Shown: positions 1 through 64,000 of the stretch, piece by piece
Numbering within the stretch: the stretch's first letter is position 1
Layout: each line of letters starts with the position of its first letter
Source of the DNA: Hymenobacter sp. BRD128
Lineage (GTDB): Bacteria; Bacteroidota; Bacteroidia; Cytophagales; Hymenobacteraceae
Reading direction: 5' to 3'
DNA length: 64,000 nt
Assembly: GCF_013256625.1 (NCBI RefSeq)
Contig: NZ_CP053908.1
Span: forward strand, 2,790,001 to 2,854,000
Made by a program: the position numbers and the translations under genes
Notes under the pieces: model-generated
Told to the model about the DNA's origin: nothing
Database searches by the model: none
Seen by the model: the letters and a program-made list of their open reading frames with translations, nothing else

Positions 1-405
1 GTAGTTGACCTCACCGTGTCGGACTCGGTGATGCCCAAAATCACGGCTACGCTCGACGGCCCCAACGGCCTCGGCATCCAGGAGTGCGCCCAGGTGACGC
101 GCCGCCTCAACCGCGGCCTCGAAGAGGCCTACGGCGAAGACGCCGCTTATTCGCTCGAAGTGACCTCGCCCGGCGCCGACCAGCCCCTCACCGACCCGCG
201 CCAGTACCAGCGCCACGTGGGCCGCAGCCTGGCCCTCAAGCTAGCCGATGGCACCGAGAAAACTGGTCCGCTCACTGCCGTTACGCCCGAAGGCATTGAG
301 CTGGAAGAAGTTATCAAAATAAAAACCAAGAAAACCACCCTACCCGCCGTCTTTATTCCTTTCGGGGACATAAAAGAGGCGACAGTTGTTATTTCTTTCA
401 AGTAG
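1..405 (+). CDS. rimP: Ribosome maturation factor RimP (5' truncated by window edge)
   Basis: RimP acts in the cytoplasm in maturation of the 30S ribosomal subunit. The frame is open from base 1 (VVDLTVSD...), so the real start lies upstream and about 134 C-terminal residues are visible. The segment PNGLGIQECAQVTRRLNRGL followed by LEVTSPGADQPL is the typical RimP core (the family has VSSPGLDRPL here), then comes the C-terminal SH3-like barrel. The GTG at position 16 is internal, not the start. The next genes are nusA and infB, the order conserved in most bacteria, which supports the call strongly. A dispersed repeat starts 1 nt after the TAG stop. Confidence 0.93.
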   Translation, partial: VVDLTVSDSVMPKITATLDGPNGLGIQECAQVTRRLNRGLEEAYGEDAAYSLEVTSPGADQPLTDPRQYQRHVGRSLALKLADGTEKTGPLTAVTPEGIELEEVIKIKTKKTTLPAVFIPFGDIKEATVVISFK

Positions 406-406
406 A

Positions 407-480
407 CCGCAGATTAGCTGCGCTGAACTTCGTTTCAAACGGATTTAACGAAGTTCGCGGATGCGCCCGCTGAAGCGGGC
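407..480 (+). repeat. CCGCAGATTAGC repeat, copy 1, with GCCCGC/GCGGGC hairpin
   Basis: It begins CCGCAGATTAGCTG directly after the rimP stop and shares the ACTTCG..CAAACGG..AACG pattern with the two copies around the infB terminator (5157-5218 and 5321-5382), but is more diverged. It ends in a perfect GCCCGC-TGAA-GCGGGC hairpin (465-480) that could act as a 3' processing or termination structure. Confidence 0.6.
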
Positions 481-532
481 TAACTATGCAAACAGTTGTT
501 TTAGACGTTTTTACGCTTTTACTTAATCTTTC

Positions 533-1924
533 ATGGCTAAAAAAGTCACCCCTAGCCCGCAGGAAGTCGCCGCCGCGCAGGCCGACCTAAATGCCCGGAT
601 GCTCATCGAGAACTTCCAGGAGTTTGCCAAGAGCCGCAACATCGACCGGCCCACGATGATGTCGATTCTGGACGACGTGTTTCGGACGATGATTCGCAAG
701 AAGTTTGAGGACGACTCGAACTTCGACGTAATCGTCAACCCTGACAATGGCGACCTCGAAATCTGGCGCAACCGCGAAATCGTGGACGACAACTCGGAGG
801 ATATCTGGGACCTGGACAAGATTCCGCTGGCTGAGGCGCAGAAAATTGAGCCTGATTTTGAGATTGGCGAGTCGGTAGCCGAGCCGATTAAGATTGACGA
901 CTTTGGCCGCCGCGCCGTGCTGCTAGCCCGCCAAACGCTGATTCAGCGCGTGAAGGACATGGAGCGCGACAACTTGTATCAGAAATACAAGGACTTGGTG
1001 GGTGAAATCATCACCGGCGAGGTGTATCAGGTGTGGAGCCGCGAGGCGCTCATCCTGGACAAGGATGAGAATGAGCTGGTGCTGCCCAAGAGCGAGCAAA
1101 TCCCGAAGGACCGCTACCGCAAGGGTGATACGGTGCGCGCCGTGGTGCACCGCGTAGATGTGGTAAATGGCTCACCAAAGGTTATCCTGAGCCGCGCCGC
1201 GCCCGCCTTTTTGGAGCGCTTGTTTGAGCAGGAAGTACCCGAGATTTACGATGGCCTCATCAGCATCAAAAATGTGGTGCGCGAGCCCGGCGAGCGCGCC
1301 AAGGTAGCCGTGGAAAGCTACGACGAGCGCATCGACCCGGTGGGCGCCTGCGTGGGTATGAAAGGCAGCCGCATTCACCCAGTAGTGCGCGAGCTGATGA
1401 ACGAGAACATCGACATCATCAACTACACCGACAACCTGGAGTTATTCATCTCGCGGGCTTTGTCGCCGGCTAAGGTTGGCTCGATGAAAATCAGTGAACA
1501 AACCGGCCGGGTTTCCGTGTTTATGAAGCCAGACCAGGTGAGCCTGGCCATCGGCCGGGGCGGCGCCAACATCAAGCTGGCTAGCCGCTTGGTGGGCATG
1601 GAAATCGACGTCTTCCGCGAAGCTACCGACTATGAAGAAGACATCGCCCTCGACGAGTTCACCGATGAGATTGAGCCTTGGGTAATTGCCGAGCTTAAGA
1701 AAATCGGCCTTGACACCGGCCGCGCCGTGCTGGCCGTGAAAAAGGACGACATCGTGCGCCGCACCGAGCTGGAAGAAGAAACGGTAGACGATGTGTACCG
1801 CGTCATCCGCCAGGAATTTGCCGACGACGACGACCTGCCAACCGAGGCCGGGGCTGCGGCACCTAGCCCGACACCCACGCCGGCCGCCAACGCCGACACC
1901 GACAGCGCCCCGGCCGCCCAATGA
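533..1924 (+). CDS. nusA: Transcription termination/antitermination protein NusA
   Basis: NusA binds RNA polymerase and nascent RNA and controls pausing, termination and antitermination. The 463-residue product has the N-terminal polymerase-binding domain (about 1-130, NARMLIENFQEFAKSRNIDR), an S1 domain (about 135-205, VGEIITGEVYQVW) and two KH domains (GACVGMKGSRIHPVVREL and LAIGRGGANIKLASRLVG). The C-terminus is a short acidic stretch followed by an Ala/Pro-rich tail. Start ATG 533 gives a normal NusA N-terminus. It sits between rimP and infB, its usual place. The tail is low complexity and unlikely to be folded. Confidence 0.97.
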   Translation: MAKKVTPSPQEVAAAQADLNARMLIENFQEFAKSRNIDRPTMMSILDDVFRTMIRKKFEDDSNFDVIVNPDNGDLEIWRNREIVDDNSEDIWDLDKIPLAEAQKIEPDFEIGESVAEPIKIDDFGRRAVLLARQTLIQRVKDMERDNLYQKYKDLVGEIITGEVYQVWSREALILDKDENELVLPKSEQIPKDRYRKGDTVRAVVHRVDVVNGSPKVILSRAAPAFLERLFEQEVPEIYDGLISIKNVVREPGERAKVAVESYDERIDPVGACVGMKGSRIHPVVRELMNENIDIINYTDNLELFISRALSPAKVGSMKISEQTGRVSVFMKPDQVSLAIGRGGANIKLASRLVGMEIDVFREATDYEEDIALDEFTDEIEPWVIAELKKIGLDTGRAVLAVKKDDIVRRTELEEETVDDVYRVIRQEFADDDDLPTEAGAAAPSPTPTPAANADTDSAPAAQ

Positions 1925-1957
1925 GGGCCGGGGCCAACCGCCAGCAAGTAAGTTATT

Positions 1958-1981
1958 AAATCAAGCCAGTAGGCTTGATTT
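1958..1981 (+). terminator. Hairpin downstream of nusA
   Basis: Perfect 10-bp stem AAATCAAGCC-AGTA-GGCTTGATTT, 34 nt after the nusA stop and upstream of the infB promoter box. There is no strong U run, so it may be an attenuating or processing hairpin rather than a full terminator. Confidence 0.45.
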
Positions 1982-2007
1982 ATAGCCTGCTGGCCAGATT
2001 TAATCTT

Positions 2008-2015
2008 TACCTTTG
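2008..2015 (+). promoter_or_regulatory. Bacteroidota -7 box TACCTTTG upstream of infB
   Basis: TACCTTTG matches the phylum's TAnnTTTG consensus and lies 33 nt before the infB ATG. The TTG at 2013 is part of this box, which argues against its use as an alternative start codon. No well-spaced -33 TTG is visible. Confidence 0.55.
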
Positions 2016-2048
2016 CACCCTGAACGTATTCGTTCGCGACTTATTAGA

Positions 2049-5000
2049 ATGGCGGAAGCAACCCCGAAACGGCTATTACAGGCGGCCAAAGACCTGAACA
2101 TTGGCATTGACCGGGCCGTTGAGGCCCTTTCCCGCAGAGGGATTGCGGTAGAAAACAAGCCTACTACCAAGCTCACCGGCGAGCAGGTAAGCCTGTTGGA
2201 AAAAGAATTTGCGGCTTCGGCCCAGGATAAGCAGGAGGCCCAGCGCCACACCCAGGCCCGGCGCCAGAGCGAGCTGAATGCCCAGGCCCAGGCGGCAGTG
2301 GCTAAACCTGCCCCGACCCCGGCTCCTGTTCCCAAACCAGCGCCGGTGGCTAGCCCACTAACGGCACCCGTGTCGGCACCAGCACCTATCGCTGCTCCGG
2401 TGGCCGCTGCACCGGCACCAGCGCCCATTGTAGCAGCCCCTGCTGCTCAGCCGGCTTTAGCCCCGACCGAAGCGCCTAAGGCTCCGGGCCTCAAGGTGCT
2501 AGGCAAAATTGAGCTCGACAGCAAAGGCCGCGTTATTCCGGCGCGGCCCGCGACGCCCCCGGCTGCTACGCCGACTCCGGTGGCGCCCGCCGCGCCCACG
2601 CCAGTTGCGGAAGTAAAACCAGCACCGACTCCGGCGCCTCAGCCAGTAGCGGCACCCCAGCCAGCCCCGGTAGTAGTAGCCCCAGCAGCCCCGGTCGTTT
2701 CGACCCCGGTGGCAACGCCCGCGCCTACCCCGGCTCCCGCACCAGCTGCTCCGACTGCCCCACTTGTCTCGGCTCCCGTAGCTACTGCGGCCCCCATTTC
2801 CCCGGCACCAGCAGCTTCAGCTGCTCCTGATGCCCCCGCGGGCGAAGAAGGCACCATTGTGGCTAAAGCCGACCAACTGAAAGGCCTCACGGTACTCGGC
2901 AAGATTCAACTGCCGGTTGATTCGAGCCGCCGTGGGCCGGGTGGTGGCCGCGGGCCGCGCCCGGTGGCCTCGTCCGACGTGCGTAAGAGCGGCGTGGGCA
3001 GTGCCAACCAGAAGAAGCGCCAGCGCCTGCCGGCTCCCGGCCAGCCGGGCGGCGGTGGCGCCAGCACCGGTACCAACACCGGCCAGGGCGGCGGCTACCA
3101 GGGCAATCGCCCGGCGGGTGGTCCAGGCCAGGGTGGCAACCGCCCCGGCGGGCCCGGCCAAGGCGGCACCCGCCCCGGCCAGGGCACCCGCCCCGGCCAG
3201 AGCAACAACCGCCCGGCTACGCCGCAGGTACCGCTCACGCCCGAGCAGAACGACAAGCAGATTCAGGAGCAAATCAAGGCTACGCTAGCGAAGCTCAGCG
3301 GCGGCAAAACCAACGCCGCTGCCAACCGCGCCAAGTATCGCCGCGACAAGCGGGGCATGGCTGCCGAAGAGCGCGAAGCCCTGCGCGCCCAGAACGAACT
3401 GGATGCCAAGACCCTCAAGCTCACCGAGTTCATTTCGGCCAACGACCTCGCGTCGCTGATGGATGTGAACGTGAACGAGGTAATCAAGGTGTGCTTGGGC
3501 ATGGGCATGTTCGTGTCCATCAACCAGCGCCTCGATGCCGAAGCCATCACGGTGATTGCCGACGAGTTTGGCTATGATGTCGAATTCCTCTCGGCCGAGG
3601 AAGACGAGGAGCCCATCGACATGAGTGATGCGCCCGAGGACCTTCAGCCCCGCGCGCCCATCGTGACCATCATGGGCCACGTCGACCACGGCAAAACGTC
3701 GCTGCTTGACTACATCCGCGAGGCTAGCGTAGCCAAGGGCGAGGCTGGTGGTATTACCCAGCACATTGGCGCCTATGAGGTAAAGACCAAATCGGGCAAC
3801 CCGATTACTTTCCTCGATACGCCGGGTCACGAAGCCTTTACGGCCATGCGCGCCCGTGGTGCCAAGGTGACGGACATTGCCATTATCGTAATCGCGGCCG
3901 ACGACTCGGTGATGCCCCAGACCAAGGAGGCTATCAACCACGCCCAGGCGGCGGGCGTGCCGATTATTATTGCCATCAACAAGGTAGACAAGCCGCATTC
4001 CAACCCGGAGAAAATCCGCGAAGAGCTTTCGCAGATGAACATTCTGGTGGAAGAATGGGGTGGCAAGTATCAGAGCCAGGAAGTTTCGGCTAAGTCGGGC
4101 CTGGGTGTAGATGACTTGCTGGAGAAAATTCTGCTCGAAGCGGAGTTGCTTGACCTGCACGCCAACCCTAATCGTAACGCGATTGGGACGGTTATCGAAG
4201 CCGAGCTGGACAAAGGCCGGGGCTACGTAACTACCGTGCTGGTGCAAACCGGCACGCTGAACGTGGGCGACATCGTACTGGCCGGCCCGCACTACGGCCG
4301 CGTGAAGGCCATGACCGACTACCGCGGCAAGAAGAAGAAGCTAGCCGGCCCCGCCACGCCGGTACAGGTGCTGGGCCTCACGGGCGCCCCGCAGGCCGGC
4401 GACCGCATCCAGGTAATGGAAACGGAGCGCGAAGCCCGCGAACTGGCCACCCAGCGCCAGCAACTGGCCCGTGAGCAAAGCATCCGCACCAAGAAGCACA
4501 TCACGCTCGACGAGATTGGTCGCCGTCTGGCTATCGGCTCGTTCAAGGAGCTGAATATCCTGGTGAAAGGTGACGTGGACGGCTCGGTAGAAGCCCTCTC
4601 CGACTCGCTGCTGAAGCTGAGCACGCCCGAGGTGAAGGTGAATATCCTGAGCAAAGGCGTGGGTGCCATTTCGGAAAGCGACGTGCTGCTAGCCTCGGCT
4701 TCCGACGCCATCATCATCGGCTTCCAGGTTCGCCCCTCGCAGAGCGCCCGCAAACTGGCTGAGCAAGAGCAAATTGACGTGCGTTTGTACTCGATTATCT
4801 ACAACGCCATCAACGAGGTGAAAGACGCGATGGAGGGCATGCTGGCCCCCACCCTGCACGAAGTAGTGGTGGCCAACGCCGAAGTGCGCCAAGTGTTCAA
4901 CATCACCAAGGTGGGCACTATCGGTGGCTGCATGGTGACGGACGGCACGTTTACCCGCAAAACCAAGGTGCGCGTAGTGCGCAACGGCATCGTGCAATAC

Positions 5001-5156
5001 ACCGGCGACATTCAGGACCTCAAGCGCTTCAAGGACGATGTGTCGGAAGTGCGCCAGGGCTACGAATGCGGTATCTCGGTGAAGAACTTCAACGACCTGC
5101 AGGAAGGCGACAACATCGAAGGCTTCGAAGAACAGGAAATCAAGCGCAAGCTGTAA
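2049..5156 (+). CDS. infB: Translation initiation factor IF-2
   Basis: IF-2 is the GTPase that brings initiator tRNA to the 30S subunit and promotes subunit joining. About 1035 residues. The N-terminal IF2_N helical domain starts [21 protein letters not shown] long Ala/Pro-rich linker (about 80-280) and a Gly/Arg/Gln-rich stretch (about 300-400) follow, then the conserved core with G1 [13 protein letters not shown]3 DTPGHEAF and G4 INKVDKP, then domains II-IV ending EEQEIKRKL. The start is ATG 2049, not the in-frame TTG 2013 that lies inside the promoter box. The linker is long even for IF-2 but is typical of high-GC Bacteroidota. A strong terminator follows. Confidence 0.97.
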
Positions 5157-5382
5157 CCGCAGATTAGCTGGGCTGCACTTCGCTGCAAACGGCTTGAACG
5201 GATACGCTTGCTGCGCAAACTGGCTGTTTTTTGAATTGAATAACTAAAAAGGCCACCCTGCGGGGTGGCCTTTTTAGTTACAGTTATAAAATAGACAATG
5301 ATGACGCTAACGTAGTTTGCTTGCGCAGCAAGCGCATCCGTTCAAGCCATTTGCAGCGAAGTGCAGCCCAGCTAATCTGCGG
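5157..5382. repeat. 62-bp inverted repeat pair flanking the infB terminator
   Basis: Arms 5157-5218 and 5321-5382 are inverted copies identical at 60 of 62 positions. The outer ends read CCGCAGATTAGCTGGGCTGC. The left arm starts at the base after the infB TAA. The right arm ends 1 nt before the stop of the minus-strand gene at 5384. A diverged third copy follows rimP (407-480). The central 102 bp carry the infB terminator. Confidence 0.85.
5241..5280 (+). terminator. Strong intrinsic terminator of infB (bidirectional)
   Basis: Perfect 18-bp stem TAACTAAAAAGGCCACCC with loop TGCG and the complementary arm, giving GC-rich stem and T5 on either strand. It probably also serves the minus-strand gene at 5384-5815, which converges on it. 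Confidence 0.9.
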
Positions 5383-5383
5383 T

Positions 5384-5815
5384 TTAGAAGAGGAGGAATT
5401 TCTTTTTTCGGCTGCGGTCGTGCACGAGCGGCTTGCCCTTAGTACGGCCGCCCATCACCACGCGGCGCGATACGCCGCGCTCCTGCTCCTGGCCCGGCAG
5501 CGCCCGAAATTTGCGCACGGTAAAAGAACCGCCGGCTTTATCCATCTGGCGGAAGGGGCCGCTCCGCTCAGCACCAAAGCTGGTGTTGCCGGTGCGGGCT
5601 TCCAGCACCTGCAATTGCTGGTCGCGGGCGGCGTCTTCGGGGCTCATCTGCTGCTGACGTCGGGTGCGGACATTGTCTGGTGCGCCCGGAGCGGCGGAGC
5701 GCGCCGGGCTGCCCGGCGCCGGAAAATCGGGCGCGGTAGTTTGTGCCTGAGCGACCGTAGCAGTGAGCAAAAAAGCCGCGAAGGCTAGCGGAGTGGCAAG
5801 AAACAGTTTTTTCAC
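5384..5815 (-). CDS. Small secreted protein of unknown function
   Basis: A 143-residue protein with a clear Sec signal peptide (MKKLFLATPLAFAAFLLTAT then VAQAQ, cleavage likely after AQA). The mature part is Pro/Ala/Arg/Gln-rich, with QQQMSPEDAARDQQLQVLEA in the middle and a very basic C-terminus (RSRKKKFLLF). No family was recognised. The start is GTG at 5815. It converges with infB and shares the terminator region; its stop codon touches the right arm of the 62-bp repeat. Probably periplasmic. A real gene is likely because of the well-formed signal peptide, but the function is unknown. Confidence 0.6.
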   Translation of the reverse strand: MKKLFLATPLAFAAFLLTATVAQAQTTAPDFPAPGSPARSAAPGAPDNVRTRRQQQMSPEDAARDQQLQVLEARTGNTSFGAERSGPFRQMDKAGGSFTVRKFRALPGQEQERGVSRRVVMGGRTKGKPLVHDRSRKKKFLLF

Positions 5816-5909
5816 GGGTCGAAGCTACGGGAGAACGGTAAGCAAGAAGCGGTAAACCCGAAATGTCGGCTCCCCGGCAGAAGTTCCGGCCAGCCTGGCT
5901 AGCCCAGCG

Positions 5910-6341
5910 CTAGGCGCGGGTGCGCAGAGCATCGCGAATTTCGGCGAGTAGCTCCTGGTCGCGGGTAATAGCCGGAGCAGCAGGCTCTTTCACTTCTACC
6001 ACGGTGGGCTTTTTGAAGCGGTTCGCCAGCTTCACGACCCAGAAGATGACCAAGGCGATAATGAGAAAATAAATGATGGCATTAATAAAATTGCCATAGC
6101 TTACCACGGCGGCTTTGGCATCCTGCGCCGCCTTCAAGGTTTCGTAGTGCTGCCCATTAAGCGCAAAGAACTTCTCCTTGAAATCAATGCCGCTAGTGAA
6201 TACGCTCAGAATTGGCATAATAATGTCGTCGGTCAGCGACGACACGATTTTGCCAAACGCCCCGCCAATAATGACGCCCACGGCCAGGTCGAGTACATTG
6301 CCTTTCGAGATAAACTCCTTGAATTCGGAAACGAAGCTCAT
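5910..6341 (-). CDS. mscL: Large-conductance mechanosensitive channel MscL
   Basis: MscL is an inner-membrane pentameric channel that opens under high membrane tension to release solutes during osmotic downshock. The 143-residue length is normal for the family. The N-terminal amphipathic helix and TM1 read EFKEFISKGNVLDLAVGVII then GGAFGKIVSSLTDDIIMP. A periplasmic loop (about 50-80) follows, then TM2 (AIIYFLIIALVIFWVVKLAN) and a charged cytoplasmic helix ending EIRDALRTRA. The frame extends upstream to 6599, but only ATG 6341 gives the canonical N-terminus. A MscS-family channel is encoded at 57.8 kb. Confidence 0.96.
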   Translation of the reverse strand: MSFVSEFKEFISKGNVLDLAVGVIIGGAFGKIVSSLTDDIIMPILSVFTSGIDFKEKFFALNGQHYETLKAAQDAKAAVVSYGNFINAIIYFLIIALVIFWVVKLANRFKKPTVVEVKEPAAPAITRDQELLAEIRDALRTRA

Positions 6342-6516
6342 AAGTAAAAACGAGGGAAAGATGAGAGAATGAACCTTGCTACGCCGGGGTATTACGATTT
6401 GCGCCGTTAGCGATGTCACTGACAGCCACAAAGTTTTGCGCAATATGCACGCGATTAAGTGATAGTTCGCCGAATAGTGGCTTTCCCGCTTTAAATGGCT
6501 GATTATGGCGGGTGAA

Positions 6517-6544
6517 TTGGGGCTAGCCTGGCACCGTACCTTTG
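6517..6544 (+). promoter_or_regulatory. Bacteroidota promoter TTG-N17-TACCTTTG
   Basis: A -33 TTG (6517-6519) is separated by 17 nt from TACCTTTG (6537-6544), matching the Bacteroidota consensus. It lies 36 nt upstream of the enoyl-CoA hydratase ATG at 6581. Confidence 0.65.
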
Positions 6545-6580
6545 CGCCACTGGATTTTATTGCTACTTTTTCAATTGCCC

Positions 6581-7375
6581 ATGCCCGCCTCATTTGCAAA
6601 CCTGCTCTATGACCTGGACGCTGCCACCGGCATCCTCACGCTGACCGTTAACCGGCCTACCAAGCTCAATGCGCTGAACGCGGCCACGATAGCTGAACTG
6701 GGCCAGGCCATTGACCAGGCGCGGGCCGACGCCGCCGTGCGGGGCATCCTGCTCACCGGCAGCGGCGAGAAAGCGTTTGTAGCTGGGGCCGATATTGCCG
6801 AGCTAGCCGGCCTCACTGGCCCCGGCGCGCAGGATGCTGCCGCGCGGGGCCAGGCCGTATTCCGGCGTTTTGAAACCAGCCCCAAGCCCGTGGTGGCGGC
6901 CGTGAATGGCTTTGCGCTGGGCGGCGGCTGCGAGCTGGCGATGGCTTGCCACCTGCGGGTGGCTTCGGACAATGCTCGCTTTGGCCAGCCCGAAGTAAAC
7001 CTGGGTTTGCTACCCGGCTACGGCGGAACCCAGCGCCTGGTGCAGCTGGTGGGCAAAAGCAAAGCGCTGGAGCTGCTGCTCACCGCCGACCAAGTAAAAG
7101 CCGATGAGGCCCTGCGCCTGGGGCTAGCCAACCACGTAGTGCCGCAAGCCGAGCTGTTGCCTTTCTGCAAGAGCCTGCTGCTTAAGATATTGACCAAGGC
7201 ACCAATCGCCATAGGCCTTACTATCGACTGCGTCAATACCTACTTCGACAAGGGCGGCGAGGCCGGCTACGCGGCCGAAGCCGCCGCGTTTGGTCAGGCT
7301 TTCGGCACGGCCGATTTTAAAGAAGGGACCACTGCTTTTCTGGAAAAACGTCCGGCGGTATTCACCGGCAACTAA
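6581..7375 (+). CDS. Enoyl-CoA hydratase / crotonase-family protein
   Basis: Crotonase-fold enzyme of 264 residues, most likely hydrating trans-2-enoyl-CoA in fatty acid or amino acid breakdown. The oxyanion-hole segments are GSGEKAFVAGADIAEL and AVNGFALGGGCELAMACHLR. Both Glu residues expected of a true hydratase are present, in GGCELA and in GQPEVNLGLLPGYGGTQRL. The C-terminal helix ends FLEKRPAVFTGN. Start ATG 6581 is chosen because the upstream in-frame TTG (6542) lies in the promoter. It is a single-gene unit; substrate specificity (short-chain or crotonyl) cannot be read from the sequence. Confidence 0.92.
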   Translation: MPASFANLLYDLDAATGILTLTVNRPTKLNALNAATIAELGQAIDQARADAAVRGILLTGSGEKAFVAGADIAELAGLTGPGAQDAAARGQAVFRRFETSPKPVVAAVNGFALGGGCELAMACHLRVASDNARFGQPEVNLGLLPGYGGTQRLVQLVGKSKALELLLTADQVKADEALRLGLANHVVPQAELLPFCKSLLLKILTKAPIAIGLTIDCVNTYFDKGGEAGYAAEAAAFGQAFGTADFKEGTTAFLEKRPAVFTGN

Positions 7376-7453
7376 TTTTAAGGAAGCTGGCGGCCGGGCG
7401 AAGTAGTTATTTCGACTAGCTACGCTCCGCCCTGCCGCCAGCCTTGCGTACGA

Positions 7454-8968
7454 ATGGGGATTGCAAAAAAACTGGCCTCCCAAACGGCCATTTACGGCGT
7501 CAGCAGTATAGTGGGGCGGGTGCTGAACTACCTGTTGGTGCCCATTTACACGGCCCACTTCGCGGCGGCTGAGTACGGTATTGTGACGGGGCTCTACGCC
7601 TACGTGTCATTTTTGAACGTAGTATTTACTTACGGGCTCGAAACGACGTTTTTTCGATTTGCTAACCGGTCCGGCGAAGACCGGCGCGAGCTTTATAGCC
7701 GCACGCTGAGCCTGCTGCTACTGAGCAGCCTGGTGCTCACGGCCCTGCTGGCAGCGCTGGCCCGGCCGCTGCTCGGGCTGCTGCACCTGCCGCCCGGCCA
7801 CGATGAGTACGCCATCTGGGTAGCCCTGATACTGGGCCTCGACGCGGTGGCGGCGCTGCCCTTCGCCCGGCTGCGGCTCGAAAACAAGGCGCGCAAATTT
7901 GCCACTATCCGCCTCACCAACATCTTGTTGCAGGTTGGCTTAAACTTATTTTTTATCGTGCTATGCCCGGCCGTGGCGCATAGCGCACCCGGTAACCTGC
8001 TAACCGGGCTGCGGCCGCTGATTGCGGCCGTGTACAACCCTAGCCTTGGCGTGGGTTACGTTTTTCTGGCTAACCTGGCTGCCTCGGCGCTCACGCTGGT
8101 ATTGCTAGGGCGCGAGCTGCTGGACTTTCGCTTTCGCTGGCCCTGGCTCACTTTTTTGCAGCCCCTGCTGGCCTACGCCCTACCCCTCATGCTGATGGGC
8201 CTGGCCGGCATGGTCAACGAAACGCTCGACCGCATTTTGCTGCCCGCGTGGCTGCCCGCCAATTTCTATCCTGGCCAGAGCCAGCTGGCCGCCGTGGGTG
8301 TGTACGGCGCCTGCTACAAGCTCAGCATCTTTATGTCGCTGATTATCCAGGCATTTCGCTACGCGGCCGAGCCGTTTTTCTTTTCCCAGAGCACGGAAAA
8401 AAACTCACCCGCCACGTTCGCGCTGGTGCTCAAGTGGTTTACGCTGTGCTGCGCCTTTATTTTCGTAGCCATTAGTCTGAATCTGAGCTGGATTGGGCCT
8501 TTGTTTTTAAAGAGGCCCGAGTACCTGGCTGGGCTGGGCGTGGTGCCGGTTCTGCTGCTGGCCAACCTGTTTCTGGGCGTGTACTATAATCTCTCGGTGT
8601 GGTTTAAGCTCACTGACAAGACCTATTTTGGTACTTACATCGGGTCGGCCGGCGCGGTGCTCACTATCGCACTCAACTTTTTGCTGATACCCGTGCTAGG
8701 GTACATGGGCAGCGCCTGGGCCACGCTGGCTTGTTATTTTATGATGGCCGCGCTGTGCTGGTGGCTGGGCGAGCGGCACTTTCCGGTGCCCTACCCCGTG
8801 ACGCGGCTGTTGCTTTGGCTGCTAGCAGCGGTAGGTCTGGTAGTGCTGGGCCAGGCAGCTAGCCACACGCTGGCTCCGCTGGCTGGCTATGCCCTGGGGC
8901 TTGCCCTGCCGCTAGCCTTTGCCGGCCTGGTTTATTTCGTAGAAGCCCGGCGCGGAATACGGGCTTAA
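7454..8968 (+). CDS. Polysaccharide / lipid-linked oligosaccharide flippase (MOP superfamily)
   Basis: A 504-residue integral membrane protein with about 12-14 hydrophobic segments. The N-terminus (KKLASQTAIYGVSSIVGRVL followed by NYLLVPIYT) and the pattern AEYGIVTGLYAYVSFLNVV are characteristic of Wzx-like polysaccharide exporters, which flip undecaprenyl-linked glycans across the inner membrane. No glycosyltransferase neighbours are present, so the substrate is unknown; peptidoglycan or surface polysaccharide precursors are both possible. Another member of the superfamily is encoded at 33.3-34.7 kb. Start ATG 7454. Confidence 0.88.
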   Translation: MGIAKKLASQTAIYGVSSIVGRVLNYLLVPIYTAHFAAAEYGIVTGLYAYVSFLNVVFTYGLETTFFRFANRSGEDRRELYSRTLSLLLLSSLVLTALLAALARPLLGLLHLPPGHDEYAIWVALILGLDAVAALPFARLRLENKARKFATIRLTNILLQVGLNLFFIVLCPAVAHSAPGNLLTGLRPLIAAVYNPSLGVGYVFLANLAASALTLVLLGRELLDFRFRWPWLTFLQPLLAYALPLMLMGLAGMVNETLDRILLPAWLPANFYPGQSQLAAVGVYGACYKLSIFMSLIIQAFRYAAEPFFFSQSTEKNSPATFALVLKWFTLCCAFIFVAISLNLSWIGPLFLKRPEYLAGLGVVPVLLLANLFLGVYYNLSVWFKLTDKTYFGTYIGSAGAVLTIALNFLLIPVLGYMGSAWATLACYFMMAALCWWLGERHFPVPYPVTRLLLWLLAAVGLVVLGQAASHTLAPLAGYALGLALPLAFAGLVYFVEARRGIRA

Positions 8969-8973
8969 TGGGC

Positions 8974-9088
8974 AAAAAAAAGCATCGAACAGTGTTCGAT
9001 GCCTTTCTGAGCTATGAAAACAAACTTAGCCAACTTCCTCTGCCTCGGCTGGCTGCAAAAGCAACGCAACTCCGGCTAAGGCTGCTAA
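8974..9088 (-). ncRNA. Candidate small RNA ending in an intrinsic terminator
   Basis: On the minus strand a promoter-like CACCTTTG (9102-9095) is followed about 90 nt later by a perfect 9-bp hairpin (9002-8982) and T8, an ideal intrinsic terminator with no minus-strand gene to serve. The predicted ~115-nt RNA could fold with CTTAGCC pairing GGCTAAG around a GC-rich interior. No open frame of note lies in it. The family is unrecognised; it does not match the SRP or tmRNA cores I know. An alternative is that the hairpin serves only the plus-strand flippase, but its plus-strand T run is weak. Confidence 0.35.
8982..9002 (-). terminator. GCATCGAAC/GTTCGATGC hairpin with T8 on the minus strand
   Basis: Stem GCATCGAAC-AGT-GTTCGATGC. 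Read on the minus strand it is followed by eight Ts; on the plus strand only by CTTTCT. It may act in both directions, ending the flippase transcript (stop 8968) weakly and a minus-strand transcript strongly. Confidence 0.7.
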
Positions 9089-9364
9089 CCGATACAAAGG
9101 TGCATCAATTATCGGGGAAGTACTAATTGTTTTCGATGAATATGCTTCTTAAGCGTCTTAATGACCTCAAAATCTCTCTAATTTGGACTTATCACGGATT
9201 AAATGCCGGAATTTTGTTCGCTCAAATACTATTGCCGCTAGCCCGATACGTCGGTAGCGAACAATTGGATTAGTCTCCTGGCCGGTACCTTTACCCGTCC
9301 AAAGCCTCCGTTTTTACGTATCTTCGTTTTCATCACTCGCCGCGGTAATTCCGTTGTCCCACTC
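9089..9364. other. Intergenic region upstream of the tatA pair
   Basis: About 280 bp without a convincing gene, lower in GC than its surroundings (for example 9120-9230). It presumably holds the promoter of the tatA-tatA-gatA run; I see no exact TAnnTTTG box. It contains one GCTAGC palindrome (about 9238). Confidence 0.5.
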
Positions 9365-9745
9365 ATGCTACTCACCACGCTTTTTCTGTTTCTGAGCAAT
9401 CCCAGAACTATTATCTTCATTATTTTCATTCTGGTACTGTTCTTCGGAGCCAAGCGCATTCCCGAGCTGTTTCGGGGTGTGGGCCAGGGCGTGCGTGAGT
9501 TTAAGGATGCCAGCAACCCCGAGCCGCAGCAGCCGATGAACCCGAATTATAACCAACAGCCCGGCTACAATCAGGGCGGCTATCCGCAGCAAGGGGGCTA
9601 CCCCCAGCAGCCCGGCTACAACCAGCAACAACCGCAGCAATACAGCCAGAATGGCTATCCGCAGCCGCCGCAGCAATACGGCCCGCCGGCTCAGGGTCAG
9701 GTGCCGCCGGCCCCATACAACCCTACCAACACGCCGGCTAGCTAA
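9365..9745 (+). CDS. tatA: TatA/TatE-family twin-arginine translocase subunit (first copy)
   Basis: TatA forms the protein-conducting part of the Tat pathway for folded proteins. In 126 residues it has a short N-terminal TM helix (about 10-28, IIFIIFILVLFFGAKRIPEL) and the conserved amphipathic helix with FGAKRIPELFRGVGQGVREF and a K-D dipeptide. From residue 55 on, the tail is Gln/Tyr/Pro/Asn/Gly-rich with repeating YNQQPGY / GGYPQQ units, unlike the short charged tail of E. coli TatA. A second copy follows 42 nt downstream. No tatC is present in the window. The call rests on the helix motif; assignment to TatA rather than TatB is an inference. Confidence 0.85.
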   Translation: MLLTTLFLFLSNPRTIIFIIFILVLFFGAKRIPELFRGVGQGVREFKDASNPEPQQPMNPNYNQQPGYNQGGYPQQGGYPQQPGYNQQQPQQYSQNGYPQPPQQYGPPAQGQVPPAPYNPTNTPAS

Positions 9746-9787
9746 GTTGTCCGCAATTTTTATCCTTCGCTTTTATTTCTCTTCCTG

Positions 9788-10267
9788 ATGAACTCCCCCC
9801 TGCTTTTTCTCGGCGATATCGGCGGCTCTGAGCTGATTCTGATTATGGTCGTCATTCTGATTTTCTTTGGCGCTAATAAGATTCCGGAGTTGGCGCGGGG
9901 CCTGGGCAAAGGCATTCGTGAGTTTAAGGACGCCAGCAGCGAAATCCGCAACGAGTTTGAGCGCGCTGGCCAGCCTAATCCTACCCAAGGGTATACTAGC
10001 CAGGGCTACAACCCTAATCAGCCCTACGGTCAGCCGCAGCCTAACTATGGCCAGCAACCGGCGCCTTATCAGCCTGGGCAAGTGCCCCCTACTACGCCTA
10101 TGTCGGGCGACTACGTAGCGCCCGTAGCTAATTATACTGCGCCGGGCGCCGTAGATTTGCCGACGGCGGACCAGCCGACTTATCACCAGAGCACGCCCAT
10201 TCCGCCCACGGCCGATGGCGTGCCCGGTACGCGGCCCCGCCTCGACCAGTCATCAACCGGAGCTTAA
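9788..10267 (+). CDS. tatA: TatA/TatE-family twin-arginine translocase subunit (second copy)
   Basis: A 159-residue paralogue of the preceding gene: TM helix LILIMVVILIFFGANKIPEL followed by the amphipathic helix ARGLGKGIREFKDASSEI. The shared core (FFGAxxIPEL, REFKDAS) shows tandem duplication. The tail is again Tyr/Gln/Pro-rich but different in sequence, so the tails have diverged while keeping composition. It is followed after 3 nt by gatA, suggesting one transcript. A TatA/TatB-like division of labour between the two copies is possible but not provable here. Confidence 0.85.
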   Translation: MNSPLLFLGDIGGSELILIMVVILIFFGANKIPELARGLGKGIREFKDASSEIRNEFERAGQPNPTQGYTSQGYNPNQPYGQPQPNYGQQPAPYQPGQVPPTTPMSGDYVAPVANYTAPGAVDLPTADQPTYHQSTPIPPTADGVPGTRPRLDQSSTGA

Positions 10268-10270
10268 GAT

Positions 10271-11707
10271 TTGAAACCTCTGTTTTCTTCCCTTTCGGAA
10301 ATTCAGCGCGAGCTGGCGGCGGGCACTACGTCCTGCCGCCAGCTCGTTGAGTATTACCTCGATAACATCGGCCAGCGCAATGCGGAGCTAAACGTTTTTC
10401 TGGAAGTGTGGGCCGACGAAGCCCGCCAGCAAGCCGCCGCCGTCGATGAAAAGCTGGCCCAGGGCACTGCGGGCAAGCTAGCCGGCATGGTTATCGGCCT
10501 CAAAGACGTGCTCGCCTACCAGGGCCACTCGCTGCAAAGCAGCAGCCGCATTCTCGACGGGTTTAAGTCGCTCTTTACGGGCACGGCCGTGCAGCGCCTG
10601 CTGGCTGAGGACGCTATTTTCATTGGTCGCCAGAACTGCGACGAGTTTGCGATGGGCGGCTCGAACGAGAACTCCGCTTTTGGGGTGGTGCGCAACGCCC
10701 AGGACCCTAGCCGGGTGCCGGGCGGCAGCAGCGGCGGCTCGGCGGTGGCGGTGCAGGCCGATATGTGCCTGGCTTCGATTGGCTCCGACACGGGCGGCTC
10801 GGTACGGCAACCAGCCGCTTTTTGTGGGGTTATTGGCTTAAAGCCTACTTATTCGCGCATTTCGCGCTACGGCTTGGTGGCCTTTGCGTCGTCGTTTGAC
10901 CAGATTGGGCCGATTACGCATTCCATTGAAGATGCCGCCCGCCTGCTCGAAGTAATGGCCGGCCCGGATGGCTACGACAGCACCGCCAGCCAGCAGCCCG
11001 TGCCCGCTTACAGCGAGCTGCTGACGCCGGCCGCGCAGTACCGCATCGGATATATTGCCAATGCCATCGACCGGCCCGGCTTGCAGCCCGAGGTACACAC
11101 TGCGCTGGAAGACACCCTAGCCACGCTGCGCAGCCACGGCCACGTAGTGGAAGCGGTTGAGTTTCCGCTACTTGAGGAGATGATTCCGACTTACTACATC
11201 CTTACTACGGCCGAGGCTAGCTCCAACCTGTCGCGCTTCGACGGGGTGAAGTATGGCTTCCGCGCGCCCGACGTGACGGACCTGGAATCGCTCTATAAAA
11301 AAACACGTGCCCAGGGCTTTGGCCCCGAAGTGCAGCGGCGCATCATGCTGGGCACCTTCGTGTTGAGCGCTAGCTATTACGACGCTTATTACACTAAGGC
11401 GCAGCGCGTACGCCGGCTCATCAAGGAAAAAACCGACGAATTGCTGCGGCAGTACGACTTCCTAGTGCTGCCCACCACACCTACTACGGCGTTTAAGATT
11501 GGCGAGAAACAGGACCCGGTGAGTATGTACCTGGCCGATATTTTTACAGTGCAGGCTTCGCTGGCTGGCGTGCCCGCTATTTCGATTCCGGCTGGGGTTG
11601 ATGATGAGAGCCTGCCGATTGGCTTGCAGATACTGAGCGGTGCCTTCCGGGAAGCTGATTTACTGGCTTTTGCCGGCACGCTGACCACCGTAACGGCCGC
11701 CAACTAG
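10271..11707 (+). CDS. gatA: Asp-tRNA(Asn)/Glu-tRNA(Gln) amidotransferase subunit A
   Basis: GatA is the amidase subunit of GatCAB, which converts misacylated Glu-tRNA(Gln) or Asp-tRNA(Asn) to the amide using glutamine. The 478 residues carry the amidase signature: Lys78 in GMVIGLKDVL, the cis-Ser segment around GSDTGGSVRQPAAFCGVIGL and the Gly/Ser-rich loop RVPGGSSGGSAVAVQ, i.e. an intact Ser-cisSer-Lys triad. The C-terminal part PTTPTTAFKIGEK and GVPAISIPAGVD is typical of GatA rather than other amidases. The start is probably TTG 10271, 3 nt after the second tatA. gatB and gatC are not in the window. Confidence 0.95.
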   Translation: MKPLFSSLSEIQRELAAGTTSCRQLVEYYLDNIGQRNAELNVFLEVWADEARQQAAAVDEKLAQGTAGKLAGMVIGLKDVLAYQGHSLQSSSRILDGFKSLFTGTAVQRLLAEDAIFIGRQNCDEFAMGGSNENSAFGVVRNAQDPSRVPGGSSGGSAVAVQADMCLASIGSDTGGSVRQPAAFCGVIGLKPTYSRISRYGLVAFASSFDQIGPITHSIEDAARLLEVMAGPDGYDSTASQQPVPAYSELLTPAAQYRIGYIANAIDRPGLQPEVHTALEDTLATLRSHGHVVEAVEFPLLEEMIPTYYILTTAEASSNLSRFDGVKYGFRAPDVTDLESLYKKTRAQGFGPEVQRRIMLGTFVLSASYYDAYYTKAQRVRRLIKEKTDELLRQYDFLVLPTTPTTAFKIGEKQDPVSMYLADIFTVQASLAGVPAISIPAGVDDESLPIGLQILSGAFREADLLAFAGTLTTVTAAN

Positions 11708-11733
11708 ATTAGCCAGAGTCTTTAGTAAATGCG

Positions 11734-11780
11734 CAGGGGCGCAACAGTACCGGCTAACCAGCCGTACTGTTGCGCCCCTG
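11734..11780. repeat. Perfect 17-bp inverted repeat after gatA
   Basis: Arms CAGGGGCGCAACAGTAC (11734-11750) and GTACTGTTGCGCCCCTG (11764-11780), loop of 13 nt. No T run follows on either strand. It may be a rho-assisted terminator of gatA or a remnant of a palindromic repeat. Confidence 0.6.
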
Positions 11781-11824
11781 ACGTTTGGTTAGGTAGTTCA
11801 GTAATTGTCATTTACCTTAGCCCT

Positions 11825-14059
11825 ATGAAAGCTTTGCAGCAACTGCCCGCGCCCGCCCCTAGCCCGCGCAAGCCGCGCCTGACGCGGCGCTTGTTGCTGC
11901 TAGCTCTCACGCTGGGCTCGGTGCCCGCGCTGGCCCAGCGCGCACCGCACCGCTGCGAAACGGCGGCGCCCGCGCCGCCCGCCTCTACCCTTATTCCCGG
12001 CGATACCATTCGGCAGGTGGTAGAATTGCCGCCCGCCACGCTCGATTCGCTGGCCGCCGAGCCGCTTGAAGAGCCAGCCGTGGACTCGGCCCGCCTAGTG
12101 TGGCTGCAAACGCCCGCCACGCTCTACGAAACCGTGAACGACCGTATGGGCTGCATCGAAACGCAGGCCCCGCACCAGTTCAATGCGGCGGTACTAGCCT
12201 ACGTGCGGCTTTTTACCGAGCGGCAGCGCGGCTACACCCAGCGCGTGCTGGAGCGCGAGCAGTTTTACTTTCCGACTTTTGAGAAATACCTGGCGCAGTA
12301 TAACTTACCGGTGGAGCTGAAGTACTTATCGGTAGTCGAGTCGGCCTTGATACCCACCGCTAAGTCGCCGGTAGGAGCCGCTGGCCTTTGGCAGTTTATG
12401 CCGCCCACGGCCAGCGACCTGCGCCTGAAGCGCGACGAGTGGGTGGATGAGCGCATGCACCCCGAAAAGGCTACTGAAGCGGCCTGCAAGCACCTGCGCT
12501 ACCTCTACGGGGTATTTCACGACTGGGAGTTGGTGCTGGCGGCCTACAACTGGGGCGCGGGCAATATGCAGCGCGTGATGCGCAAAACCGGCAAGCGCAA
12601 TTTCTGGGAACTGTACCCGCACCTGCCGGCCGAAACCCGCAACTACGTGCCCACCTTCACGGCCATTATGTACGCCATGAAGTATGCTACTGAGCACAAC
12701 CTCAGCGACCCGGCGCTACGCTACCAGCGCTATGAGCCGCTCGATACACTGGGCGTGCGTGGCCAGGCCCTCGACCTGCGCCGCCTGAGCCGGGCGCTGG
12801 GCTACAACGATTCGCTTACGCTGGGCCGCTATAACCCCGAGGTGCGCCATGGCAGCCTGCCGGCCGGCTACCGGCCCTACGTGCTGCGCTATCCGAGCGC
12901 CGCCCGCGAGCACCTCGGCGACGTAGACCGGGCTACGCTGCTGGCTTACTGCCAGCCGGCTACTGACTTGCCACAGGCGTTACCTGTTCGCCAGGCGCGC
13001 TTGGCCGGCGTCACGCCCTGGCCGAGCCGCGACGAGCTAGCCGCTACTGCCGGCCCGCGCTCCGCAACCGGCGAGGCTACCCCGCGCTACCGCCGCGTGC
13101 ACTACACCGTGCGCCGGGGCCAGACGGTGGCCAGCGTAGCCGAAAAATTTGAGGTTAGTCCCAGCCAGGTGCGGCGCTGGAATGAGTTGCCCAAGCATGC
13201 CACCCTGCGGCCTGGCCGTGAGCTACTAGTATTTGTGCCGCTGCCACCGGCCGAAGCGGCAGCTCCGGCGGCGGCCGTATCGCTGCCCGCCGCGCCGCGC
13301 CGCGTGGCACCGGTAGATAGTGCCGTCCAGGCGCTAGCCGTTGCTAATGCTCGCTACGCCCGCGAAGCGCAGGCCCTCGCCCAACGCGAGGCGGCGCAGG
13401 CCAAAGAATTGCTGCGCGCCCAGAAGCTACAAGCCGCCCGCATTGTGGCCCAACAGCAGCAGGCTATTTTCCGGGCCGCCGCGCTAGCTAAGGCTGCTGC
13501 GCAGGAAAAAGCCCAGCGTCTGGCGGCGGAAACGGCCGCCCGCGTCGAAGCCAATAATGGGGCTAGCGACGCCGTAGCCAGCGCCGACACCCTGGTGCCG
13601 CCCGCACCTACTCGCCGCAGCCGTGGCAGGGGGCTAGCCGTGGCGGCCCGCGAAGCTGCGGCGCCCGAAACCGCAGCCGCCAAGCCAGCCGCTTCGGCTG
13701 CTAAAAGTGAGGCGTATACGGTGCGGCCGGGCGACGACCTCACGCACCTGGCGCGGACGCACAGCCTCACGGTAACCCAGCTGCGCGAGTGGAACCAGCT
13801 GCCTACCGAAGCGGTGCAGGTGGGCCAGCGGCTGCGCTTTAGCGCGCCAGCTCCCGAAGCGGTGGCTAGCCACCAGGGGCGCACCCGCGCCGCCGAGCGG
13901 CCCGAGCCTCATTTCAGTACGCACACGGTGCAGCCCGGCGACACGCTGTACAATATCTCGCGGCGCTTCAAGGTGAGTGTGCAGGAGCTGCGCCGACTCA
14001 ACCACCTCACTTCCGACGATGTGAAGCTGGGCCAAAAGCTGGTAGTGCAGGCTAGCTAG
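11825..14059 (+). CDS. Lytic transglycosylase with three LysM domains (MltD-like)
   Basis: A periplasmic enzyme of about 744 residues expected to cleave peptidoglycan glycan strands. It has a signal peptide (RLTRRLLLLALTLGSVPALA) and an SLT domain with the catalytic Glu in VESALIPTAKSPVGAAGLWQ and the AYNWGAGNMQR motif. An Ala-rich, probably coiled-coil linker (about 490-620) follows. Three LysM domains each begin with a YTV/HTV motif (YTVRRGQTVASV, YTVRPGDDLTHL, HTVQPGDTLYNI). The architecture is that of MltD with an extra LysM. Start ATG 11825 precedes the signal peptide; the earlier in-frame codon is inside the upstream inverted repeat. Confidence 0.93.
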   Translation: MKALQQLPAPAPSPRKPRLTRRLLLLALTLGSVPALAQRAPHRCETAAPAPPASTLIPGDTIRQVVELPPATLDSLAAEPLEEPAVDSARLVWLQTPATLYETVNDRMGCIETQAPHQFNAAVLAYVRLFTERQRGYTQRVLEREQFYFPTFEKYLAQYNLPVELKYLSVVESALIPTAKSPVGAAGLWQFMPPTASDLRLKRDEWVDERMHPEKATEAACKHLRYLYGVFHDWELVLAAYNWGAGNMQRVMRKTGKRNFWELYPHLPAETRNYVPTFTAIMYAMKYATEHNLSDPALRYQRYEPLDTLGVRGQALDLRRLSRALGYNDSLTLGRYNPEVRHGSLPAGYRPYVLRYPSAAREHLGDVDRATLLAYCQPATDLPQALPVRQARLAGVTPWPSRDELAATAGPRSATGEATPRYRRVHYTVRRGQTVASVAEKFEVSPSQVRRWNELPKHATLRPGRELLVFVPLPPAEAAAPAAAVSLPAAPRRVAPVDSAVQALAVANARYAREAQALAQREAAQAKELLRAQKLQAARIVAQQQQAIFRAAALAKAAAQEKAQRLAAETAARVEANNGASDAVASADTLVPPAPTRRSRGRGLAVAAREAAAPETAAAKPAASAAKSEAYTVRPGDDLTHLARTHSLTVTQLREWNQLPTEAVQVGQRLRFSAPAPEAVASHQGRTRAAERPEPHFSTHTVQPGDTLYNISRRFKVSVQELRRLNHLTSDDVKLGQKLVVQAS

Positions 14060-14203
14060 CCGCGCCGCGACGGACTGGAGGCAATGCGGTAAGGCTGGCC
14101 GGGGCAACGACTCGATTAACTCACTCACCTGCAACAGCATGTCGCAGCCTGCCGCTATGCGGGTAAGGCGTAGGCGCCGGCAATCCGGCATTTTAGCCGG
14201 AAC

Positions 14204-14230
14204 TTGCGGCTTCGCGCCCGAGAACCTTTG
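14204..14230 (+). promoter_or_regulatory. Promoter TTG-N16-AACCTTTG upstream of maeB
   Basis: TTG 14204-14206 and AACCTTTG 14223-14230, a one-mismatch version of the Bacteroidota box, 9 nt before the maeB ATG. The TTG is in frame with maeB but is better explained as the -33 element. Confidence 0.5.
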
Positions 14231-14239
14231 CCAATTCCC

Positions 14240-16510
14240 ATGCTGAAAATTAACCGAGAAGACGCCCTAGCCTACCACGAGCAAAGCCCGCAGGGCAAGA
14301 TTGAGGTGGTGCCCACCAAGCCCGTGAGCACCCAGCTCGACCTGGCGCTGGCCTATTCGCCGGGCGTGGCTGAGCCGTGCAAGGAAATCGCTAAAAACCC
14401 CGACGACGTGTACAAGTACACGGCCAAGGGCAACCTGGTCGCCGTTATCTCGAACGGCACGGCCGTGCTCGGCCTGGGCAACATTGGCCCCGCCGCCAGC
14501 AAGCCGGTGATGGAAGGCAAGGGCGTACTGTTCAAGAAGTTTGCGGGCATCGACTGCTTTGATATTGAGATTGACGCGACTGACCCCGACGAGTTTATTC
14601 GCATCGTGAAGGCGCTGGAGCCCACCTTCGGCGGCATCAACCTAGAGGATATTAAAGCGCCCGAGTGCTTCCGTATCGAAACGGAGCTGCGCGACCTGAT
14701 GAACATCCCGCTGATGCACGACGACCAGCACGGCACGGCCATCATTACCTCGGCGGCATTGCTGAACGCGCTCGAAATCGTGGGTAAGAAGATTGGCGAT
14801 ATTCAGCTCGTGGTGAGCGGGGCGGGCGCGGCGGCCGTGTCGTGTCTGCGGCTGTATCTGGCGCTGGGTGTGCGCAAGGAAAATGTGGTAGTCTTTGATA
14901 AAGATGGCATTATCAACCCTAGCCGCACCGACCTGGCCGACATGCAGCGGCAGTTTGCCACCGAGCGGCCCATCACGACCCTGGCCGAGGCGATGGTGGG
15001 CGCTGACGTATTCCTGGGCCTTTCGGCCGCCAATGTGCTGCCCGCCGAGCTGCTGCTGCACATGGCCGCCAACCCCATCGTATTTGCCCTGGCCAACCCC
15101 GAACCCGAAATCAGCTACGAACTGGCCACCAGCACCCGGCCCGACCTCATTATGGCCACCGGCCGCTCGGACCATCCCAACCAGGTGAACAACGTGCTGG
15201 GCTTTCCCTACATTTTCCGGGGCGCTTTGGATGTGCGGGCCACCGAAATAAACGAGGCCATGAAGCTAGCCGCCGTGCACGCCCTGGCCGAGCTGAGCAA
15301 GGAGCCGGTGCCCGATATTGTCAACAATGCCTACGGCGACAACACGCTGGCGTTTGGTCGCACCTATCTCATTCCCAAGCCATTAGACCCCCGCCTGATT
15401 ACGAGCCTCTCGCCGGCCGTGGCGCGGGCCGCGATGGAAAGCGGCGTGGCCCGCCGGCCCATTGCCGACTGGGCAGCCTACGAAGACGAGCTGCGCGCGC
15501 GCCTCGGCCTCGACCAGAAGCTGATGAACCGCATTACCTCGGCGGCGCGCCAGAGCCCGCGCCGGGTGGTATTTGCCGAAGCCGATAACTATAAGATTCT
15601 TAAGGCGGCCCAGCTCGTGCGCGATGAGGGCATTGCCTTTCCTATTCTGCTCGGGCCGCCCGCCAAGATTCAAGCCATTGCCCAGGCCAATAACCTTGAC
15701 CTGGAAGGCTGCGAGGTTATTGATATTCTGCAAGATGAAGCCAAGCGCAATGAATACGCCGAGCTGCTCTACCAGAAGCGGCAGCGCCGGGGCATCACGC
15801 GCTACGAGGGCCGGCGCCTGCTGCGCGAGCGCAACTACTACGCCGCCATGATGGTAGAAACCGGCGCCGCCGACGCCTGCATTACGGGCCTCACCAAAGA
15901 CTACGGCAAGAGCCTCATCCCGTCGCTGCAAGTAATCGGGCCGGCCGAGGGCGTGCGCCGGGTGGCGTCGATGTACATCATCCAAACCAAGAAAGGCCCG
16001 TATTTCTTTGCCGATACCACCGTCAACATCGACCCCACGGCCGAGGAGATGGTCGAGATTATCGGCCTCACGGCGCGGGCCGTGCGCTTTTTCGACGCCG
16101 AGCCGCGGGTGGCCGTCATCAGCTATTCCAATTTCGGCTCGAATAGTGGGCCGCTGCCCGAAAAAACCCGCCGCGCCACCGAGCTAGCCAAGCAGCGCTA
16201 CCCCGACCTGCTCATCGACGGTGAGATGCAGGCCAACGTGGCTCTGAACCTGCAGCTGCTGCAGGAAAACTATGGCTTCTCACCCCTGGCCGACAAAGGC
16301 GCCAACACGCTGATTTTTCCCAATGTAGAGTCGGGCAACATTGCCTACAAGGTGATGCAGGAGCTGGGCGGCGCCGAGGTAATCGGGCCGGTGCTGATGG
16401 GCATGCGCAAACCGGTGCACATTTTGCAGCTCGGCGCTAGCGTGCGCGACATCGTGAACATGACTGCCATCGCGGTCGTGGATGCCCAGCGCGACGGCAA
16501 GGCGCTGTAG
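14240..16510 (+). CDS. maeB: NADP-dependent malic enzyme with C-terminal phosphotransacetylase domain
   Basis: MaeB decarboxylates malate to pyruvate and makes NAD(P)H, linking the TCA cycle with gluconeogenesis and lipid synthesis. At 756 residues it has the two-domain MaeB layout: malic enzyme (about 1-430) with [35 protein letters not shown] and the nucleotide-binding [20 protein letters not shown]; then a phosphate acetyl/butyryltransferase-like domain (about 440-756, [20 protein letters not shown] ... [16 protein letters not shown]). In characterised MaeB proteins the second domain is regulatory rather than catalytic. Start ATG 14240. It is a monocistronic-looking gene. Confidence 0.95.
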
Positions 16511-16678
16511 CGGCGGAGCGTGAGGGATGAAGTTTCAATGTTATTTTTGAAGAATTGAATGTGGCGGGTGGAGAGCCGGAAGTAATTTTCTGCCTCCTTA
16601 CCCGCCCCACCTCGCCTTCGGCTAACGCCGGCTAGCCCACACCGGCCAGCCTGTTTCATCTTCAGCCTCAGTTTCCAC

Positions 16679-17284
16679 ATGATTGCCTACCTCGACGGTA
16701 AACTTGCCTATAAAGACCCCACCCAAGCCATTATCGACACCGGCGGCGTGGGCTACGAAGTAAAGATTTCGCTGGCTACCTACTCCAAGCTGCCCGGCGA
16801 AAACGACAAGGTGAAGGTGTACACCTACCAGCACATCAAGGAAGACGGCCAGACGCTCTACGGCTTTCTGGACCCCAACGAGAAAGCGTTGTTTCTGCAC
16901 CTGATAAGCGTATCGGGCATCGGGCCGGGCACGGGCATCAACATGGTGAGCAGCATGGGCGTGGCCGATATTCGCCAAGCCATTGTGAACGAAGATGTGC
17001 GCGCTATTCAGAGCATCAAGGGTGTGGGGCCGAAAACTGCCCAACGGGTAATTCTGGACCTGCGCGACAAGCTCCGCAAAGACGAGCTGCTGGCCAAAGC
17101 CGGCGTCGATACCGTGCCGCTGGCCCGCCAGCACAATACGCAGCGCCAGGAAGCGTTGCAGGCATTAGTCATGCTGGGCTTTGCCCGGGCGGCTGCTGAG
17201 AAAAATCTCGACCAGATTCAGCAAAAGCACGGCCACGACCTGAGTGTGGAAGAACTCATCAAGTTTGCCCTGAAGTCGCATTAA
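16679..17284 (+). CDS. ruvA: Holliday junction branch migration protein RuvA
   Basis: RuvA binds the four-way junction and loads the RuvB motor during recombinational repair. The length of 201 residues is normal. It has the N-terminal OB-fold (MIAYLDGKLAYKDPTQAIID, TGGVGYEVKIS), the tandem helix-hairpin-helix region (ISVSGIGPGTGINMVSSMG and IQSIKGVGPKTAQRVILDL) and the C-terminal three-helix domain that contacts RuvB (RQEALQALVMLGFARAAAEK). ruvB and ruvC are not adjacent. sprA follows after about 120 bp, an adjacency common in this phylum. Confidence 0.97.
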   Translation: MIAYLDGKLAYKDPTQAIIDTGGVGYEVKISLATYSKLPGENDKVKVYTYQHIKEDGQTLYGFLDPNEKALFLHLISVSGIGPGTGINMVSSMGVADIRQAIVNEDVRAIQSIKGVGPKTAQRVILDLRDKLRKDELLAKAGVDTVPLARQHNTQRQEALQALVMLGFARAAAEKNLDQIQQKHGHDLSVEELIKFALKSH

Positions 17285-17402
17285 TGTGCGTCAGGCCGTT
17301 GGGGCAACTGCTGGCGCTTGCGCGTGCAACGAAATGGGTTCGTGCTTTATCCTCGTTTAAATCCGGCTCCGCTTTGTCGCGACGGCCGCACCTGCCATCT
17401 GC

Positions 17403-20144
17403 TTGAAGTCTCTACTGTCTGCTGGTTCTAAACTCGCTACTCCCGGCGCGCTGTTGACAGCGGCCGTCGTCTCGTCGGTGCTATTAGCAGCGGCGTGGGC
17501 GCCGGCCGGCGCGGCGGGCCGCCGCTACCCGGTGGCGTGGTCTACGTGGGTGAGCCGGCTAGGGTTGCCCCTGCAGGGCGTGCCCGGCCAAACTGCCCCC
17601 GGCGATACGGGCCGCTACCAGCCCAGCCGCCGGCCGCGGGTGCGCACCGTGCGCGACCGGGCGGGCAGCCGCTTTTCGCCGCGCGGGCGGCGCTCGCCGC
17701 TCATTTTGCCGCTGCCCAAGAACGTGCAGTTGAAAGTGACGCCCACCGGCGATAGCCTCAAGAGCTACGACGTGCGCGAAACCGTGGGCTCGCAGATTGA
17801 CTACCGTGACCCCACGCTTATTTCGCAGGCAGAGCTGCTCAAGTTTCAGGAGCGGCAGGCCATCAACGACTACTACCGCCAGAAGGCGATGGGCGGCGTG
17901 GCCGGGGCACCGGCCGCGCCGGGCTCGCCCCAGGCCCAGCGCCTGATTCCCAAAATCTACCTCGGCCCGATTGCTGACCGCATTTTTGGCGGCTCGTACA
18001 TCGATATTCGGCCGGCGGGCTCGCTCACGCTCAAGGCGGGGGCCAAGTTCAACGTGAACCGCAACCCGGCCCTGACGCTACGCCAGCAGAGCGTGGGTGA
18101 CTTCATATTTGAGCAAAACATGAACCTGAGCTTGAGCGGCCAGGTCGGCACCAAGCTCAAGCTCACGTTCAACTACGACACCAAGGCCGCATTCGACTTC
18201 GACAACCAGATGAAGTTCGACTACGCCGGGCAGCCCACCGACATCCTGCGCAAACTGGACCTGGGCAACGTGAGCATGCCCCTGAACAACTCGCTGATAA
18301 CGGGCGGCTCCAACCTGTTTGGTATCAAGACCCAACTGCAATTTGGCCGGCTAGGGGTGACGGCGGTGGCGGCTACGCTGCGCGGCTCGCAGGACGAGGT
18401 GCGCGTGCAAAACGGCGCCCAGAGCCGCACGTTCGAGCTCAAGGCTAGCCAGTATGAGAAGGACCGGCACTACTTCCTGAGCCAGTTTTTTCGCGACCGC
18501 TACGACCAGGCTTTGCAGGGCCTGCCTACGGTGAAGAGCGGCTTCGAAATCCGGCGCCTCGAAGTGTGGGTGACCAATGATAACCGCACCACCGACAACC
18601 TGCGCAACGTGGTGGCCCTGCAAGACCTGGCCGAACCGCGCCGCGAGCGCATCTACCGCCCGCAGTTTTACAACCAGGCTAGCCAGGCCACGGCCGCTAC
18701 GCCGCCCCGCAACCCGGCCAACAACCTCTTCCCTACCCTGACGCAGGGCGGCGCCTCGGCCCGCGACAACTTGCAGGCCGAAACTTTTTTGGGTAGCCTG
18801 GGGCTCGTAAAAAGCCTCGACTACGAGCGCCTGCGCGCCCGCAAGCTCCAGCCCAATGAGTACACGTTCAACGCCCAGCTAGGCTACGTGAACCTGAATA
18901 CCGCCCTGCTGCCCGACCAGGTGCTGGCCGTGAGCTACGAGTATCTCTACAACGGCAAGCCGTACACGGTGGGCGAAACCCAGACCGAGTACAGCCAGGC
19001 CCAGGCCGACCAGGTTATCTTCCTGAAGATGCTGAAGGCCACCAACCCCGGCGTGGGCACGGCCGACCCGGCCGTGAACCCGGCCAACCCGAACCTGCGG
19101 ACCCACAACACGCCAACCTGGGATTTGATGATGAAAAACATCTATCCCCTGAACACCTCGCAGATAAACCGCGACAACTTCCAGCTCCAGATTATTTATA
19201 AAGACGACATCACGGGTGTTGATTTGATTTCGCTGAAGGAAGGGGCACGAATTCAGAATATTCCGCTGATTCAGGTGCTGGGGCTAGACCGGGTGAATGC
19301 CAACAACGACCGCAACCCCGACGGCAACTTCGACTTTTTCCCCGGCATCACCATTGACCCGGACCTGGGCAAGATTATTTTCCCGAGCGTGCAGCCGTTT
19401 GGCTCGTACCTGAAGGCGCAGTTTGACACCCTGAACGCCGACCCGACTATTGCGGCGCTGGAGCGCCAGCGCGCCCAGAAGTACGTATACCAGGCACTCT
19501 ACAACCAGACGCAGAGCGATGCGCAGCAGCAGCAAACCAAGGACAAGTTTGTGCTGCGCGGGCGCTACCAGGGCGTGAGCACCGACGAGATTAGCTTGCC
19601 TGGCATCGGGGTGGCGCAGGGCTCGGTGAAAGTGTACGCGGGCAGCACGCTGCTGACCGAAGGCGTCGATTACCAAGTTTTCTACGACCAGGCGAAGGTC
19701 AAGATTCTTAACCCTGCTTACCTCAACTCGGCCAACGAGCTGCGGGTGCAATTTGAGAAAAACGCCTTGGTACAGGTGCAGCCGCGCAAGCTGCTGGGCA
19801 CCCGCCTCGACTACGCGCTCAGCAAGGATGTGCTGATTGGGGCCACGGCCATGCACATCCTGGAAAACCAGGCGCCGGGCATCAACCGCGTGAACATCGG
19901 CGACGAGCCGGCCAACAATACCATTCTGGGCGCCGACGTGAGCCTGCGCAAAGACAGCCGCGTGCTCACCAAGCTCGTGGACCGCCTGCCGTTCGTTTCG
20001 ACCAAGGAAACCTCGACGGTAGCCTTTACGGGCGAAGTAGCCAAGCTCATTGCCGGGCAGTCGAAGCTGGGCAACGGCGAAAACGGCGTGAGCTACCTCG
20101 ACGACTTCGAGAATGCCCGCACACCCTACACGCTGGGGGGGTAG
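17403..20144 (+). CDS. sprA: Cell surface protein SprA, N-terminal part (frameshifted)
   Basis: SprA is the giant outer-membrane beta-barrel that forms the type 9 secretion translocon and is needed for gliding in Bacteroidota. This part encodes 913 residues: a signal-anchor-like N-terminus from TTG 17403, then the family's N-terminal region (IYLGPIADRIFGGSYIDIRP, LSGQVGTKLKLTFNYDTKAA, FDFDNQMKFDY) and beta-rich strands to [17 protein letters not shown], where a TAG ends the frame. The next base frame continues without gap at 20141, so the complete gene is 17403-25132, about 2577 residues. The break is in a run of seven Gs. Confidence 0.9.
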   Translation: MKSLLSAGSKLATPGALLTAAVVSSVLLAAAWAPAGAAGRRYPVAWSTWVSRLGLPLQGVPGQTAPGDTGRYQPSRRPRVRTVRDRAGSRFSPRGRRSPLILPLPKNVQLKVTPTGDSLKSYDVRETVGSQIDYRDPTLISQAELLKFQERQAINDYYRQKAMGGVAGAPAAPGSPQAQRLIPKIYLGPIADRIFGGSYIDIRPAGSLTLKAGAKFNVNRNPALTLRQQSVGDFIFEQNMNLSLSGQVGTKLKLTFNYDTKAAFDFDNQMKFDYAGQPTDILRKLDLGNVSMPLNNSLITGGSNLFGIKTQLQFGRLGVTAVAATLRGSQDEVRVQNGAQSRTFELKASQYEKDRHYFLSQFFRDRYDQALQGLPTVKSGFEIRRLEVWVTNDNRTTDNLRNVVALQDLAEPRRERIYRPQFYNQASQATAATPPRNPANNLFPTLTQGGASARDNLQAETFLGSLGLVKSLDYERLRARKLQPNEYTFNAQLGYVNLNTALLPDQVLAVSYEYLYNGKPYTVGETQTEYSQAQADQVIFLKMLKATNPGVGTADPAVNPANPNLRTHNTPTWDLMMKNIYPLNTSQINRDNFQLQIIYKDDITGVDLISLKEGARIQNIPLIQVLGLDRVNANNDRNPDGNFDFFPGITIDPDLGKIIFPSVQPFGSYLKAQFDTLNADPTIAALERQRAQKYVYQALYNQTQSDAQQQQTKDKFVLRGRYQGVSTDEISLPGIGVAQGSVKVYAGSTLLTEGVDYQVFYDQAKVKILNPAYLNSANELRVQFEKNALVQVQPRKLLGTRLDYALSKDVLIGATAMHILENQAPGINRVNIGDEPANNTILGADVSLRKDSRVLTKLVDRLPFVSTKETSTVAFTGEVAKLIAGQSKLGNGENGVSYLDDFENARTPYTLGG
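20135..20141 (+). other. Run of seven G at the sprA frame break
   Basis: The upstream frame reads CTG GGG GGG TAG. The downstream frame reads GTA GCT GCC. One extra G (eight) would fuse both frames in the order expected of SprA (..[18 protein letters not shown]..). So the assembly is one G short, or the cell slips by -1 here, or the gene is phase-off. Confidence 0.85.
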
Positions 20145-23100
20145 CTGCCATTCCGGCCTGGCGCCTGGCGGCCACGCCCGCACCCTTCGCGGGCAGTGGC
20201 ACCGATGGGCTAGCCAATGGCTACCAGCGCGCCAAGCTGGCCTGGTATACCATCGACCAGAGCTACTACACCAACGGCCCCAACGTGCCGGCCGGCATTT
20301 CGGCCAAAACCCTGGCCAACCACTATACCCGGGGTATTCCGCGCAACGAGGTGTTTCCGAACAAGGACCTGGGCGCCACGGGCAACGGCTACGAGTACAC
20401 CTTTGATATGGCGTACTTCCCCAACGAGCGCGGGCCATACAACTACACGCCCAACTTGGACCCCACCGACCCCAATGGGCGGCGTTTTGCCGGCTCGCCT
20501 TTGCAGGGCCGCAACCGCTTTGGGGGCATCTCACGGGGCGTGACATTTGATACGGACTTTGACAACGCGAACGTCGAGTACCTGGAGTTCTGGCTGATGG
20601 ACCCCTTTTTGAAGGCCGGCGACCGGAGCGTTATTGACTCGAACGACCCCAGCAGCCCCGCCGTAAACGCGGGCGATAATACTACGGGGGGCGACCTGGT
20701 GCTGAACCTGGGCAACATCAGCGAGGACGTGCTGCGCGACCAGGGCCAGCACGAGTTCGAAAACGGCCTGCCGGTGCCGGGCGACCCGCCGAATACAACC
20801 TCGCCCACGCCCTTCGGCCGCGTTACCAATCAGCAGTTTTTGCTCGATGCCTTTAACGCTACGCCCGGCGCGCGGGCTAGCCAGGACATCGGCCTCGATG
20901 GCATCGCTGACGCCGATGAGCAGGCAAAGTTCCGCGCCATTCCGGGCTACGGCGCGCTGGCTGACCCCTCAAACGACGACTTCCGCCACCACCTCGACCC
21001 TAGCTACGACGCGAACAATACCCAGATACTGGGCCGCTACAAAAACTACGATAACTACGAGGGCAACTCGCCCGAAAACTCGCAGCTCAGCTCTTCAGCT
21101 TATCCCGACAAGGAAGACCTGAACCGCGACAACATTATCCAGACCACCGAGCAGTACTACGAATACCCCATTCACCTAACGCCCAACCAGATGGTGGTGG
21201 GCCAGAACTACATCACCGATAAGGTGACGAATACGATTACGGCCACGGGCGCGGGTAGCGGCGACCAGGTGACGTGGTACCAGTTCCGCATTCCTATCCG
21301 GCAGCCGCAGCGCGTGGAAGGCAACGGCGGCCAGCCGTTTGGCTTCAAGAACATCCGCTTCATGCGCCTGTACCTGACCAAGTGGGAGCAGCCGGTGGTG
21401 CTGCGCATGGTGCAGCCGCAGTTTGTGGCCAACCAGTGGCGCCAGTACGCCAGCGTTATCTCCGACCCCAAAACCCAGGTGCCGGGCATTGGCACGGCTA
21501 CTGATGCCGACGCGTTTAGCATCTCGACGGTGAGCGTGGAGGAAAACGGGCCGTCGGCGGCCAGCGCCACGGCTCCCGGCACTCCGCCCACCGGCGCCAT
21601 CCCGTACATCGTGCCGCCGAATATCACCCGCGATGTAGAGTACGGTTCAACGGCCGTGGCGCGCCGGCAGAACGAGCAGAGCCTGCGCCTGAGTATCACC
21701 CGGCTGCGCGACGGCTACGCCAAGGGCGCTTACAAAAACCTTACGACCAACCTGCTGCGCTACAAGCGCCTGCGCATGTATTTCCACGCCGAGGCCAACA
21801 GCACCACCAAGCTGGCCGACGGCGACGTGCGGGCGTTTATCCGCATCGGTACCGACTACAGCCAGAACTACTACGAGTACTCGCTGCCGATGAAAGTGAC
21901 CCAGGCTGGGGCTACGCAGCAGACCGATGTGTGGCCCGAGGTCAACAACGTGGATGTGGCCCTGCAATCCTTTATTGATGCAAAAGCCGCCCGCAACCTG
22001 GCGCTTGCCAACGGCGTGCCGGGCGTGAGCTACACTATTCCGTATCGGTACAAGCCTTCGCCGCTCGACAGCGCCGTTATCTACATCATGGGCAACCCCG
22101 ATTTTTCGCAGGTGCAGGGCTGCATGATAGGCGTGCTGAACCCGGCCGCGACCAGGCCCGGCGACGATGCCAGCGACAAGAGCGTGACGCTGTGGGCCGA
22201 CGAGTTCCGGGTGTTCGACTTCGACAACCAGGGCGGCTGGGCCGCCAATGCCCGCCTGAACGTGAAGCTGGCCGACCTGGCCAACATCACGGCCACCGGC
22301 TCGTTTATCGGCGTGGGCTTTGGGGGCTTGCAGGATAAGGCGCAGCAGCGCTCGACCAGCGACGTGCTGCGCGGCGACCTCAACGCCACCGTGGCGGCCG
22401 AAAAATTCTTGCCGCCGCAGCTGCGCCTGCGAGTGCCGGTGCTGGTGCAGGCCGGCCGCCAGACCATCACGCCCCAGTACGACCCGCTCGACCCCGATAC
22501 CAAGCTGGAGCAGAGCCTGTTGAAATTTAAGAACAGCGCCGACGCCACTGCTTATAAGAGCCTGGTGGTGGACCGCACCACCACCCGCAGCATCTCGGTG
22601 CTGAACGTGCGTAAGGAGCGCGCCCCTACCCAGACCAAGACCCACCCCTGGGACATCGAGAACGTGGCCGTGAGCTACGCCATTACCGAGCGCCTGCACA
22701 CCGACATCAACACCCAGCGCGACTACACGCAGTCGTACACCGCCGCGCTGGCCTACATCTACCAGACTACCCCGCGCAACTACACGCCGCTCGCCAGCTT
22801 TAAGGTGTTGGATAACCCCTACCTGAAGATTTTTCAGCAGGTCAATTTCACGCCGCTGCCCTCGCGCTTCTCGTTCCGCACCGACCTGGATAGGCGTTAC
22901 AATGAGCGCTTTTTGCAGCGCGTAACCGAGCCGGGCCAGCTGCCCACCACGGCGGGCATTGCGGGCGTATTTTACAAGTCGTTCTACATCAACCGGATTT
23001 ATGACATGAGCTGGGCGCTGACCAAGGCGCTCATTCTTGACTACACGGCCACCAACCGGGGCGTGATTGACGAGGGCGCGGGCCAGAGCATCGGCGACAG

Positions 23101-25132
23101 CCAAACGGCCCTGGACAACCGCGCCACGCAGTGGAATAACCTTAAGCGCGGCGGCCGCACCACTAACTTCAACCAGAACATCGCCCTTACCTACCGCCTG
23201 CCGCTCGATAAATTTCCGCTCACCGACTGGATTTCGGCCGACACGCGCTACACGGCGCACTATACCTGGCAGGCGGCCTCCACGGCCCTGCGCGTGCTGG
23301 CTAACCCCCTGGTGGTGGGCGATACCTCGACGACAACTATCGGCAATACCATTCAGAACAACCGGGAACTAAGCGCCAACGGCAAGATTGACCTGGTGAA
23401 GCTTTATAATAAGGTGCGCTTCCTGAATATTATCAACAACGCGCAGCCCGCCAACCCGCCCCGCCCCGCCCTGCCCGACCCCAATAACCCCAACGCGCCC
23501 GCTACCCGCCCCACGCCCACCGCCCCCGACACGGCCCGCAAGGACCCGCTGCGCTTCGTGAAGGCCGTGCTGCGGGCCGTGATGACGGCGCGCAGCATCA
23601 ACTTTACCTATTCGCAGTCGAGCGGCACCTTGCTGCCGGGCTATATGCCGGCCACCCGGTTTTTTGGCCTGGATAACCGCACGCCGCTGGGTGGGCTAGC
23701 CCCCGGCGTGCCTTTCATTCTGGGGCAGCAATACACCACCAGCGAGCTGTATAACCTGGCTAACGCTAATAATTGGTACACTACCCAGAGCCAATACCTG
23801 AACACGCCGCTTTCCAATATTCTCACCGAAAACCTGACGGCCCGCACCGCGCTGGAGCCTTTCCGGGGCTTCAACATTCAGCTCGACCTGGTGCGGCAGA
23901 AAGTGCGCAATAATGAGGCGTACTACCGCAAGGATATTGACACAGCTAATGCGGCTTACCTGGCCAATGGTACCCTGAATCCTTACCGCGACAACCGCTT
24001 GGCGCCGGTGCAGGCGCTGGGCACCGGCTCGTACACGGTGAGCACCATTACGGTGCAAACGCTCTTCGGCGACCTTGGGGCCAACGGTGAAACCAGCAAG
24101 GCCTTCGCCCGCTTCGTGACCAACCGCGCCATTGTGCAGCAGCGCCTGCAGGCCGCTAATCCGTCGGGCACTCGTGACGTAACCACGACCACCGGCGGGG
24201 TAAGCACCACGACCCGGCTGGCCAATGGCCTCTACGGCTACAACTCGCAGGATGTGCTGCTTCAGAGCTTCCTCGATGCCTACCACGGCAAGTCGTCGGA
24301 TGGCTACACGGCCAAGGAGTTTAATCCCTTCTCGGTGATTCCGCTGCCTAACTGGAATATTCAGTACAACGGCCTGGCCGACTTGCCGGGCATCCGCAAC
24401 GTCTTCCGCTCGTTTAGCCTGAACCACGTGTACTCGTCGAAGTACAATATGGGCGGCTACACCACGTCGACCATCTACCCTAGCGAGCCCGAGTTTGGGC
24501 CGGGCGGCAACGGCCGGGTGCCGTTTGCCGTCAATGCCACTGGCCAGTACGTGCCCTACTACGTAATAGGCCAGGTAAGCATTATCGAGAGCATGGCCCC
24601 GCTACTAGGGGTGCGGTTTCAGACGGTGAACAACGTGACCGGCAACGTGCAGTACAACACCGCCCGCGCCGTGGCCCTCAACATTACCAATGCCCAAATT
24701 ACCGAGCTGCATACTACCGAGCTGGTTATCGGGGTGGGCTACGCGGCCACTGGCTTCAAACTGCCGTTTCGGGTGGGCGGCGAGCAGCGCGTGCTGAAAA
24801 ACACGCTCAACGTGCGCCTCAACATGAGCATTCGCGACAATGCCACCATTCAGCGCAGCATCCTGGGCTCGGTCGACCCCATTCCGGCCACTACGGGCTC
24901 GGGCACGGTGCTGGGCAGCCCCGCCGTGGTGGGCGACCCCGGCACACCCACCAGCCAGATTACCAACGGCTCGCTGCAAGTGCAGCTGAGCCCCACGGTC
25001 GACTACCTGCTGAACGCCCGCCTCAACCTGCAGTTCTACTTCACCCAAAATATCACCCAGCCCCGCGTGAGCAATGCCTTCCGCAACGCCACTACCGAGG
25101 GCGGCCTGCAGCTGCGCTACAGCCTGCAATAA
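20141..25132 (+). CDS. sprA: Cell surface protein SprA, C-terminal part (frameshifted)
   Basis: Continuation of SprA in the -1 frame, about 1663 residues, open from 20141. The first in-frame start-like codon is GTG 20285, but it lies well inside a conserved region, so independent translation is unlikely. It contains family blocks such as [40 protein letters not shown] and [20 protein letters not shown], then a long series of barrel strands ending [11 protein letters not shown], with an aromatic/charged end typical of outer-membrane barrels. Beyond the one frame break I see no internal stop, so the coding region has not decayed. This favours a functional gene with either a sequencing error or programmed slippage. 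Confidence 0.9.
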
Positions 25133-25169
25133 GCAGGCGCGGGGCTAGCCACCACCGGCGGCCCCGCCG

Positions 25170-25177
25170 TACTTTTG
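25170..25177 (+). promoter_or_regulatory. -7 box TACTTTTG upstream of gcvH
   Basis: TACTTTTG fits TAnnTTTG and lies 35 nt before the gcvH ATG. A -33 TTG is not evident. Confidence 0.45.
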
Positions 25178-25212
25178 CCGGCAGTCAGTTTTTCTTTCTT
25201 CTCTCCTCCTCC

Positions 25213-25593
25213 ATGAATATTCCCGCCACGCTGCACTACACCAAAGACCACGAATGGATTAGCCTGGACGGCGACACGGCCACCATCGGCATCACCGACC
25301 ACGCGCAGCGCGAGCTGGGCGACATCGTGTACGTGGACATCGATACCGTTGATAAGGACATTGCCCAGCACGACGTATTCGGCACCGTGGAGGCCGTGAA
25401 GACGGTTTCGGACCTCTTCAGCCCCATCAGCGGCACCGTGCTCGAAGTGAATGCCAAACTGGCCGACGCCCCCGAAACCGTGAACTCGGACCCCTACGGT
25501 GAAGGCTGGATTATTAAGATGAAAGTAGCCAACCAGGGCGAGGTAGCCGGCCTGCTCTCGGCCCAGGCCTACGGCGAGCTGGTGGGCGCCTAG
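25213..25593 (+). CDS. gcvH: Glycine cleavage system H protein
   Basis: GcvH is the lipoyl carrier that shuttles the aminomethyl group between the P, T and L proteins of glycine cleavage. The 126-residue length is typical. The lipoylation site is Lys63 in [18 protein letters not shown], preceded by the barrel segment [10 protein letters not shown]. The C-terminal end [12 protein letters not shown] ... [13 protein letters not shown] is standard. gcvT and gcvP are not in the window. The next gene begins with a VanZ-like domain; gcvH-vanZ adjacency is, from memory, common in this phylum. A MITE-like repeat separates the two. Confidence 0.96.
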
Positions 25594-25627
25594 CCGGCCC
25601 CAGCAGGCCTCAGCATTCTTTCTTTTT

Positions 25628-25727
25628 GAACGTCATGCTGAACTTGTCAAAGCATCTTGCTCGAATCGTTGGGGTTGTACCTCTGGCGGCGCGAGCAAGA
25701 TGCTTCGGCAAGCTCAGCATGACGTTC
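25628..25727. repeat. MITE-like palindromic element, copy 1
   Basis: A 100-bp element with 36-bp terminal inverted repeats (25628-25663 and 25692-25727, 33 of 36 identical) starting GAACGTCATGCTGA. The 28-bp core AATCGTTGGGGTTGTACC.. is similar to the reverse complement of the core of the copy at 57001-57104, so the two are the same element in opposite orientations. Confidence 0.8.
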
Positions 25728-25750
25728 TTTTTTAGGTTTTTCCGCCCGTT

Positions 25751-27457
25751 ATGAAGCTGCTTACCAACCGCTTTGCCGGCCTGCTCACCGCACTGTGGGT
25801 AGTAGTTGTGCTGGTGCTCACCCTCACCCCGGCCCAGGAAATGCCGCGCACGCCCGAGTGGAAGCTGCTTTCCTTCGACACGGCGGCCCACGCGGGGGTG
25901 TTTGCGGTGCTGGCGGGGCTGGCCTGGCTGTGGGCGCGGCGCCGGGTGCGCCGCCCGGCCGGCTGGGTGCTGCTCGGGTGCATCGCGTTTGGGGCGCTCA
26001 TCGAAGTGCTGCAATACGCGATGCAGCTCGGCCGCTACGCCGAGTGGACCGACCTGCTGAGCGACACCATCGGCGCGGCGCTGGTGCTGGCCGGGGCTAG
26101 CCTGGCCGGGCGGCGTAGCCGCCGCCTGCCCGCACTGGCGCTGGCCTGGCTTCTGCTGCCCAGCCCCGCGCGCGCCCAAGCCACCGAGCCCGACCTGGCC
26201 CGCGCCCGCCGCACCATCGCGGAATTAGCTTCGCCTAAAATGCGCGGCCGGGGCTACGTGCAGCAGGGCGAGCACCGGGCCGCCGCCTACCTGCGCGGCC
26301 GGCTACGGCAGCTGGGCCTGGCCCCGCTAGCGCCCGACTATACCCAGCCGTTTACACTGGATGTAAATACGTTTCCGGGGAAGATGAAGCTTGCCCTAGC
26401 CAAGCAAAATCTGGTGCCCGGCCACGATTTTATTGCTGCGTCAGAATCAGCGCCGCAACCACTGGCCCAACGATACCGGCTGGTACCGCTCGACACCTTG
26501 GTTTTCAGTGATACGGCTACTGTGCGCCGATACAGCACCGGCTTGCGAGGCTCTGTACCGGGCATTAAGTCCCTTCCCTGGGTTATCGGCTATCTGCCCA
26601 ATGCCTGGGTGATGCGCGCCCGTGATGAGGCGCGGCTTAGCACGTTGCCGCCCGCCTTGCAGCAATTCTTTGCTAAAAATGGCCCCCGTTTAGTGCTTGC
26701 GCCCAAGCTTACGGCTTCGCTCACCAGCGAGAAAGTGCCCCAGGTGCGCCTGGAAATCCTGGCTAGCCGGTGGGCAACCATACCGCCCGCTACTACCGCA
26801 ATCATTCAGCTCGACGCCCAACTCCTCCACAACTACCAAACCCAAAACCTCGCTGCTATCATCCGAGGCAGCGCGCAGCCCGATAGCTTTCTCGTCGTCT
26901 CGGCCCACTACGACCACCTGGGCATGATGGGCAAGCATACCTACTTTCCCGGCGCCAATGACAACGCCAGCGGCGTGGCACTGCTGCTGGAGTTGGCCGC
27001 CCACTACGCCCGTCCCGAAAACCGGCCTGCTTGCTCGGTCGTGTTTCTGCTATTCGGGGCCGAAGAAGCGGGGCTGGTGGGCTCCAGTTACTTTGTGCGG
27101 CACCCGCTGGTGCCGCTGGCCAGCATCAAGTTTTTGCTCAATCTCGACCTGCTGGGCACAGGCGAAGAAGGCGCCACCGTGGTAAATGGCCGCGTCTACG
27201 AAAAGGCCTTTGCCCGCCTCACGGCCCTCAACGAGGCCCACCACTACCTGCCGCGCCTCACCGCCCGGGGCCGCGCCGCCAACTCCGACCACTTTCCTTT
27301 TTCCGAAGCTGGCGTACCCGCGTTTTTCCTTTACACGCGCGGCGGCAGCCTGGCCTACCATGATGTGAACGACCGCCCGGCCGCGCTGTCGCTGGCGGGC
27401 TTTGCCGGCGCCTTCGGGCTAGCCCGCGATTTTCTCGATGGCCTGGGCGCCCGCTAG
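25751..27457 (+). CDS. VanZ-like membrane domain fused to M28 metallopeptidase
   Basis: A 568-residue single frame holding two normally separate proteins. Residues 1-120 form a VanZ-like domain with about four TM segments (DTAAHAGVFAVLAGLAWLW, GALIEVLQ, EWTDLLSDTIGAALVLAGAS). A hydrophobic stretch LPALALAWLLLPSPARA at about 125-145 resembles a signal peptide and leads into a secreted M28 Zn-aminopeptidase. All expected metal ligands are visible: His in SAHYDHLG, Asp in GANDNASGV, Glu-Glu in FGAEEAGLVGS, Asp in NLDLLG and His in NSDHFPFSEAG. The peptidase would face the periplasm. Start ATG 25751. It may be a true fusion or two overlapping-origin genes joined by loss of a stop. Confidence 0.85.
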   Translation: MKLLTNRFAGLLTALWVVVVLVLTLTPAQEMPRTPEWKLLSFDTAAHAGVFAVLAGLAWLWARRRVRRPAGWVLLGCIAFGALIEVLQYAMQLGRYAEWTDLLSDTIGAALVLAGASLAGRRSRRLPALALAWLLLPSPARAQATEPDLARARRTIAELASPKMRGRGYVQQGEHRAAAYLRGRLRQLGLAPLAPDYTQPFTLDVNTFPGKMKLALAKQNLVPGHDFIAASESAPQPLAQRYRLVPLDTLVFSDTATVRRYSTGLRGSVPGIKSLPWVIGYLPNAWVMRARDEARLSTLPPALQQFFAKNGPRLVLAPKLTASLTSEKVPQVRLEILASRWATIPPATTAIIQLDAQLLHNYQTQNLAAIIRGSAQPDSFLVVSAHYDHLGMMGKHTYFPGANDNASGVALLLELAAHYARPENRPACSVVFLLFGAEEAGLVGSSYFVRHPLVPLASIKFLLNLDLLGTGEEGATVVNGRVYEKAFARLTALNEAHHYLPRLTARGRAANSDHFPFSEAGVPAFFLYTRGGSLAYHDVNDRPAALSLAGFAGAFGLARDFLDGLGAR

Positions 27458-27480
27458 CCTCCTCCCCTAAACGCAAAAAA

Positions 27481-27500
27481 CCCCAGCCTATTGGCCGGGG
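27481..27500 (-). terminator. Intrinsic terminator of the minus-strand gene at 27607
   Basis: CCCC-A-GCC-TATT-GGC-C-GGGG hairpin. On the minus strand it is followed by TTTTTT, so it ends the 27607-28149 transcript; on the plus strand it may help end the peptidase mRNA. Confidence 0.7.
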
Positions 27501-27606
27501 CTCCCTGCGTCTGGCGCTGCAAGTGCAGCTTATTACTTACCTAATTATTACTTGATAAATCACCTTAACACTAGCTATCCGTAATGCACGAGCGATAACG
27601 CACGGG

Positions 27607-28149
27607 TTACCCGTTAGCCTTCAGCGAGTTCAGGATTTTCTTAGCCAGCGGCTCCCACTCGGGCTTCTGGCGGTCGGCGCAGTTGAAGGTGCAGATGAGC
27701 AGCTTGCCCTGCACATCGGTGAAGAACACAAGCGTGTACACCTCGTGGCCCATCTCCGGCTTCATGAATTCGAGGTAGCCCACCTTGCGGGTGCCTACTT
27801 CCTTCACGCCTTCGCTAAACCAGGTAGCCTTGTTATACTGCTTGTGGTAAGCTTTGGCAAAGTTGCTCTCGTACACCTGCACCATGTCCTGGTCGGCGTC
27901 GTTGTCCGAGTAGTTGAAGGCCAGCGACACCAGGTTGTTGTTGGTGAAAACCACGCTGGGGCGGCTGCTGGCGTGCGCATACGCAAAATCCATCTGCTGC
28001 TCGGTCATCACCTCAAAGCCCTTGGGGATGAGCACTTCCACACGCTCGCTGAGCACGTGCTTTTTTATCAGCTCAATCTCGGAGGCGGGGCGGGCTGCCA
28101 TCAGCAGGCTGGCGCAGCTGGTAAACAGGAGAAGTACGAGTGATTTCAT
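27607..28149 (-). CDS. Secreted or lipid-anchored protein of unknown function
   Basis: 180 residues with an N-terminal signal (MKSLVLLLFTSCASLLMAAR; the Cys could be a lipobox as in LFTSCAS, though the spacing is unusual). The mature part is a mixed alpha/beta domain of about 150 residues (VEVLIPKGFEVMTEQQMDFA, VVFTNNNLVSLAFNYSDND, KVGYLEFMKPEMGHEVYTLV, LLICTFNCADRQKPEWEPLA). Its pattern resembles small periplasmic domains that assess membrane-protein or stress function, but I do not recognise a named family. The 324 bp upstream are AT-rich and probably hold the promoter. Confidence 0.7.
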   Translation of the reverse strand: MKSLVLLLFTSCASLLMAARPASEIELIKKHVLSERVEVLIPKGFEVMTEQQMDFAYAHASSRPSVVFTNNNLVSLAFNYSDNDADQDMVQVYESNFAKAYHKQYNKATWFSEGVKEVGTRKVGYLEFMKPEMGHEVYTLVFFTDVQGKLLICTFNCADRQKPEWEPLAKKILNSLKANG

Positions 28150-28472
28150 AAGAGAATGCTAATGGGAATTGACGGGTAAAAAAGTAATTGCGCTGTTCCG
28201 GGAACTAAGTTACATACAAAACATGCACATTGTTCCAAAAATCTTTTTTCGAATACTACTGGCTTAAAAGAAGAAAGATTTTGTGTTTTATGTGATTTAA
28301 ATCGCTGTAAAAAAAGCATTTATACACCTTTTATTAAAGCAGCATTTAGGACTACTAAATCAAGATGCGCTTGAAAAAACTTTTTCTTTCTATCAAAAAT
28401 GCAAATTTGCCCAAGAATGATGCAGCACTTTTTACACTTTCTTTACGAACTTAGTGCCGCGTCCGGATTTAG
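28150..28472. other. AT-rich intergenic region between a secreted protein gene and yicC
   Basis: About 320 bp, clearly poorer in GC than the rest of the window, with several A and T runs (28240-28430). It should contain the promoter of the 28149 gene and the 3' end of yicC. No coding frame or clear terminator hairpin was found. Confidence 0.5.
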
Positions 28473-29381
28473 CTAGAGAATATTATTGAGCTGCTCCTTA
28501 ATTTTTTCTAACTCCTCTTTCATGCCCACCACCAAGTGCTGCACGGCAGCATCGTTGGCCTTCGAGCCTATCGTGTTGATTTCCCGGCCTATTTCCTGGG
28601 CCAGGAAGCTAAGCTTTTTGCCCACGGCTTCGTCGGGCTGCCGGGTGGCTAGCTCAAAATAGTCGAGGTGGGCCGCCAGGCGCACTTTTTCTTCGGCAAT
28701 GTCGAGCTTCTCAATGTAATAGAGCACTTCCTGCTCGAAGCGCGTGGCGTTGAACTGCTCGTGCTGCGTGAGCTCGGCCAAGTGAGTGGCCAGGCGCTGG
28801 CGCACGTGGGCAATGCGCTGGGGGTCGTGCAGCTCCACGGCCGCCAGCTGCTGCCGGATGGTGGCGATGTAGCCCAGGATTTCCTGCTGCAGGGTCTGGC
28901 CCTCGTCTTGGCGAAACTGCTGCATGGCGGCCAGCGCCTCGGTGAGCAGCGGCTGCAACTCGGCCCAGGTAGGCTCGTCGGCGCCGGCTTCGGCCTGGCT
29001 GGCCTGGGCGGCTTCGGCGGCGGTGGGCACCACGCCGGGCAGGCGCAGGGCGGCCAGCAACATCTCTTCACTAGGTATAATCCCCACCGTGGCAGCTACG
29101 GCTTGCAGCTCGCGGTAGGCAGCCAGCAAGGCCTCGCGGTTGAGGCTGGGCGCAGCCGTGGCGCCGGCCGGGCGGCTGAAATCAAAGTTGAAATTGACTT
29201 TGCCGCGCAGCAGGGCCTTGGTAATTTGCTGGCGAATTTCGAGCTCGTGGGCCTGCAAAAAGCGCGGCAGGCGCAGGCTTAAGTCAAGGGTTTTGGAGTT
29301 GAGCGAGCGCAGCTCGGCCGTGGCGGTGTAGCGGTCCGTATCGCGGTGGGCCTGGCCAAAGCCGGTCATGGAAAGCAACAT
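28473..29381 (-). CDS. YicC-family endoribonuclease
   Basis: 302 residues with the two YicC blocks: N-terminal LLSMTGFGQAHRDTDRYTAT followed by ELRSLNSKTLDLSLRLP, and C-terminal DUF1732 with KKLSFLAQEIGREINTIGSK and ANDAAVQHLVVGMKEELEKI. E. coli YicC has been reported to be an RNase acting with PNPase; a similar role is inferred. It is often next to gmk in other bacteria, but gmk is not seen here. Start ATG 29381 gives the usual M-x-x-S-M-T-G-F-G beginning. A TAATTTTG box (29429-29422 on the minus strand) lies 40 nt upstream. Confidence 0.92.
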   Translation of the reverse strand: MLLSMTGFGQAHRDTDRYTATAELRSLNSKTLDLSLRLPRFLQAHELEIRQQITKALLRGKVNFNFDFSRPAGATAAPSLNREALLAAYRELQAVAATVGIIPSEEMLLAALRLPGVVPTAAEAAQASQAEAGADEPTWAELQPLLTEALAAMQQFRQDEGQTLQQEILGYIATIRQQLAAVELHDPQRIAHVRQRLATHLAELTQHEQFNATRFEQEVLYYIEKLDIAEEKVRLAAHLDYFELATRQPDEAVGKKLSFLAQEIGREINTIGSKANDAAVQHLVVGMKEELEKIKEQLNNIL

Positions 29382-29710
29382 ATTGTCAGGGAATGCGCAG
29401 CGCGGCGGCTGATGGTGGCAACAAAATTAGGTCTTACTGGCGCGGCTCACCGCTAGCCGGCAGCCTCAATCGGGCAGATTGGCGTTTATCTCTTCTTATT
29501 ACTCGCTGACCCTTACCGATTGCTCGCTGAATTTTTTATGACTACTATTTCCTGTTGCTAAGCTGGGTAATCTGGTTTTCGGCAGCCAGCTTCATGTTAC
29601 GCAAATATTATCGCCCTCGTCTATTACCAATAATTTGATAACTAACCGGCTAGCGAAGGGCTGAAAATACCGGGGGACCTTTGCGATTGCATTGGCCTAA
29701 CCCCCTTTTT
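29382..29710. promoter_or_regulatory. Divergent promoter region between yicC and the TonB receptor
   Basis: 330 bp between divergent genes. Minus strand: TAATTTTG at 29429-29422 for yicC, an exact TAnnTTTG. Plus strand: GACCTTTG at 29676-29683, 27 nt before the receptor ATG at 29711. The middle is moderately AT-rich with no open frame of interest. Confidence 0.55.
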
Positions 29711-32700
29711 ATGCGAACTCTTACTAGTAGCCGGACTGCCTTGCGGCTGGCAATTTTGTTCTTCCTCCTGTTGCTGGGCCGGCTAGCCTCAGCTCAGGTC
29801 ACGACCTCATCAATCAGCGGAAAAGTAATTTCCGACAAGAATGAAGACCTCATAGGCGTAACGGTCGTCGCTACCAACGTACCTACGGGTACCAAGCGCG
29901 GTACTGCCACCGAGGCCGACGGCCGCTTCACCATTCCGAACCTGGCGCCCGGCGGACCTTATACCGTGACGGTGACTTACGTAGGCTATAAGGAAGAGAC
30001 TATCAACAACGTATTTCTGACCCTGGGCAACACGACCCGCCTCAATTTTGTGCTGGCGGCCGAGGCCCAGGCCCTGAACGAAGTAGTGGTAGTGGGCAAC
30101 ACCCAGGCCACCAAAACCGGTGCCGGCACCAACGTAGGCCGCGAGGCCTTGCAGCAGCTGCCCACCATTTCGCGCAGCATTCAGGACTTTACCCGCCTCG
30201 ACCCGCGCAACTCGAATAACTCCTTCGCGGGCAGCTCGTTCCGGTATAATAATATCACCCTCGACGGTGCTATTAACAACGATGCCATTGGCTTTTCGCC
30301 CTCGCTGGGTGGGGTAAGTGGCACCAGCGGCCTGCCCGGCGGCTCGGCCCGCGCCAACCCGATTTCGCTGGATGCCATTCAGGAAATCCAGGCGCAGGTG
30401 GCTCCTTACGACGTAAAGCTCGGCAACTTCACCGGCGGCTCGATTAACGCCGTAACCCGCTCGGGCACCAACGACTTCCACGGTTCGGTATACTTCTACG
30501 GCCGCAACCAGTCAATCACCGGCAAGAGCGTGGACGGGTCGGATGCTAAAATTGGCACTGCCTACCACGACCACCAGGAAGGCTTCCGGATAGGTGGCCC
30601 TATCGTGAAGGACAAGCTGTTCTTCTTCATAAACGGGGAAACTGCCCGCCGCACCGAGCCGCAGTTTTACGGTGCCGGCCAGCCTGGCTCGCCCGTAACA
30701 ACGGACCTGGCGCAGCAGATTACCACCAAGCTGCAAACTACCTACGGCTATAACGTAGGTCCTTATGGCGATTACAATATCTACGCTAACAGCGACAAGC
30801 TCTTCGGCCGCCTCGACTTCAACCTCAACGACAAGACGAGCATTGCCCTGCGCCACAACTACATCAGCGCAGTGGCTTCTAACCTGGAGCGCTCGGGCAG
30901 CCTGTTCAAGTTTGGCTCGCAGGACTTCAACCAGAACAACGTGCAGAACTCGACGGTGCTGGAAGTAAAGTCGAACTTCTCGAACAGCCTGGCCAACAAC
31001 CTGATTCTGGGCTACACCAACATCCACGACTTCCGGACCCTGCTCAACGGCCAGGCCGATGTGTTTCCGGCCGTGCAGATTAACAACGTGGGCACCGACC
31101 CCACTAAGAATTACCTAGGCTCGAACCAGATTCTGCTCGGCTCCGACCGCGAGGCCAGCATCTTCAACCAGCGCCAGAAGACGTTTGAGGTCACCGACAA
31201 CGTGACGTTCTACAAGGGGGCGCACGCCCTGACGCTGGGCACCCACAACGAGTTCTACAAGATTGACTACGGCTTTATCAACTCCTGGAACGGCCGCATC
31301 GAGTACAACAACGTGGCGCAGTTCCTCAACGACCAGCCGAGCCGTATCCGGGGTACGTACAACAAGACCGACAACTCGTACAATTACAACTTCAATAACC
31401 CCTCGGCCTCGTTCAACATCAATTTCTACAGCGCTTACCTGCAGGACGAGTGGTCGATAGGTGACCGCCTGAAAATCACCCCCGGCATTCGCTTCGACAT
31501 TGCTTCGCTGCCCACCAAGCCAGCCCTGAACTCGGCACTGGTGAACAACCCGGCCAACGATGCCCGCACCCTCAACCAGACGTACTCGCACACGGCCTGG
31601 CAGGAGTTGAATAACGGCTACCTCGGGCAAGTACAGTTTTCGCCCCGGCTAGGCTTTAACTACGATGTGAAAGGTGACGGCTCATTCGTAGTGCGCGGTG
31701 GCTCGGGCATCTTCACCGGCCGGGTGCCCTTCGCCTGGTTTGGCTACGCCTACTACAACAACGGCGTAAACTTCAACTCGGTTGACTTGAACAATATTCA
31801 AAACGGTACTATCGGGGCCACTGGTCAGCCAGCCGGCACTGGAGCAGGTACTAAATACCTGCTCAACCAAGACCCGAACAAAATCTACGCCCAGCTGCCC
31901 GCCTCGTCCCAGAGCACGACGGAGGTTAACCTGATTGACAATAACTTCAAGATGCCGCAGGTGTGGCGCTCGTCGCTGGCCTTCGACTTCAAGCTGCCGA
32001 CCGGTACCCGCTTCTCGATTGAGGGCTTGTATACCAAGACAATTCAGGATGTAAAGTTTGAGAACATCAACCTGGTCGACAACGCTACCTACTTCGCGCA
32101 AGGCCCGACCCTGAGCCCCCGCTACACGGGCTACACCTTCCCCGGGGCTACGTCGGCCGCTACCAAAGTGAATACGGGCTTCTCCAACGCCTTCTTCCTG
32201 ACCAACACCCAGCAGGGCTACCGCTACCAGCTGACCGGCTCGGTGGGCCAGACGGTGGCCAACCTGCTTGATGTAACTGCCGCCTACACCTACGGCCAGA
32301 GCAAGGACATCAGCAACGGTATCCGCAACTCGCCCCAGTCGAACTGGGAGCTGAACCCGGCCCTGAACGTGAACGACCCCGCCCTGGCTTACTCCAACTT
32401 CGACCTGCGCCACCGCGTGGTAGCTTCGCTCAACCTGCACCACTCGCTGGGCCAGCATTTCACGGGCTACTTCACCTCGGTGCTCACCTACCAGAGCGGC
32501 TCGCCCTACACTTGGGTATACAGCAACAACCCCTTCGGCAACGGCCAAGCGAACGTAGAGCTGGCCTTTATCCCAAACTCGGCCAACGACCTGGTATTTG
32601 TATCTACCGCCACGGCTACCGCCGACCAGCAGCGCCAGCAGTTTGATGCCTTCGTGAACAACGACTCGTACCTGAGCACCCGCCGTGGGCAGTATGCCGA

Positions 32701-33088
32701 GCGTAACGCAGCCCGCACCCCCTGGAACAACCAGGCCGACGTGCGCTTCATGGTAGAGGCTAAGCTGGGCAAGCTCGATGCTGATGCTACCGGTGCCGTG
32801 CCCACGGGCCACACCCTCCAGATTTCGTTCGACATTATCAACGTTGGCAACCTGATTAACAACAGCTGGGGCCGCCAGTACTTCGTACCGAACACCTTCA
32901 ACTCGACCCTGAACACCGGCCTCGCCGTCGGCTCGCAGTTTGCCGATGCCAATGGCAACCTGAACAGCAGCTACAACAGCACGTTCAACCGGCCTACCTT
33001 CACCTTCAACAACAACCCCGCTACCTACTCTATCGACCAGCTGGCCTCGCGCTGGCAGGGCCAGCTAGGGGTGCGCTACTTGTTCTAA
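29711..33088 (+). CDS. TonB-dependent receptor with carboxypeptidase-regulatory-like N-terminal domain
   Basis: An outer-membrane receptor of about 1125 residues, probably importing an oligosaccharide, peptide or chelate. It has a signal peptide (ALRLAILFFLLLLGRLASAQ), a CarboxypepD_reg-like beta-sandwich (SISGKVISDKNEDLIGVTVV ... ADGRFTIPNLAPGG), a plug domain (ALNEVVVVG, DGAINNDAIGF, GGSINAVTRSGTNDFHGSVY) and a 22-strand-type barrel ending WQGQLGVRYLF with the terminal Phe expected for BamA recognition. The plug style resembles Oar-like proteins. No SusD partner follows, so it is not a classic polysaccharide locus. Start ATG 29711; the upstream TTG 29681 overlaps the -7 box. Confidence 0.93.
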   Translation: MRTLTSSRTALRLAILFFLLLLGRLASAQVTTSSISGKVISDKNEDLIGVTVVATNVPTGTKRGTATEADGRFTIPNLAPGGPYTVTVTYVGYKEETINNVFLTLGNTTRLNFVLAAEAQALNEVVVVGNTQATKTGAGTNVGREALQQLPTISRSIQDFTRLDPRNSNNSFAGSSFRYNNITLDGAINNDAIGFSPSLGGVSGTSGLPGGSARANPISLDAIQEIQAQVAPYDVKLGNFTGGSINAVTRSGTNDFHGSVYFYGRNQSITGKSVDGSDAKIGTAYHDHQEGFRIGGPIVKDKLFFFINGETARRTEPQFYGAGQPGSPVTTDLAQQITTKLQTTYGYNVGPYGDYNIYANSDKLFGRLDFNLNDKTSIALRHNYISAVASNLERSGSLFKFGSQDFNQNNVQNSTVLEVKSNFSNSLANNLILGYTNIHDFRTLLNGQADVFPAVQINNVGTDPTKNYLGSNQILLGSDREASIFNQRQKTFEVTDNVTFYKGAHALTLGTHNEFYKIDYGFINSWNGRIEYNNVAQFLNDQPSRIRGTYNKTDNSYNYNFNNPSASFNINFYSAYLQDEWSIGDRLKITPGIRFDIASLPTKPALNSALVNNPANDARTLNQTYSHTAWQELNNGYLGQVQFSPRLGFNYDVKGDGSFVVRGGSGIFTGRVPFAWFGYAYYNNGVNFNSVDLNNIQNGTIGATGQPAGTGAGTKYLLNQDPNKIYAQLPASSQSTTEVNLIDNNFKMPQVWRSSLAFDFKLPTGTRFSIEGLYTKTIQDVKFENINLVDNATYFAQGPTLSPRYTGYTFPGATSAATKVNTGFSNAFFLTNTQQGYRYQLTGSVGQTVANLLDVTAAYTYGQSKDISNGIRNSPQSNWELNPALNVNDPALAYSNFDLRHRVVASLNLHHSLGQHFTGYFTSVLTYQSGSPYTWVYSNNPFGNGQANVELAFIPNSANDLVFVSTATATADQQRQQFDAFVNNDSYLSTRRGQYAERNAARTPWNNQADVRFMVEAKLGKLDADATGAVPTGHTLQISFDIINVGNLINNSWGRQYFVPNTFNSTLNTGLAVGSQFADANGNLNSSYNSTFNRPTFTFNNNPATYSIDQLASRWQGQLGVRYLF

Positions 33089-33111
33089 ACCAAGCTTAGC
33101 CGCTTGCGCCG

Positions 33112-33149
33112 CAGCCGGCTGCCCACCCTGGGCAGCCGGCTGTTTTTTT
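33112..33149 (+). terminator. Strong intrinsic terminator of the TonB receptor gene
   Basis: Perfect 13-bp stem CAGCCGGCTGCCC-ACCCT-GGGCAGCCGGCTG followed by seven Ts, 24 nt after the stop codon. Confidence 0.92.
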
Positions 33150-33284
33150 GAGTAGCAGCACCGGGGGCGGTGAGTCGCCGGCCCCGGTGCGTGGAGAATG
33201 CGGGCAGCCAGTTGCGCCGCCGGGGGTTGTGGCCTTACAGACTTCGCGCGCCGCTGGCGAATCGGGGCCGGCAGGGCGGCCAGC

Positions 33285-34691
33285 TTAGGAATGCCGCCGG
33301 GCCAGCCACAGCTGCCCGGCTAGCCACAGCCCGAGCAGCCCCGCCCCCACCAGCAGCACCAGCCGCTCGGGCAGCGCCGGCGCCAGCACGGTGTGCAGCA
33401 GGCCCAGGCCCAGCGCGGCACCGGCCAGCTGCCCGGCCCACGGCCGCCAGGGCAGCTGGCTAGCCCAGGGCACCCCCAGCAGCCGCGCCGTGTGCCGCAG
33501 GTAGTAGCCGGCCTGCGCGTAGGTACTGAAGACAAACGACAAGGCCACCCCCGCCAGCCCCAGCAGCCGGTACAGCGGGTAAATCAGGGCCAGCGCCAAG
33601 GCCAGGTCGAGCAGCGCGCCGGTAGTAATGACGCGCCCCTGCCCTTTGTGCTGCAGCAACGCCGTGAAGTTGTAGGCCCGCAGCGGCACCACCAGCGAAG
33701 CCACCACAAACAGCGGCACCGCCGCGTCGTAGCGGTGCGCAAACACCACCCCGAACAACTCGCGCCGGAAAAACAGCAGAAAGAAAAACAGCGGAAACAC
33801 CAGCCGCCCCAGCAGTGCCCCCGCCGCCCGCAGCAGGGCTAGCCGCCCGGCCTCGGTGCGCGCGGGCTCGCCAAAATGCAGCAGCAGCGTGCTGCCCGCC
33901 GCGCCCAGCAGCAGGGGCAGCAAAGGAATATCGACTGTGCCGTTGAAGTACAAAGCGAACAGCGCGGCCGGCAGCAGGAAGTTGAGCGCCAGCTTATCGA
34001 CCCACCGAAACAGCACCTGCACTACCTCATTGAGGGCCGTGTGAAACCAGAGGCTGCGCACCGGTGGCCAGGCTACGGGCGCGGCCGGCCCCGGCGCGCC
34101 CGAGCCGGCTAGCCCAGCCAGCCCGGCCAGGCGCAGCGCATTGCCCACCAATAGCCAGGCCATGAGCTGCGGGCTACTCAGGTAGTGGCCCACCAACAGT
34201 GTGTGGCCGCCCACAAACCAGGCCGCGTAGCTTCCACTCACCAGCGCCAGGGGCCGAAACCGCCGCAGCCCCACGGCATAAGCTTCCAGCACGGCAATGG
34301 GTACGTTGAGCAGCAGAAAACCCCCCGCCTGCCACGGCGCAAACGGCGAGCCGCGCCACCACTGCACCCCGGCAAACAGGCCCGCCACCAGCAGCACCCA
34401 GCCCGCTAGCCCGGCCAGGTGCGCGGGCCGCGCCGCCCGCGCCAGCCCGCGCACCTGGGGTGGCGCGTAGGTAAGCACCAGCGTGGGCAGGCCCAGGCAG
34501 GCCACCACGTGCAGCACCTGCCACTGCACCCAGAAGCTTTGGTAGCGCCCGTAGTAGGCCGGGCTAGTGGCGCGGGCCAGCCACACCAGGGCCACCACGC
34601 TGGCCAGGGTGGGCAAAAACCGAATCAGAAAAATGGCCGCGCTAGTGCCGAGCAGCGTGCCGCGCGTAGGCGCTTCGGGCGTAGGCGTCAC
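33285..34691 (-). CDS. Oligosaccharide flippase-like membrane protein
   Basis: 468 residues with about 12 hydrophobic segments and an N-terminus AAIFLIRFLPTLASVVALVW ... ATSPAYYGRYQSFWVQWQVL typical of Wzx/MOP-type lipid-linked polysaccharide exporters. It is probably an inner-membrane flippase for a surface glycan. The start is GTG 34691, 50 nt inside the end of the upstream acyltransferase gene, so the two are likely translated from one mRNA. Its neighbour suggests an O-acetylated surface polysaccharide, but no sugar-specific transferase is adjacent. Confidence 0.82.
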   Translation of the reverse strand: MTPTPEAPTRGTLLGTSAAIFLIRFLPTLASVVALVWLARATSPAYYGRYQSFWVQWQVLHVVACLGLPTLVLTYAPPQVRGLARAARPAHLAGLAGWVLLVAGLFAGVQWWRGSPFAPWQAGGFLLLNVPIAVLEAYAVGLRRFRPLALVSGSYAAWFVGGHTLLVGHYLSSPQLMAWLLVGNALRLAGLAGLAGSGAPGPAAPVAWPPVRSLWFHTALNEVVQVLFRWVDKLALNFLLPAALFALYFNGTVDIPLLPLLLGAAGSTLLLHFGEPARTEAGRLALLRAAGALLGRLVFPLFFFLLFFRRELFGVVFAHRYDAAVPLFVVASLVVPLRAYNFTALLQHKGQGRVITTGALLDLALALALIYPLYRLLGLAGVALSFVFSTYAQAGYYLRHTARLLGVPWASQLPWRPWAGQLAGAALGLGLLHTVLAPALPERLVLLVGAGLLGLWLAGQLWLARRHS

Positions 34692-35199
34692 AGTCGTCGC
34701 GGTTTAATTCTTTAAGGAGCCGGGCCGGATTGCCGGCCAGCACGCAGTAGCCGGCCGGGAAGCTGCGCGTGACCACCGCCCCCGCGCCCACCACCGTAAA
34801 ATCGCCTAGCTCGACGCCCGGCAGCACCACGGCCCCCAGGCCCAGCCAGCAAAAATGGCCGATGCGCAGCGGCGGCGCGGCCAGCTGCGCGGCATTGTTC
34901 ACCGGGTCGTGGTTGGCCGAAATCAGCCCCACCCGCGGCCCGATATTGGTAAAATCGCCCACTATCACGCCATTATCAGCGTTGATGTATACCCCCGGCG
35001 AGTCGCCCGGAAACGTGCCCCGCCCCGCCCGCAGCCGCTGCGGGTTGCGAATGGTGCTGGTGTGGTGCACCGCCCAGGGCACGCCCGCATTCTGGCGCAG
35101 CAGCTTCCGAAACAGCCCGTCGAGCACATAGAAGCTTAGCGGCATCTCGGGCCGCAGCCGCAGCACCTGCTTCACCCGCCGTGTTAGCCCGTTGGTCAT
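34642..35199 (-). CDS. Left-handed beta-helix (hexapeptide repeat) acyltransferase
   Basis: 185 residues of the WbbJ/maltose O-acetyltransferase type. The hexapeptide turns are visible: VYINADNGVIVGDFTNIGPR, VGLISANHDPV, then IGHFCWLGLGAVVLPGVELG and DFTVVGAGAVVTRSFPAGYC, ending with the usual AGNPARLLKEL. The active-site His is in SANHDP. It likely transfers an acetyl group to a sugar hydroxyl of a surface glycan. ATG 35199 is chosen because the 14 upstream residues are Arg/Gly-rich and unrelated to the family. It overlaps the flippase start by 50 nt. Confidence 0.88.
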   Translation of the reverse strand: MTNGLTRRVKQVLRLRPEMPLSFYVLDGLFRKLLRQNAGVPWAVHHTSTIRNPQRLRAGRGTFPGDSPGVYINADNGVIVGDFTNIGPRVGLISANHDPVNNAAQLAAPPLRIGHFCWLGLGAVVLPGVELGDFTVVGAGAVVTRSFPAGYCVLAGNPARLLKELNRDDCDAYARSAYARHAARH

Positions 35200-35307
35200 G
35201 CTGCGTAGTAGGGTCGCGCCCGGCCGCCACCCGGCCGCCACAGCCCAAACTTAGCACGGGTTTGGCCCGGCGCGGCGCGGCCGGCCCGCCCCGGCGGCCG
35301 CAACCCG

Positions 35308-35315
35308 TAGTTTTG
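35308..35315 (+). promoter_or_regulatory. -7 box TAGTTTTG just upstream of the 35321 gene
   Basis: TAGTTTTG fits TAnnTTTG and ends only 5 nt before the ATG, so the mRNA would be leaderless or nearly so. Confidence 0.45.
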
Positions 35316-35320
35316 CAGCA

Positions 35321-35917
35321 ATGAATTTCCTCCGCTCGCTGCTCGAAGCGGCTCTCACGATGGTAGTGCTGCTGGGCCTGGCCCGCTGGGCGCTGGGGCT
35401 TTTTGGCAAAAAGGCCACCGTATACCGGGCCACCCCGGCGCGCCAGCTCTCGCTGCTGACGTGGCCGCTGCTGGCGGTGGGCACGGGGCTAGCCGCCGCC
35501 GGCCCCGGCCTGGTGGCGCCCACCGCCTTTGAGCGCTGGCTAGCCTGGGCGCTGCTGCTGGCCGTGCTGGCGCTGGCCGCGCCGGCGCTGCTGCTGCACC
35601 TGCGCTACTACACCCTCAACGCTGCTACCACGCTCGTTTTCAACCCTCTGGAAGGCCATCTGCAAGTGGCGCTCGATGGGGTGCTGGCCTACGACCCCGC
35701 CCGCCAGGGCTGGCCCGGCCCCGGCCCGGTAGCGTGGAGCCGCTGCCGCTGGCCCGGCGTATTCTGGCGGCGCTACGAATATTTGCGCCTGCCGCTGCCC
35801 CAGGGCGATATTATCCTCACCAGCCTCGTGCTGCCCGATATGCACCTGCTGGTGCGCTACCTGCGCCACTATGGCGTAGAGGTCCAGGAAAGACGCCGCG
35901 CCTGGGCGTGGCTTTAA
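35321..35917 (+). CDS. Membrane protein of unknown function with PH-like C-terminal part
   Basis: 198 residues. Three N-terminal hydrophobic segments (about 8-28, 45-65 and 72-95) are followed by a soluble part beginning LRYYTLNAATTLVFNPLEGH and continuing to VQERRRAWAWL. The soluble part has strand-rich spacing (TLVFNPLEGHLQVALDG, WRRYEYLRLPLPQGDIILTS, HLLVRYLRHYGVEVQE), which suggests a PH-like or DUF304-like membrane-associated domain; this is inference from pattern only. Promoter box 5 nt upstream of ATG 35321. It diverges from the acyltransferase-flippase pair. Confidence 0.65.
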   Translation: MNFLRSLLEAALTMVVLLGLARWALGLFGKKATVYRATPARQLSLLTWPLLAVGTGLAAAGPGLVAPTAFERWLAWALLLAVLALAAPALLLHLRYYTLNAATTLVFNPLEGHLQVALDGVLAYDPARQGWPGPGPVAWSRCRWPGVFWRRYEYLRLPLPQGDIILTSLVLPDMHLLVRYLRHYGVEVQERRRAWAWL

Positions 35918-36044
35918 GTCAGTGAGCAGTTATCAATTTCTTATTGGGGCTGCACAGTGGATGCGCCTACGGGCCGCTCCGCTCTCATGCTCTCCGCTGC
36001 TTGTTTATTGCTAACTGTTGCTTGATATTGTTAACTGATAATCG

Positions 36045-36854
36045 ATGACTGAAAAAATGCCCCTTCTGCACTACCTCGACCAGGGCGCCCCTGGCGCCCG
36101 GTCGCTCGTCATTTTGCACGGCCTGTTTGGCACCCTCGACAACTGGCAGACCCTGGCCCGGCGCTGGACCGAGGAAGCCGGCCTACGCGTGGTTTCCATC
36201 GATTTGCGCAACCACGGCCGCTCGTTTCACTCGCCCGAGCACAGCTACGCGCTCATGGCCCAGGATGTGCTGGCCCTCTTCGACCACCTGGCCCTCGACC
36301 CGGCGCGCCTCACGCTCATGGGTCACAGCATGGGCGGCAAGGTGGCCATGTGCCTGGCGCTGGGCTACCCCGCGCGGCTGGCCCAGCTCATCGTGCTCGA
36401 CATCGCCCCGCGCTTTTCCAATATGGAGCACCAGGACGACATCATCGCCGGCCTGCAAGCCGTGGACCTGGCCACCATCCAAACCCGGCAGCAGGCCGAG
36501 GCGGCGCTGGCCCGCACCATTTCGCAGGTGGGCGTGCGGCAGTTTTTGCTTAAGAACTTGTACCGGCGCGAGGATAATTCCTTTGCCTGGCGCATCAACC
36601 TGCCGGCGCTGGTCGGCAACCTGGCCGCCGTGGGCGAAGAAATCACTTCGGCCCAGCCGTTCCTCAAGCCCACGCTGTTTCTGCGCGGCGGCAAGTCCGA
36701 CTACATCACGCCCGAGGATAAGCTGACCGGCATTCCGGCTTTGTTCCCCAATTCGCAGGTAGTCACCGTGCCCGACGCCGGCCACTGGCTGCACGCCGAA
36801 AAGCCCGATGAGGTGTATGGGCTGGTGCAGAACTTTGTGGGGCAGCTACCCTAG
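36045..36854 (+). CDS. Alpha/beta hydrolase (YbfF-like esterase)
   Basis: 269 residues with a full alpha/beta-hydrolase triad: nucleophile Ser in LMGHSMGGKVAM, Asp in LRGGKSDYITPED and His in VPDAGHWLHAEKPDEV. The oxyanion region is LVILHGLFGTLDNWQTLARR and the strand-turn SIDLRNHGRSFHSPEHSY is also typical. Closest in pattern to YbfF-type thioesterases/esterases that hydrolyse acyl esters in the cytoplasm. The start ATG 36045 gives a 4-residue lead before the first strand. The following gene starts 8 nt after the stop. Confidence 0.9.
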   Translation: MTEKMPLLHYLDQGAPGARSLVILHGLFGTLDNWQTLARRWTEEAGLRVVSIDLRNHGRSFHSPEHSYALMAQDVLALFDHLALDPARLTLMGHSMGGKVAMCLALGYPARLAQLIVLDIAPRFSNMEHQDDIIAGLQAVDLATIQTRQQAEAALARTISQVGVRQFLLKNLYRREDNSFAWRINLPALVGNLAAVGEEITSAQPFLKPTLFLRGGKSDYITPEDKLTGIPALFPNSQVVTVPDAGHWLHAEKPDEVYGLVQNFVGQLP

Positions 36855-36862
36855 CCGCATGC

Positions 36863-37795
36863 ATGGCTGAATTTTTGGCTACCTGGCGGCACACTGTTTC
36901 ACTGCGGCTGCGCTACCTGGTGCGGCCCTATGCCCAGGCTTTTGGCAGCTACCTGGCGGCCTACGCCGGGGCTACCGCACTCTTGCAGCCGTGGGCATGG
37001 GGCGGCTGGTGGGCTTTTTGGGCGCCTTTTGTAGGGGGCTTTGGGGTGTGCTGGTGGCTGTGGCGGCCGTGGGCTTTGCTGGCGCGCAACTACAAGGGAG
37101 AATCGCGGCGCTTGCCGCTGCTCTTTGCGTGGATGCTTTGCCTGGCGGTGAGTTGGAACGTGCGCCAGTGCCTGCACGCCCGCCTGGGTGAGGTGCGCGA
37201 CCTGCGCAGCGTGCGCGAGCTGGCGCAGCCGGGCACGGCCATTTTCTTTCGCCTGCACGGCCCGTTTTACGTGGCCAAGCTCCGGCGCGGGCAGTATGCC
37301 ACCACGGATTTCACTAAATCGAAAAACGGCACCAAGACTTACTACGCCAATTGCTTCTATGCCTGCCCCTTGCTGAGCACCGCCGCCGATACAGCCGCCG
37401 CAGCGCTACCCGTGCCGGCGTGGCTAGGGTACATTTATCGGGAAGAGTTAGGCTACAACCTTTCGCCCGGCGAAGTGGATTGGCGCTCCACAAACGCCGT
37501 AGCCCGCTTCAATGCCCGGTTTGATACGCTTACGCTAACCCATTTCACGTACCTGGAGCGCAAAGAAGCATCCGACCTTGGCTTATACCTGGCCGTGCGG
37601 GCTAGCCGCCTAGCGCCGCGTACCGAGGGCGAGCCGCTGCTGCTCACGCCAGTGCAAGCGCCGTTCGCGATGCGGGGCCTTCCCTCCCTGAAACTAGCAC
37701 TCACAATCACCCTACTTGGCAGCGCAATAATTAGCTTTTTGCTGCTGGTCATGGAGTTGCGGCCGCCGGCCTACTGGCCCGATTTAATTGAGTAG
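36863..37795 (+). CDS. Membrane protein of unknown function
   Basis: 310 residues. Three or four hydrophobic segments lie in the first 105 residues (SYLAAYAGATALLQPWAWGG, FWAPFVGGFGVCWWLWRPW, PLLFAWMLCLAVSWNVRQC), then a soluble domain of about 170 residues (PGTAIFFRLHGPFYVAKLRR, YYANCFYACPLL, LGYIYREELGYNLSPGEVDW), and one last TM helix near the C-terminus (ITLLGSAIISFLLLVMEL). This looks like a periplasmic domain held between membrane helices. No family was recognised. It starts 8 nt after the hydrolase and is probably cotranscribed. Confidence 0.65.
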   Translation: MAEFLATWRHTVSLRLRYLVRPYAQAFGSYLAAYAGATALLQPWAWGGWWAFWAPFVGGFGVCWWLWRPWALLARNYKGESRRLPLLFAWMLCLAVSWNVRQCLHARLGEVRDLRSVRELAQPGTAIFFRLHGPFYVAKLRRGQYATTDFTKSKNGTKTYYANCFYACPLLSTAADTAAAALPVPAWLGYIYREELGYNLSPGEVDWRSTNAVARFNARFDTLTLTHFTYLERKEASDLGLYLAVRASRLAPRTEGEPLLLTPVQAPFAMRGLPSLKLALTITLLGSAIISFLLLVMELRPPAYWPDLIE

Positions 37796-37828
37796 CCTGC
37801 TCGGCCACTTTTGTTTATTTACCTTTCT

Positions 37829-38539
37829 ATGTCAACGCTTTACCTCCTTCCTACCCCACTGGCCGACGGCACCGCGCCCCAGGTGCTGCCGCCGCAGGTG
37901 GTGGCGGCCGTGGCCCGGCTGCCCTACTTCCTGGTCGAAAACCTGCGCACGGCCCGCCGCTTCGTGAAGGAGGTGGCGCCGCACCGCGTCATCGAGGCTA
38001 TCCGCTTCGTGCTCATCGATAAAGACAGCACACCGGCCCAGGTAAAGGCCGCGCTGGAACCTTTGGTGAAAGAGAACATCGAGGCCGGCGTGCTCTCCGA
38101 GGCCGGGTGCCCCGGCATTGCCGACCCCGGCGCGGCGTTGGCCCAGGAAGCCCACCGGCTGGGGCTGGCGGTGCGCCCGCTGGTGGGGCCGTCGTCTATT
38201 TTGCTGGCCCTCATAGGCTCGGGGCTGAATGGGCAGCGCTTTGCCTTTCACGGCTATTTGCCCATTGAGAAGGCGGCGCGCATTACGGCCATCAAAACGC
38301 TAGAAAAAGAAGCCGGCCAGCGCGACCAAAGCCAGCTTTTTATCGAAACGCCCTACCGCAACGACCAGCTGCTGACCGACCTGCTGGCCCACCTCGCACC
38401 CACCACGCGCCTGTGCGTGGCCGCCGACCTCACCGCGCCCACCGAGTACCTACGCACCCTGGCCGTGGCCGACTGGCGCCGGCTGCCCGAGCTGCCCCGG
38501 CTGCACAAGCGCCCGGCCGTGTTTGCGCTGGGCAGGTAG
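37829..38539 (+). CDS. SAM-dependent methyltransferase of the tetrapyrrole-methylase/RsmI family
   Basis: 236 residues with the RsmI-like fold: N-terminal MSTLYLLPTPLADG, the ENLRTARRF segment, VLSEAGCPGIADPGAALAQE (the conserved SEAGxPxISDPG motif), VGPSSILLALIGSGLNGQRF and FIETPYRNDQLL. RsmI 2'-O-methylates C1402 of 16S rRNA. This shorter variant is common in Bacteroidota and may be a paralogue, so no symbol is given. Start ATG 37829; a TACCTTTC box lies at 37820-37827, almost abutting the start. Confidence 0.85.
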   Translation: MSTLYLLPTPLADGTAPQVLPPQVVAAVARLPYFLVENLRTARRFVKEVAPHRVIEAIRFVLIDKDSTPAQVKAALEPLVKENIEAGVLSEAGCPGIADPGAALAQEAHRLGLAVRPLVGPSSILLALIGSGLNGQRFAFHGYLPIEKAARITAIKTLEKEAGQRDQSQLFIETPYRNDQLLTDLLAHLAPTTRLCVAADLTAPTEYLRTLAVADWRRLPELPRLHKRPAVFALGR

Positions 38540-38545
38540 CCCGGC

Positions 38546-38956
38546 TCAGGCCAGCTTGGCTAGCCAGGCTTCGGCGGCAGCCAGGTCGTCGAAGAGGCGG
38601 TAGCTGAGGTTAGCGGCCTTGGCTTCGAGCACGAGCTGGCTGCTGGCGAGGCGCGCAAATACGTCGTGGGGCAGCAGTACGGCCCCGTGAAACGTAGTGC
38701 CGCGCGTGAGCCAGTGGGCGCGTATCCACTCGCTTTCCTCGGGCGTAAAGGGCTGCATGCGGCGCTGGTCGCCCAGCACGCGGTGCCAGCCGCGCTGGGT
38801 GAGCAGGTTCCCTAATTGGGCCAGCAGGCCCTGCAAGTCGGAGAGCCGGCGCGGGCCGGGCTGGTACTCGACCACCGCGTAGCCGTGCGGGTGCTCGAGC
38901 AGGCGGGCCACGGCATTTTGAAAGTAGACGGGAAGCGCGGGCGACGTGGCAGGCAT
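38546..38956 (-). CDS. Conserved protein of unknown function, STAS/SEC14-like pattern
   Basis: 136 residues, soluble. The pattern is strand, helix, strand, long helix (YFQNAVARLLEHPHGYAVVE, GPRRLSDLQGLLAQLGNLLT, DVFARLASSQLVLEAKAANL) ending YRLFDDLAAAEAWLAKLA. The final segment (a strand, then F-D/D-x-x-x-A-x-x-W-L) resembles STAS/SpoIIAA-like domains seen in Bacteroidota; this is pattern-based inference. ATG 38956 is preferred to the upstream start because it gives a clean N-terminus. It converges with the methyltransferase gene. Confidence 0.6.
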   Translation of the reverse strand: MPATSPALPVYFQNAVARLLEHPHGYAVVEYQPGPRRLSDLQGLLAQLGNLLTQRGWHRVLGDQRRMQPFTPEESEWIRAHWLTRGTTFHGAVLLPHDVFARLASSQLVLEAKAANLSYRLFDDLAAAEAWLAKLA

Positions 38957-39001
38957 GAGCAAAGTAGGCAGAACCAAAATTTTACGGCCCCAAATACCGG
39001 G

Positions 39002-39373
39002 CTAGCGGCCCGAAGGTTGCAACACCATAGTAAAGGCCGTGCGCCCGCTAGCCCCGGTTTCGAGCCGAAAAGCGAAGGCGTGGGCCAATAAAATATCGCG
39101 CACCAGCACCAGGCCGATACCCTGCCCACCCGGCTTGGTGCTGAAGAAGGGCGTGAACAGCCGCTGGCTCACCGCTGGGCTGAGCGGCGGGCCGTCGTTT
39201 TCGATAGTGAGCGTGGGCGGCCGGGCCGTGGTGCGCACCCACACGTTGCCCCCGCCCGGCCCAATGGCTTCGAGGGCATTCTTGGTCACGTTGAGCAGGG
39301 CCTGGGCGAGCTGCTGCGAGTCGGCCGGCACTATCAGCGGCTCTTCACTGGCCAGCGCCCAGTGCCAGGCCAC
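39002..39373 (-). CDS. Sensor histidine kinase, C-terminal ATPase part (frameshifted)
   Basis: The HATPase_c domain of the kinase whose N-terminal part lies at 39334-40320. It has the N box (LLNVTKNALEAIGPGGG), G1 (LTIENDGPPL, here N-D-G rather than D-N-G), the F box (LFTPFFSTKPGGQ) and G2 (GQGIGLVLVRDIL). The real frame continues upstream to about 39395, where a missing C (minus strand) puts it out of frame with the first part. There is no good start codon of its own, so it should be read as the 3' half of one gene 39002-40320. Confidence 0.85.
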   Translation of the reverse strand: MAWHWALASEEPLIVPADSQQLAQALLNVTKNALEAIGPGGGNVWVRTTARPPTLTIENDGPPLSPAVSQRLFTPFFSTKPGGQGIGLVLVRDILLAHAFAFRLETGASGRTAFTMVLQPSGR

Positions 39374-40320
39374 GCCCTGGGCGGCGCTCTGGGGGCTAGC
39401 AGGCGGCCCAGGTCGCGCAGCAGGGCGTGCACGTCGGTGGGGTGCGGGGCGGGCGGCGGCAGGCGCACCAACCGGGCGTAGCGCCCGATGAAATCGGCGA
39501 GCTGGGTATTGCGGGCAATGCTCACGGCCAGGCCCTGCTCGTAGTCGGCGCGGTCGGCGGGGGCCAGCTGCGGGGCGTAGTGCCCAAAGCTACCCAGCAG
39601 CGAGTTCACGGCCCCGATGGAGTTATTCACCTCGTGCGACATGAGCCGGATGAGCTGCTCGTAGGTTTGCTTTTCCTGCTGGCGCAGCTCCTCGGTTAGT
39701 TCCTCCAGCACCACGAAGCGCCGCGGAAAGCCGCGGTCGAGAAAGTGCGCGGCGGCGGCGCGGTAGAGCTGGCCGCCCGCCAGGCGCACCGGCTGCGCCT
39801 GCCCCACGGCCAGGCTAGCCAGCACCGGCCCCCAGGGCGCGGGCAGGCTAGCCACGGCCAGCCCACGCAGCGCGGCGGGCGGCGGGCCCAGGGCACGGGC
39901 GGCGGCGGCGTTGGCGCTGGTTATTTCATTGTCGAAGCTCAGGATGAGAATGCCCGCCGGCGAGGCGCCAACGAGGCGTTCCAGCAGCACGGCCTGCTCG
40001 TGCTGGCTCACGCGCTCCTGGCGCAGCGCGTCGAGCATCTGGTTATATACGCCAACGAGCTGGTCGAGCTCGGGCTGGCCCACGGGCTTGAATTTCAAGT
40101 TAAAATCCTGGGCGGCCAGCGCCGCCGTGCCCGCCTCAATAAGGCGGATGGGCCGCGCGAAGCCCCGGTAGAGCTGCCAGGTGAGCCCCGCGCTGGCCGC
40201 GATAATCAGCTCGCAGGCAATGAACAGTGCCGGCCGGCTCGTGCGCACCTGCGCCGCCACCGCCACCAGCACGGCATACAGCGGCAGCAGAAACAGCAGA
40301 AACCGGAGGCGCAGGGACAT
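39334..40320 (-). CDS. Sensor histidine kinase, N-terminal part (frameshifted; NtrY-like)
   Basis: N-terminal half of a membrane histidine kinase: two TM segments (about 5-22 and 32-48), a HAMP-like stretch (RGFARPIRLIEAGTAALAAQ), a PAS-like region (GASPAGILILSFDNEITSAN) and the HisKA motif with the phospho-acceptor His in IRLMSHEVNNSIGAVNSLL. After about residue 309 (..LLRDLGRLLAP) the frame is lost in a run of five Cs (plus strand 39391-39395, five Gs); one extra base restores SAAQGVAWHWALASE. It starts 5 nt after the NtrC-type regulator gene, its evident partner. Confidence 0.88.
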   Translation of the reverse strand: MSLRLRFLLFLLPLYAVLVAVAAQVRTSRPALFIACELIIAASAGLTWQLYRGFARPIRLIEAGTAALAAQDFNLKFKPVGQPELDQLVGVYNQMLDALRQERVSQHEQAVLLERLVGASPAGILILSFDNEITSANAAAARALGPPPAALRGLAVASLPAPWGPVLASLAVGQAQPVRLAGGQLYRAAAAHFLDRGFPRRFVVLEELTEELRQQEKQTYEQLIRLMSHEVNNSIGAVNSLLGSFGHYAPQLAPADRADYEQGLAVSIARNTQLADFIGRYARLVRLPPPAPHPTDVHALLRDLGRLLAPRAPPRAWPGTGRWPVKSR

Positions 40321-40325
40321 ACTGA

Positions 40326-41699
40326 CTACTCGCTGTACGGAATGCCGAACTTATCGAGCCTTCGGTAGAGCGCGCCGCGGCTCAGGCCCAGGGCGCGGGC
40401 CACGCGGCTGAGGTTGCCCTGGTAGTGGGCCACGCTCTGGCGTATCACCTGCTCTTCGAGGGCTTCCAGGGTCATCGAGCCGGGGGCGGGCAGCGCGGCG
40501 GGGCTGGCGGCGCGGGCGGGGCTAGCCCCGGCAGGCGCCTGGAAGTCGGCCGGCGTGAGCTCGCTGTGGGGCGTGGTGAGCACGGTGCGCTCCACCAGGT
40601 TTTTGAGCTCGCGGATGTTGCCGGGCAGCGGCTGCTCTTGCAGCCAGTGGGCGGCGGCCGGGCCTAGCCGCAGGCCGGGGCGCTGGTAAGCGGCTTGCAG
40701 CTGGGCCACGAAGTGCCGGGCCAGGGCCGGAATATCGGCCGGGCGCTCGCGCAGGGCGGGCAGGCGCAGCGTGATGAGGTTGAGGCGATAAAACAGGTCT
40801 TCGCGAAAGCGGCCCTGCGCTACCAGCTCGGCCAGGTTTTTATTGGTGGCGGCCACCACGCGCAGGTCGAGGCGGCGGGGCCGGCTGTCGCCAAGCACCT
40901 CGTAGGTACGGTCTTGCAGCACGCGCAGCAATTTTACCTGGCTAGCCAGCTCCAGCTCGCCGATTTCGTCGAGGAAGATGGTGCCGCCGTTGGCCAGCTC
41001 GAAGCGGCCCACGCGGTCGGCGCGGGCATCGGTGAACGCCCCACGCCGGTGGCCAAACATCTCGCTCTCAAACAAGCTGGAGGAGATGCCGCCCAGGTTT
41101 ACCTTCACAAAGGGCTGGCCGCGCCGCTGGCTGTTTTGGTGCAGGGCCTCGGCAATGAGCTCCTTGCCGGTGCCGCTTTCGCCTTCTATCAGCACCGAGG
41201 CATCGGTGGCGGCCACCTGGCCCACTTGGCGCAGCACGGCCAGCAGGCGCGGGTCGTCGCCCACGATATTGCTGAATGCGAACTGCTTATCCAAAGCAGC
41301 CCGGCCGGCGGGGCTAGCCCCGGCCGCAGAGGCGTGCAGCTGCAAGGTGGTGGCAATGGTTTGGAGCAGCGCCTCATTCTGCCAGGGCTTGGTAATAAAT
41401 TCGGCGGCGCCGGCTTTCATGCCGGCCACAGCCAGCGCGATGCTGCCCCAGCCCGTGAGCAGCACCACCGGCACGGCCGGCGCCAGCGCCTTGAGCCGGG
41501 CCAGCAGGGCTAGCCCATCGGCCCCGGAGGTAGTGGCCGAAAAATTCATGTCGAGCACGATGAGGCGGGGCACCTCGGCGCGCACGGCGGCCAGCGCCTC
41601 GGCCGGGCCGGGCACGGCGCGCGTGGCGTAGCCGGCCTGCTTCAGCAACAGCTGCAGGGAGGTGCGCACCGCCAGGTCGTCATCGACGAGGAGAATCAT
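40326..41699 (-). CDS. Sigma-54-dependent response regulator (NtrC family)
   Basis: 457 residues, three domains. The receiver has the acidic pocket (LLVDDD), phospho-acceptor Asp50 (PRLIVLDMNFS) and Lys in FITKPWQ. The AAA+ activator has Walker A EGESGTGKELIA, the sigma-54 contact loop RRGAFTDA (GAFTGA in most family members), Walker B IFLDEIGELE and an Arg-rich sensor. The C-terminal Fis-type helix-turn-helix is NLSRVARALGLSRGALYRRL. It should activate a sigma-54 promoter when phosphorylated by the kinase encoded 5 nt downstream. The best target in view is the promoter at 49448-49464 heading the efflux locus. Confidence 0.95.
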   Translation of the reverse strand: MILLVDDDLAVRTSLQLLLKQAGYATRAVPGPAEALAAVRAEVPRLIVLDMNFSATTSGADGLALLARLKALAPAVPVVLLTGWGSIALAVAGMKAGAAEFITKPWQNEALLQTIATTLQLHASAAGASPAGRAALDKQFAFSNIVGDDPRLLAVLRQVGQVAATDASVLIEGESGTGKELIAEALHQNSQRRGQPFVKVNLGGISSSLFESEMFGHRRGAFTDARADRVGRFELANGGTIFLDEIGELELASQVKLLRVLQDRTYEVLGDSRPRRLDLRVVAATNKNLAELVAQGRFREDLFYRLNLITLRLPALRERPADIPALARHFVAQLQAAYQRPGLRLGPAAAHWLQEQPLPGNIRELKNLVERTVLTTPHSELTPADFQAPAGASPARAASPAALPAPGSMTLEALEEQVIRQSVAHYQGNLSRVARALGLSRGALYRRLDKFGIPYSE

Positions 41700-41748
41700 G
41701 TTAGTTGTTAGTCGCTGCCTATCAGGCGTCAGCCGTTAATTCTGCCCC

Positions 41749-42486
41749 CTACCGGCCGCTGATGCTGGCGCCGCCGCTCATGTTTTTGGTGAGCTCGGGG
41801 GTGCCGTAGTAGCGAATATTGCTGCCGCCGCTGGCTTCGGCCATCAGCACCTGCTTCACGGCCAGCTTGACGTTGCTGCCGGTGCTGGCTTCAATCTGGG
41901 CGCGGCTGGTTTGGAGCTTCTCGCCATCAAACACCGAGCCGCTGGTAATCTTGAGGTCGAAGCGCGGGGCCTGGCCGCTGAGCGTAATGACGCTGCCGCC
42001 GTTCTGGCGCACGATGAGCACTTCCACGTTGACATCGGCGCGCACGGTGGCGCCCGACGAGATATCAAGCTGAAAATCGCGGGTGGTAAAGGGGCCGGTG
42101 GCCGTGACGGCCGCGCCGCTGCTGGCGCCCAGCATATAGAGCTGGTCGGCGGTCACGGCCACGCGCAGCTTGCGGTTCTGGCGGGCCTTTTTCGAGTTGC
42201 TGTCGCGCTCGTCGGGGTTGTCGTAGTGAATGCCGAGCACACCGTCGCGCACGGTAGTCAGGATGTGCTCGCGCTGGTCGAGAGTGGTGGCGCTCACCTC
42301 TACCTGCTGCACGTGGCCGGCGGTGAGCGTGAGCTCGATGCCGGTGCCCACGTTAATGGCCCGGAATTTTTCGAGCGGGCGCACCTGCGGGCCGTTGGCG
42401 GCGGGGGCGGTAGTGGTTTCGGTTTGGGCCAGGGCGGGCGCCAGGGCCAGCAGCCACAGCACGGCGGGCAGCAGGTAGTTTTTCAT
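41749..42486 (-). CDS. DUF2807 (head GIN domain) secreted protein, copy 2
   Basis: 245 residues with a signal peptide (MKNYLLPAVLWLLALAPALA). The DUF2807/GIN domain is a right-handed beta-helix-like repeat: FRAINVGTGIELTLTAGHVQ, VEVSATTLDQ, LRVAVTADQLYMLGASSGAA, and repeating S-S-G-A/G-S turns (TSGSVFDG, STGSNVKL, SGGSNIRYYG). It is probably periplasmic or surface-exposed; molecular function is unknown. It is a paralogue of the gene at 42580 (shared FxAINVGTGIEL, LRVAVTAD and terminal GGxxSGR). It lies between the exporter genes and the two-component pair on the same strand. Confidence 0.88.
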   Translation of the reverse strand: MKNYLLPAVLWLLALAPALAQTETTTAPAANGPQVRPLEKFRAINVGTGIELTLTAGHVQQVEVSATTLDQREHILTTVRDGVLGIHYDNPDERDSNSKKARQNRKLRVAVTADQLYMLGASSGAAVTATGPFTTRDFQLDISSGATVRADVNVEVLIVRQNGGSVITLSGQAPRFDLKITSGSVFDGEKLQTSRAQIEASTGSNVKLAVKQVLMAEASGGSNIRYYGTPELTKNMSGGASISGR

Positions 42487-42514
42487 GAGTAAAGGGAAGT
42501 ACCAAACAAAAAAC

Positions 42515-42554
42515 AAAGAACGTCATGCTGACGACAGGAAGCATGACGTTCTTT
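42515..42554. repeat. Solo GAACGTCATGCT hairpin
   Basis: Perfect 15-bp stem AAAGAACGTCATGCT / AGCATGACGTTCTTT with a 10-nt loop, between the two DUF2807 genes. It carries only the outer end of the MITE-like element found at 25628 and 57001 and could be a collapsed copy; it may also act as a hairpin between the two genes. Confidence 0.7.
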
Positions 42555-42579
42555 AGTACATTCCCTGTGATTTTCCCAC

Positions 42580-43278
42580 CTAGCGGCCGCTCACGCTGCC
42601 GCCGCTGCTGGTGCGCTTGGTGAGCTGCGGCGAGCCTACGTAGCTGATGCTGCCGCCGCTGCTGGCCTGGGCCACGAGGTCATCTTTCACGGCCACGCGC
42701 ACCGAGCTGCCGCTGCTGGCTTCGGCGCGGCAGCGGTCGGTTTTGAGGTCGGCCGCGTCGAAGCTGGCGCCGCTGCTGCTTTGCACGTCGAGGCTAGCGG
42801 CGCGGCCGCTGAGGCTAGCGGTGCTGCCGCTGCTCTGCCGCACGGTGAGGGTTTTGGTATCGAGCCCCGCCTTCACCGTGGCCCCCGACGATACATCGAG
42901 CTGAAACTCGGCGGCGTCGAAGTCGCCCGCGGTGCGCACCGACGAGCCGCTGCCCGCCGTGAGGGCCGTGAGCTCGTCGGCCGTTACGGCCACGCGCAGG
43001 TGCTTGTTGGTGCGGTCGTCGCGGTAGCGCTCATCCTGGTTTTTGTAGCGCAGCGTTAGCACGCCGTCCTTCACCGTGGTTTCGATGTGGTCGCGGTATG
43101 CATCGGTGGCGGCGCTCACCTCCACGCGCTGGCTGCGGCCGGCCGTGAGGTCGAGCTCAATGCCCGTGCCCACGTTGATGGCGTGGAACGTGGGCACTTG
43201 GCGGGTTTGGGCAGTTTGGGCGCAGGCAGGGGCTAGCGAAGCAAGCGAGAGCAGGGCGGGGAGCAGCAGGTTTTTCAT
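42580..43278 (-). CDS. DUF2807 (head GIN domain) secreted protein, copy 1
   Basis: 232 residues with a signal peptide (MKNLLLPALLSLASLAPACA). The GIN-domain beta-helix has very regular S-S-G-S turns (SGSSVRTAG, SSGATVKAG, SSGSTASLSG, SSGASFDA, SSGSSVRVAV, SSGGSISYVG), ending RTSSGGSVSGR. Each turn is about 17-20 residues, giving a repetitive surface. Secreted; function unknown. Tandem with its paralogue at 41749. The next gene upstream is the exporter permease at 43495 (gap 216 bp), so it may have its own promoter. Confidence 0.88.
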   Translation of the reverse strand: MKNLLLPALLSLASLAPACAQTAQTRQVPTFHAINVGTGIELDLTAGRSQRVEVSAATDAYRDHIETTVKDGVLTLRYKNQDERYRDDRTNKHLRVAVTADELTALTAGSGSSVRTAGDFDAAEFQLDVSSGATVKAGLDTKTLTVRQSSGSTASLSGRAASLDVQSSSGASFDAADLKTDRCRAEASSGSSVRVAVKDDLVAQASSGGSISYVGSPQLTKRTSSGGSVSGR

Positions 43279-43494
43279 GGCAACGGGTTGAAAAGATGAA
43301 AGGCGCGATAGCTGGATTTGCGTCGGGTACCAGGCTAGCCAGGCATTCGTTACGGGCGGCAAGGAAATTATTTTTGGGCACTAAGCGACTGGTTAGCCAG
43401 CCAGATGCGGCAAAAGTGAAGCTGGTTGCCCCAGCCCCCAAAGACATTATCCCAAGTGCCCCAAATGGTACGCCACTGCCCCGCCTGGCGGGGC

Positions 43495-44679
43495 CTACTC
43501 CTCGCGCAGGGCCACGGCCGGCTGGATGCCCGCCGCCAGCCGACCCGGGTAGAGGGCGCAGATGGTGGCTAGCACGTAGAGCCCTACCACGGCTAGCCCC
43601 ATAGCCGTGATATACACGCCCGCCGGCACCTCGAAGGCCCCCAGCAGCGGAAACTGCATGGCCACCAGCAGCCCCAGCACCAGCCCGAAGGTGGTGACTA
43701 CCAGCACCTCGCCTACCACTTGCGCGCTGATTGCCCCGGCCGTGGCGCCCAGCGCCCGCCGCACCCCTAGCTCGGCCCGGCGCTGATTGATGGTCTGCCA
43801 GAGCACGCCGAACAGGCCCAGCGCTACGTTGAGAATGAGGAAGCCGCAGACCAGGCCCAGCGCCACCAGCGGCGTGAGGGTATGCTTGAGCTGGGCCGCC
43901 CGCTGCTCGGTGAGCGCCGTGATGCCCACGTTCCAGCCCTTGGCGGAAGCCAGGATGGCGGTGCTCATCTGCCGCTCCAGTTCGGCGCCGGCGCCGGGTC
44001 GCACTCGTAACAGCAGGGTCGAGGCCTCGTTCAGGGTCGTATCCTGGGGGCTCACGCGCAGCAGGATGGCCGGCCGGGGCGCTTCGAGGTCGCCATCGGC
44101 CCGGAAGCGCTCTAGCAGGCCCACCACCCGCAAGTCTTCGTCGTTGCGGTGCACTACCTGGCCTAGCGGCGACTGGCCCGGGAATAACCGCTCGCCCAAA
44201 TCGCGGGTGAGTACGGCCGGGCGCAGGGTGGCGGCATCGTCGCGCCGGTCAAACCAGCGCCCCGCTACCACCGGCAGCTGCAAGACCTCGCGTAGGGGGT
44301 CGTCTACCGAATGGCCGCTGGCGTGTTCCACGATGATTTTTTCGTCGCGGGTGCTCACCGGCGAGCCGTTGGTGCTGCCCGAAAACGGGGTATTAGAGGA
44401 GGTGCGGCCCACCGCCACTACGCCCGGCATGCCCCGCAGCAGCGCCATTACCTGGCGCACCGTGGCTAGGCGGCCGGCCTGGGGCTGGATGCCGGGGTCG
44501 AGGTCTACGCGCCACACCTGCTCGTAGGCATAGCCTAGCGGCGTGCGGTAGTTCTGCTGGTTGTAGACCAGCATACTGCCCACTACAAACAGCACCACAA
44601 AGGCCAGAAACACTTCGGCAATGAGCAGGAAGTTGGCCCGGCGGCGGTTCCAAATCAGCGTAAACAGATGACGTATCAT
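43495..44679 (-). CDS. ABC transporter permease (FtsX/MacB type), second permease
   Basis: 394 residues. One N-terminal TM helix (LLIAEVFLAFVVLFVVGSML), a periplasmic MacB_PCD domain of about 230 residues (WRVDLDPGIQPQAG ... GVVAVGRTSSNTPFSGSTNG), then three TM helices (LVALGLVCGFLILNVALGLF, ISAQVVGEVLVVTTFGLVLG, AMGLAVVGLYVLATICALYP) and the conserved end YPGRLAAGIQPAVALREE. This is the mechanotransmitting permease type. ATG 44679 overlaps the stop of the upstream permease by 4 nt (ATGA), so the two are translationally coupled. Confidence 0.93.
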   Translation of the reverse strand: MIRHLFTLIWNRRRANFLLIAEVFLAFVVLFVVGSMLVYNQQNYRTPLGYAYEQVWRVDLDPGIQPQAGRLATVRQVMALLRGMPGVVAVGRTSSNTPFSGSTNGSPVSTRDEKIIVEHASGHSVDDPLREVLQLPVVAGRWFDRRDDAATLRPAVLTRDLGERLFPGQSPLGQVVHRNDEDLRVVGLLERFRADGDLEAPRPAILLRVSPQDTTLNEASTLLLRVRPGAGAELERQMSTAILASAKGWNVGITALTEQRAAQLKHTLTPLVALGLVCGFLILNVALGLFGVLWQTINQRRAELGVRRALGATAGAISAQVVGEVLVVTTFGLVLGLLVAMQFPLLGAFEVPAGVYITAMGLAVVGLYVLATICALYPGRLAAGIQPAVALREE

Positions 44680-45932
44680 GCGGGGGTGCTTTCGCCTTTG
44701 AGTGCCTTCACGGCCTGGAGTTTTGACATTTTGTAGGCCGGGTACACCCCCGACAGAATTCCGAAAACCAGCGCGGCCAGCACCGCCCCGCCAAACACGC
44801 GCCCATTGAGCCCAAACTCAGTGTAGGCTATCAGCCCGCTGCTATTGATGAGGTGCAATGCGCCGGCGGCTAGGCCCAAGCCCAGCACGCCACCTAGCAG
44901 CGTCAGGAAAATATTCTCTACCAAAAACTGCCGCACCAGCGCGCCGCTAGTGGCTCCAAACGCCTTGCGCACCCCTATTTCGGAGCTGCGCTCGCGGATG
45001 CGGCTGCTGTTAATATTCACCAAGCTCAGGGCGGGCAGCAGCATAAAGAGCGCTAGCAGCCCGATGGCGCCGCGGGCGAAGCGCGCCAGGCCGGGGTCGG
45101 GTTCATCGGAGCCCATGAAGTCGCGCACGTGGGTGGCCAGCAGCGAGCCGGCGTAGAGGCGCACTTCCTTGCACCACTTGTAGACATCGGTGGGCAGCGG
45201 GGCGCGGGCTACGGCCTGGGCAAACTCCTGCTGGACGGCCGGCACATCGGCGGCCGAGCGGGCCAGCAAAATGGCCATGCACCCACCCATGTACTCGCTG
45301 TTGTGAATATCCTGGGTGCTGGTAGTGATGGGCATCCAGACATCGGCATAGGTGAGGTCGCGTGCGGCGGGCACATCGCGCACCACCCCCACCACCTGGT
45401 ACCGTATTTCGTCGGTGATAATGGTGCGCCCCAGCACGCCGCGGTCGGCGCCAAAATAGCGGCGCGCGGTGCTCTCGTTTAGCACCGCTACGTGAGCCGC
45501 ATCGCGTACCTCGCTGGCCGAGTAGGGCCGCCCTTCCAGAAAATCGAAGTCGAGCACCTGCCAGAACTCGGCGTCGGTGTATTTCTGGTCAAGCTTCAGC
45601 TTTTGGTTACCTACGTAGGCCACGCACGTGCCAGTACCGGTGCTGATGGACACTTTTTCGGGCGTGCGTAGCGGCCGGATATGGTGCTCCAGAAATGAGT
45701 AGCTGGCGCTGGACTGGTTTTCGGTATTTGGCCCCCAGATATACATGGAGTGGGCAAACAGCAGCCGGTCGGTGCGCTTTTCGGGCATTTGCGACCCCAC
45801 GGAAAAGTCGAACAGGGCGTACACAACCAGCAATATCATCAGCGTAAAACTGATGCCAAACAAACTGATGGCGGTGAAGAACTTGCGCCGCAGCAAGACT
45901 TTCCAGGCAATTTTGAGGTAAGAAAGAAGCAT
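44676..45932 (-). CDS. ABC transporter permease (FtsX/MacB type), first permease
   Basis: 418 residues with the same layout as the next gene: TM1 (FFTAISLFGISFTLMILLVV), a periplasmic domain, three C-terminal TM helices, with the coupling region NINSSRIRERSSEIGVRKAF and the end YPAYKMSKLQAVKALKGES. Two different permeases point to a heterodimer working with the ATPase encoded 12 nt upstream. The complex would move a substrate from membrane or periplasm to the TolC-type channel. The stop overlaps the second permease start. Confidence 0.93.
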   Translation of the reverse strand: MLLSYLKIAWKVLLRRKFFTAISLFGISFTLMILLVVYALFDFSVGSQMPEKRTDRLLFAHSMYIWGPNTENQSSASYSFLEHHIRPLRTPEKVSISTGTGTCVAYVGNQKLKLDQKYTDAEFWQVLDFDFLEGRPYSASEVRDAAHVAVLNESTARRYFGADRGVLGRTIITDEIRYQVVGVVRDVPAARDLTYADVWMPITTSTQDIHNSEYMGGCMAILLARSAADVPAVQQEFAQAVARAPLPTDVYKWCKEVRLYAGSLLATHVRDFMGSDEPDPGLARFARGAIGLLALFMLLPALSLVNINSSRIRERSSEIGVRKAFGATSGALVRQFLVENIFLTLLGGVLGLGLAAGALHLINSSGLIAYTEFGLNGRVFGGAVLAALVFGILSGVYPAYKMSKLQAVKALKGESTPA

Positions 45933-45944
45933 GATTTCCAGAGA

Positions 45945-46637
<693 letters not shown>

Positions 46638-46692
46638 GACAGATGTTAGTAAAATACTGCGGGTGTGCAAGCGGGGCGCTCCACTAGGGTTA

Positions 46693-48159
46693 TCACTCGG
46701 CCGCGAGTGGCTGCTGGGTTTCAAAATCGAATAAGGTGAGCCCGCGCAGGCTATAATAAGCCACCCAGCCGGCGCGCAGGGCCAGGATGTAGCTGCGCCG
46801 GGCCAGGTCCTTGGCCGACGAGGCCAGGGTCAAATCGGTGAGGCTGAGGCGGCCGGCTTCGTAGGTGGCGCGCGTGATGGCGTAGCGGCGCTGGGCCAGG
46901 GTATCGGCGCGGGCAGCCAGGCGCGCCTGGCTAGCCAGGGCAGGCACCTGGGCGGCCTGCGTGAGCAAGGTTTGCTCGAAGCTGCGCGCATCCTGGGTCA
47001 CGGCGGCCTGGGTCTGGTCGCGGGCCAGCTCGGCGGTGCGCACGGTGGCGCGGCGCCGGCCCCAGTCCACGAGCGGCAGCGAAAAGGCTAGCGCCACCTG
47101 CTGCTGGTTTTGCAGGGCCGCGTAGCTGTCGAGCAGATAGGGCGCCTGGTTTACGTAGCCCAGGTTGGCGGTGAGCGTGGCCAAAAAGCCGGTGGTGCCG
47201 CGCGCCTGGGCTACGTCGCGGGCCGCTTGCAGCTGGCGGCGGGCGAAGGCCAGCACAGCGGCGCGGTGCTGCCGGGCCTGGGCCAGCGCCTCGGCGGGCA
47301 CCACGGCCGGGGCCGGAGCAGGGGCGGGCACGGCCAGCGCCGGGGCCGCTTCGCCGCTGGCGGGCGCGGGCAGGGCGCAGTAGGTGCGCAGGCTCACGGT
47401 GGCCGTTTCGGCATCGAGCAAGGCCTGGGCCTGGGCCTGCTGGGCGGTGAGCAGGTTGAGCTCAAGCTGGAGCAAGTCGCTTTGGGAGAGGCGGCCGAGC
47501 GCGTATTTTTCGCGGCCCACGCGCAGCAGCTCGGCGGCGGCCTGGGCATTCTGGCCGGCCACGGCGGCGTTCACCTGCTGCAAGAGCACGTCGAAATACA
47601 GTTCCGACACGCGCTGGGCGATGGCCTCGCGGTCTTCGAGGTATTGGCGCTGGCTTTCCTGGTAGCGCAGCGGCGCAATGCGGCGGTCCCACTTCAGGCC
47701 GTTGAAGTACCCCAGCGGCTGGGTCAGGCCCAGGGTAAAGGGCTGGTTGTTATAGCGCTTCTCGGTGCGGATAAAATCATCGAAGCGCTGCACCTGCGAG
47801 CCCACCACCACCTGCCCGCCGGTGAGGCCAATGTTCTGCGTGAGGTTCACGGCCAGCAGCGAATTGTTGTAGCGCACCGACTGAAACGAGGTAGTGCCAT
47901 CGGGCTGCACCACCGGAATGATAGCCCGGCTAAAGCTCGGCACCACGCCTTGCAATGCCAGCTGCGGCCGGTAGCTGGCCTGGTAGGCGCGGTAGGCCCA
48001 GTAGCCGCCCTCGCGGGCGGCGCGGGCCTGCTGGCTGGCCGCCGAGCTAGCCAGCGTTTGTTGAATGAGGGCGGGCAGGGTGAGCGTTTGGGCGGCGGCC
48101 GGGGCTAGCCCACTCAGCCAGCTGCCGACCAGCAATACCCTATAGCGTAGCGCTTTCAT
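46693..48159 (-). CDS. TolC-family outer membrane efflux protein
   Basis: 488 residues: signal peptide (ALRYRVLLVGSWLSGLAPAAAQ), then two repeats of the OEP helical/barrel fold with long Ala/Gln/Leu-rich coiled coils (about 180-250 and 400-470; e.g. AQAAAELLRVGREKYALGRL then SQSDLLQLELNLLTAQQAQA). It forms the outer-membrane duct of a tripartite exporter. A Pro/Ala stretch around residue 270-295 (PAPASGEAAPALAVPAPAPA) is an unusual low-complexity insert between the repeats. It starts 2 nt after the HlyD-like gene. Confidence 0.92.
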   Translation of the reverse strand: MKALRYRVLLVGSWLSGLAPAAAQTLTLPALIQQTLASSAASQQARAAREGGYWAYRAYQASYRPQLALQGVVPSFSRAIIPVVQPDGTTSFQSVRYNNSLLAVNLTQNIGLTGGQVVVGSQVQRFDDFIRTEKRYNNQPFTLGLTQPLGYFNGLKWDRRIAPLRYQESQRQYLEDREAIAQRVSELYFDVLLQQVNAAVAGQNAQAAAELLRVGREKYALGRLSQSDLLQLELNLLTAQQAQAQALLDAETATVSLRTYCALPAPASGEAAPALAVPAPAPAPAVVPAEALAQARQHRAAVLAFARRQLQAARDVAQARGTTGFLATLTANLGYVNQAPYLLDSYAALQNQQQVALAFSLPLVDWGRRRATVRTAELARDQTQAAVTQDARSFEQTLLTQAAQVPALASQARLAARADTLAQRRYAITRATYEAGRLSLTDLTLASSAKDLARRSYILALRAGWVAYYSLRGLTLFDFETQQPLAAE

Positions 48160-48161
48160 AC

Positions 48162-49412
48162 CTACTGGCTGATGGCTAAAGCCGGCGTGTCGGCGTAGGT
48201 TTTGGTGGCGGAAATAATCAGCTCCTCCCCTTTAGCCAGGCCGCTGAGCACCTGCACGTAGTCGGTATTGCTATCGCCAAAGCGCACTACTCGGCGCACC
48301 GCCCGGCCACCGGCCAGCACAAATACCGGCTGCTCTCGCCCGCCCTGGTAGAAGGGGCCATTTTTGACGCGCAGCACGCCCCGGTGGGCGCGGGTTATCA
48401 CGAAGACATCGGCCCGCAGATTGGCCCGCAGCGCGGGGTGGTGGTCGTTGGCCAGGGTGGCGTAGAAGGTCACCACGCCCTTATCCACGGCCGGGCTGAT
48501 GCTGGCCACGGTACCGGGCAGGTCGGTGCCGGGGCCGAGGCGCACCCGCACGGCATCGCCGGGGTGCAGCTGGTCGGCGTAGGTATCGGCGATGGTGGCG
48601 CGCACCCGGTAGCGGCTCAGGTCGGCCACCCGGGCCAGGGCATCGCCGGCCTGCACGGTGGCGCCCAGGTTGTCGTTGACCCAGGTGAGCACGCCGGGCA
48701 GCTGGCTGCTGATGTCGGCCTGGCGCAGCTTGGCAGCCTGCTCGGCTATGCTGCGCTGCTGCATCGATACGGTGAAGCCCAGCTCGCGGCGGTCGGCCTG
48801 GCTAGCCTGCCGCTGGTTGCGGAGCTGCCGCCGCAGGCGCTGGGCTTCGAGGCTGGCAGTGTGCAGGTTGAGCTCGGCCTGGCGCACGGCTTCGGCCGTG
48901 CCGCCCCCTATTTCGAGCAGGTGCTGCTCGTCGCGCAGGGCCGATTGCAGGCTGCTCACTTTCAGGTCCTGGGCCTGCTGCTGGGCTTGCAGGTCGGTGA
49001 GGCTGCGGGCCAGGGCTAGCCCCAGCTGGGCGTTCTTATTTTGGTTGCGCAGCTGCTCGTCGTCGAGCTTGGCCAGGGTCGAGGCGGCCAGGTCTTTGTC
49101 GAGCTCCACAATGGTTTGGCCGGGCTGCACGTGGGCGCCCACCGCCAGCGCCACGCGCCGCACGGTGCTCTGGATGGGGCTCGTAAGCACGACCTCACGC
49201 CCCGGAATAACAGTGCCAGCGGCCGTGAGCGTGGCATCCACATCGCCGGTTTCGACCGGGGCCGTGAGAATATCGACGCGCCGCAAACTGGGCTGAATGA
49301 GGCGCCGCAGCCCCGGCCCGGCCGCCAGCAGTGCGGCCAGCGCCCCCAGGCCCAGCAGCCAAGCGCGAAGCTGGCGGCGGCGTTGCGTAGCGGAGTCAAG
49401 TACTCTGTCCAT
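48162..49412 (-). CDS. HlyD/RND-family membrane fusion (periplasmic adaptor) protein
   Basis: 416 residues: a cytoplasmic N-terminus and one TM helix ([19 protein letters not shown]), then a biotinyl-lipoyl-like domain ([20 protein letters not shown] ... [20 protein letters not shown]), a long coiled-coil hairpin (about 120-235), and the closing lipoyl and beta-barrel domains ([39 protein letters not shown]). It joins the inner-membrane ABC complex to the TolC channel. ATG 49412 gives a normal N-terminus; the longer frame runs into the promoter. It is the first gene of the efflux locus. Confidence 0.93.
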
Positions 49413-49447
49413 TGGTGGGCAGCTAGAGGGTAAGTTTCCAACACCTA

Positions 49448-49464
49448 AGCCAAGGGCCATGCCA
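49448..49464 (-). promoter_or_regulatory. Sigma-54-like promoter of the efflux locus
   Basis: Minus strand TGGCATGGCCCTTGGCT compared with TGGCACGNNNNTTGCW: the GG at -24 and spacing of 10 to the -12 element are right; one clear mismatch (GG for GC). The -12 end is about 36 nt from the HlyD ATG. An NtrC-type regulator is encoded in the same locus. A palindrome AGTTAC-N4-GTAACT (49464-49479) abuts the -24 end. Confidence 0.5.
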
Positions 49465-49505
49465 GTTACACAAGTAACTTGTTTTAAAGCACTTATTCAA
49501 CAAAT

Positions 49506-49564
49506 GACACCCTGTCTATTTGCAAAATCTGTCCGTTTTTGAACAGCCTGCCCACTGCTGGACA
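49506..49564 (-). promoter_or_regulatory. Cluster of TGTCC/GGACA half-sites, candidate enhancer (UAS)
   Basis: GACA-CCC-TGTC (49506-49516), CTGTCC-N6-GAACAG (49529-49546) and GGACA (49560-49564) lie about 42-100 bp upstream of the -24 element, the usual place for NtrC-family binding sites. Inferred from dyad symmetry and position only. Confidence 0.35.
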
Positions 49565-49600
49565 CCTACCCCCGTATTTATACCTAGCATGTTTATGCTA

Positions 49601-49632
49601 TTGCGCACTACTCAGCATACCCCCGACCTTTG
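49601..49632 (+). promoter_or_regulatory. Promoter TTG-N21-GACCTTTG for a short transcript
   Basis: TTG 49601-49603 and GACCTTTG 49625-49632, similar to the boxes before queA and the TonB receptor. It reads away from the HlyD gene into the short frame at 49660. Confidence 0.4.
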
Positions 49633-49659
49633 CCGGCACCTTCCTACTCTTTCTTTGCT

Positions 49660-49731
49660 ATGTACAAACTTAGTTTCTTCTTTCAGGGTGCTGTCCTGCT
49701 CAGCTTAATAATAGCAGCCCGCTATGTATAG
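49660..49731 (+). CDS. Possible 23-residue hydrophobic peptide
   Basis: ATG 49660 to TAG 49731 encodes a peptide starting MYKLSFFFQGAVLLSLIIAA and ending RYV. It looks like a lone signal/transmembrane helix. It lies 28 nt after a promoter-like GACCTTTG, and its stop codon is within a perfect 15-bp hairpin (49710-49743). It could be a small membrane peptide or a decayed signal peptide of a lost gene. Supported only by position and composition. Confidence 0.25.
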   Translation: MYKLSFFFQGAVLLSLIIAARYV

Positions 49732-49743
49732 CGGGCTGCTATT
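49710..49743. terminator. Perfect 15-bp hairpin with TGTA loop
   Basis: Stem AATAGCAGCCCGCTA / TAGCGGGCTGCTATT. No long T run on either strand (minus strand continues TATTAAGC). It lies 50 bp downstream of the sugar transferase gene (minus) and at the end of the short peptide frame (plus), so it could end both. Confidence 0.5.
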
Positions 49744-49792
49744 AGCAGGGGCAACCGCCGCTGGCCAGGTTTCAGCCAGCGGCTAGCCTAGC

Positions 49793-50428
49793 CTAGCCGG
49801 CACCTTCTTCTTTGCCTTCCTTCTGCGGTGCGCTGCCCCGGAAGGGAGGCATTGTTGCTTCGCCGGCAGCCGCGATGCCGCGCCGGCCCAGCACCCGCCC
49901 GGCCGTGCGCCACAGGATGCGCAGGTCGAGCGCCAGGCTCTCGTGGTTCACGTACCACTCGTCGTAGGCAAATTTTTCTTCCCACGTAAGCGCGTTGCGG
50001 CCATTCACCTGCGCCCAGCCGGTGAGGCCGGGGCGCACCAGGTGGCGGCGCGCCTGCCGGGGCGAGTACAGCGGCAGGTACTGCGGCAGCAGCGGCCGGG
50101 GGCCCACTAGGCTCATATCGCCGCGCACAATGTTCCAGAGCTGGGGCAGCTCATCGAGCGAAGTGGCGCGCAGCCAGCGGCCTAGCGGCGGCAAGCGCTG
50201 GGCATCGGGCAGCAGCTGGCCGGTGGCCGGGTGGCGGGCGGCGGTCATGGTTTGCAGCTTATAGAGCGTAAAAAGCCGCCCGCCCAGCCCCGGCCGCGGC
50301 TGCCGGAATAGCCAGGGGCCGCCGTTTTGCCACGCGGCCACGCCCACGCCCAGCGCCAGCAGCGGAGCCGTGAGCAGGGCTAGCGGCAGGGCCACGGCCA
50401 GGTCGAGCAGGCGCTTGCCAGGATACAT
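49793..50428 (-). CDS. Undecaprenyl-phosphate sugar phosphotransferase (bacterial sugar transferase)
   Basis: 211 residues of the WcaJ/EpsL-type catalytic domain. It has one N-terminal membrane hairpin (LLDLAVALPLALLTAPLLAL), the family motifs LYKLQTMT, WLRATSLDELPQLWNIVRGD, MSLVGPRPLLPQYLPLY and PGLTGWAQVNGRN. It starts lipid-linked oligosaccharide synthesis by moving a sugar-phosphate from a nucleotide sugar to undecaprenyl phosphate at the inner membrane. It lacks the large N-terminal membrane domain of WcaJ (short form). The C-terminal 25 residues are variable. Start ATG 50428. It is divergent from ispE. Confidence 0.93.
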   Translation of the reverse strand: MYPGKRLLDLAVALPLALLTAPLLALGVGVAAWQNGGPWLFRQPRPGLGGRLFTLYKLQTMTAARHPATGQLLPDAQRLPPLGRWLRATSLDELPQLWNIVRGDMSLVGPRPLLPQYLPLYSPRQARRHLVRPGLTGWAQVNGRNALTWEEKFAYDEWYVNHESLALDLRILWRTAGRVLGRRGIAAAGEATMPPFRGSAPQKEGKEEGAG

Positions 50429-50430
50429 GT

Positions 50431-50590
50431 TGCTGAGTTGTGAGGTATGACTTGTGAGTTATAAATCGGGGCCGGCGCGGGGTGCGCGGGGGTAGCCAAC
50501 CTTTTCTTTGTGCGAAGTAAGGAAAACGTGAGTTGCAAGCACCGGCCAGCCTGGCCCCAACTCGTAACTTATAACTCATAACTCATCATT
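50431..50590. repeat. Imperfect inverted GAGTTATGAGTTAT-type repeat pair
   Basis: The arm near 50431-50463 (CTGAGTTGTGAGGTATGACT) and the reverse complement of 50558-50590 (GATGAGTTATGAGTTATAAG) resemble each other over about 30 nt with several mismatches. They frame the intergenic region between the sugar transferase and ispE. Confidence 0.4.
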
Positions 50591-50594
50591 CAAC

Positions 50595-51422
50595 TTGCTA
50601 GCCTTCCCCAACGCCAAGCTCAACCTGGGCCTTTACGTGACAGCCAAGCGGCCCGACGGCTACCACGCGCTCGAAACCGTGTTTTTGCCCCTGCCCTGGA
50701 CTGATGTGCTCGAAGTGCTACCCGCCCCCAAAGGCCAGCCAGCCTCCGGCCTCACGCTGAGCGGCCGGCCTATTCCGGGCGAGGTAGCTAGCAACCTGTG
50801 CCTCAAAGCCTACGGACTACTAAAGGCAGACATGCCCGACTTGCCCGCCGTGCAGATGCAGCTGCACAAAATCGTGCCTATCGGCGCTGGCCTGGGTGGC
50901 GGCTCGGCCGATGCGGCGTTTGCGCTGCGCGCCATCGGCGACGTGTTCAACCTGCATATGACCACCGAACGGCTCGAAGGCTACGCCCGTCGGCTGGGGG
51001 CCGACTGCGCGTTTTTCATTCAAAATACGCCCCGCCTAGCCCTGGAAAAAGGCGACGTGTTCGAGCCCATCGACCTGAACCTGACCGGCACATCCTGCGT
51101 GGTGGTGTATCCGGGGCTGCACATCAGCACGGCGCAGGCGTTTGCGGGCATCGTGCCGCGGGTGCCGCTCAACTCATTACGGGCAGCGCTGGCCGAGCCG
51201 ATGGCTCATTGGCGGAATATTATTTTCAACGACTTTGAACAATCGCTGGCCCCCACCTATCCGGTGCTAGCCGAAATAAAGCAGCAGCTTTATGAGGCGG
51301 GCGCCACCTACGCCAGCCTCTCGGGCTCGGGCTCGGCGGTGTATGGCTTGTTTCCGGGGCTAGCCGAAGCGCCTACCCTAGCCTGGCCCGGCGAGTACCT
51401 GGTGTGGCGCGGTTTCTTGTAA
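50595..51422 (+). CDS. ispE: 4-diphosphocytidyl-2-C-methyl-D-erythritol kinase
   Basis: IspE is the GHMP kinase that phosphorylates CDP-ME in the non-mevalonate (MEP) isoprenoid pathway. 275 residues. It has the N-terminal FPNAKLNLGLYVTAKRPDGYH (Lys/Asp of the active site), the ATP loop VPIGAGLGGGSADAAFALRA, the GADCAFFIQNTPRLALEKGD region and the C-terminal YASLSGSGSAVYGLF. The start is probably TTG 50595, giving M-L-A-F-P-N-A-K-L-N. No other MEP gene is nearby. Confidence 0.95.
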   Translation: MLAFPNAKLNLGLYVTAKRPDGYHALETVFLPLPWTDVLEVLPAPKGQPASGLTLSGRPIPGEVASNLCLKAYGLLKADMPDLPAVQMQLHKIVPIGAGLGGGSADAAFALRAIGDVFNLHMTTERLEGYARRLGADCAFFIQNTPRLALEKGDVFEPIDLNLTGTSCVVVYPGLHISTAQAFAGIVPRVPLNSLRAALAEPMAHWRNIIFNDFEQSLAPTYPVLAEIKQQLYEAGATYASLSGSGSAVYGLFPGLAEAPTLAWPGEYLVWRGFL

Positions 51423-51454
51423 GATACGGGGCTTGCCACTGCCCCTCGCCCCTC

Positions 51455-52384
51455 CTACGCGATGGCGTCCACGGCCTGCTTGCGGGCGCGGCGCTGGTTC
51501 CACTGGTCGAGCACGGGATGCACGAGCACGCTGGCCAGAATAAGCACCGTGCCCAGGTAGAAGCCGCCCGACATCTTTTCCTTTCCAAAGCCCGGCACGC
51601 CGAGCACAAACATGAGCTGCGCCAGCACGATGCCGTAGACCGGCTCCAGGTTGATGGTCAGGTTCACCACAAAAGCCGAGATGCGCTTCATCAGCTCCAC
51701 CGACGACGAGAAGGCGTACACCGTGCACACGCCGGCCAGCAGTAGCAGCCACAGCCAGTCGAGGCCGTGCCAGGCCAGCTGCAGGCCCTGGCCGCGGGTG
51801 AAATAGCGGCTATAAACCGGAAAGAAGAGCACGAGGCTCAGGCAAGCGCCCAGCATCTCATAAAAGGTGAGGCGCACCGGCGCGTGGCGCTTCACGAGCT
51901 GCGAGTTGAGCACGCTAAACAGCGCCGACAAGCCCGCCGACGCCACCGCCACCAGCAGGCCGGTGAGCTGCGTAAACTCGGCCTGCGAAATCAAATACAG
52001 CCCGAGCATGGCCAGCAGGCCCAGCCCCACCTCGTAGGGCCGCACGCGCCGCCACAAAATCAGCGGCTCGAGCAAGGAGGTCCAGAGCGCGAGCGTGGCT
52101 AGCCCCGCCAGGCACACACTGACGGACGACAGGCGCGCGGCCAGAAAAAAGGTAATCCAGTGCGCCGCCACCAGCGTGCCCACGCCCAGCAGCTTCAGGG
52201 CCTCGGCGGGGGCCACGCGCCAGCCGAGGCCGCGCGCTAGCAGCAGGCCGGCTAGCCCGGTGCTGGCCAGCAGCGTGCGCCAGAATACCAGCTCGACCGG
52301 CGGCACCGTGAGCAGCTTGCCCAGAATGGCGGTGAAGCCCCACAACAGGACAATGAAATGCAGCTTGAGGTAGTCTTTGAGCAT
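51455..52384 (-). CDS. EamA-family (DMT superfamily) transporter
   Basis: 309 residues with ten predicted TM helices in two EamA halves (LHFIVLLWGFTAILGKLLTV ... VELVFWRTLLASTGLAGLLL in the first; ASAGLSALFSVLNSQLVKRH and LWLLLLAGVCTVYAFSSSVE in the second). The segment NLTINLEPVYGIVLAQLMFV followed by LG is the conserved last-helix region of the family. Probably a drug/metabolite exporter of the inner membrane; the substrate is unknown. Its ATG (52384) lies 13 nt from a TCATTGC palindrome, and the upstream gene is lptF/G on the same strand. Confidence 0.9.
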   Translation of the reverse strand: MLKDYLKLHFIVLLWGFTAILGKLLTVPPVELVFWRTLLASTGLAGLLLARGLGWRVAPAEALKLLGVGTLVAAHWITFFLAARLSSVSVCLAGLATLALWTSLLEPLILWRRVRPYEVGLGLLAMLGLYLISQAEFTQLTGLLVAVASAGLSALFSVLNSQLVKRHAPVRLTFYEMLGACLSLVLFFPVYSRYFTRGQGLQLAWHGLDWLWLLLLAGVCTVYAFSSSVELMKRISAFVVNLTINLEPVYGIVLAQLMFVLGVPGFGKEKMSGGFYLGTVLILASVLVHPVLDQWNQRRARKQAVDAIA

Positions 52385-52396
52385 CAGGCGATGAGT

Positions 52397-52440
52397 AATC
52401 GTTTGTCATTGCCGCGCTGCGCTCGCAATGACAAACGGTT
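52397..52440. repeat. Solo TTGTCATTGC palindrome
   Basis: A 16-bp stem with one mismatch (52397-52412 and 52425-52440), core GTCATTGC / GCAATGAC with a 12-nt GC-rich loop. The core matches the outer ends of the GIY-YIG cassette at 53574-53960, so it is probably a solo copy of the same repeat. A fragment (AATGACAGGCG) follows at 52446-52456. Confidence 0.7.
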
Positions 52441-52459
52441 TTGTTAATGACAGGCGGTT

Positions 52460-53539
52460 TTATTTCGGCACTACCCGGTAGAGGAAAAGCCCGATAACCG
52501 AAAACACCATGCCCGGCACCCAGGCCGCCAGCATGGGTGGCACCGAGCCCACCGAAGCCAGGTTGCGCGAGAGCATCACGAAGATGATAAAAATGAAGGC
52601 CAGCACGAAGCCCAGCGCAATTTGCCCGCCCACGCCGGCGCGGCTCTTGCGCGCGCTCAGCACCACCCCAATGAGGGTCAGAATGATGGTATCGAAGGGG
52701 TAGGCGTAGCGCTCGTATTTCACGCTCAGGTACTGGGCCGTATCGTTGGCGCCGCGCATTATTTTGGTGGCAATCAGGTCGTTCAGCTCGGGCGAAGTCA
52801 GCGTTTCGGCCAGCCGGTAGGTACTGGCAAAATCCTTGGGGTAAAGATTGAGCGTAGTGTCGCGGGCCGGAATAGTTTGCAGCGTTTCGCCGGTAAGGCC
52901 GTGAAAGGTGCGCACGCTCTGGGTCGTGAGCTTCCAGGCCTGCTTGGTCGAGTCCCAGGCAATGGCATCGGCCGTGAGGCGGCGGCGCAGAATGGTGCTG
53001 TCGATGGTTTCGAGCGCAAAGCGGTAGCCGATATTCTGGTCGGCGTTATAGCTTTCGAGGTACACGTAGCTATGCGGCCCGATTTTGACGTGAATATTTC
53101 TTCCCTCGTATTTCCAGGGCTCCTGCACGTGCAGGTTCTCAAATTTCACTATCTCCTTGGTGCCCTTCGGAATAATCCAGCTGATGAGCCCGAACGTGAG
53201 CACCGCGATAATGCCCGCCCCCATGGTGTAGGGCAGCAGCAGCCGCTCGAAGCTCATGCCGCTGGCTAGCATGGCCACCAGCTCGGTGCGCGCCGCCAGC
53301 CGCGAGGTCACGAATACTACCGCGATGAAGATGGTAATCGGCGCCAGCAGGTTGGCAAAATACGGAAACAGGTAGATGTAGTAGTGCGTGAAAACGTGCC
53401 AGAACGTGAGGTTATGGTGCAAGAAATCGTCGTTTTTCTCCGTGTAGTCAATCACGCATATCACCGACACGAGCATGATGACCGTGAAGAAGAACGCGGT
53501 CAAGAACTTGCCAATGATGTATTTATCAAGAATTTTCAT
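52460..53539 (-). CDS. LptF/LptG-family permease (YjgP/YjgQ)
   Basis: 359 residues. LptF and LptG form the inner-membrane permease that extracts LPS for transport to the outer membrane. It has the typical N-terminal MKILDKYIIGKFLTAFFFTV and TM segments (IFIAVVFVTSRLAARTELVA), a periplasmic beta-jellyroll domain (about 115-250) and three C-terminal TM helices (DTIILTLIGVVLSARKSRAG, LGFVLAFIFIIFVMLSRNLA). The frame extends 23 residues further upstream, but that part is translated repeat (LLRGARNDRR), so ATG 53539 is chosen. It follows tgt on the same strand, with the GIY-YIG cassette between. Confidence 0.92.
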   Translation of the reverse strand: MKILDKYIIGKFLTAFFFTVIMLVSVICVIDYTEKNDDFLHHNLTFWHVFTHYYIYLFPYFANLLAPITIFIAVVFVTSRLAARTELVAMLASGMSFERLLLPYTMGAGIIAVLTFGLISWIIPKGTKEIVKFENLHVQEPWKYEGRNIHVKIGPHSYVYLESYNADQNIGYRFALETIDSTILRRRLTADAIAWDSTKQAWKLTTQSVRTFHGLTGETLQTIPARDTTLNLYPKDFASTYRLAETLTSPELNDLIATKIMRGANDTAQYLSVKYERYAYPFDTIILTLIGVVLSARKSRAGVGGQIALGFVLAFIFIIFVMLSRNLASVGSVPPMLAAWVPGMVFSVIGLFLYRVVPK

Positions 53540-53573
53540 GTAGTGAGTATTGACCAGAAATCTACCATCCACC

Positions 53574-53960
53574 CGTCTGTCATTGCGAGCCCCGCGAAGC
53601 AAGCGCACCCGAACGATTCCGACCGGTCTTTATTCCGCCATCAAATCGCGCTAACCAGGGTTCAGTTCCTGAATGAGCGCCAGCTTCTTGGCGCGCGAGC
53701 CGCCTTGGCACTGCTTTTCGCGCTCAATGGCCGCCGTAATACTGGGTGATGCTTCAAAATAAACTAGCTTGGTCACATGGTATTGCTTGATAAATCCCTC
53801 ATGGTCAACCGCTTTATGCTCAGCTACGCGGCGCGCCAAGTTGCTAGTTACCCCAACGTAAAGCACGGTATAGTAAGGATTGGCAAGAATGTGCACGTAG
53901 TAGGTGTTCATACGCAGTCGTTCGGGTGCGCTTGCTTCGCTGTGCTCGCAATGACAGGCG
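53574..53960. mobile_element. GIY-YIG cassette with 42-bp terminal inverted repeats
   Basis: Left arm 53574-53615 and right arm 53919-53960 are inverted copies identical at 39 of 42 positions, beginning CGYCTGTCATTGCGAGC and continuing GCGAAGCAAGCGCACCCGAA. They enclose one gene, a GIY-YIG endonuclease (53651-53911). Total 387 bp. No clear target duplication is seen. The element separates tgt from lptF/G. Confidence 0.7.
53651..53911 (-). CDS. GIY-YIG nuclease-domain protein
   Basis: 86 residues made up of a single GIY-YIG domain: the motif appears as YYVHILANPYY then LYVGVTSNLARRVAEHK (Y-V-H / Y-V-G form), followed by KLVYFEASPSITAAIEREKQ and KKLALIQELNP. The catalytic Tyr pair, the Arg in NLARR and the Glu (IEREKQ) are retained. 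The family includes UvrC-like and YhbQ-like nucleases that cut DNA. Start ATG 53911 lies only 7 nt from the right inverted repeat, leaving no room for an ordinary leader. It is the sole gene of the cassette, so it is the obvious candidate for recognising or cutting the repeats; this is inference. Confidence 0.85.
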   Translation of the reverse strand: MNTYYVHILANPYYTVLYVGVTSNLARRVAEHKAVDHEGFIKQYHVTKLVYFEASPSITAAIEREKQCQGGSRAKKLALIQELNPG

Positions 53961-54004
53961 TTTTTGGGTAGTTGACTGGATGATGGCGCTAGCCACCGCT
54001 GATG

Positions 54005-55135
54005 CTATAATCTGCGCATCAGCTTCTCGACCATCACCGTTTTCCAGGCCTCAAACGTGCCAGCCACGATTTGCTTGCGCGCTTCCTTCACCAGCCAGAG
54101 GTAAAAGGTAAGGTTGTGCTGCGAAGCAATTTGCGCGCCCAGTATCTCCTTCGAGTGAATGAGGTGGCGCAGATACGCCTTGGAGTAGAAGCTGCTCACA
54201 TGCCCGCCCAGCGCTTCATCAATGGGCGAAAAGTCATCGGCCCACTTCTTGCTGCCCACGTTGATAATGCCCTGGGTGGTGAAGAGCATACCGTTGCGGG
54301 CATTGCGGGTCGGCATCACGCAGTCGAACATATCGACCCCTAGCGCAATGTTTTCCAAGATGTTGGCCGGCGTGCCCACGCCCATGAGGTAGCGCGGCTT
54401 GTCCTGGGGCAGGATGTCGCAGACCAGCTCCGTCATCTCGTACATCAGCTCGGCGGGCTCGCCCACGCTCAGGCCGCCGATGGCGTTGCCGGCGCGGCCC
54501 TGCGCGGCGACAAACTCGGCCGACTGCACGCGCAAGTCCTTGAAAGTGCTGCCTTGCACGATGGGAAAGAGCGTCTGCTCGTAGCCATAGAGCGGCTCGG
54601 TGCTGTCGAGCCGCGCGATGCAACGCCTGAGCCAGCGGTGCGTCATGTCCAGGGAGCGGCGGGCGTAGTCGTACTCGCAGGGCCAGGGCGTGCACTCGTC
54701 GAAGGCCATAATGATGTCGGCCCCGATGCGGCGCTGAATATCCATCACGCCCTCGGGTGAAAACAGGTGCTTCGAGCCGTCGATGTGCGAGCGGAAGGTG
54801 ACACCTTCTTCCTTAATCTTACGGGTGCCGCTGAGCGAAAATACCTGGTAACCGCCGCTATCGGTGAGAATGGGGCCATCCCAGCCATTGAACTGGTGCA
54901 GGCCGCCGGCGGCTTGCAGCACGTCGAGGCCGGGGCGCAGGTAGAGGTGGTAGGTATTGCCGAGGATAATCTGGGCCTGCACGTCGGCTTTCAGCTCGCG
55001 CTGGCCCACCGCCTTCACGGTGCCGGCCGTGCCGACGGGCATAAAAATGGGTGTTTCGATGGCACCGTGGGCCGTGGTGAGGTGGCCGGCGCGGGCCTTG
55101 GTGCCGGGGTCGCGGGCTAGTACATCAAACTTCAT
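54005..55135 (-). CDS. tgt: Queuine tRNA-ribosyltransferase (tRNA-guanine transglycosylase)
   Basis: Tgt exchanges guanine-34 of GUN-anticodon tRNAs for the queuosine precursor preQ1. 376 residues, a TIM-barrel. It has general acid Asp92 in ILTDSGGYQVFSLSG, the FDECTPWP segment, the GGLSVGEPAELMYEM loop and the nucleophile Asp in GVDMFDCVMPTRNARNG. The zinc-site cysteines of proteobacterial enzymes (CxCxxC) are missing: the region reads WADDFSPIDEALGGHVSSFY then SKAYLRHL, a Bacteroidota-type version. A TAATTTTG box lies 5 nt before ATG 55135. queA is encoded 5.7 kb away. Confidence 0.96.
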   Translation of the reverse strand: MKFDVLARDPGTKARAGHLTTAHGAIETPIFMPVGTAGTVKAVGQRELKADVQAQIILGNTYHLYLRPGLDVLQAAGGLHQFNGWDGPILTDSGGYQVFSLSGTRKIKEEGVTFRSHIDGSKHLFSPEGVMDIQRRIGADIIMAFDECTPWPCEYDYARRSLDMTHRWLRRCIARLDSTEPLYGYEQTLFPIVQGSTFKDLRVQSAEFVAAQGRAGNAIGGLSVGEPAELMYEMTELVCDILPQDKPRYLMGVGTPANILENIALGVDMFDCVMPTRNARNGMLFTTQGIINVGSKKWADDFSPIDEALGGHVSSFYSKAYLRHLIHSKEILGAQIASQHNLTFYLWLVKEARKQIVAGTFEAWKTVMVEKLMRRL

Positions 55136-55140
55136 TCTGC

Positions 55141-55165
55141 CAAAATTACCGCCGGCTTACCTTTG
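55141..55165. promoter_or_regulatory. Divergent -7 boxes for tgt and the glycosyltransferase
   Basis: Minus strand TAATTTTG (55148-55141) for tgt and plus strand TACCTTTG (55158-55165) for the glycosyltransferase. Both fit TAnnTTTG exactly and lie 5 and 12 nt from their start codons, so both mRNAs would have very short leaders. Confidence 0.6.
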
Positions 55166-55177
55166 CGGACTAGTCCC

Positions 55178-55915
55178 GTGTTGTTACCTCCGCTCCCGCA
55201 CCTGCCCCCTGCCCTGCTTTTGTTGCCTTTGCTGCTGGTGCAGCTGTGGTTTTGGGGGCGCTATTTCCGGCCTTTCACGCGCCGGCCGGCGGAGGCGGAA
55301 GCTAGCGAGCCGGGCCCCGATACCGAGCCGGTATCCATTATTCTCTGCGCCCACAATGAGTTGGAAAACCTGCGCGAGCTGGTGCCGTTGCTGCTGCGCC
55401 AGGATTATCCGGCCGGCTTCGAGCTGGTGCTCATCGACGACCGCAGCCAGGACGATACTTACCTCTACGCCCAGCAGCTGAGCCAATATTACCCCGGCCG
55501 CTTCCGGCTCGTGACGGTGGGCCACACGCCGGCCGGCTTTGCGCCCAAGAAATATGCGCTCACGCTCGGCATTAAAGCCGCCCGCCACGAGCGCCTGCTC
55601 TTCACCGATGCCGACTGCCGCCCTGTCAGCCCCGCCTGGCTGCGCCTGATGCAGCGCGGCTTCAGTACTCCCCACCCCTACCGGGGAGGGGCCGGGGGGA
55701 GGCTAGCGCCGCTATCGTGCTGGGCTTCTCCGGCTACGCCGAGCTGCCGGGCCTGCTCAACCAACTCATTCGCTACGAAACGCTGCTCACCGGCGCGCAG
55801 TACCTCAGCTTCGCCTGGGGGGGCCGGCCCTACATGGGCGTGGGCCGCAACCTGGCCTATACCCGCGCCACCTTCAACAGTACCAAGGGGTTTGCCAGCC
55901 ACATCCGGCGCCTGA
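55178..55915 (+). CDS. Glycosyltransferase family 2, N-terminal part (frameshifted)
   Basis: Inner-membrane GT2 enzyme. It has an N-terminal TM helix (LPPALLLLPLLLVQLWFWGR) and the GT-A core VSIILCAHNELENLRELVPL, FELVLIDDRSQDDTYLYA and the metal-binding LLFTDADCRPVSP. The genuine frame ends around 55670-55700 in a C/G-rich stretch; the codons after that to 55915 are out of frame. The rest of the enzyme is at 55717-56364. The start is taken as GTG 55178, 12 nt after the -7 box; the TTG 55163 is part of that box. The whole gene is 55178-56364. Confidence 0.85.
   Translation: MLLPPLPHLPPALLLLPLLLVQLWFWGRYFRPFTRRPAEAEASEPGPDTEPVSIILCAHNELENLRELVPLLLRQDYPAGFELVLIDDRSQDDTYLYAQQLSQYYPGRFRLVTVGHTPAGFAPKKYALTLGIKAARHERLLFTDADCRPVSPAWLRLMQRGFSTPHPYRGGAGGRLAPLSCWASPATPSCRACSTNSFATKRCSPARSTSASPGGAGPTWAWAATWPIPAPPSTVPRGLPATSGA
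55668..55702. repeat. G/C-rich palindromic insert within the glycosyltransferase gene
   Basis: CTCCCC-N9-GGGGAG then GGGGCCGGGGGGAGG. The last 15 bases recur exactly in the hairpin after rsmG (57784-57798). It lies in the GT gene exactly at the frame break, between ..RLMQRGFST and SAAIVLGFSGYAE.., where the family needs no such stretch. Confidence 0.55.
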
Positions 55916-56364
55916 GCGGCGACGACGACCTGCTGGTGCAGGATGCAGTGGCCGCCGGCGCCCGCGTGGCCGTAGTGGCCGATGCACCCGCCCAAACCCT
56001 GAGCCAGCCCGCCGAAACCTGGGCGGCGTGGTGGCGCCAGAAGCGCCGCCACCTCTCGGCGGGCAGCCGCTACCGGGCCGGCGACCGCCGCCGAATCGGC
56101 CTTTTTATGGGCAGCAACGCGCTTTTTTACGCCCTCACGCCGGTCGTTCTGGCAGTTGGATGGAATCGCGAAAACTTGGTATCTTTGGGAATAATATGGT
56201 TGGCGCGAACATTGTTGGCGTTGCTTGTTTATGTACCTCTGGCGCGCCGCTTGCGCACCACGCTGCCGCCGCTAGCTTTGCCGGCACTCGATTTTCTATA
56301 CTTTGTCCTCTATTGCGCCTGGGGTTTATCCTTGCTCCGCCGCCGCCCGCTCCAATGGAAGTAA
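55717..56364 (+). CDS. Glycosyltransferase family 2, C-terminal part (frameshifted)
   Basis: Second half of the GT2 enzyme: IVLGFSGYAELPGLLNQLIR, RNLAYTRATF, the acceptor-side Asp motif SGDDDLLVQDA and the (Q/R)xxRW-like WWRQKRRHLSAGSRY, followed by three TM helices (LFMGSNALFYALTPVVLAV, LVSLGIIWLARTLLALLVYV, LDFLYFVLYCAWGLSL). The frame is open upstream of 55717 as GAG GCT AGC GCC GCT ATC, so there is no natural start here. One more base in the upstream G runs would join it to the N-terminal part. Its stop overlaps the sigma factor start by 10 nt. Confidence 0.85.
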   Translation: MLGFSGYAELPGLLNQLIRYETLLTGAQYLSFAWGGRPYMGVGRNLAYTRATFNSTKGFASHIRRLSGDDDLLVQDAVAAGARVAVVADAPAQTLSQPAETWAAWWRQKRRHLSAGSRYRAGDRRRIGLFMGSNALFYALTPVVLAVGWNRENLVSLGIIWLARTLLALLVYVPLARRLRTTLPPLALPALDFLYFVLYCAWGLSLLRRRPLQWK

Positions 56365-56978
56365 ATTCTGCTGATATTCAGAAACAGTTCTCGTCCAAGG
56401 CTAAGCACGATTTTAAGCTTATCCGGGCGGCCGTGGACCACGGCGACGAGAAGGCCTACGCCGAGCTGATGCACATCTACAAAAAGCCGGTGTTTCACGT
56501 CGTGCTCAAGATGGTGCGCAACCCCGACGATGCCGAAGACCTGACCATCGAGGCCTTCGCCAAGGCGTTTAAGAACCTGCACAAGTTCAACCCCGAGTTT
56601 GCGTTCAGCACCTGGCTTTTCCGCATTGCCACCAACAACTGCATCGACTTTATTCGCAAGAATAAAATCAAGACCATGAGCATCGACTCGGCGGTGAAAA
56701 TGGGCGACGGCGACGAGATTCAGCTCGAATTCAGAGACAACGACCTCAACCCGGCCGACACGACGATTAAGAACCAGAAAATCGAAATCATGCGCCACGT
56801 CGTGTCGCGCCTGCCCGATAAATACCAGCGCCTCGTGAGTTTGCGCTACTTCGACGAGCTCAGCTACGAAGAAATTGCCACCGAACTAAAAGCCCCGCTT
56901 GGCACCGTGAAAGCGCAGCTGCACCGCGCCCGCGAGCTGCTCTTTGATATGGTGAAGGACAAGAAAGAGTTTATTTAA
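56355..56978 (+). CDS. RNA polymerase sigma factor, ECF (sigma-70) family
   Basis: 207 residues: sigma region 2 (AYAELMHIYKKPVFHVVLKM, PDDAEDLTIEAFAKAFKNLH, FAFSTWLFRIATNNCIDFIR) and region 4 (LPDKYQRLVSLRYFDELSYE, EIATELKAPLGTVKAQLHRA) with the DNA-reading helix near the C-terminus. It probably directs transcription of a stress or envelope regulon. No anti-sigma gene is adjacent: downstream come a MITE-like repeat and rsmG. ATG 56355 lies within the end of the GT2 gene (10-nt overlap), suggesting coupled translation; the longer upstream frame is only GT2 sequence out of frame. Confidence 0.94.
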   Translation: MEVNSADIQKQFSSKAKHDFKLIRAAVDHGDEKAYAELMHIYKKPVFHVVLKMVRNPDDAEDLTIEAFAKAFKNLHKFNPEFAFSTWLFRIATNNCIDFIRKNKIKTMSIDSAVKMGDGDEIQLEFRDNDLNPADTTIKNQKIEIMRHVVSRLPDKYQRLVSLRYFDELSYEEIATELKAPLGTVKAQLHRARELLFDMVKDKKEFI

Positions 56979-57000
56979 TTTTGCCGCTGGCATGACTCCT

Positions 57001-57104
57001 AGAACGTCATGCTGAGCTTGCCGAAGCATCTTGCTCGCGCCGCCAGGGATACTACACCCTCACGATTCGGGCGAGATGCTTCGGCAAGCTCAGCATGACG
57101 TTCT
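57001..57104. repeat. MITE-like palindromic element, copy 2
   Basis: A 104-bp element with 37-bp inverted ends (57001-57037 and 57068-57104, 35 of 37 identical) starting AGAACGTCATGCTGAGCTTG. The core, read in reverse complement, matches the core of the 25628-25727 copy. It lies between the sigma factor gene and rsmG. Confidence 0.85.
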
Positions 57105-57141
57105 ATTTTTTTAGCCTTCCCTGTTTCAACTTGCCTTTCGC

Positions 57142-57756
57142 ATGTCGCTTCTCACCACCTACTTCCCCCACCTCACTCCGCAGCAGCTAGCCCAGTTTGC
57201 GCGCCTCGAAACCGAATTTAAAGCCTGGAACGCGCAAATAAACCTGGTGGCCCGCACCGACACCGACAACCTGCTGGAGCGGCACATTCTGCACTCGCTG
57301 GGCATTGCCAAAGTGGTGCAGTTTCCGGCCGGTAGCGCGGTGCTGGATGTGGGCACGGGCGGCGGCCTGCCGGGGCTGCCGCTGGCCATTCTGTTCCCGG
57401 AGGTAAAGTTTCACCTCGTCGATAGCATCGGCAAAAAGATTCGCGCCGTGCAGTTTATGGCCGCCGACCTGGGCCTGGCCAACGTGACGGCCGAACAAAC
57501 CCGCGCCGAGCAGGTACACGCCAAGTTCGACTTTGTGGTGAGCCGCGCCGTGGCCCGGCTAGCCACCTTCCACCCCTGGATAGCCCACCGCTACAAGGCC
57601 AAGCCCGCCAAAGGGGCCGGGCTGTACTACCTCAAAGGCGGCGACCTGACCGAGGAAATTGCCGAAAGCGGCCTGGTGACGCGGGAAGTGAACCTAGCCG
57701 ATTTTTTTGCGGGTGAGTTTTTCGAGACGAAGAAGGTGGTGGTAGTGCCGGTGTAA
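57142..57756 (+). CDS. rsmG: 16S rRNA (guanine-527-N7)-methyltransferase RsmG
   Basis: RsmG (GidB) methylates N7 of G527 in 16S rRNA. 204 residues, Rossmann-fold with the SAM motif VLDVGTGGGLPGLPLAILFP, motif II FHLVDSIGKKIRAVQFM, and VTAEQTRAEQVHAKFDFVVS with RAVARL, which holds the conserved RA-VA motif. The N-terminal helices LTPQQLAQFARLETEFKAWN and NLVARTDTDNLLERHIL are typical. Start ATG 57142. A G/C-rich hairpin begins directly after the stop. Confidence 0.96.
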   Translation: MSLLTTYFPHLTPQQLAQFARLETEFKAWNAQINLVARTDTDNLLERHILHSLGIAKVVQFPAGSAVLDVGTGGGLPGLPLAILFPEVKFHLVDSIGKKIRAVQFMAADLGLANVTAEQTRAEQVHAKFDFVVSRAVARLATFHPWIAHRYKAKPAKGAGLYYLKGGDLTEEIAESGLVTREVNLADFFAGEFFETKKVVVVPV

Positions 57757-57798
57757 CCTCCCCCGGCTACTCTCCAAAAGCGCGGGGCCGGGGGGAGG
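57757..57798. terminator. G/C-rich hairpin between rsmG and the MscS gene
   Basis: CCTCCCCCGGC (57757-57767) and GCCGGGGGGAGG (57787-57798) form an 11-bp stem with a one-base bulge and a 19-nt loop. It sits flush with the rsmG stop, between convergent genes, and probably ends both transcripts. There are no T runs. It belongs to the same repeat family as the insert at 55668. Confidence 0.5.
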
Positions 57799-57810
57799 TG
57801 ACCCGCACAG

Positions 57811-58611
57811 CTAGCTCTTCTTCGCCGGCTGCGCAAATAGTTGCTGCAGCTTCTCCATTAGTCGGTTGCGGGTGGCGTCTTCCTGGCCGGGGGCGGTGTA
57901 GGCGCGGAAGGCCACCGTCATGGTAGCGCCGGGCTTGAGGCTAAGAAGCATCACTTCGGGCGCGGGGTCGGGCAGCACTTGCGCATCTTTCCCGAGCATG
58001 GGCAGGGCCTGCCGGCGCAGGGCGTCGAGGTCGGTGGCGGCGTCGAGCTCCAGTTGAATTTCGACCAGCGCCCGCTGCGGGTGGGCTTTATTGACAATAA
58101 CGCCGTTGGAGGTGGCCCCGTTGGGCAGAATAACGGTGTCGCCCTGGGGCGTGAGCAGTAGGGTATTAAAAATCTGAATGGCCTGCACGGTGCCGCTCTT
58201 ACCCTGACTTTCAATAACATCACCCACCGTGAAGGGCTTGAAAATCAAAATCAAAACGCCCCCCGCGAAGTTGGCCAGGGTGCCTTGCAGGGCTAGCCCT
58301 ACGGCCAGGCCGGCGGCGCCCAGAATGGCCACGAACGACGTGGTTCCGAAGCCCGCCATACCCGCTGCCGAGATGAGCAGCAGCACCTTGAGGGCAATGC
58401 TGAACATGCTGCTGAGGAAGGAACTCAGCGATACATCGAGCCGCGACGTAGCCGCCGACACCAGCCGGCTAGCCCAGCCAATCAACCACCAGCCAATCAC
58501 CAGCAGCACGAGGGCCGCCAGCAGCCGGGGCAGGTACAACACCACGAGGCTGGTGAGGCGCTCGCCATAAATACTAAGCTGAGAAACGGAAAGTGGCACG
58601 GCAAAAAGCAT
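57811..58611 (-). CDS. MscS-family mechanosensitive channel
   Basis: 266 residues, the short single-module MscS form. It has three TM helices: TM1 LVVLYLPRLLAALVLLVIGW, TM2 FLSSMFSIALKVLLLISAAG and the pore helix TM3 with the Ala/Gly pattern AILGAAGLAVGLALQGTLAN then FAGGVLI. The beta domain follows (FKPFTVGDVIESQGKSGTVQ, LPNGATSNGVIVN), then the C-terminal alpha/beta domain. It opens under membrane tension in osmotic downshock. It complements the mscL gene at 5.9 kb. Start ATG 58611. Confidence 0.93.
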   Translation of the reverse strand: MLFAVPLSVSQLSIYGERLTSLVVLYLPRLLAALVLLVIGWWLIGWASRLVSAATSRLDVSLSSFLSSMFSIALKVLLLISAAGMAGFGTTSFVAILGAAGLAVGLALQGTLANFAGGVLILIFKPFTVGDVIESQGKSGTVQAIQIFNTLLLTPQGDTVILPNGATSNGVIVNKAHPQRALVEIQLELDAATDLDALRRQALPMLGKDAQVLPDPAPEVMLLSLKPGATMTVAFRAYTAPGQEDATRNRLMEKLQQLFAQPAKKS

Positions 58612-58676
58612 AGAAAAGGGAGGCTGAGGCCACGCCCATTGGTGCGGCCTAAATAAATATAACGGCCAAAGCGAGG

Positions 58677-60749
58677 CTAGCGGGGCGCTTTCAGCAGCTC
58701 GACGCGCAGCATTTTATCGCCGATTTCGAGCTGCTGCACCACGCTCATGCCCTGCACCACCTGAGCAAAAATGGTATAGCGGCCGTCGAGGTGCGGCGTG
58801 GGCTGGTGGGTAAAAAAGAACTGGCAGCTCTCGGTATCCTTGCCGGCCGAGGCTAGCCCCACGGCCCCCGCCCCGTAGGTGAGCCGGGCAAATTCGGAGC
58901 GCAGGGTGTAGGGCGTGCTGCCCGAGCCATCGCCGCGCGGGTCGCCGCCCTGGGCCACAAAATCGGGCACCACGCGGTGAAAATACAGGCCGTCGTAGAA
59001 GTGCTGTTTTAGCAAGCTCACGAAGCTAGCTACCGAGCCGGGCGCTTCTACCACCTTCAATTCGAGCGTGATAACGCCCTTAGCCGTCGTCAGCTGCACG
59101 CGCTGGCCCACCGGTATAGTCTGTACCAGCGCCCAGTCGATGGGGTGCTGGCTGGCCGGGCCCACCGGCGCGGGCGTCGGGGTCGGCTTCTTTTCGAGCT
59201 TGTCGAGGGCTTGCTGCAAGCCTAGCCAGGCCTCGATTTCGCGGGGCAGCGTGAGCTTGCTTTGGGCCTGGCGGAGGGCGGTCAGGTCTTCGGCCTGGGG
59301 CGCGGGTACCAGCGCGGCGTTGCCAAACGCCTCGGCAGCGGTGGCTAGTTGAGCCACGTCGCCACCGGCCAGGGCCCGGCGCAGGGCAGCAGTAAAATCC
59401 GTTTGCCGAGCCGCGGGAAAGCGTTTATTACCCCGCAAACTCACCAGCGCGGCCAGCGCCGTGCCGGGCACGATGGTCGGGCCCGTAGTTAGCGCGGCTT
59501 CTTTAGCCAGGAAGTCGAATTGCGCCGGGTCTTCGCCCAGGGCCGTGAGCAGGGCCGCGCGCTCGTATTGGTTGGCAGTTTTTTGGTAGCGCTGGTGAAT
59601 GGTGTCGGCCAGGGCCGGGCGCTGCTCGGCGGCAGCGTGGCGCAGGGCGGCTTGCAGCAGCGTGGCCCGCGTGCGCCAGTGCACGGCGCTTTTTGCCGAA
59701 AATGTGATGCCGGCTACGTAGCGCAGCCGGTCTACCTCATTGTCGGTATTGGCCGTGTCGTGGGCGGTTTTCAGAAACCACTCGGCGGCGGTAAGCGACT
59801 CTTGCGGCAGGGGGGCGCTCAACGCCCGGCCGGCGCAGCGTACGCGCAGGCTGTCGGCGGCGTTGGTTTTGACTTGCAGAATTACTTCGTTCGCCGTTTT
59901 GCCCGGCCACCGCACCGCACTTATCACCGTAATAGGATTGGTGGGCAATGACCGCAGCACCGCGATGCGCACCCGGTGGTCGGGGTCCTTGCTAGCTCTT
60001 AGCAAAGCGGCAAACGCCGCCGGCCGCGCCACCCGGCCCAGCGCCGTAGCGCAGTTTTCGCGCACAAAATAATCGGGGTCGCTAGCCCCTGCTTTCACCA
60101 AAACCGGCAGTGCTGCCCTAGCCAGCGTTGAGTCTTGCCCGCGCATGCGGGTGAGGGCGGCCGAGGCGCCGGCCCGCGCCGGGGCTAGCCGGGCGCCGGG
60201 CAGCACCAGCAGCGACGCGGCGCGGCGCACCACTTCGGGCGTGGCTAGCCCGCGCAGGCTGGCCCGGTACAGCGCCCACGCTTGGCCGGGCGCGGCGGCC
60301 GAGTCGGGGCCGGGCGGCTTTATTTCCCAGATTTGGCTCACGGTGCGGCGCGTGACGCAGCGGCCCAGGGCCTCGTAGGCGGCGCGGCGGGCTAGCGAGC
60401 TGGTTTCGGGCTGGGCGAGGCGCTGGGCCAGGGCCGGCGCGGCCGCGCTGTCGCCGGTCTGCCCCAGGGCGTAGGCGGCGGCGCGGCGCACGGCGGGACT
60501 GGCATCGCGCAGCAGCGGCAGCAGGGCAGGCACGGCTTTCTTATCCTGCACCGAAGCCAGCGCTTCGGCGGCGGCGGCCCGGTAGGTGGCGCTTTTGCTT
60601 TGCAAGAAGGGCAGCAGCGCGGCCGTCTGACGCTCGTCCTGGGCGGTGGCGATGCGGCGGCGCACGGCATCGGCGTAGGGGTGAGCGGGCGGCGCGGCGG
60701 CGCTGGCCAGCAGCGGCAGCACCGCCAAAAAGAACGTAGAAAGGCGCAT
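58677..60749 (-). CDS. HEAT-repeat protein with C-terminal cyclophilin-type peptidyl-prolyl isomerase
   Basis: 690 residues, exported (signal peptide MRLSTFFLAVLPLLASAAAP). Residues about 25-500 are HEAT-like repeats, recognisable as A-x-x-A-L-x-x-x-x-D blocks (YRAAAAEALASVQDKKAVPA, VRRAAAYALGQTGDSAAAPA, VRENCATALGRVARPAAFAA). Residues about 525-690 are a cyclophilin domain (ASFVSLLKQHFYDGLYFHRV, VPDFVAQGGDPRGDGSG, SCQFFFTHQPTPHLDGRYTI) with the catalytic Arg in FHRV. It probably helps fold or inspect periplasmic/outer membrane proteins. ATG 60749 is chosen for the signal peptide. It is divergent from queA. Confidence 0.9.
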   Translation of the reverse strand: MRLSTFFLAVLPLLASAAAPPAHPYADAVRRRIATAQDERQTAALLPFLQSKSATYRAAAAEALASVQDKKAVPALLPLLRDASPAVRRAAAYALGQTGDSAAAPALAQRLAQPETSSLARRAAYEALGRCVTRRTVSQIWEIKPPGPDSAAAPGQAWALYRASLRGLATPEVVRRAASLLVLPGARLAPARAGASAALTRMRGQDSTLARAALPVLVKAGASDPDYFVRENCATALGRVARPAAFAALLRASKDPDHRVRIAVLRSLPTNPITVISAVRWPGKTANEVILQVKTNAADSLRVRCAGRALSAPLPQESLTAAEWFLKTAHDTANTDNEVDRLRYVAGITFSAKSAVHWRTRATLLQAALRHAAAEQRPALADTIHQRYQKTANQYERAALLTALGEDPAQFDFLAKEAALTTGPTIVPGTALAALVSLRGNKRFPAARQTDFTAALRRALAGGDVAQLATAAEAFGNAALVPAPQAEDLTALRQAQSKLTLPREIEAWLGLQQALDKLEKKPTPTPAPVGPASQHPIDWALVQTIPVGQRVQLTTAKGVITLELKVVEAPGSVASFVSLLKQHFYDGLYFHRVVPDFVAQGGDPRGDGSGSTPYTLRSEFARLTYGAGAVGLASAGKDTESCQFFFTHQPTPHLDGRYTIFAQVVQGMSVVQQLEIGDKMLRVELLKAPR

Positions 60750-60786
60750 AGAGCACGGCGTTGAGGCTGCAAGTAACGGGCGGCCC

Positions 60787-60794
60787 GACCTTTG
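60787..60794 (+). promoter_or_regulatory. -7 box GACCTTTG upstream of queA
   Basis: A one-mismatch TAnnTTTG box, 19 nt before ATG 60814, in the 64-bp divergent region shared with the HEAT-cyclophilin gene. Confidence 0.45.
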
Positions 60795-60813
60795 CCCCAT
60801 CAAGCTGCCTTTT

Positions 60814-62061
60814 ATGTCTAGTTCTCCCGACCCGCACCAGCTCCGCATCCAGGATTTTCACTACGACCTGCCCGCCGAGCGCATTGCCCCCGAGCCCCTG
60901 CCCGACCGCGCCGCCAGCAAGCTGCTCGTGAGCCGCCAGGGCGTTATTGCTGACAAGAGATTTCGTGACCTGCCCGGCGAGCTACCGGCCGATAGTCTGC
61001 TGATTTTCAACGACACGCGCGTGGTGCGGGCCCGGCTGCTGGCCCAGCGGCCCACCGGCGGCGTAGTTGAGCTGTTTTGCCTGGAGCCGGTGGCCCCGCA
61101 CCGGGCCATTGAGCCGGCCTTGCAGCAAACCGGGGCTTGCACCTGGCGCTGCCTGGTGGGCAACGGCCGCCGCTGGAAAAGCGGACCCGTACAGCTCCAT
61201 TTCAGCTTTGCCGGCCAGCCGGCCATGCTCACCGCCACGCGGCAGGCCCACGAGGCCAGCGGCGAAAGCCTGATTGATTTCAGCTGGGAGCCCACTTCGC
61301 TGCCCTTTGCCGAAGTGCTGCGGGCGGCCGGCCACCTGCCGCTGCCGCCCTACCTGCACCGCGCCGATACAGCCGCCGATGCCGTGCGCTACCAGACCGT
61401 ATACGCCGCCCACGAGGGCGCCGTGGCCGCGCCCACCGCCGGCCTGCATTTTACCCCCGAGGTGCTGGCCGACTTGGCCGCGCGCGGCATGGCCAGCGGC
61501 TACGTGACCCTCCACGTGGGCGCCGGCACGTTTCAGCCCGTGAAAGCCGGAACGATGGCCGACCATCCTATGCACGCCGAGCCGATAATCGTGCAGGCCA
61601 GCTTGTTGCGCCAGCTGCTCGGGCACCGGCCGCGCCCGGTTATCGCGGTGGGCACCACCAGCCTGCGCACCCTCGAAAGCCTGTATTGGCTGGGCGCAGC
61701 GCTGGCCCGGCAGCCGGCCGGCCCCGGCGCCGAGCTGCGCGTGGACCAGTGGCAGCCCTACGCTCCGCTAGCCCCCGCCGAATCCGAAATATCGCCCGAA
61801 GCAGCACTACAAGCCTTGCTTGATTACCTTGACGCTACCGGCTCGGCGGCCGTGGAGGCCAGCACGCAGCTGCTCATCGCGCCGGGCTACCGCTTCCGGC
61901 TGGCGCAGGGACTCATTACCAATTTTCACCAGCCCGAAAGTACCCTGCTGCTGCTGGTAGCCGCGCTGCTGGGGCCGGCCTGGCGCCGGGTATACGACCA
62001 CGCGCTGGGCCACGGCTACCGGTTTTTAAGCTACGGCGATTCGTCGTTGCTTCTACCCTAG
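60814..62061 (+). CDS. queA: S-adenosylmethionine:tRNA ribosyltransferase-isomerase
   Basis: QueA adds the ribosyl part of SAM to preQ1-34 in tRNA, forming epoxyqueuosine; with tgt it makes two successive steps of queuosine synthesis. 415 residues, longer than E. coli QueA (356). Conserved parts: DFHYDLPAERIAPEPLPDRA, LLIFNDTRVVRARLLA, AGHLPLPPYLHR, RYQTVYAAHEGAVAAPTAGL with HF, YVTLHVGAGTFQPVKAG and FHQPESTLLLLVAALLG. The extra length is in the middle/C-terminal part (about 275-340). Start ATG 60814 gives a normal N-terminus. Confidence 0.95.
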   Translation: MSSSPDPHQLRIQDFHYDLPAERIAPEPLPDRAASKLLVSRQGVIADKRFRDLPGELPADSLLIFNDTRVVRARLLAQRPTGGVVELFCLEPVAPHRAIEPALQQTGACTWRCLVGNGRRWKSGPVQLHFSFAGQPAMLTATRQAHEASGESLIDFSWEPTSLPFAEVLRAAGHLPLPPYLHRADTAADAVRYQTVYAAHEGAVAAPTAGLHFTPEVLADLAARGMASGYVTLHVGAGTFQPVKAGTMADHPMHAEPIIVQASLLRQLLGHRPRPVIAVGTTSLRTLESLYWLGAALARQPAGPGAELRVDQWQPYAPLAPAESEISPEAALQALLDYLDATGSAAVEASTQLLIAPGYRFRLAQGLITNFHQPESTLLLLVAALLGPAWRRVYDHALGHGYRFLSYGDSSLLLP

Positions 62062-62190
62062 CTGCCGGGCTTTCAGGGGGCTAGAACAGATTTGGCACGG
62101 GCTTTGAAGATTTGTGTGCGGCCCCGGCAACTCGCAGCGAATTGCCCCGTACAAGGCCTCGAAAACACCTTTTCCCTTTCTTCTCAAGTC

Positions 62191-62466
62191 ATGAAAAAAG
62201 CATTTTTGTTGCTCGCCGCCTGCGCGTTTACTACCGCCGCCATTGCCCAAACTACGCCTACTACCGAAGTAAAAACGCGTGACAACGGCACCAAGAAAGT
62301 AGTTACCAAAACCGGCAAAACCGACGTGGGCCAGGCCATCGAAAACACCGCTGATGCTACCAAGAACGTAGCTCACAAAGCTGGCTACAAAATGAAGCGT
62401 GGTGCTCATAAAATGGGTGCCAAAGTGAAGCACGGCACCGCTAAAATGGAAGCCAAAACCGAGTAG
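62191..62466 (+). CDS. Small secreted Lys-rich protein
   Basis: 91 residues with a signal peptide (MKKAFLLLAACAFTTAAIAQ). The mature part is highly basic and helical (TRDNGTKKVVTKTGKTDVGQ, AIENTADATKNVAHKAGYKM, KRGAHKMGAKVKHGTAKM), with A/K/H-rich heptad-like spacing reminiscent of LEA or histone-like small proteins. Likely periplasmic and disordered when free. No named family. ATG 62191 chosen for the signal peptide. A strong terminator follows. Confidence 0.7.
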   Translation: MKKAFLLLAACAFTTAAIAQTTPTTEVKTRDNGTKKVVTKTGKTDVGQAIENTADATKNVAHKAGYKMKRGAHKMGAKVKHGTAKMEAKTE

Positions 62467-62482
62467 CTTAACGCTGCTTGGC

Positions 62483-62520
62483 AACAAAAAAGCCCTGGCT
62501 TCGGTCAGGGCTTTTTTGTT
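62483..62520. terminator. Bidirectional intrinsic terminator
   Basis: Perfect 15-bp stem AACAAAAAAGCCCTG / CAGGGCTTTTTTGTT with loop GCTTCGGT. T6 on both strands, between convergent genes (62191-62466 and 62535-62783). Confidence 0.93.
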
Positions 62521-62534
62521 GTCAAGCAGCGCCC

Positions 62535-62783
62535 CTAGTTGCCGGGCGTATCGCCGGTGGGCTTTTCGCGCAGCTCATGCAGCACTCTTTCAACTACGCT
62601 CTGGCCAAAAATGCTGACGCCAGCATTAAAAACTGCCAGCGCTGCCGTGCCGGCTGCAATCCAGGTAGCCGGTGGGGCACCATTTTCTTTCCGGGCAGCC
62701 GCCCAGCTGATGAGGCAGGCACCCGCGCCAATAGTTATCAGCCCGCCGGGGGCTAGCAGCAGCCATTTTTCTTTGTGTGTCAT
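62535..62783 (-). CDS. Small membrane protein of unknown function
   Basis: 82 residues with two hydrophobic helices (KWLLLAPGGLITIGAGACLI, ATWIAAGTAALAVFNAGVSI) and a charged C-terminal tail (VVERVLHELREKPTGDTPGN). ATG 62783 is preferred to the upstream start. The helical hairpin suggests an inner-membrane protein; no family was recognised. It converges with the Lys-rich protein on a shared terminator. Confidence 0.6.
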   Translation of the reverse strand: MTHKEKWLLLAPGGLITIGAGACLISWAAARKENGAPPATWIAAGTAALAVFNAGVSIFGQSVVERVLHELREKPTGDTPGN

Positions 62784-63004
62784 ACATGCGGTGAGTGAGT
62801 AAAGCAGCCAAAGCAGCTGCCCGCTTCCCAATACCTACCGATAATCCGCAGGGTTGTGTAACTTCTTTAGCCAAGCTCGGCTAAAAAACAGACCAGGCCT
62901 TGACAATTTAGCTTCCTATCAAATTTTATTCTTTATTAATTACGCGTAAACCCTGTTTTGACGGGTCTTTTAGACTTAATCATATAAAAAATAGCGCTAC
63001 CCCC

Positions 63005-63012
63005 TATCTTCG
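63005..63012 (+). promoter_or_regulatory. Possible -7 box TATCTTCG upstream of the ammonium transporter
   Basis: TATCTTCG differs from TAnnTTTG by one base, 28 nt before the ATG, in an AT-rich 250-bp region (62784-63040). Confidence 0.35.
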
Positions 63013-63040
63013 CGGAGGTCATTACGTTATTTTATCGAGT

Positions 63041-64000
63041 ATGTCCCGTAAACAACTGCTTGCTCGTCCTTCGCTGGCGGTATTGGTAGTGCTGGCTTTA
63101 TTAGCCGCCTTCCTGCCCCACCACCATCCCGACGCGGCTCCCAACTCTCTGCAAACCGCCGACATCGCCTGGATGCTCGTTTCCACGGCTCTGGTATTGC
63201 TTATGACGCCGGGGCTAGCCTTTTTCTATGGTGGCATGGTGAACAGGGGCAATATCATTTCAACTATGCTCCAAAGCTTTATCTCGCTAGGGGTCATCTC
63301 GTTGCTGTGGTACGTGGTGGGCTTTTCGCTAGCCTTCGGCGACGATATCGGCGGGGTAATCGGCGACCCGCGCACGTTTTTTATGTTTAATAACGTGGGC
63401 ACGGCGCCGCACCCCACGCTGGGCGCCGGGCTGCCACTGGTGCTGTTTGCGGCGTTTCAGCTCAAGTTTGCCATTATTACGCCGGCGCTCATCAGCGGCG
63501 GCTTTGCCGAGCGCATTCGTTTCTGGGGCTACCTGATTTTTATTTGCCTGTTTAGCCTGCTCATCTACTGCCCGCTGGCCCACTGGGCCTGGCACCCGCA
63601 GGGCTTCCTGTTTAAGTGGGGTGTGCTCGACTTTGCGGGCGGCACGGTGGTGCACATTTCGGCGGGCTTTGCGGCGCTGGCGGGCGCGCTAGCCATTGGT
63701 CGCCGCCGGGTGCACCTCGACGGCCACGCCCACACGCCGGTCAATATTCCGTTCGTGATTCTCGGCACGGGTCTGCTATGGTTTGGCTGGTTTGGCTTCA
63801 ATGCCGGCTCGGCGATGGGTGCCAATGCCCAGGCTGTGCAGGCCTTCGTGACCACGCACTTCGCCTCGGCCGCGGCCATGCTAACGTGGATGGTGCTGGA
63901 GGCCGCGCGCGGCCAGCGGCCCTCGGCGATGGGCGCGGCGGTGGGCGCCGTGGTAGGGCTGGTGGCTATTACACCGGCGGCGGGCTACGTGGCCTACGGG
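63041..64000 (+). CDS. amt: Ammonium transporter (Amt/MEP family), 3' end beyond window
   Basis: Open from ATG 63041 to the window edge (320 codons seen; family length about 400-450). It begins with a cleavable or signal-anchor segment (LLARPSLAVLVVLALLAAFL), then Amt motifs: DIAWMLVSTALVLLMTPGLA with FFYGGMVNRGN, LKFAIITPALISGGFAERIR, the first pore His in DFAGGTVVHISAGFAALAGA, and GTGLLWFGWFGFNAGSAMGA. It moves ammonium across the inner membrane. A GlnB-type gene is often adjacent in other bacteria but would be outside this window. Confidence 0.95.
   Translation, partial: MSRKQLLARPSLAVLVVLALLAAFLPHHHPDAAPNSLQTADIAWMLVSTALVLLMTPGLAFFYGGMVNRGNIISTMLQSFISLGVISLLWYVVGFSLAFGDDIGGVIGDPRTFFMFNNVGTAPHPTLGAGLPLVLFAAFQLKFAIITPALISGGFAERIRFWGYLIFICLFSLLIYCPLAHWAWHPQGFLFKWGVLDFAGGTVVHISAGFAALAGALAIGRRRVHLDGHAHTPVNIPFVILGTGLLWFGWFGFNAGSAMGANAQAVQAFVTTHFASAAAMLTWMVLEAARGQRPSAMGAAVGAVVGLVAITPAAGYVAYG

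Follow-up and report, generated by a model that had tools for sequence, protein, structure and literature searches.

Intergenic inverted repeats flush with reading-frame boundaries in Hymenobacter as probable terminal arms of an element with a GxxExxY nuclease gene

REPINs and REP-RAYT systems (PMC3116915, PMC3733652) consist of short inverted pairs that are scattered between genes, vary in their loops, form several subfamilies per genome and are accompanied by one or a few partner genes. The repeats analysed here are alike in all these aspects, and some of their arms even possess a GTAG-type hairpin; they are unlike in that the arms are degenerate, 40-85 nt long and built of 9-11-nt words, that their ends adjoin coding sequence and that the partner is a PD-(D/E)XK nuclease encoded within the arms and not a Y1 transposase. 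Equally, MITEs share terminal inverted repeats between gene-less and gene-carrying copies, as is seen here when the arm downstream of rimP is compared with loci L242 and L351 and in the use of the same word classes. On the other hand, the enclosed gene here belongs to PDDEXK_3/GxxExxY and is not a transposase, the ends lie at reading-frame boundaries and no target-site duplication was recognised in a filled/empty pair of sites. Homing endonuclease systems provide a third likeness in the proposed nuclease-driven copying into related sites, although the sites are intergenic here and cleavage and homing are proposed only. Finally, the gene enclosed in relatives of the repeat is, by the curated cut-off, a member of the GxxExxY (TIGR04256)/PDDEXK_3 (PF13366) family. 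The layout resembles that of REPIN/RAYT and MITE systems, but the family fails the tests for a transposase.

The window, a stretch of 64,000 nucleotides from Hymenobacter sp. BRD128, harbours copies of the repeat at infB and at rimP, with the following features (window positions).

403..405, plus strand: stop codon TAG of rimP, adjoined by the single-arm copy
406..489, plus strand: single-arm copy 3' of the rimP stop, which aligns to the GxxExxY-element arms of L242/L351 except for a 20-21 nt insertion
465..480, plus strand: mini-hairpin GCCCGCTGAAGCGGGC, the GTAG-REP-like inner end of the rimP copy by sequence, a module shared with REP-type arms
2049..5156, plus strand: infB, stop codon TAA at 5154-5156
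5155..5218, plus strand: left arm of the inverted-repeat unit, starting 0-1 nt past the infB stop and 97% complementary to 5321-5384
5219..5320, no strand: loop between the infB arms, containing by sequence the infB terminator; other species have similar terminators here
5242..5279, plus strand: bidirectional intrinsic terminator AACTAAAAAGGCCACCC-TGCG-GGGTGGCCTTTTTAGTT, the hairpin apex, predicted from sequence and fold
5321..5384, minus strand: right arm of the infB unit, whose outer end adjoins the stop of the minus-strand gene
5384..5815, minus strand: convergent gene, whose stop (TTA, 5384-5386) adjoins the right arm

The repeat CCGCAGATTAGC begins at 5157 with the next base after the infB TAA, its inverted copy ends at 5382, one base short of the stop of the minus-strand gene, and at rimP the TAG is followed by A406 and then by CCGCAGATTAGC from 407, such that the three positions are as a preliminary description of this DNA had given them. 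The two infB copies are identical in 60 of 62 nt (97%), inverted and 102 nt apart, while the rimP copy shows 76-78% identity to either of them. The preliminary description had considered the infB repeats as two separate copies inverted about the terminator; the identity and the inversion hold, but together they form a single gene-less unit of two inverted arms with the infB terminator between them, which rules out two independent copies. In folding predictions, positions 5150-5390 (241 nt) form one hairpin with -167.7 kcal/mol and a z of -22; no Rfam family reached its gathering score in window positions 1-6000. That the element brought its own terminator to infB is unlikely, as other species with and without arms have similar terminators there. 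Without mismatches, the 12-mer occurs at three places in the window, all of them at the infB and rimP copies, and five times in the 4.88-Mb genome, to which a BLAST search of the genome added a few diverged copies.

Within the genus, a search pattern describing the outer end of the arm matched in 61 of 61 Hymenobacter genomes (1-229 matches each) versus one match overall for the control, so the repeat family is not due to chance. Many of the family places listed in these genomes are inverted pairs with their outer ends pointing outward, and several repeat subfamilies can be found side by side in a single genome. The arm word is CRCRGATT in the subfamily of the window and CRCAGAG in most other subfamilies. 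Arms of the same pair have an identity of 0.904, as opposed to 0.876 between an arm and its closest match among the other arms of the genome (p 0.03), which lends only modest support to strong arm-to-arm homogenisation.

In genome G020, a small gene is located between flush arms. Its product is a GxxExxY protein (TIGR04256/PF13366) of the PD-(D/E)XK nuclease family, with the protein of locus L223 scoring 134.6 bits against TIGR04256 at a curated cut-off of 35. PF13366 genes were found in 41 of 61 Hymenobacter genomes and GxxExxY in 73 of 148 sampled Bacteroidota genomes, while a PF13366 search detected no GxxExxY gene in the window's own genome. Inverted arms scoring at least 20 surround GxxExxY in 29 of 30 fetched loci versus 1 of 150 randomly chosen genes of comparable size; in a larger Hymenobacter set, arms enclose the gene in 54 of 56 loci, with one of the two exceptions being cut by a contig end. 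Outside of Hymenobacter, arm scores of at least 20 are much rarer (4 of 30 loci from the phylum and 2 of 8 plasmid loci, one of them a long duplication), but arm words still flank the gene and directly follow a stop-like triplet in several of these loci (L300, L302, L307, L314). The rimP arm of the window can itself be aligned, apart from the insertion, with GxxExxY-element arms from G020 (L242) and G043 (L351). Among 94 proteins, G26xxE29xxY32, D68, E78xK80 and Q92xxxY96 are invariant; D68, E78 and K80 represent the D...ExK signature of PD-(D/E)XK nucleases, and the D, ExK and QxxxY residues resemble those of RecB/Cas4-type nucleases. Sequence and profile searches yielded no meaningful relative in the PDB. 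The papers found to name GxxExxY mention the family in passing, with neither a function nor a link to inverted repeats found there. Equally, searches on the repeat words, stop-codon inverted repeats, GxxExxY and PDDEXK_3 retrieved no description of the association; as most subscription papers lay outside the search, a prior description is possible. On a replicon of Sphingomonas parapaucimobilis (L325), GxxExxY is located between fabD and fabG at distances of 33 and 2 bp, and in Gemmatirosa (L324) a PDDEXK_3-like gene is located between long inverted duplications with terminal GGACTGAAGAAGGACTGAAGAAGG repeats.

The type of arm follows the phylogeny of the nuclease. Mapping the four arm classes onto a 56-protein tree requires four changes (the minimum being three) compared to a mean of 19.9 upon shuffling, with none of 200 shuffles as low, and the CGCAGAT-REP arm class, to which the rimP copy belongs by type, forms one clade (SH-aLRT 98). 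When 38 proteins are added that come from elsewhere in the phylum or are plasmid-encoded in other phyla, arms with GAT words and arms with AG words are separated by two changes (shuffled mean 22.7, 0 of 500 as low), arm types having been assigned by regular expressions and in part by eye, with a few set by eye and seven rows lacking a clear label in this larger set; proteins from Treponema, Fusobacteria and Persicobacter are placed in the GAT clade. As physical linkage alone would give such congruence, the agreement demonstrates one inherited unit and not recognition of the arms by the protein.

The placement of outer ends was assessed in 400 kb from each of four genomes, chosen regardless of the repeat, and in additional targeted stretches elsewhere, with duplicates removed and with gene boundaries from our own gene caller. 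Of 97 stop-facing outer ends, 63 are positioned at -1 to +1 nt from the stop, 84 at -1 to +9 and 93 no more than 15 nt away; restricted to the unselected sample, the figure for -1 to +1 is 13 of 15. Comparison families (GTCATTGCGAGC, GTCATGCTGAGC, GTCATTCCGAGC and CACCCCCnGCCCC) have none of 76 ends at -1 to +1 in the same unselected sample (Fisher p 1.5e-22), their typical distance from the stop being 10-40 nt or more. Placement at 3' ends in a fixed orientation, as the preliminary description had proposed, is thus real, and the random stop distances that would have spoken against it are not observed. Start codons are faced by 52 of 149 ends, 12 of them at -2 to +3 and the others widely scattered, and two outer ends lie inside called genes. 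Among the 84 ends not adjoining the stop of a gene, 38 nevertheless follow a TAA, TAG or TGA, in 30 cases as TCTGA or TCTAA; the stop triplet therefore often belongs to the element end, which, often reading TCTGA, CTAG or CTAA, may be the cause of part of the flushness. Units that carry GxxExxY have both ends at most 15 nt from the neighbouring coding sequence in 42 of 54 cases. Targeting of terminators, also put forward in the preliminary description, had to be dropped, as units are found in gaps without a terminator and next to start codons, and a sister species can have another family or none at the same boundary.

Such differences are seen between the sister species G020 and G005, which were compared pairwise without an outgroup and differ at many boundaries while the coding ends are about 92-98% identical. 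At L242, a GxxExxY unit in G020 is opposed by about 70 unrelated bases in G005, and both species retain EKLMRRL as the C-terminus as well as the neighbouring start codon; in this filled/empty pair the whole gap has been replaced, with no recognisable target-site duplication. A 139-bp unit at L236 compares with a 17-bp remnant of the unit's ends. At L238 (1186) and L235, different families are flush with the same start codon in G020 and G005. At position 4366 of L238 the C-terminus of the gene differs from that at L334 of G005, as the reading frame in G020 enters the element and stops there. At infB, other species have either decayed remnants or arms that differ in sequence and directly adjoin both stops. 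The family that fills the gap up to the shared start codon in G005 (L336, compared with L235 of G020) is another inverted one (GGGGAAATGTGAAAA...TTTTCACCCC).

It is likely, in our judgement, that the repeats constitute the terminal arms of an intergenic inverted-repeat element which is or once was mobile, whose own protein is GxxExxY and whose gene-less copies are moved in trans. A full-length member would consist of an arm, the GxxExxY nuclease gene and the inverted arm, while most members, including those of the window, would be gene-less (arm, short loop, inverted arm) or a single arm. The putative nuclease might recognise the arm words, or the hairpin or cruciform formed by them, and subsequently cut; repair could then copy the unit into a different intergenic site or let it overwrite a copy already present in a homing-like conversion, with gene-less copies mobilised in trans. 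Units would survive where they are harmless and thereby fill the space between reading frames, such that the element ends, often with their own stop triplet, would come to adjoin stop and start codons. Flushness might arise either because the element takes the place of the previous intergenic DNA upon insertion or because, after insertion, the DNA between element end and reading frame is lost; both accounts fit with ends that halt at the 3' ends of coding sequences and keep off many start codons, where promoters are located. Mobility, and a role of the nuclease therein, are inferred: the sister species showed one filled/empty site and several subfamily swaps, and no transposition event was observed. 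As the genome of the window has no GxxExxY gene, the window copies are probably relics. Against the element with its own nuclease speak the scarcity of well-matched arms outside the genus and the genomes, including that of the window, which have copies and no GxxExxY gene; moreover, among mobility proteins a nuclease with no known transposase domain would be unusual.

Alternatively, REPIN-like elements could be mobilised by a REP-associated Y1 (HUH) transposase with GxxExxY as a passenger, as the GTAG-type REP hairpin at the inner end of CGCAGAT arms might indicate. In Hymenobacter genomes, with kinship ignored, the number of repeat copies indeed correlates with the number of Y1_Tnp genes (rho 0.47), but the partial rank correlation given GxxExxY is just 0.19, while for GxxExxY the correlation amounts to 0.69 (p 8.5e-10) and to 0.59 given Y1; an independent-pairs test of the link found only five pairs and has no power. 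Four genomes have at least 20 copies and yet no GxxExxY gene, and Y1_Tnp genes are absent from five genomes that have 34-52 copies; in the genome of the window, a Y1 (RAYT) transposase is represented by a partial match below the family cut-off only. As, furthermore, the REP hairpin is missing from CGGATT-type arms and GxxExxY is enclosed by arms whose type tracks its tree, mobilisation by Y1 is considered unlikely.

The view of the preliminary description, a 3'-UTR or termination element under selection in which a long hairpin insulates convergent genes or protects mRNA ends, would accommodate the ends flush with stops, the folding of a whole gap into one hairpin and the general preponderance of inverted repeats in convergent over divergent gaps (15 of 37 versus 1 of 39 in G051). 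Start codons are, however, also faced and abutted by ends, many units contain the nuclease gene and fill whole gaps between two genes, the sequence differs by subfamily, and sister species lack the unit or possess another family at the boundary, such that a specifically 3'-UTR function does not hold and selection for it is rather improbable as the explanation.

Uptake-signal-like sequences spread by transformation, as the DUS in Neisseria, would equally appear as inverted pairs around terminators in many copies and species-specific dialects, but are most improbable as there is no fixed short word in arms that are 40-85 nt long, degenerate and enclose a gene, and the pattern used finds 1-229 copies. 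Genomic copy numbers of uptake sequences are far higher than these.

If GxxExxY indeed belongs to the repeats, a common kind of bacterial intergenic repeat gains a partner gene and hence a testable mechanism. GxxExxY proteins, present in roughly every second Bacteroidota genome sampled and with no known function, would gain a possible role. It is uncommon for ends to lie exactly at frame boundaries, and one may ask how an element can replace intergenic DNA without harm to genes; in addition, protein C-termini may be edited by elements in which a stop codon is provided or retained by the end. A more far-reaching proposal, which we put forward tentatively, is that GxxExxY elements constitute an undescribed cross-phylum class of mobile DNA with a PD-(D/E)XK nuclease as sole gene, clade-specific arm words and an insertion that replaces intergenic DNA up to the reading frames. 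Such a class could, if true, lie behind many of the CACAGAG/CACGGATT repeats that are common in the intergenic DNA of bacteria.

Other inverted families occur alongside. In the window, two inverted pairs of a dispersed family, AACGTCATGCTGAGCTTGnCGAAGCATCTTGCTCG, are found at 25628-25727 and 56999-57106 in tandem gaps, and relatives were seen in each of the four genomes sampled, where most are 12-40 nt away from a stop. Hymenobacter gaps (L093-L172) are filled by many unrelated inverted word families (GTCATTGCGAGC, CACCCCCGGCCCC, GTAGCGCGAACTT, CAATGAGCAATGAAC, GTTCCTGGTTTC and AATGTGCTGATGTG), most strongly so in G051, with one of them in 15 of 37 convergent gaps.
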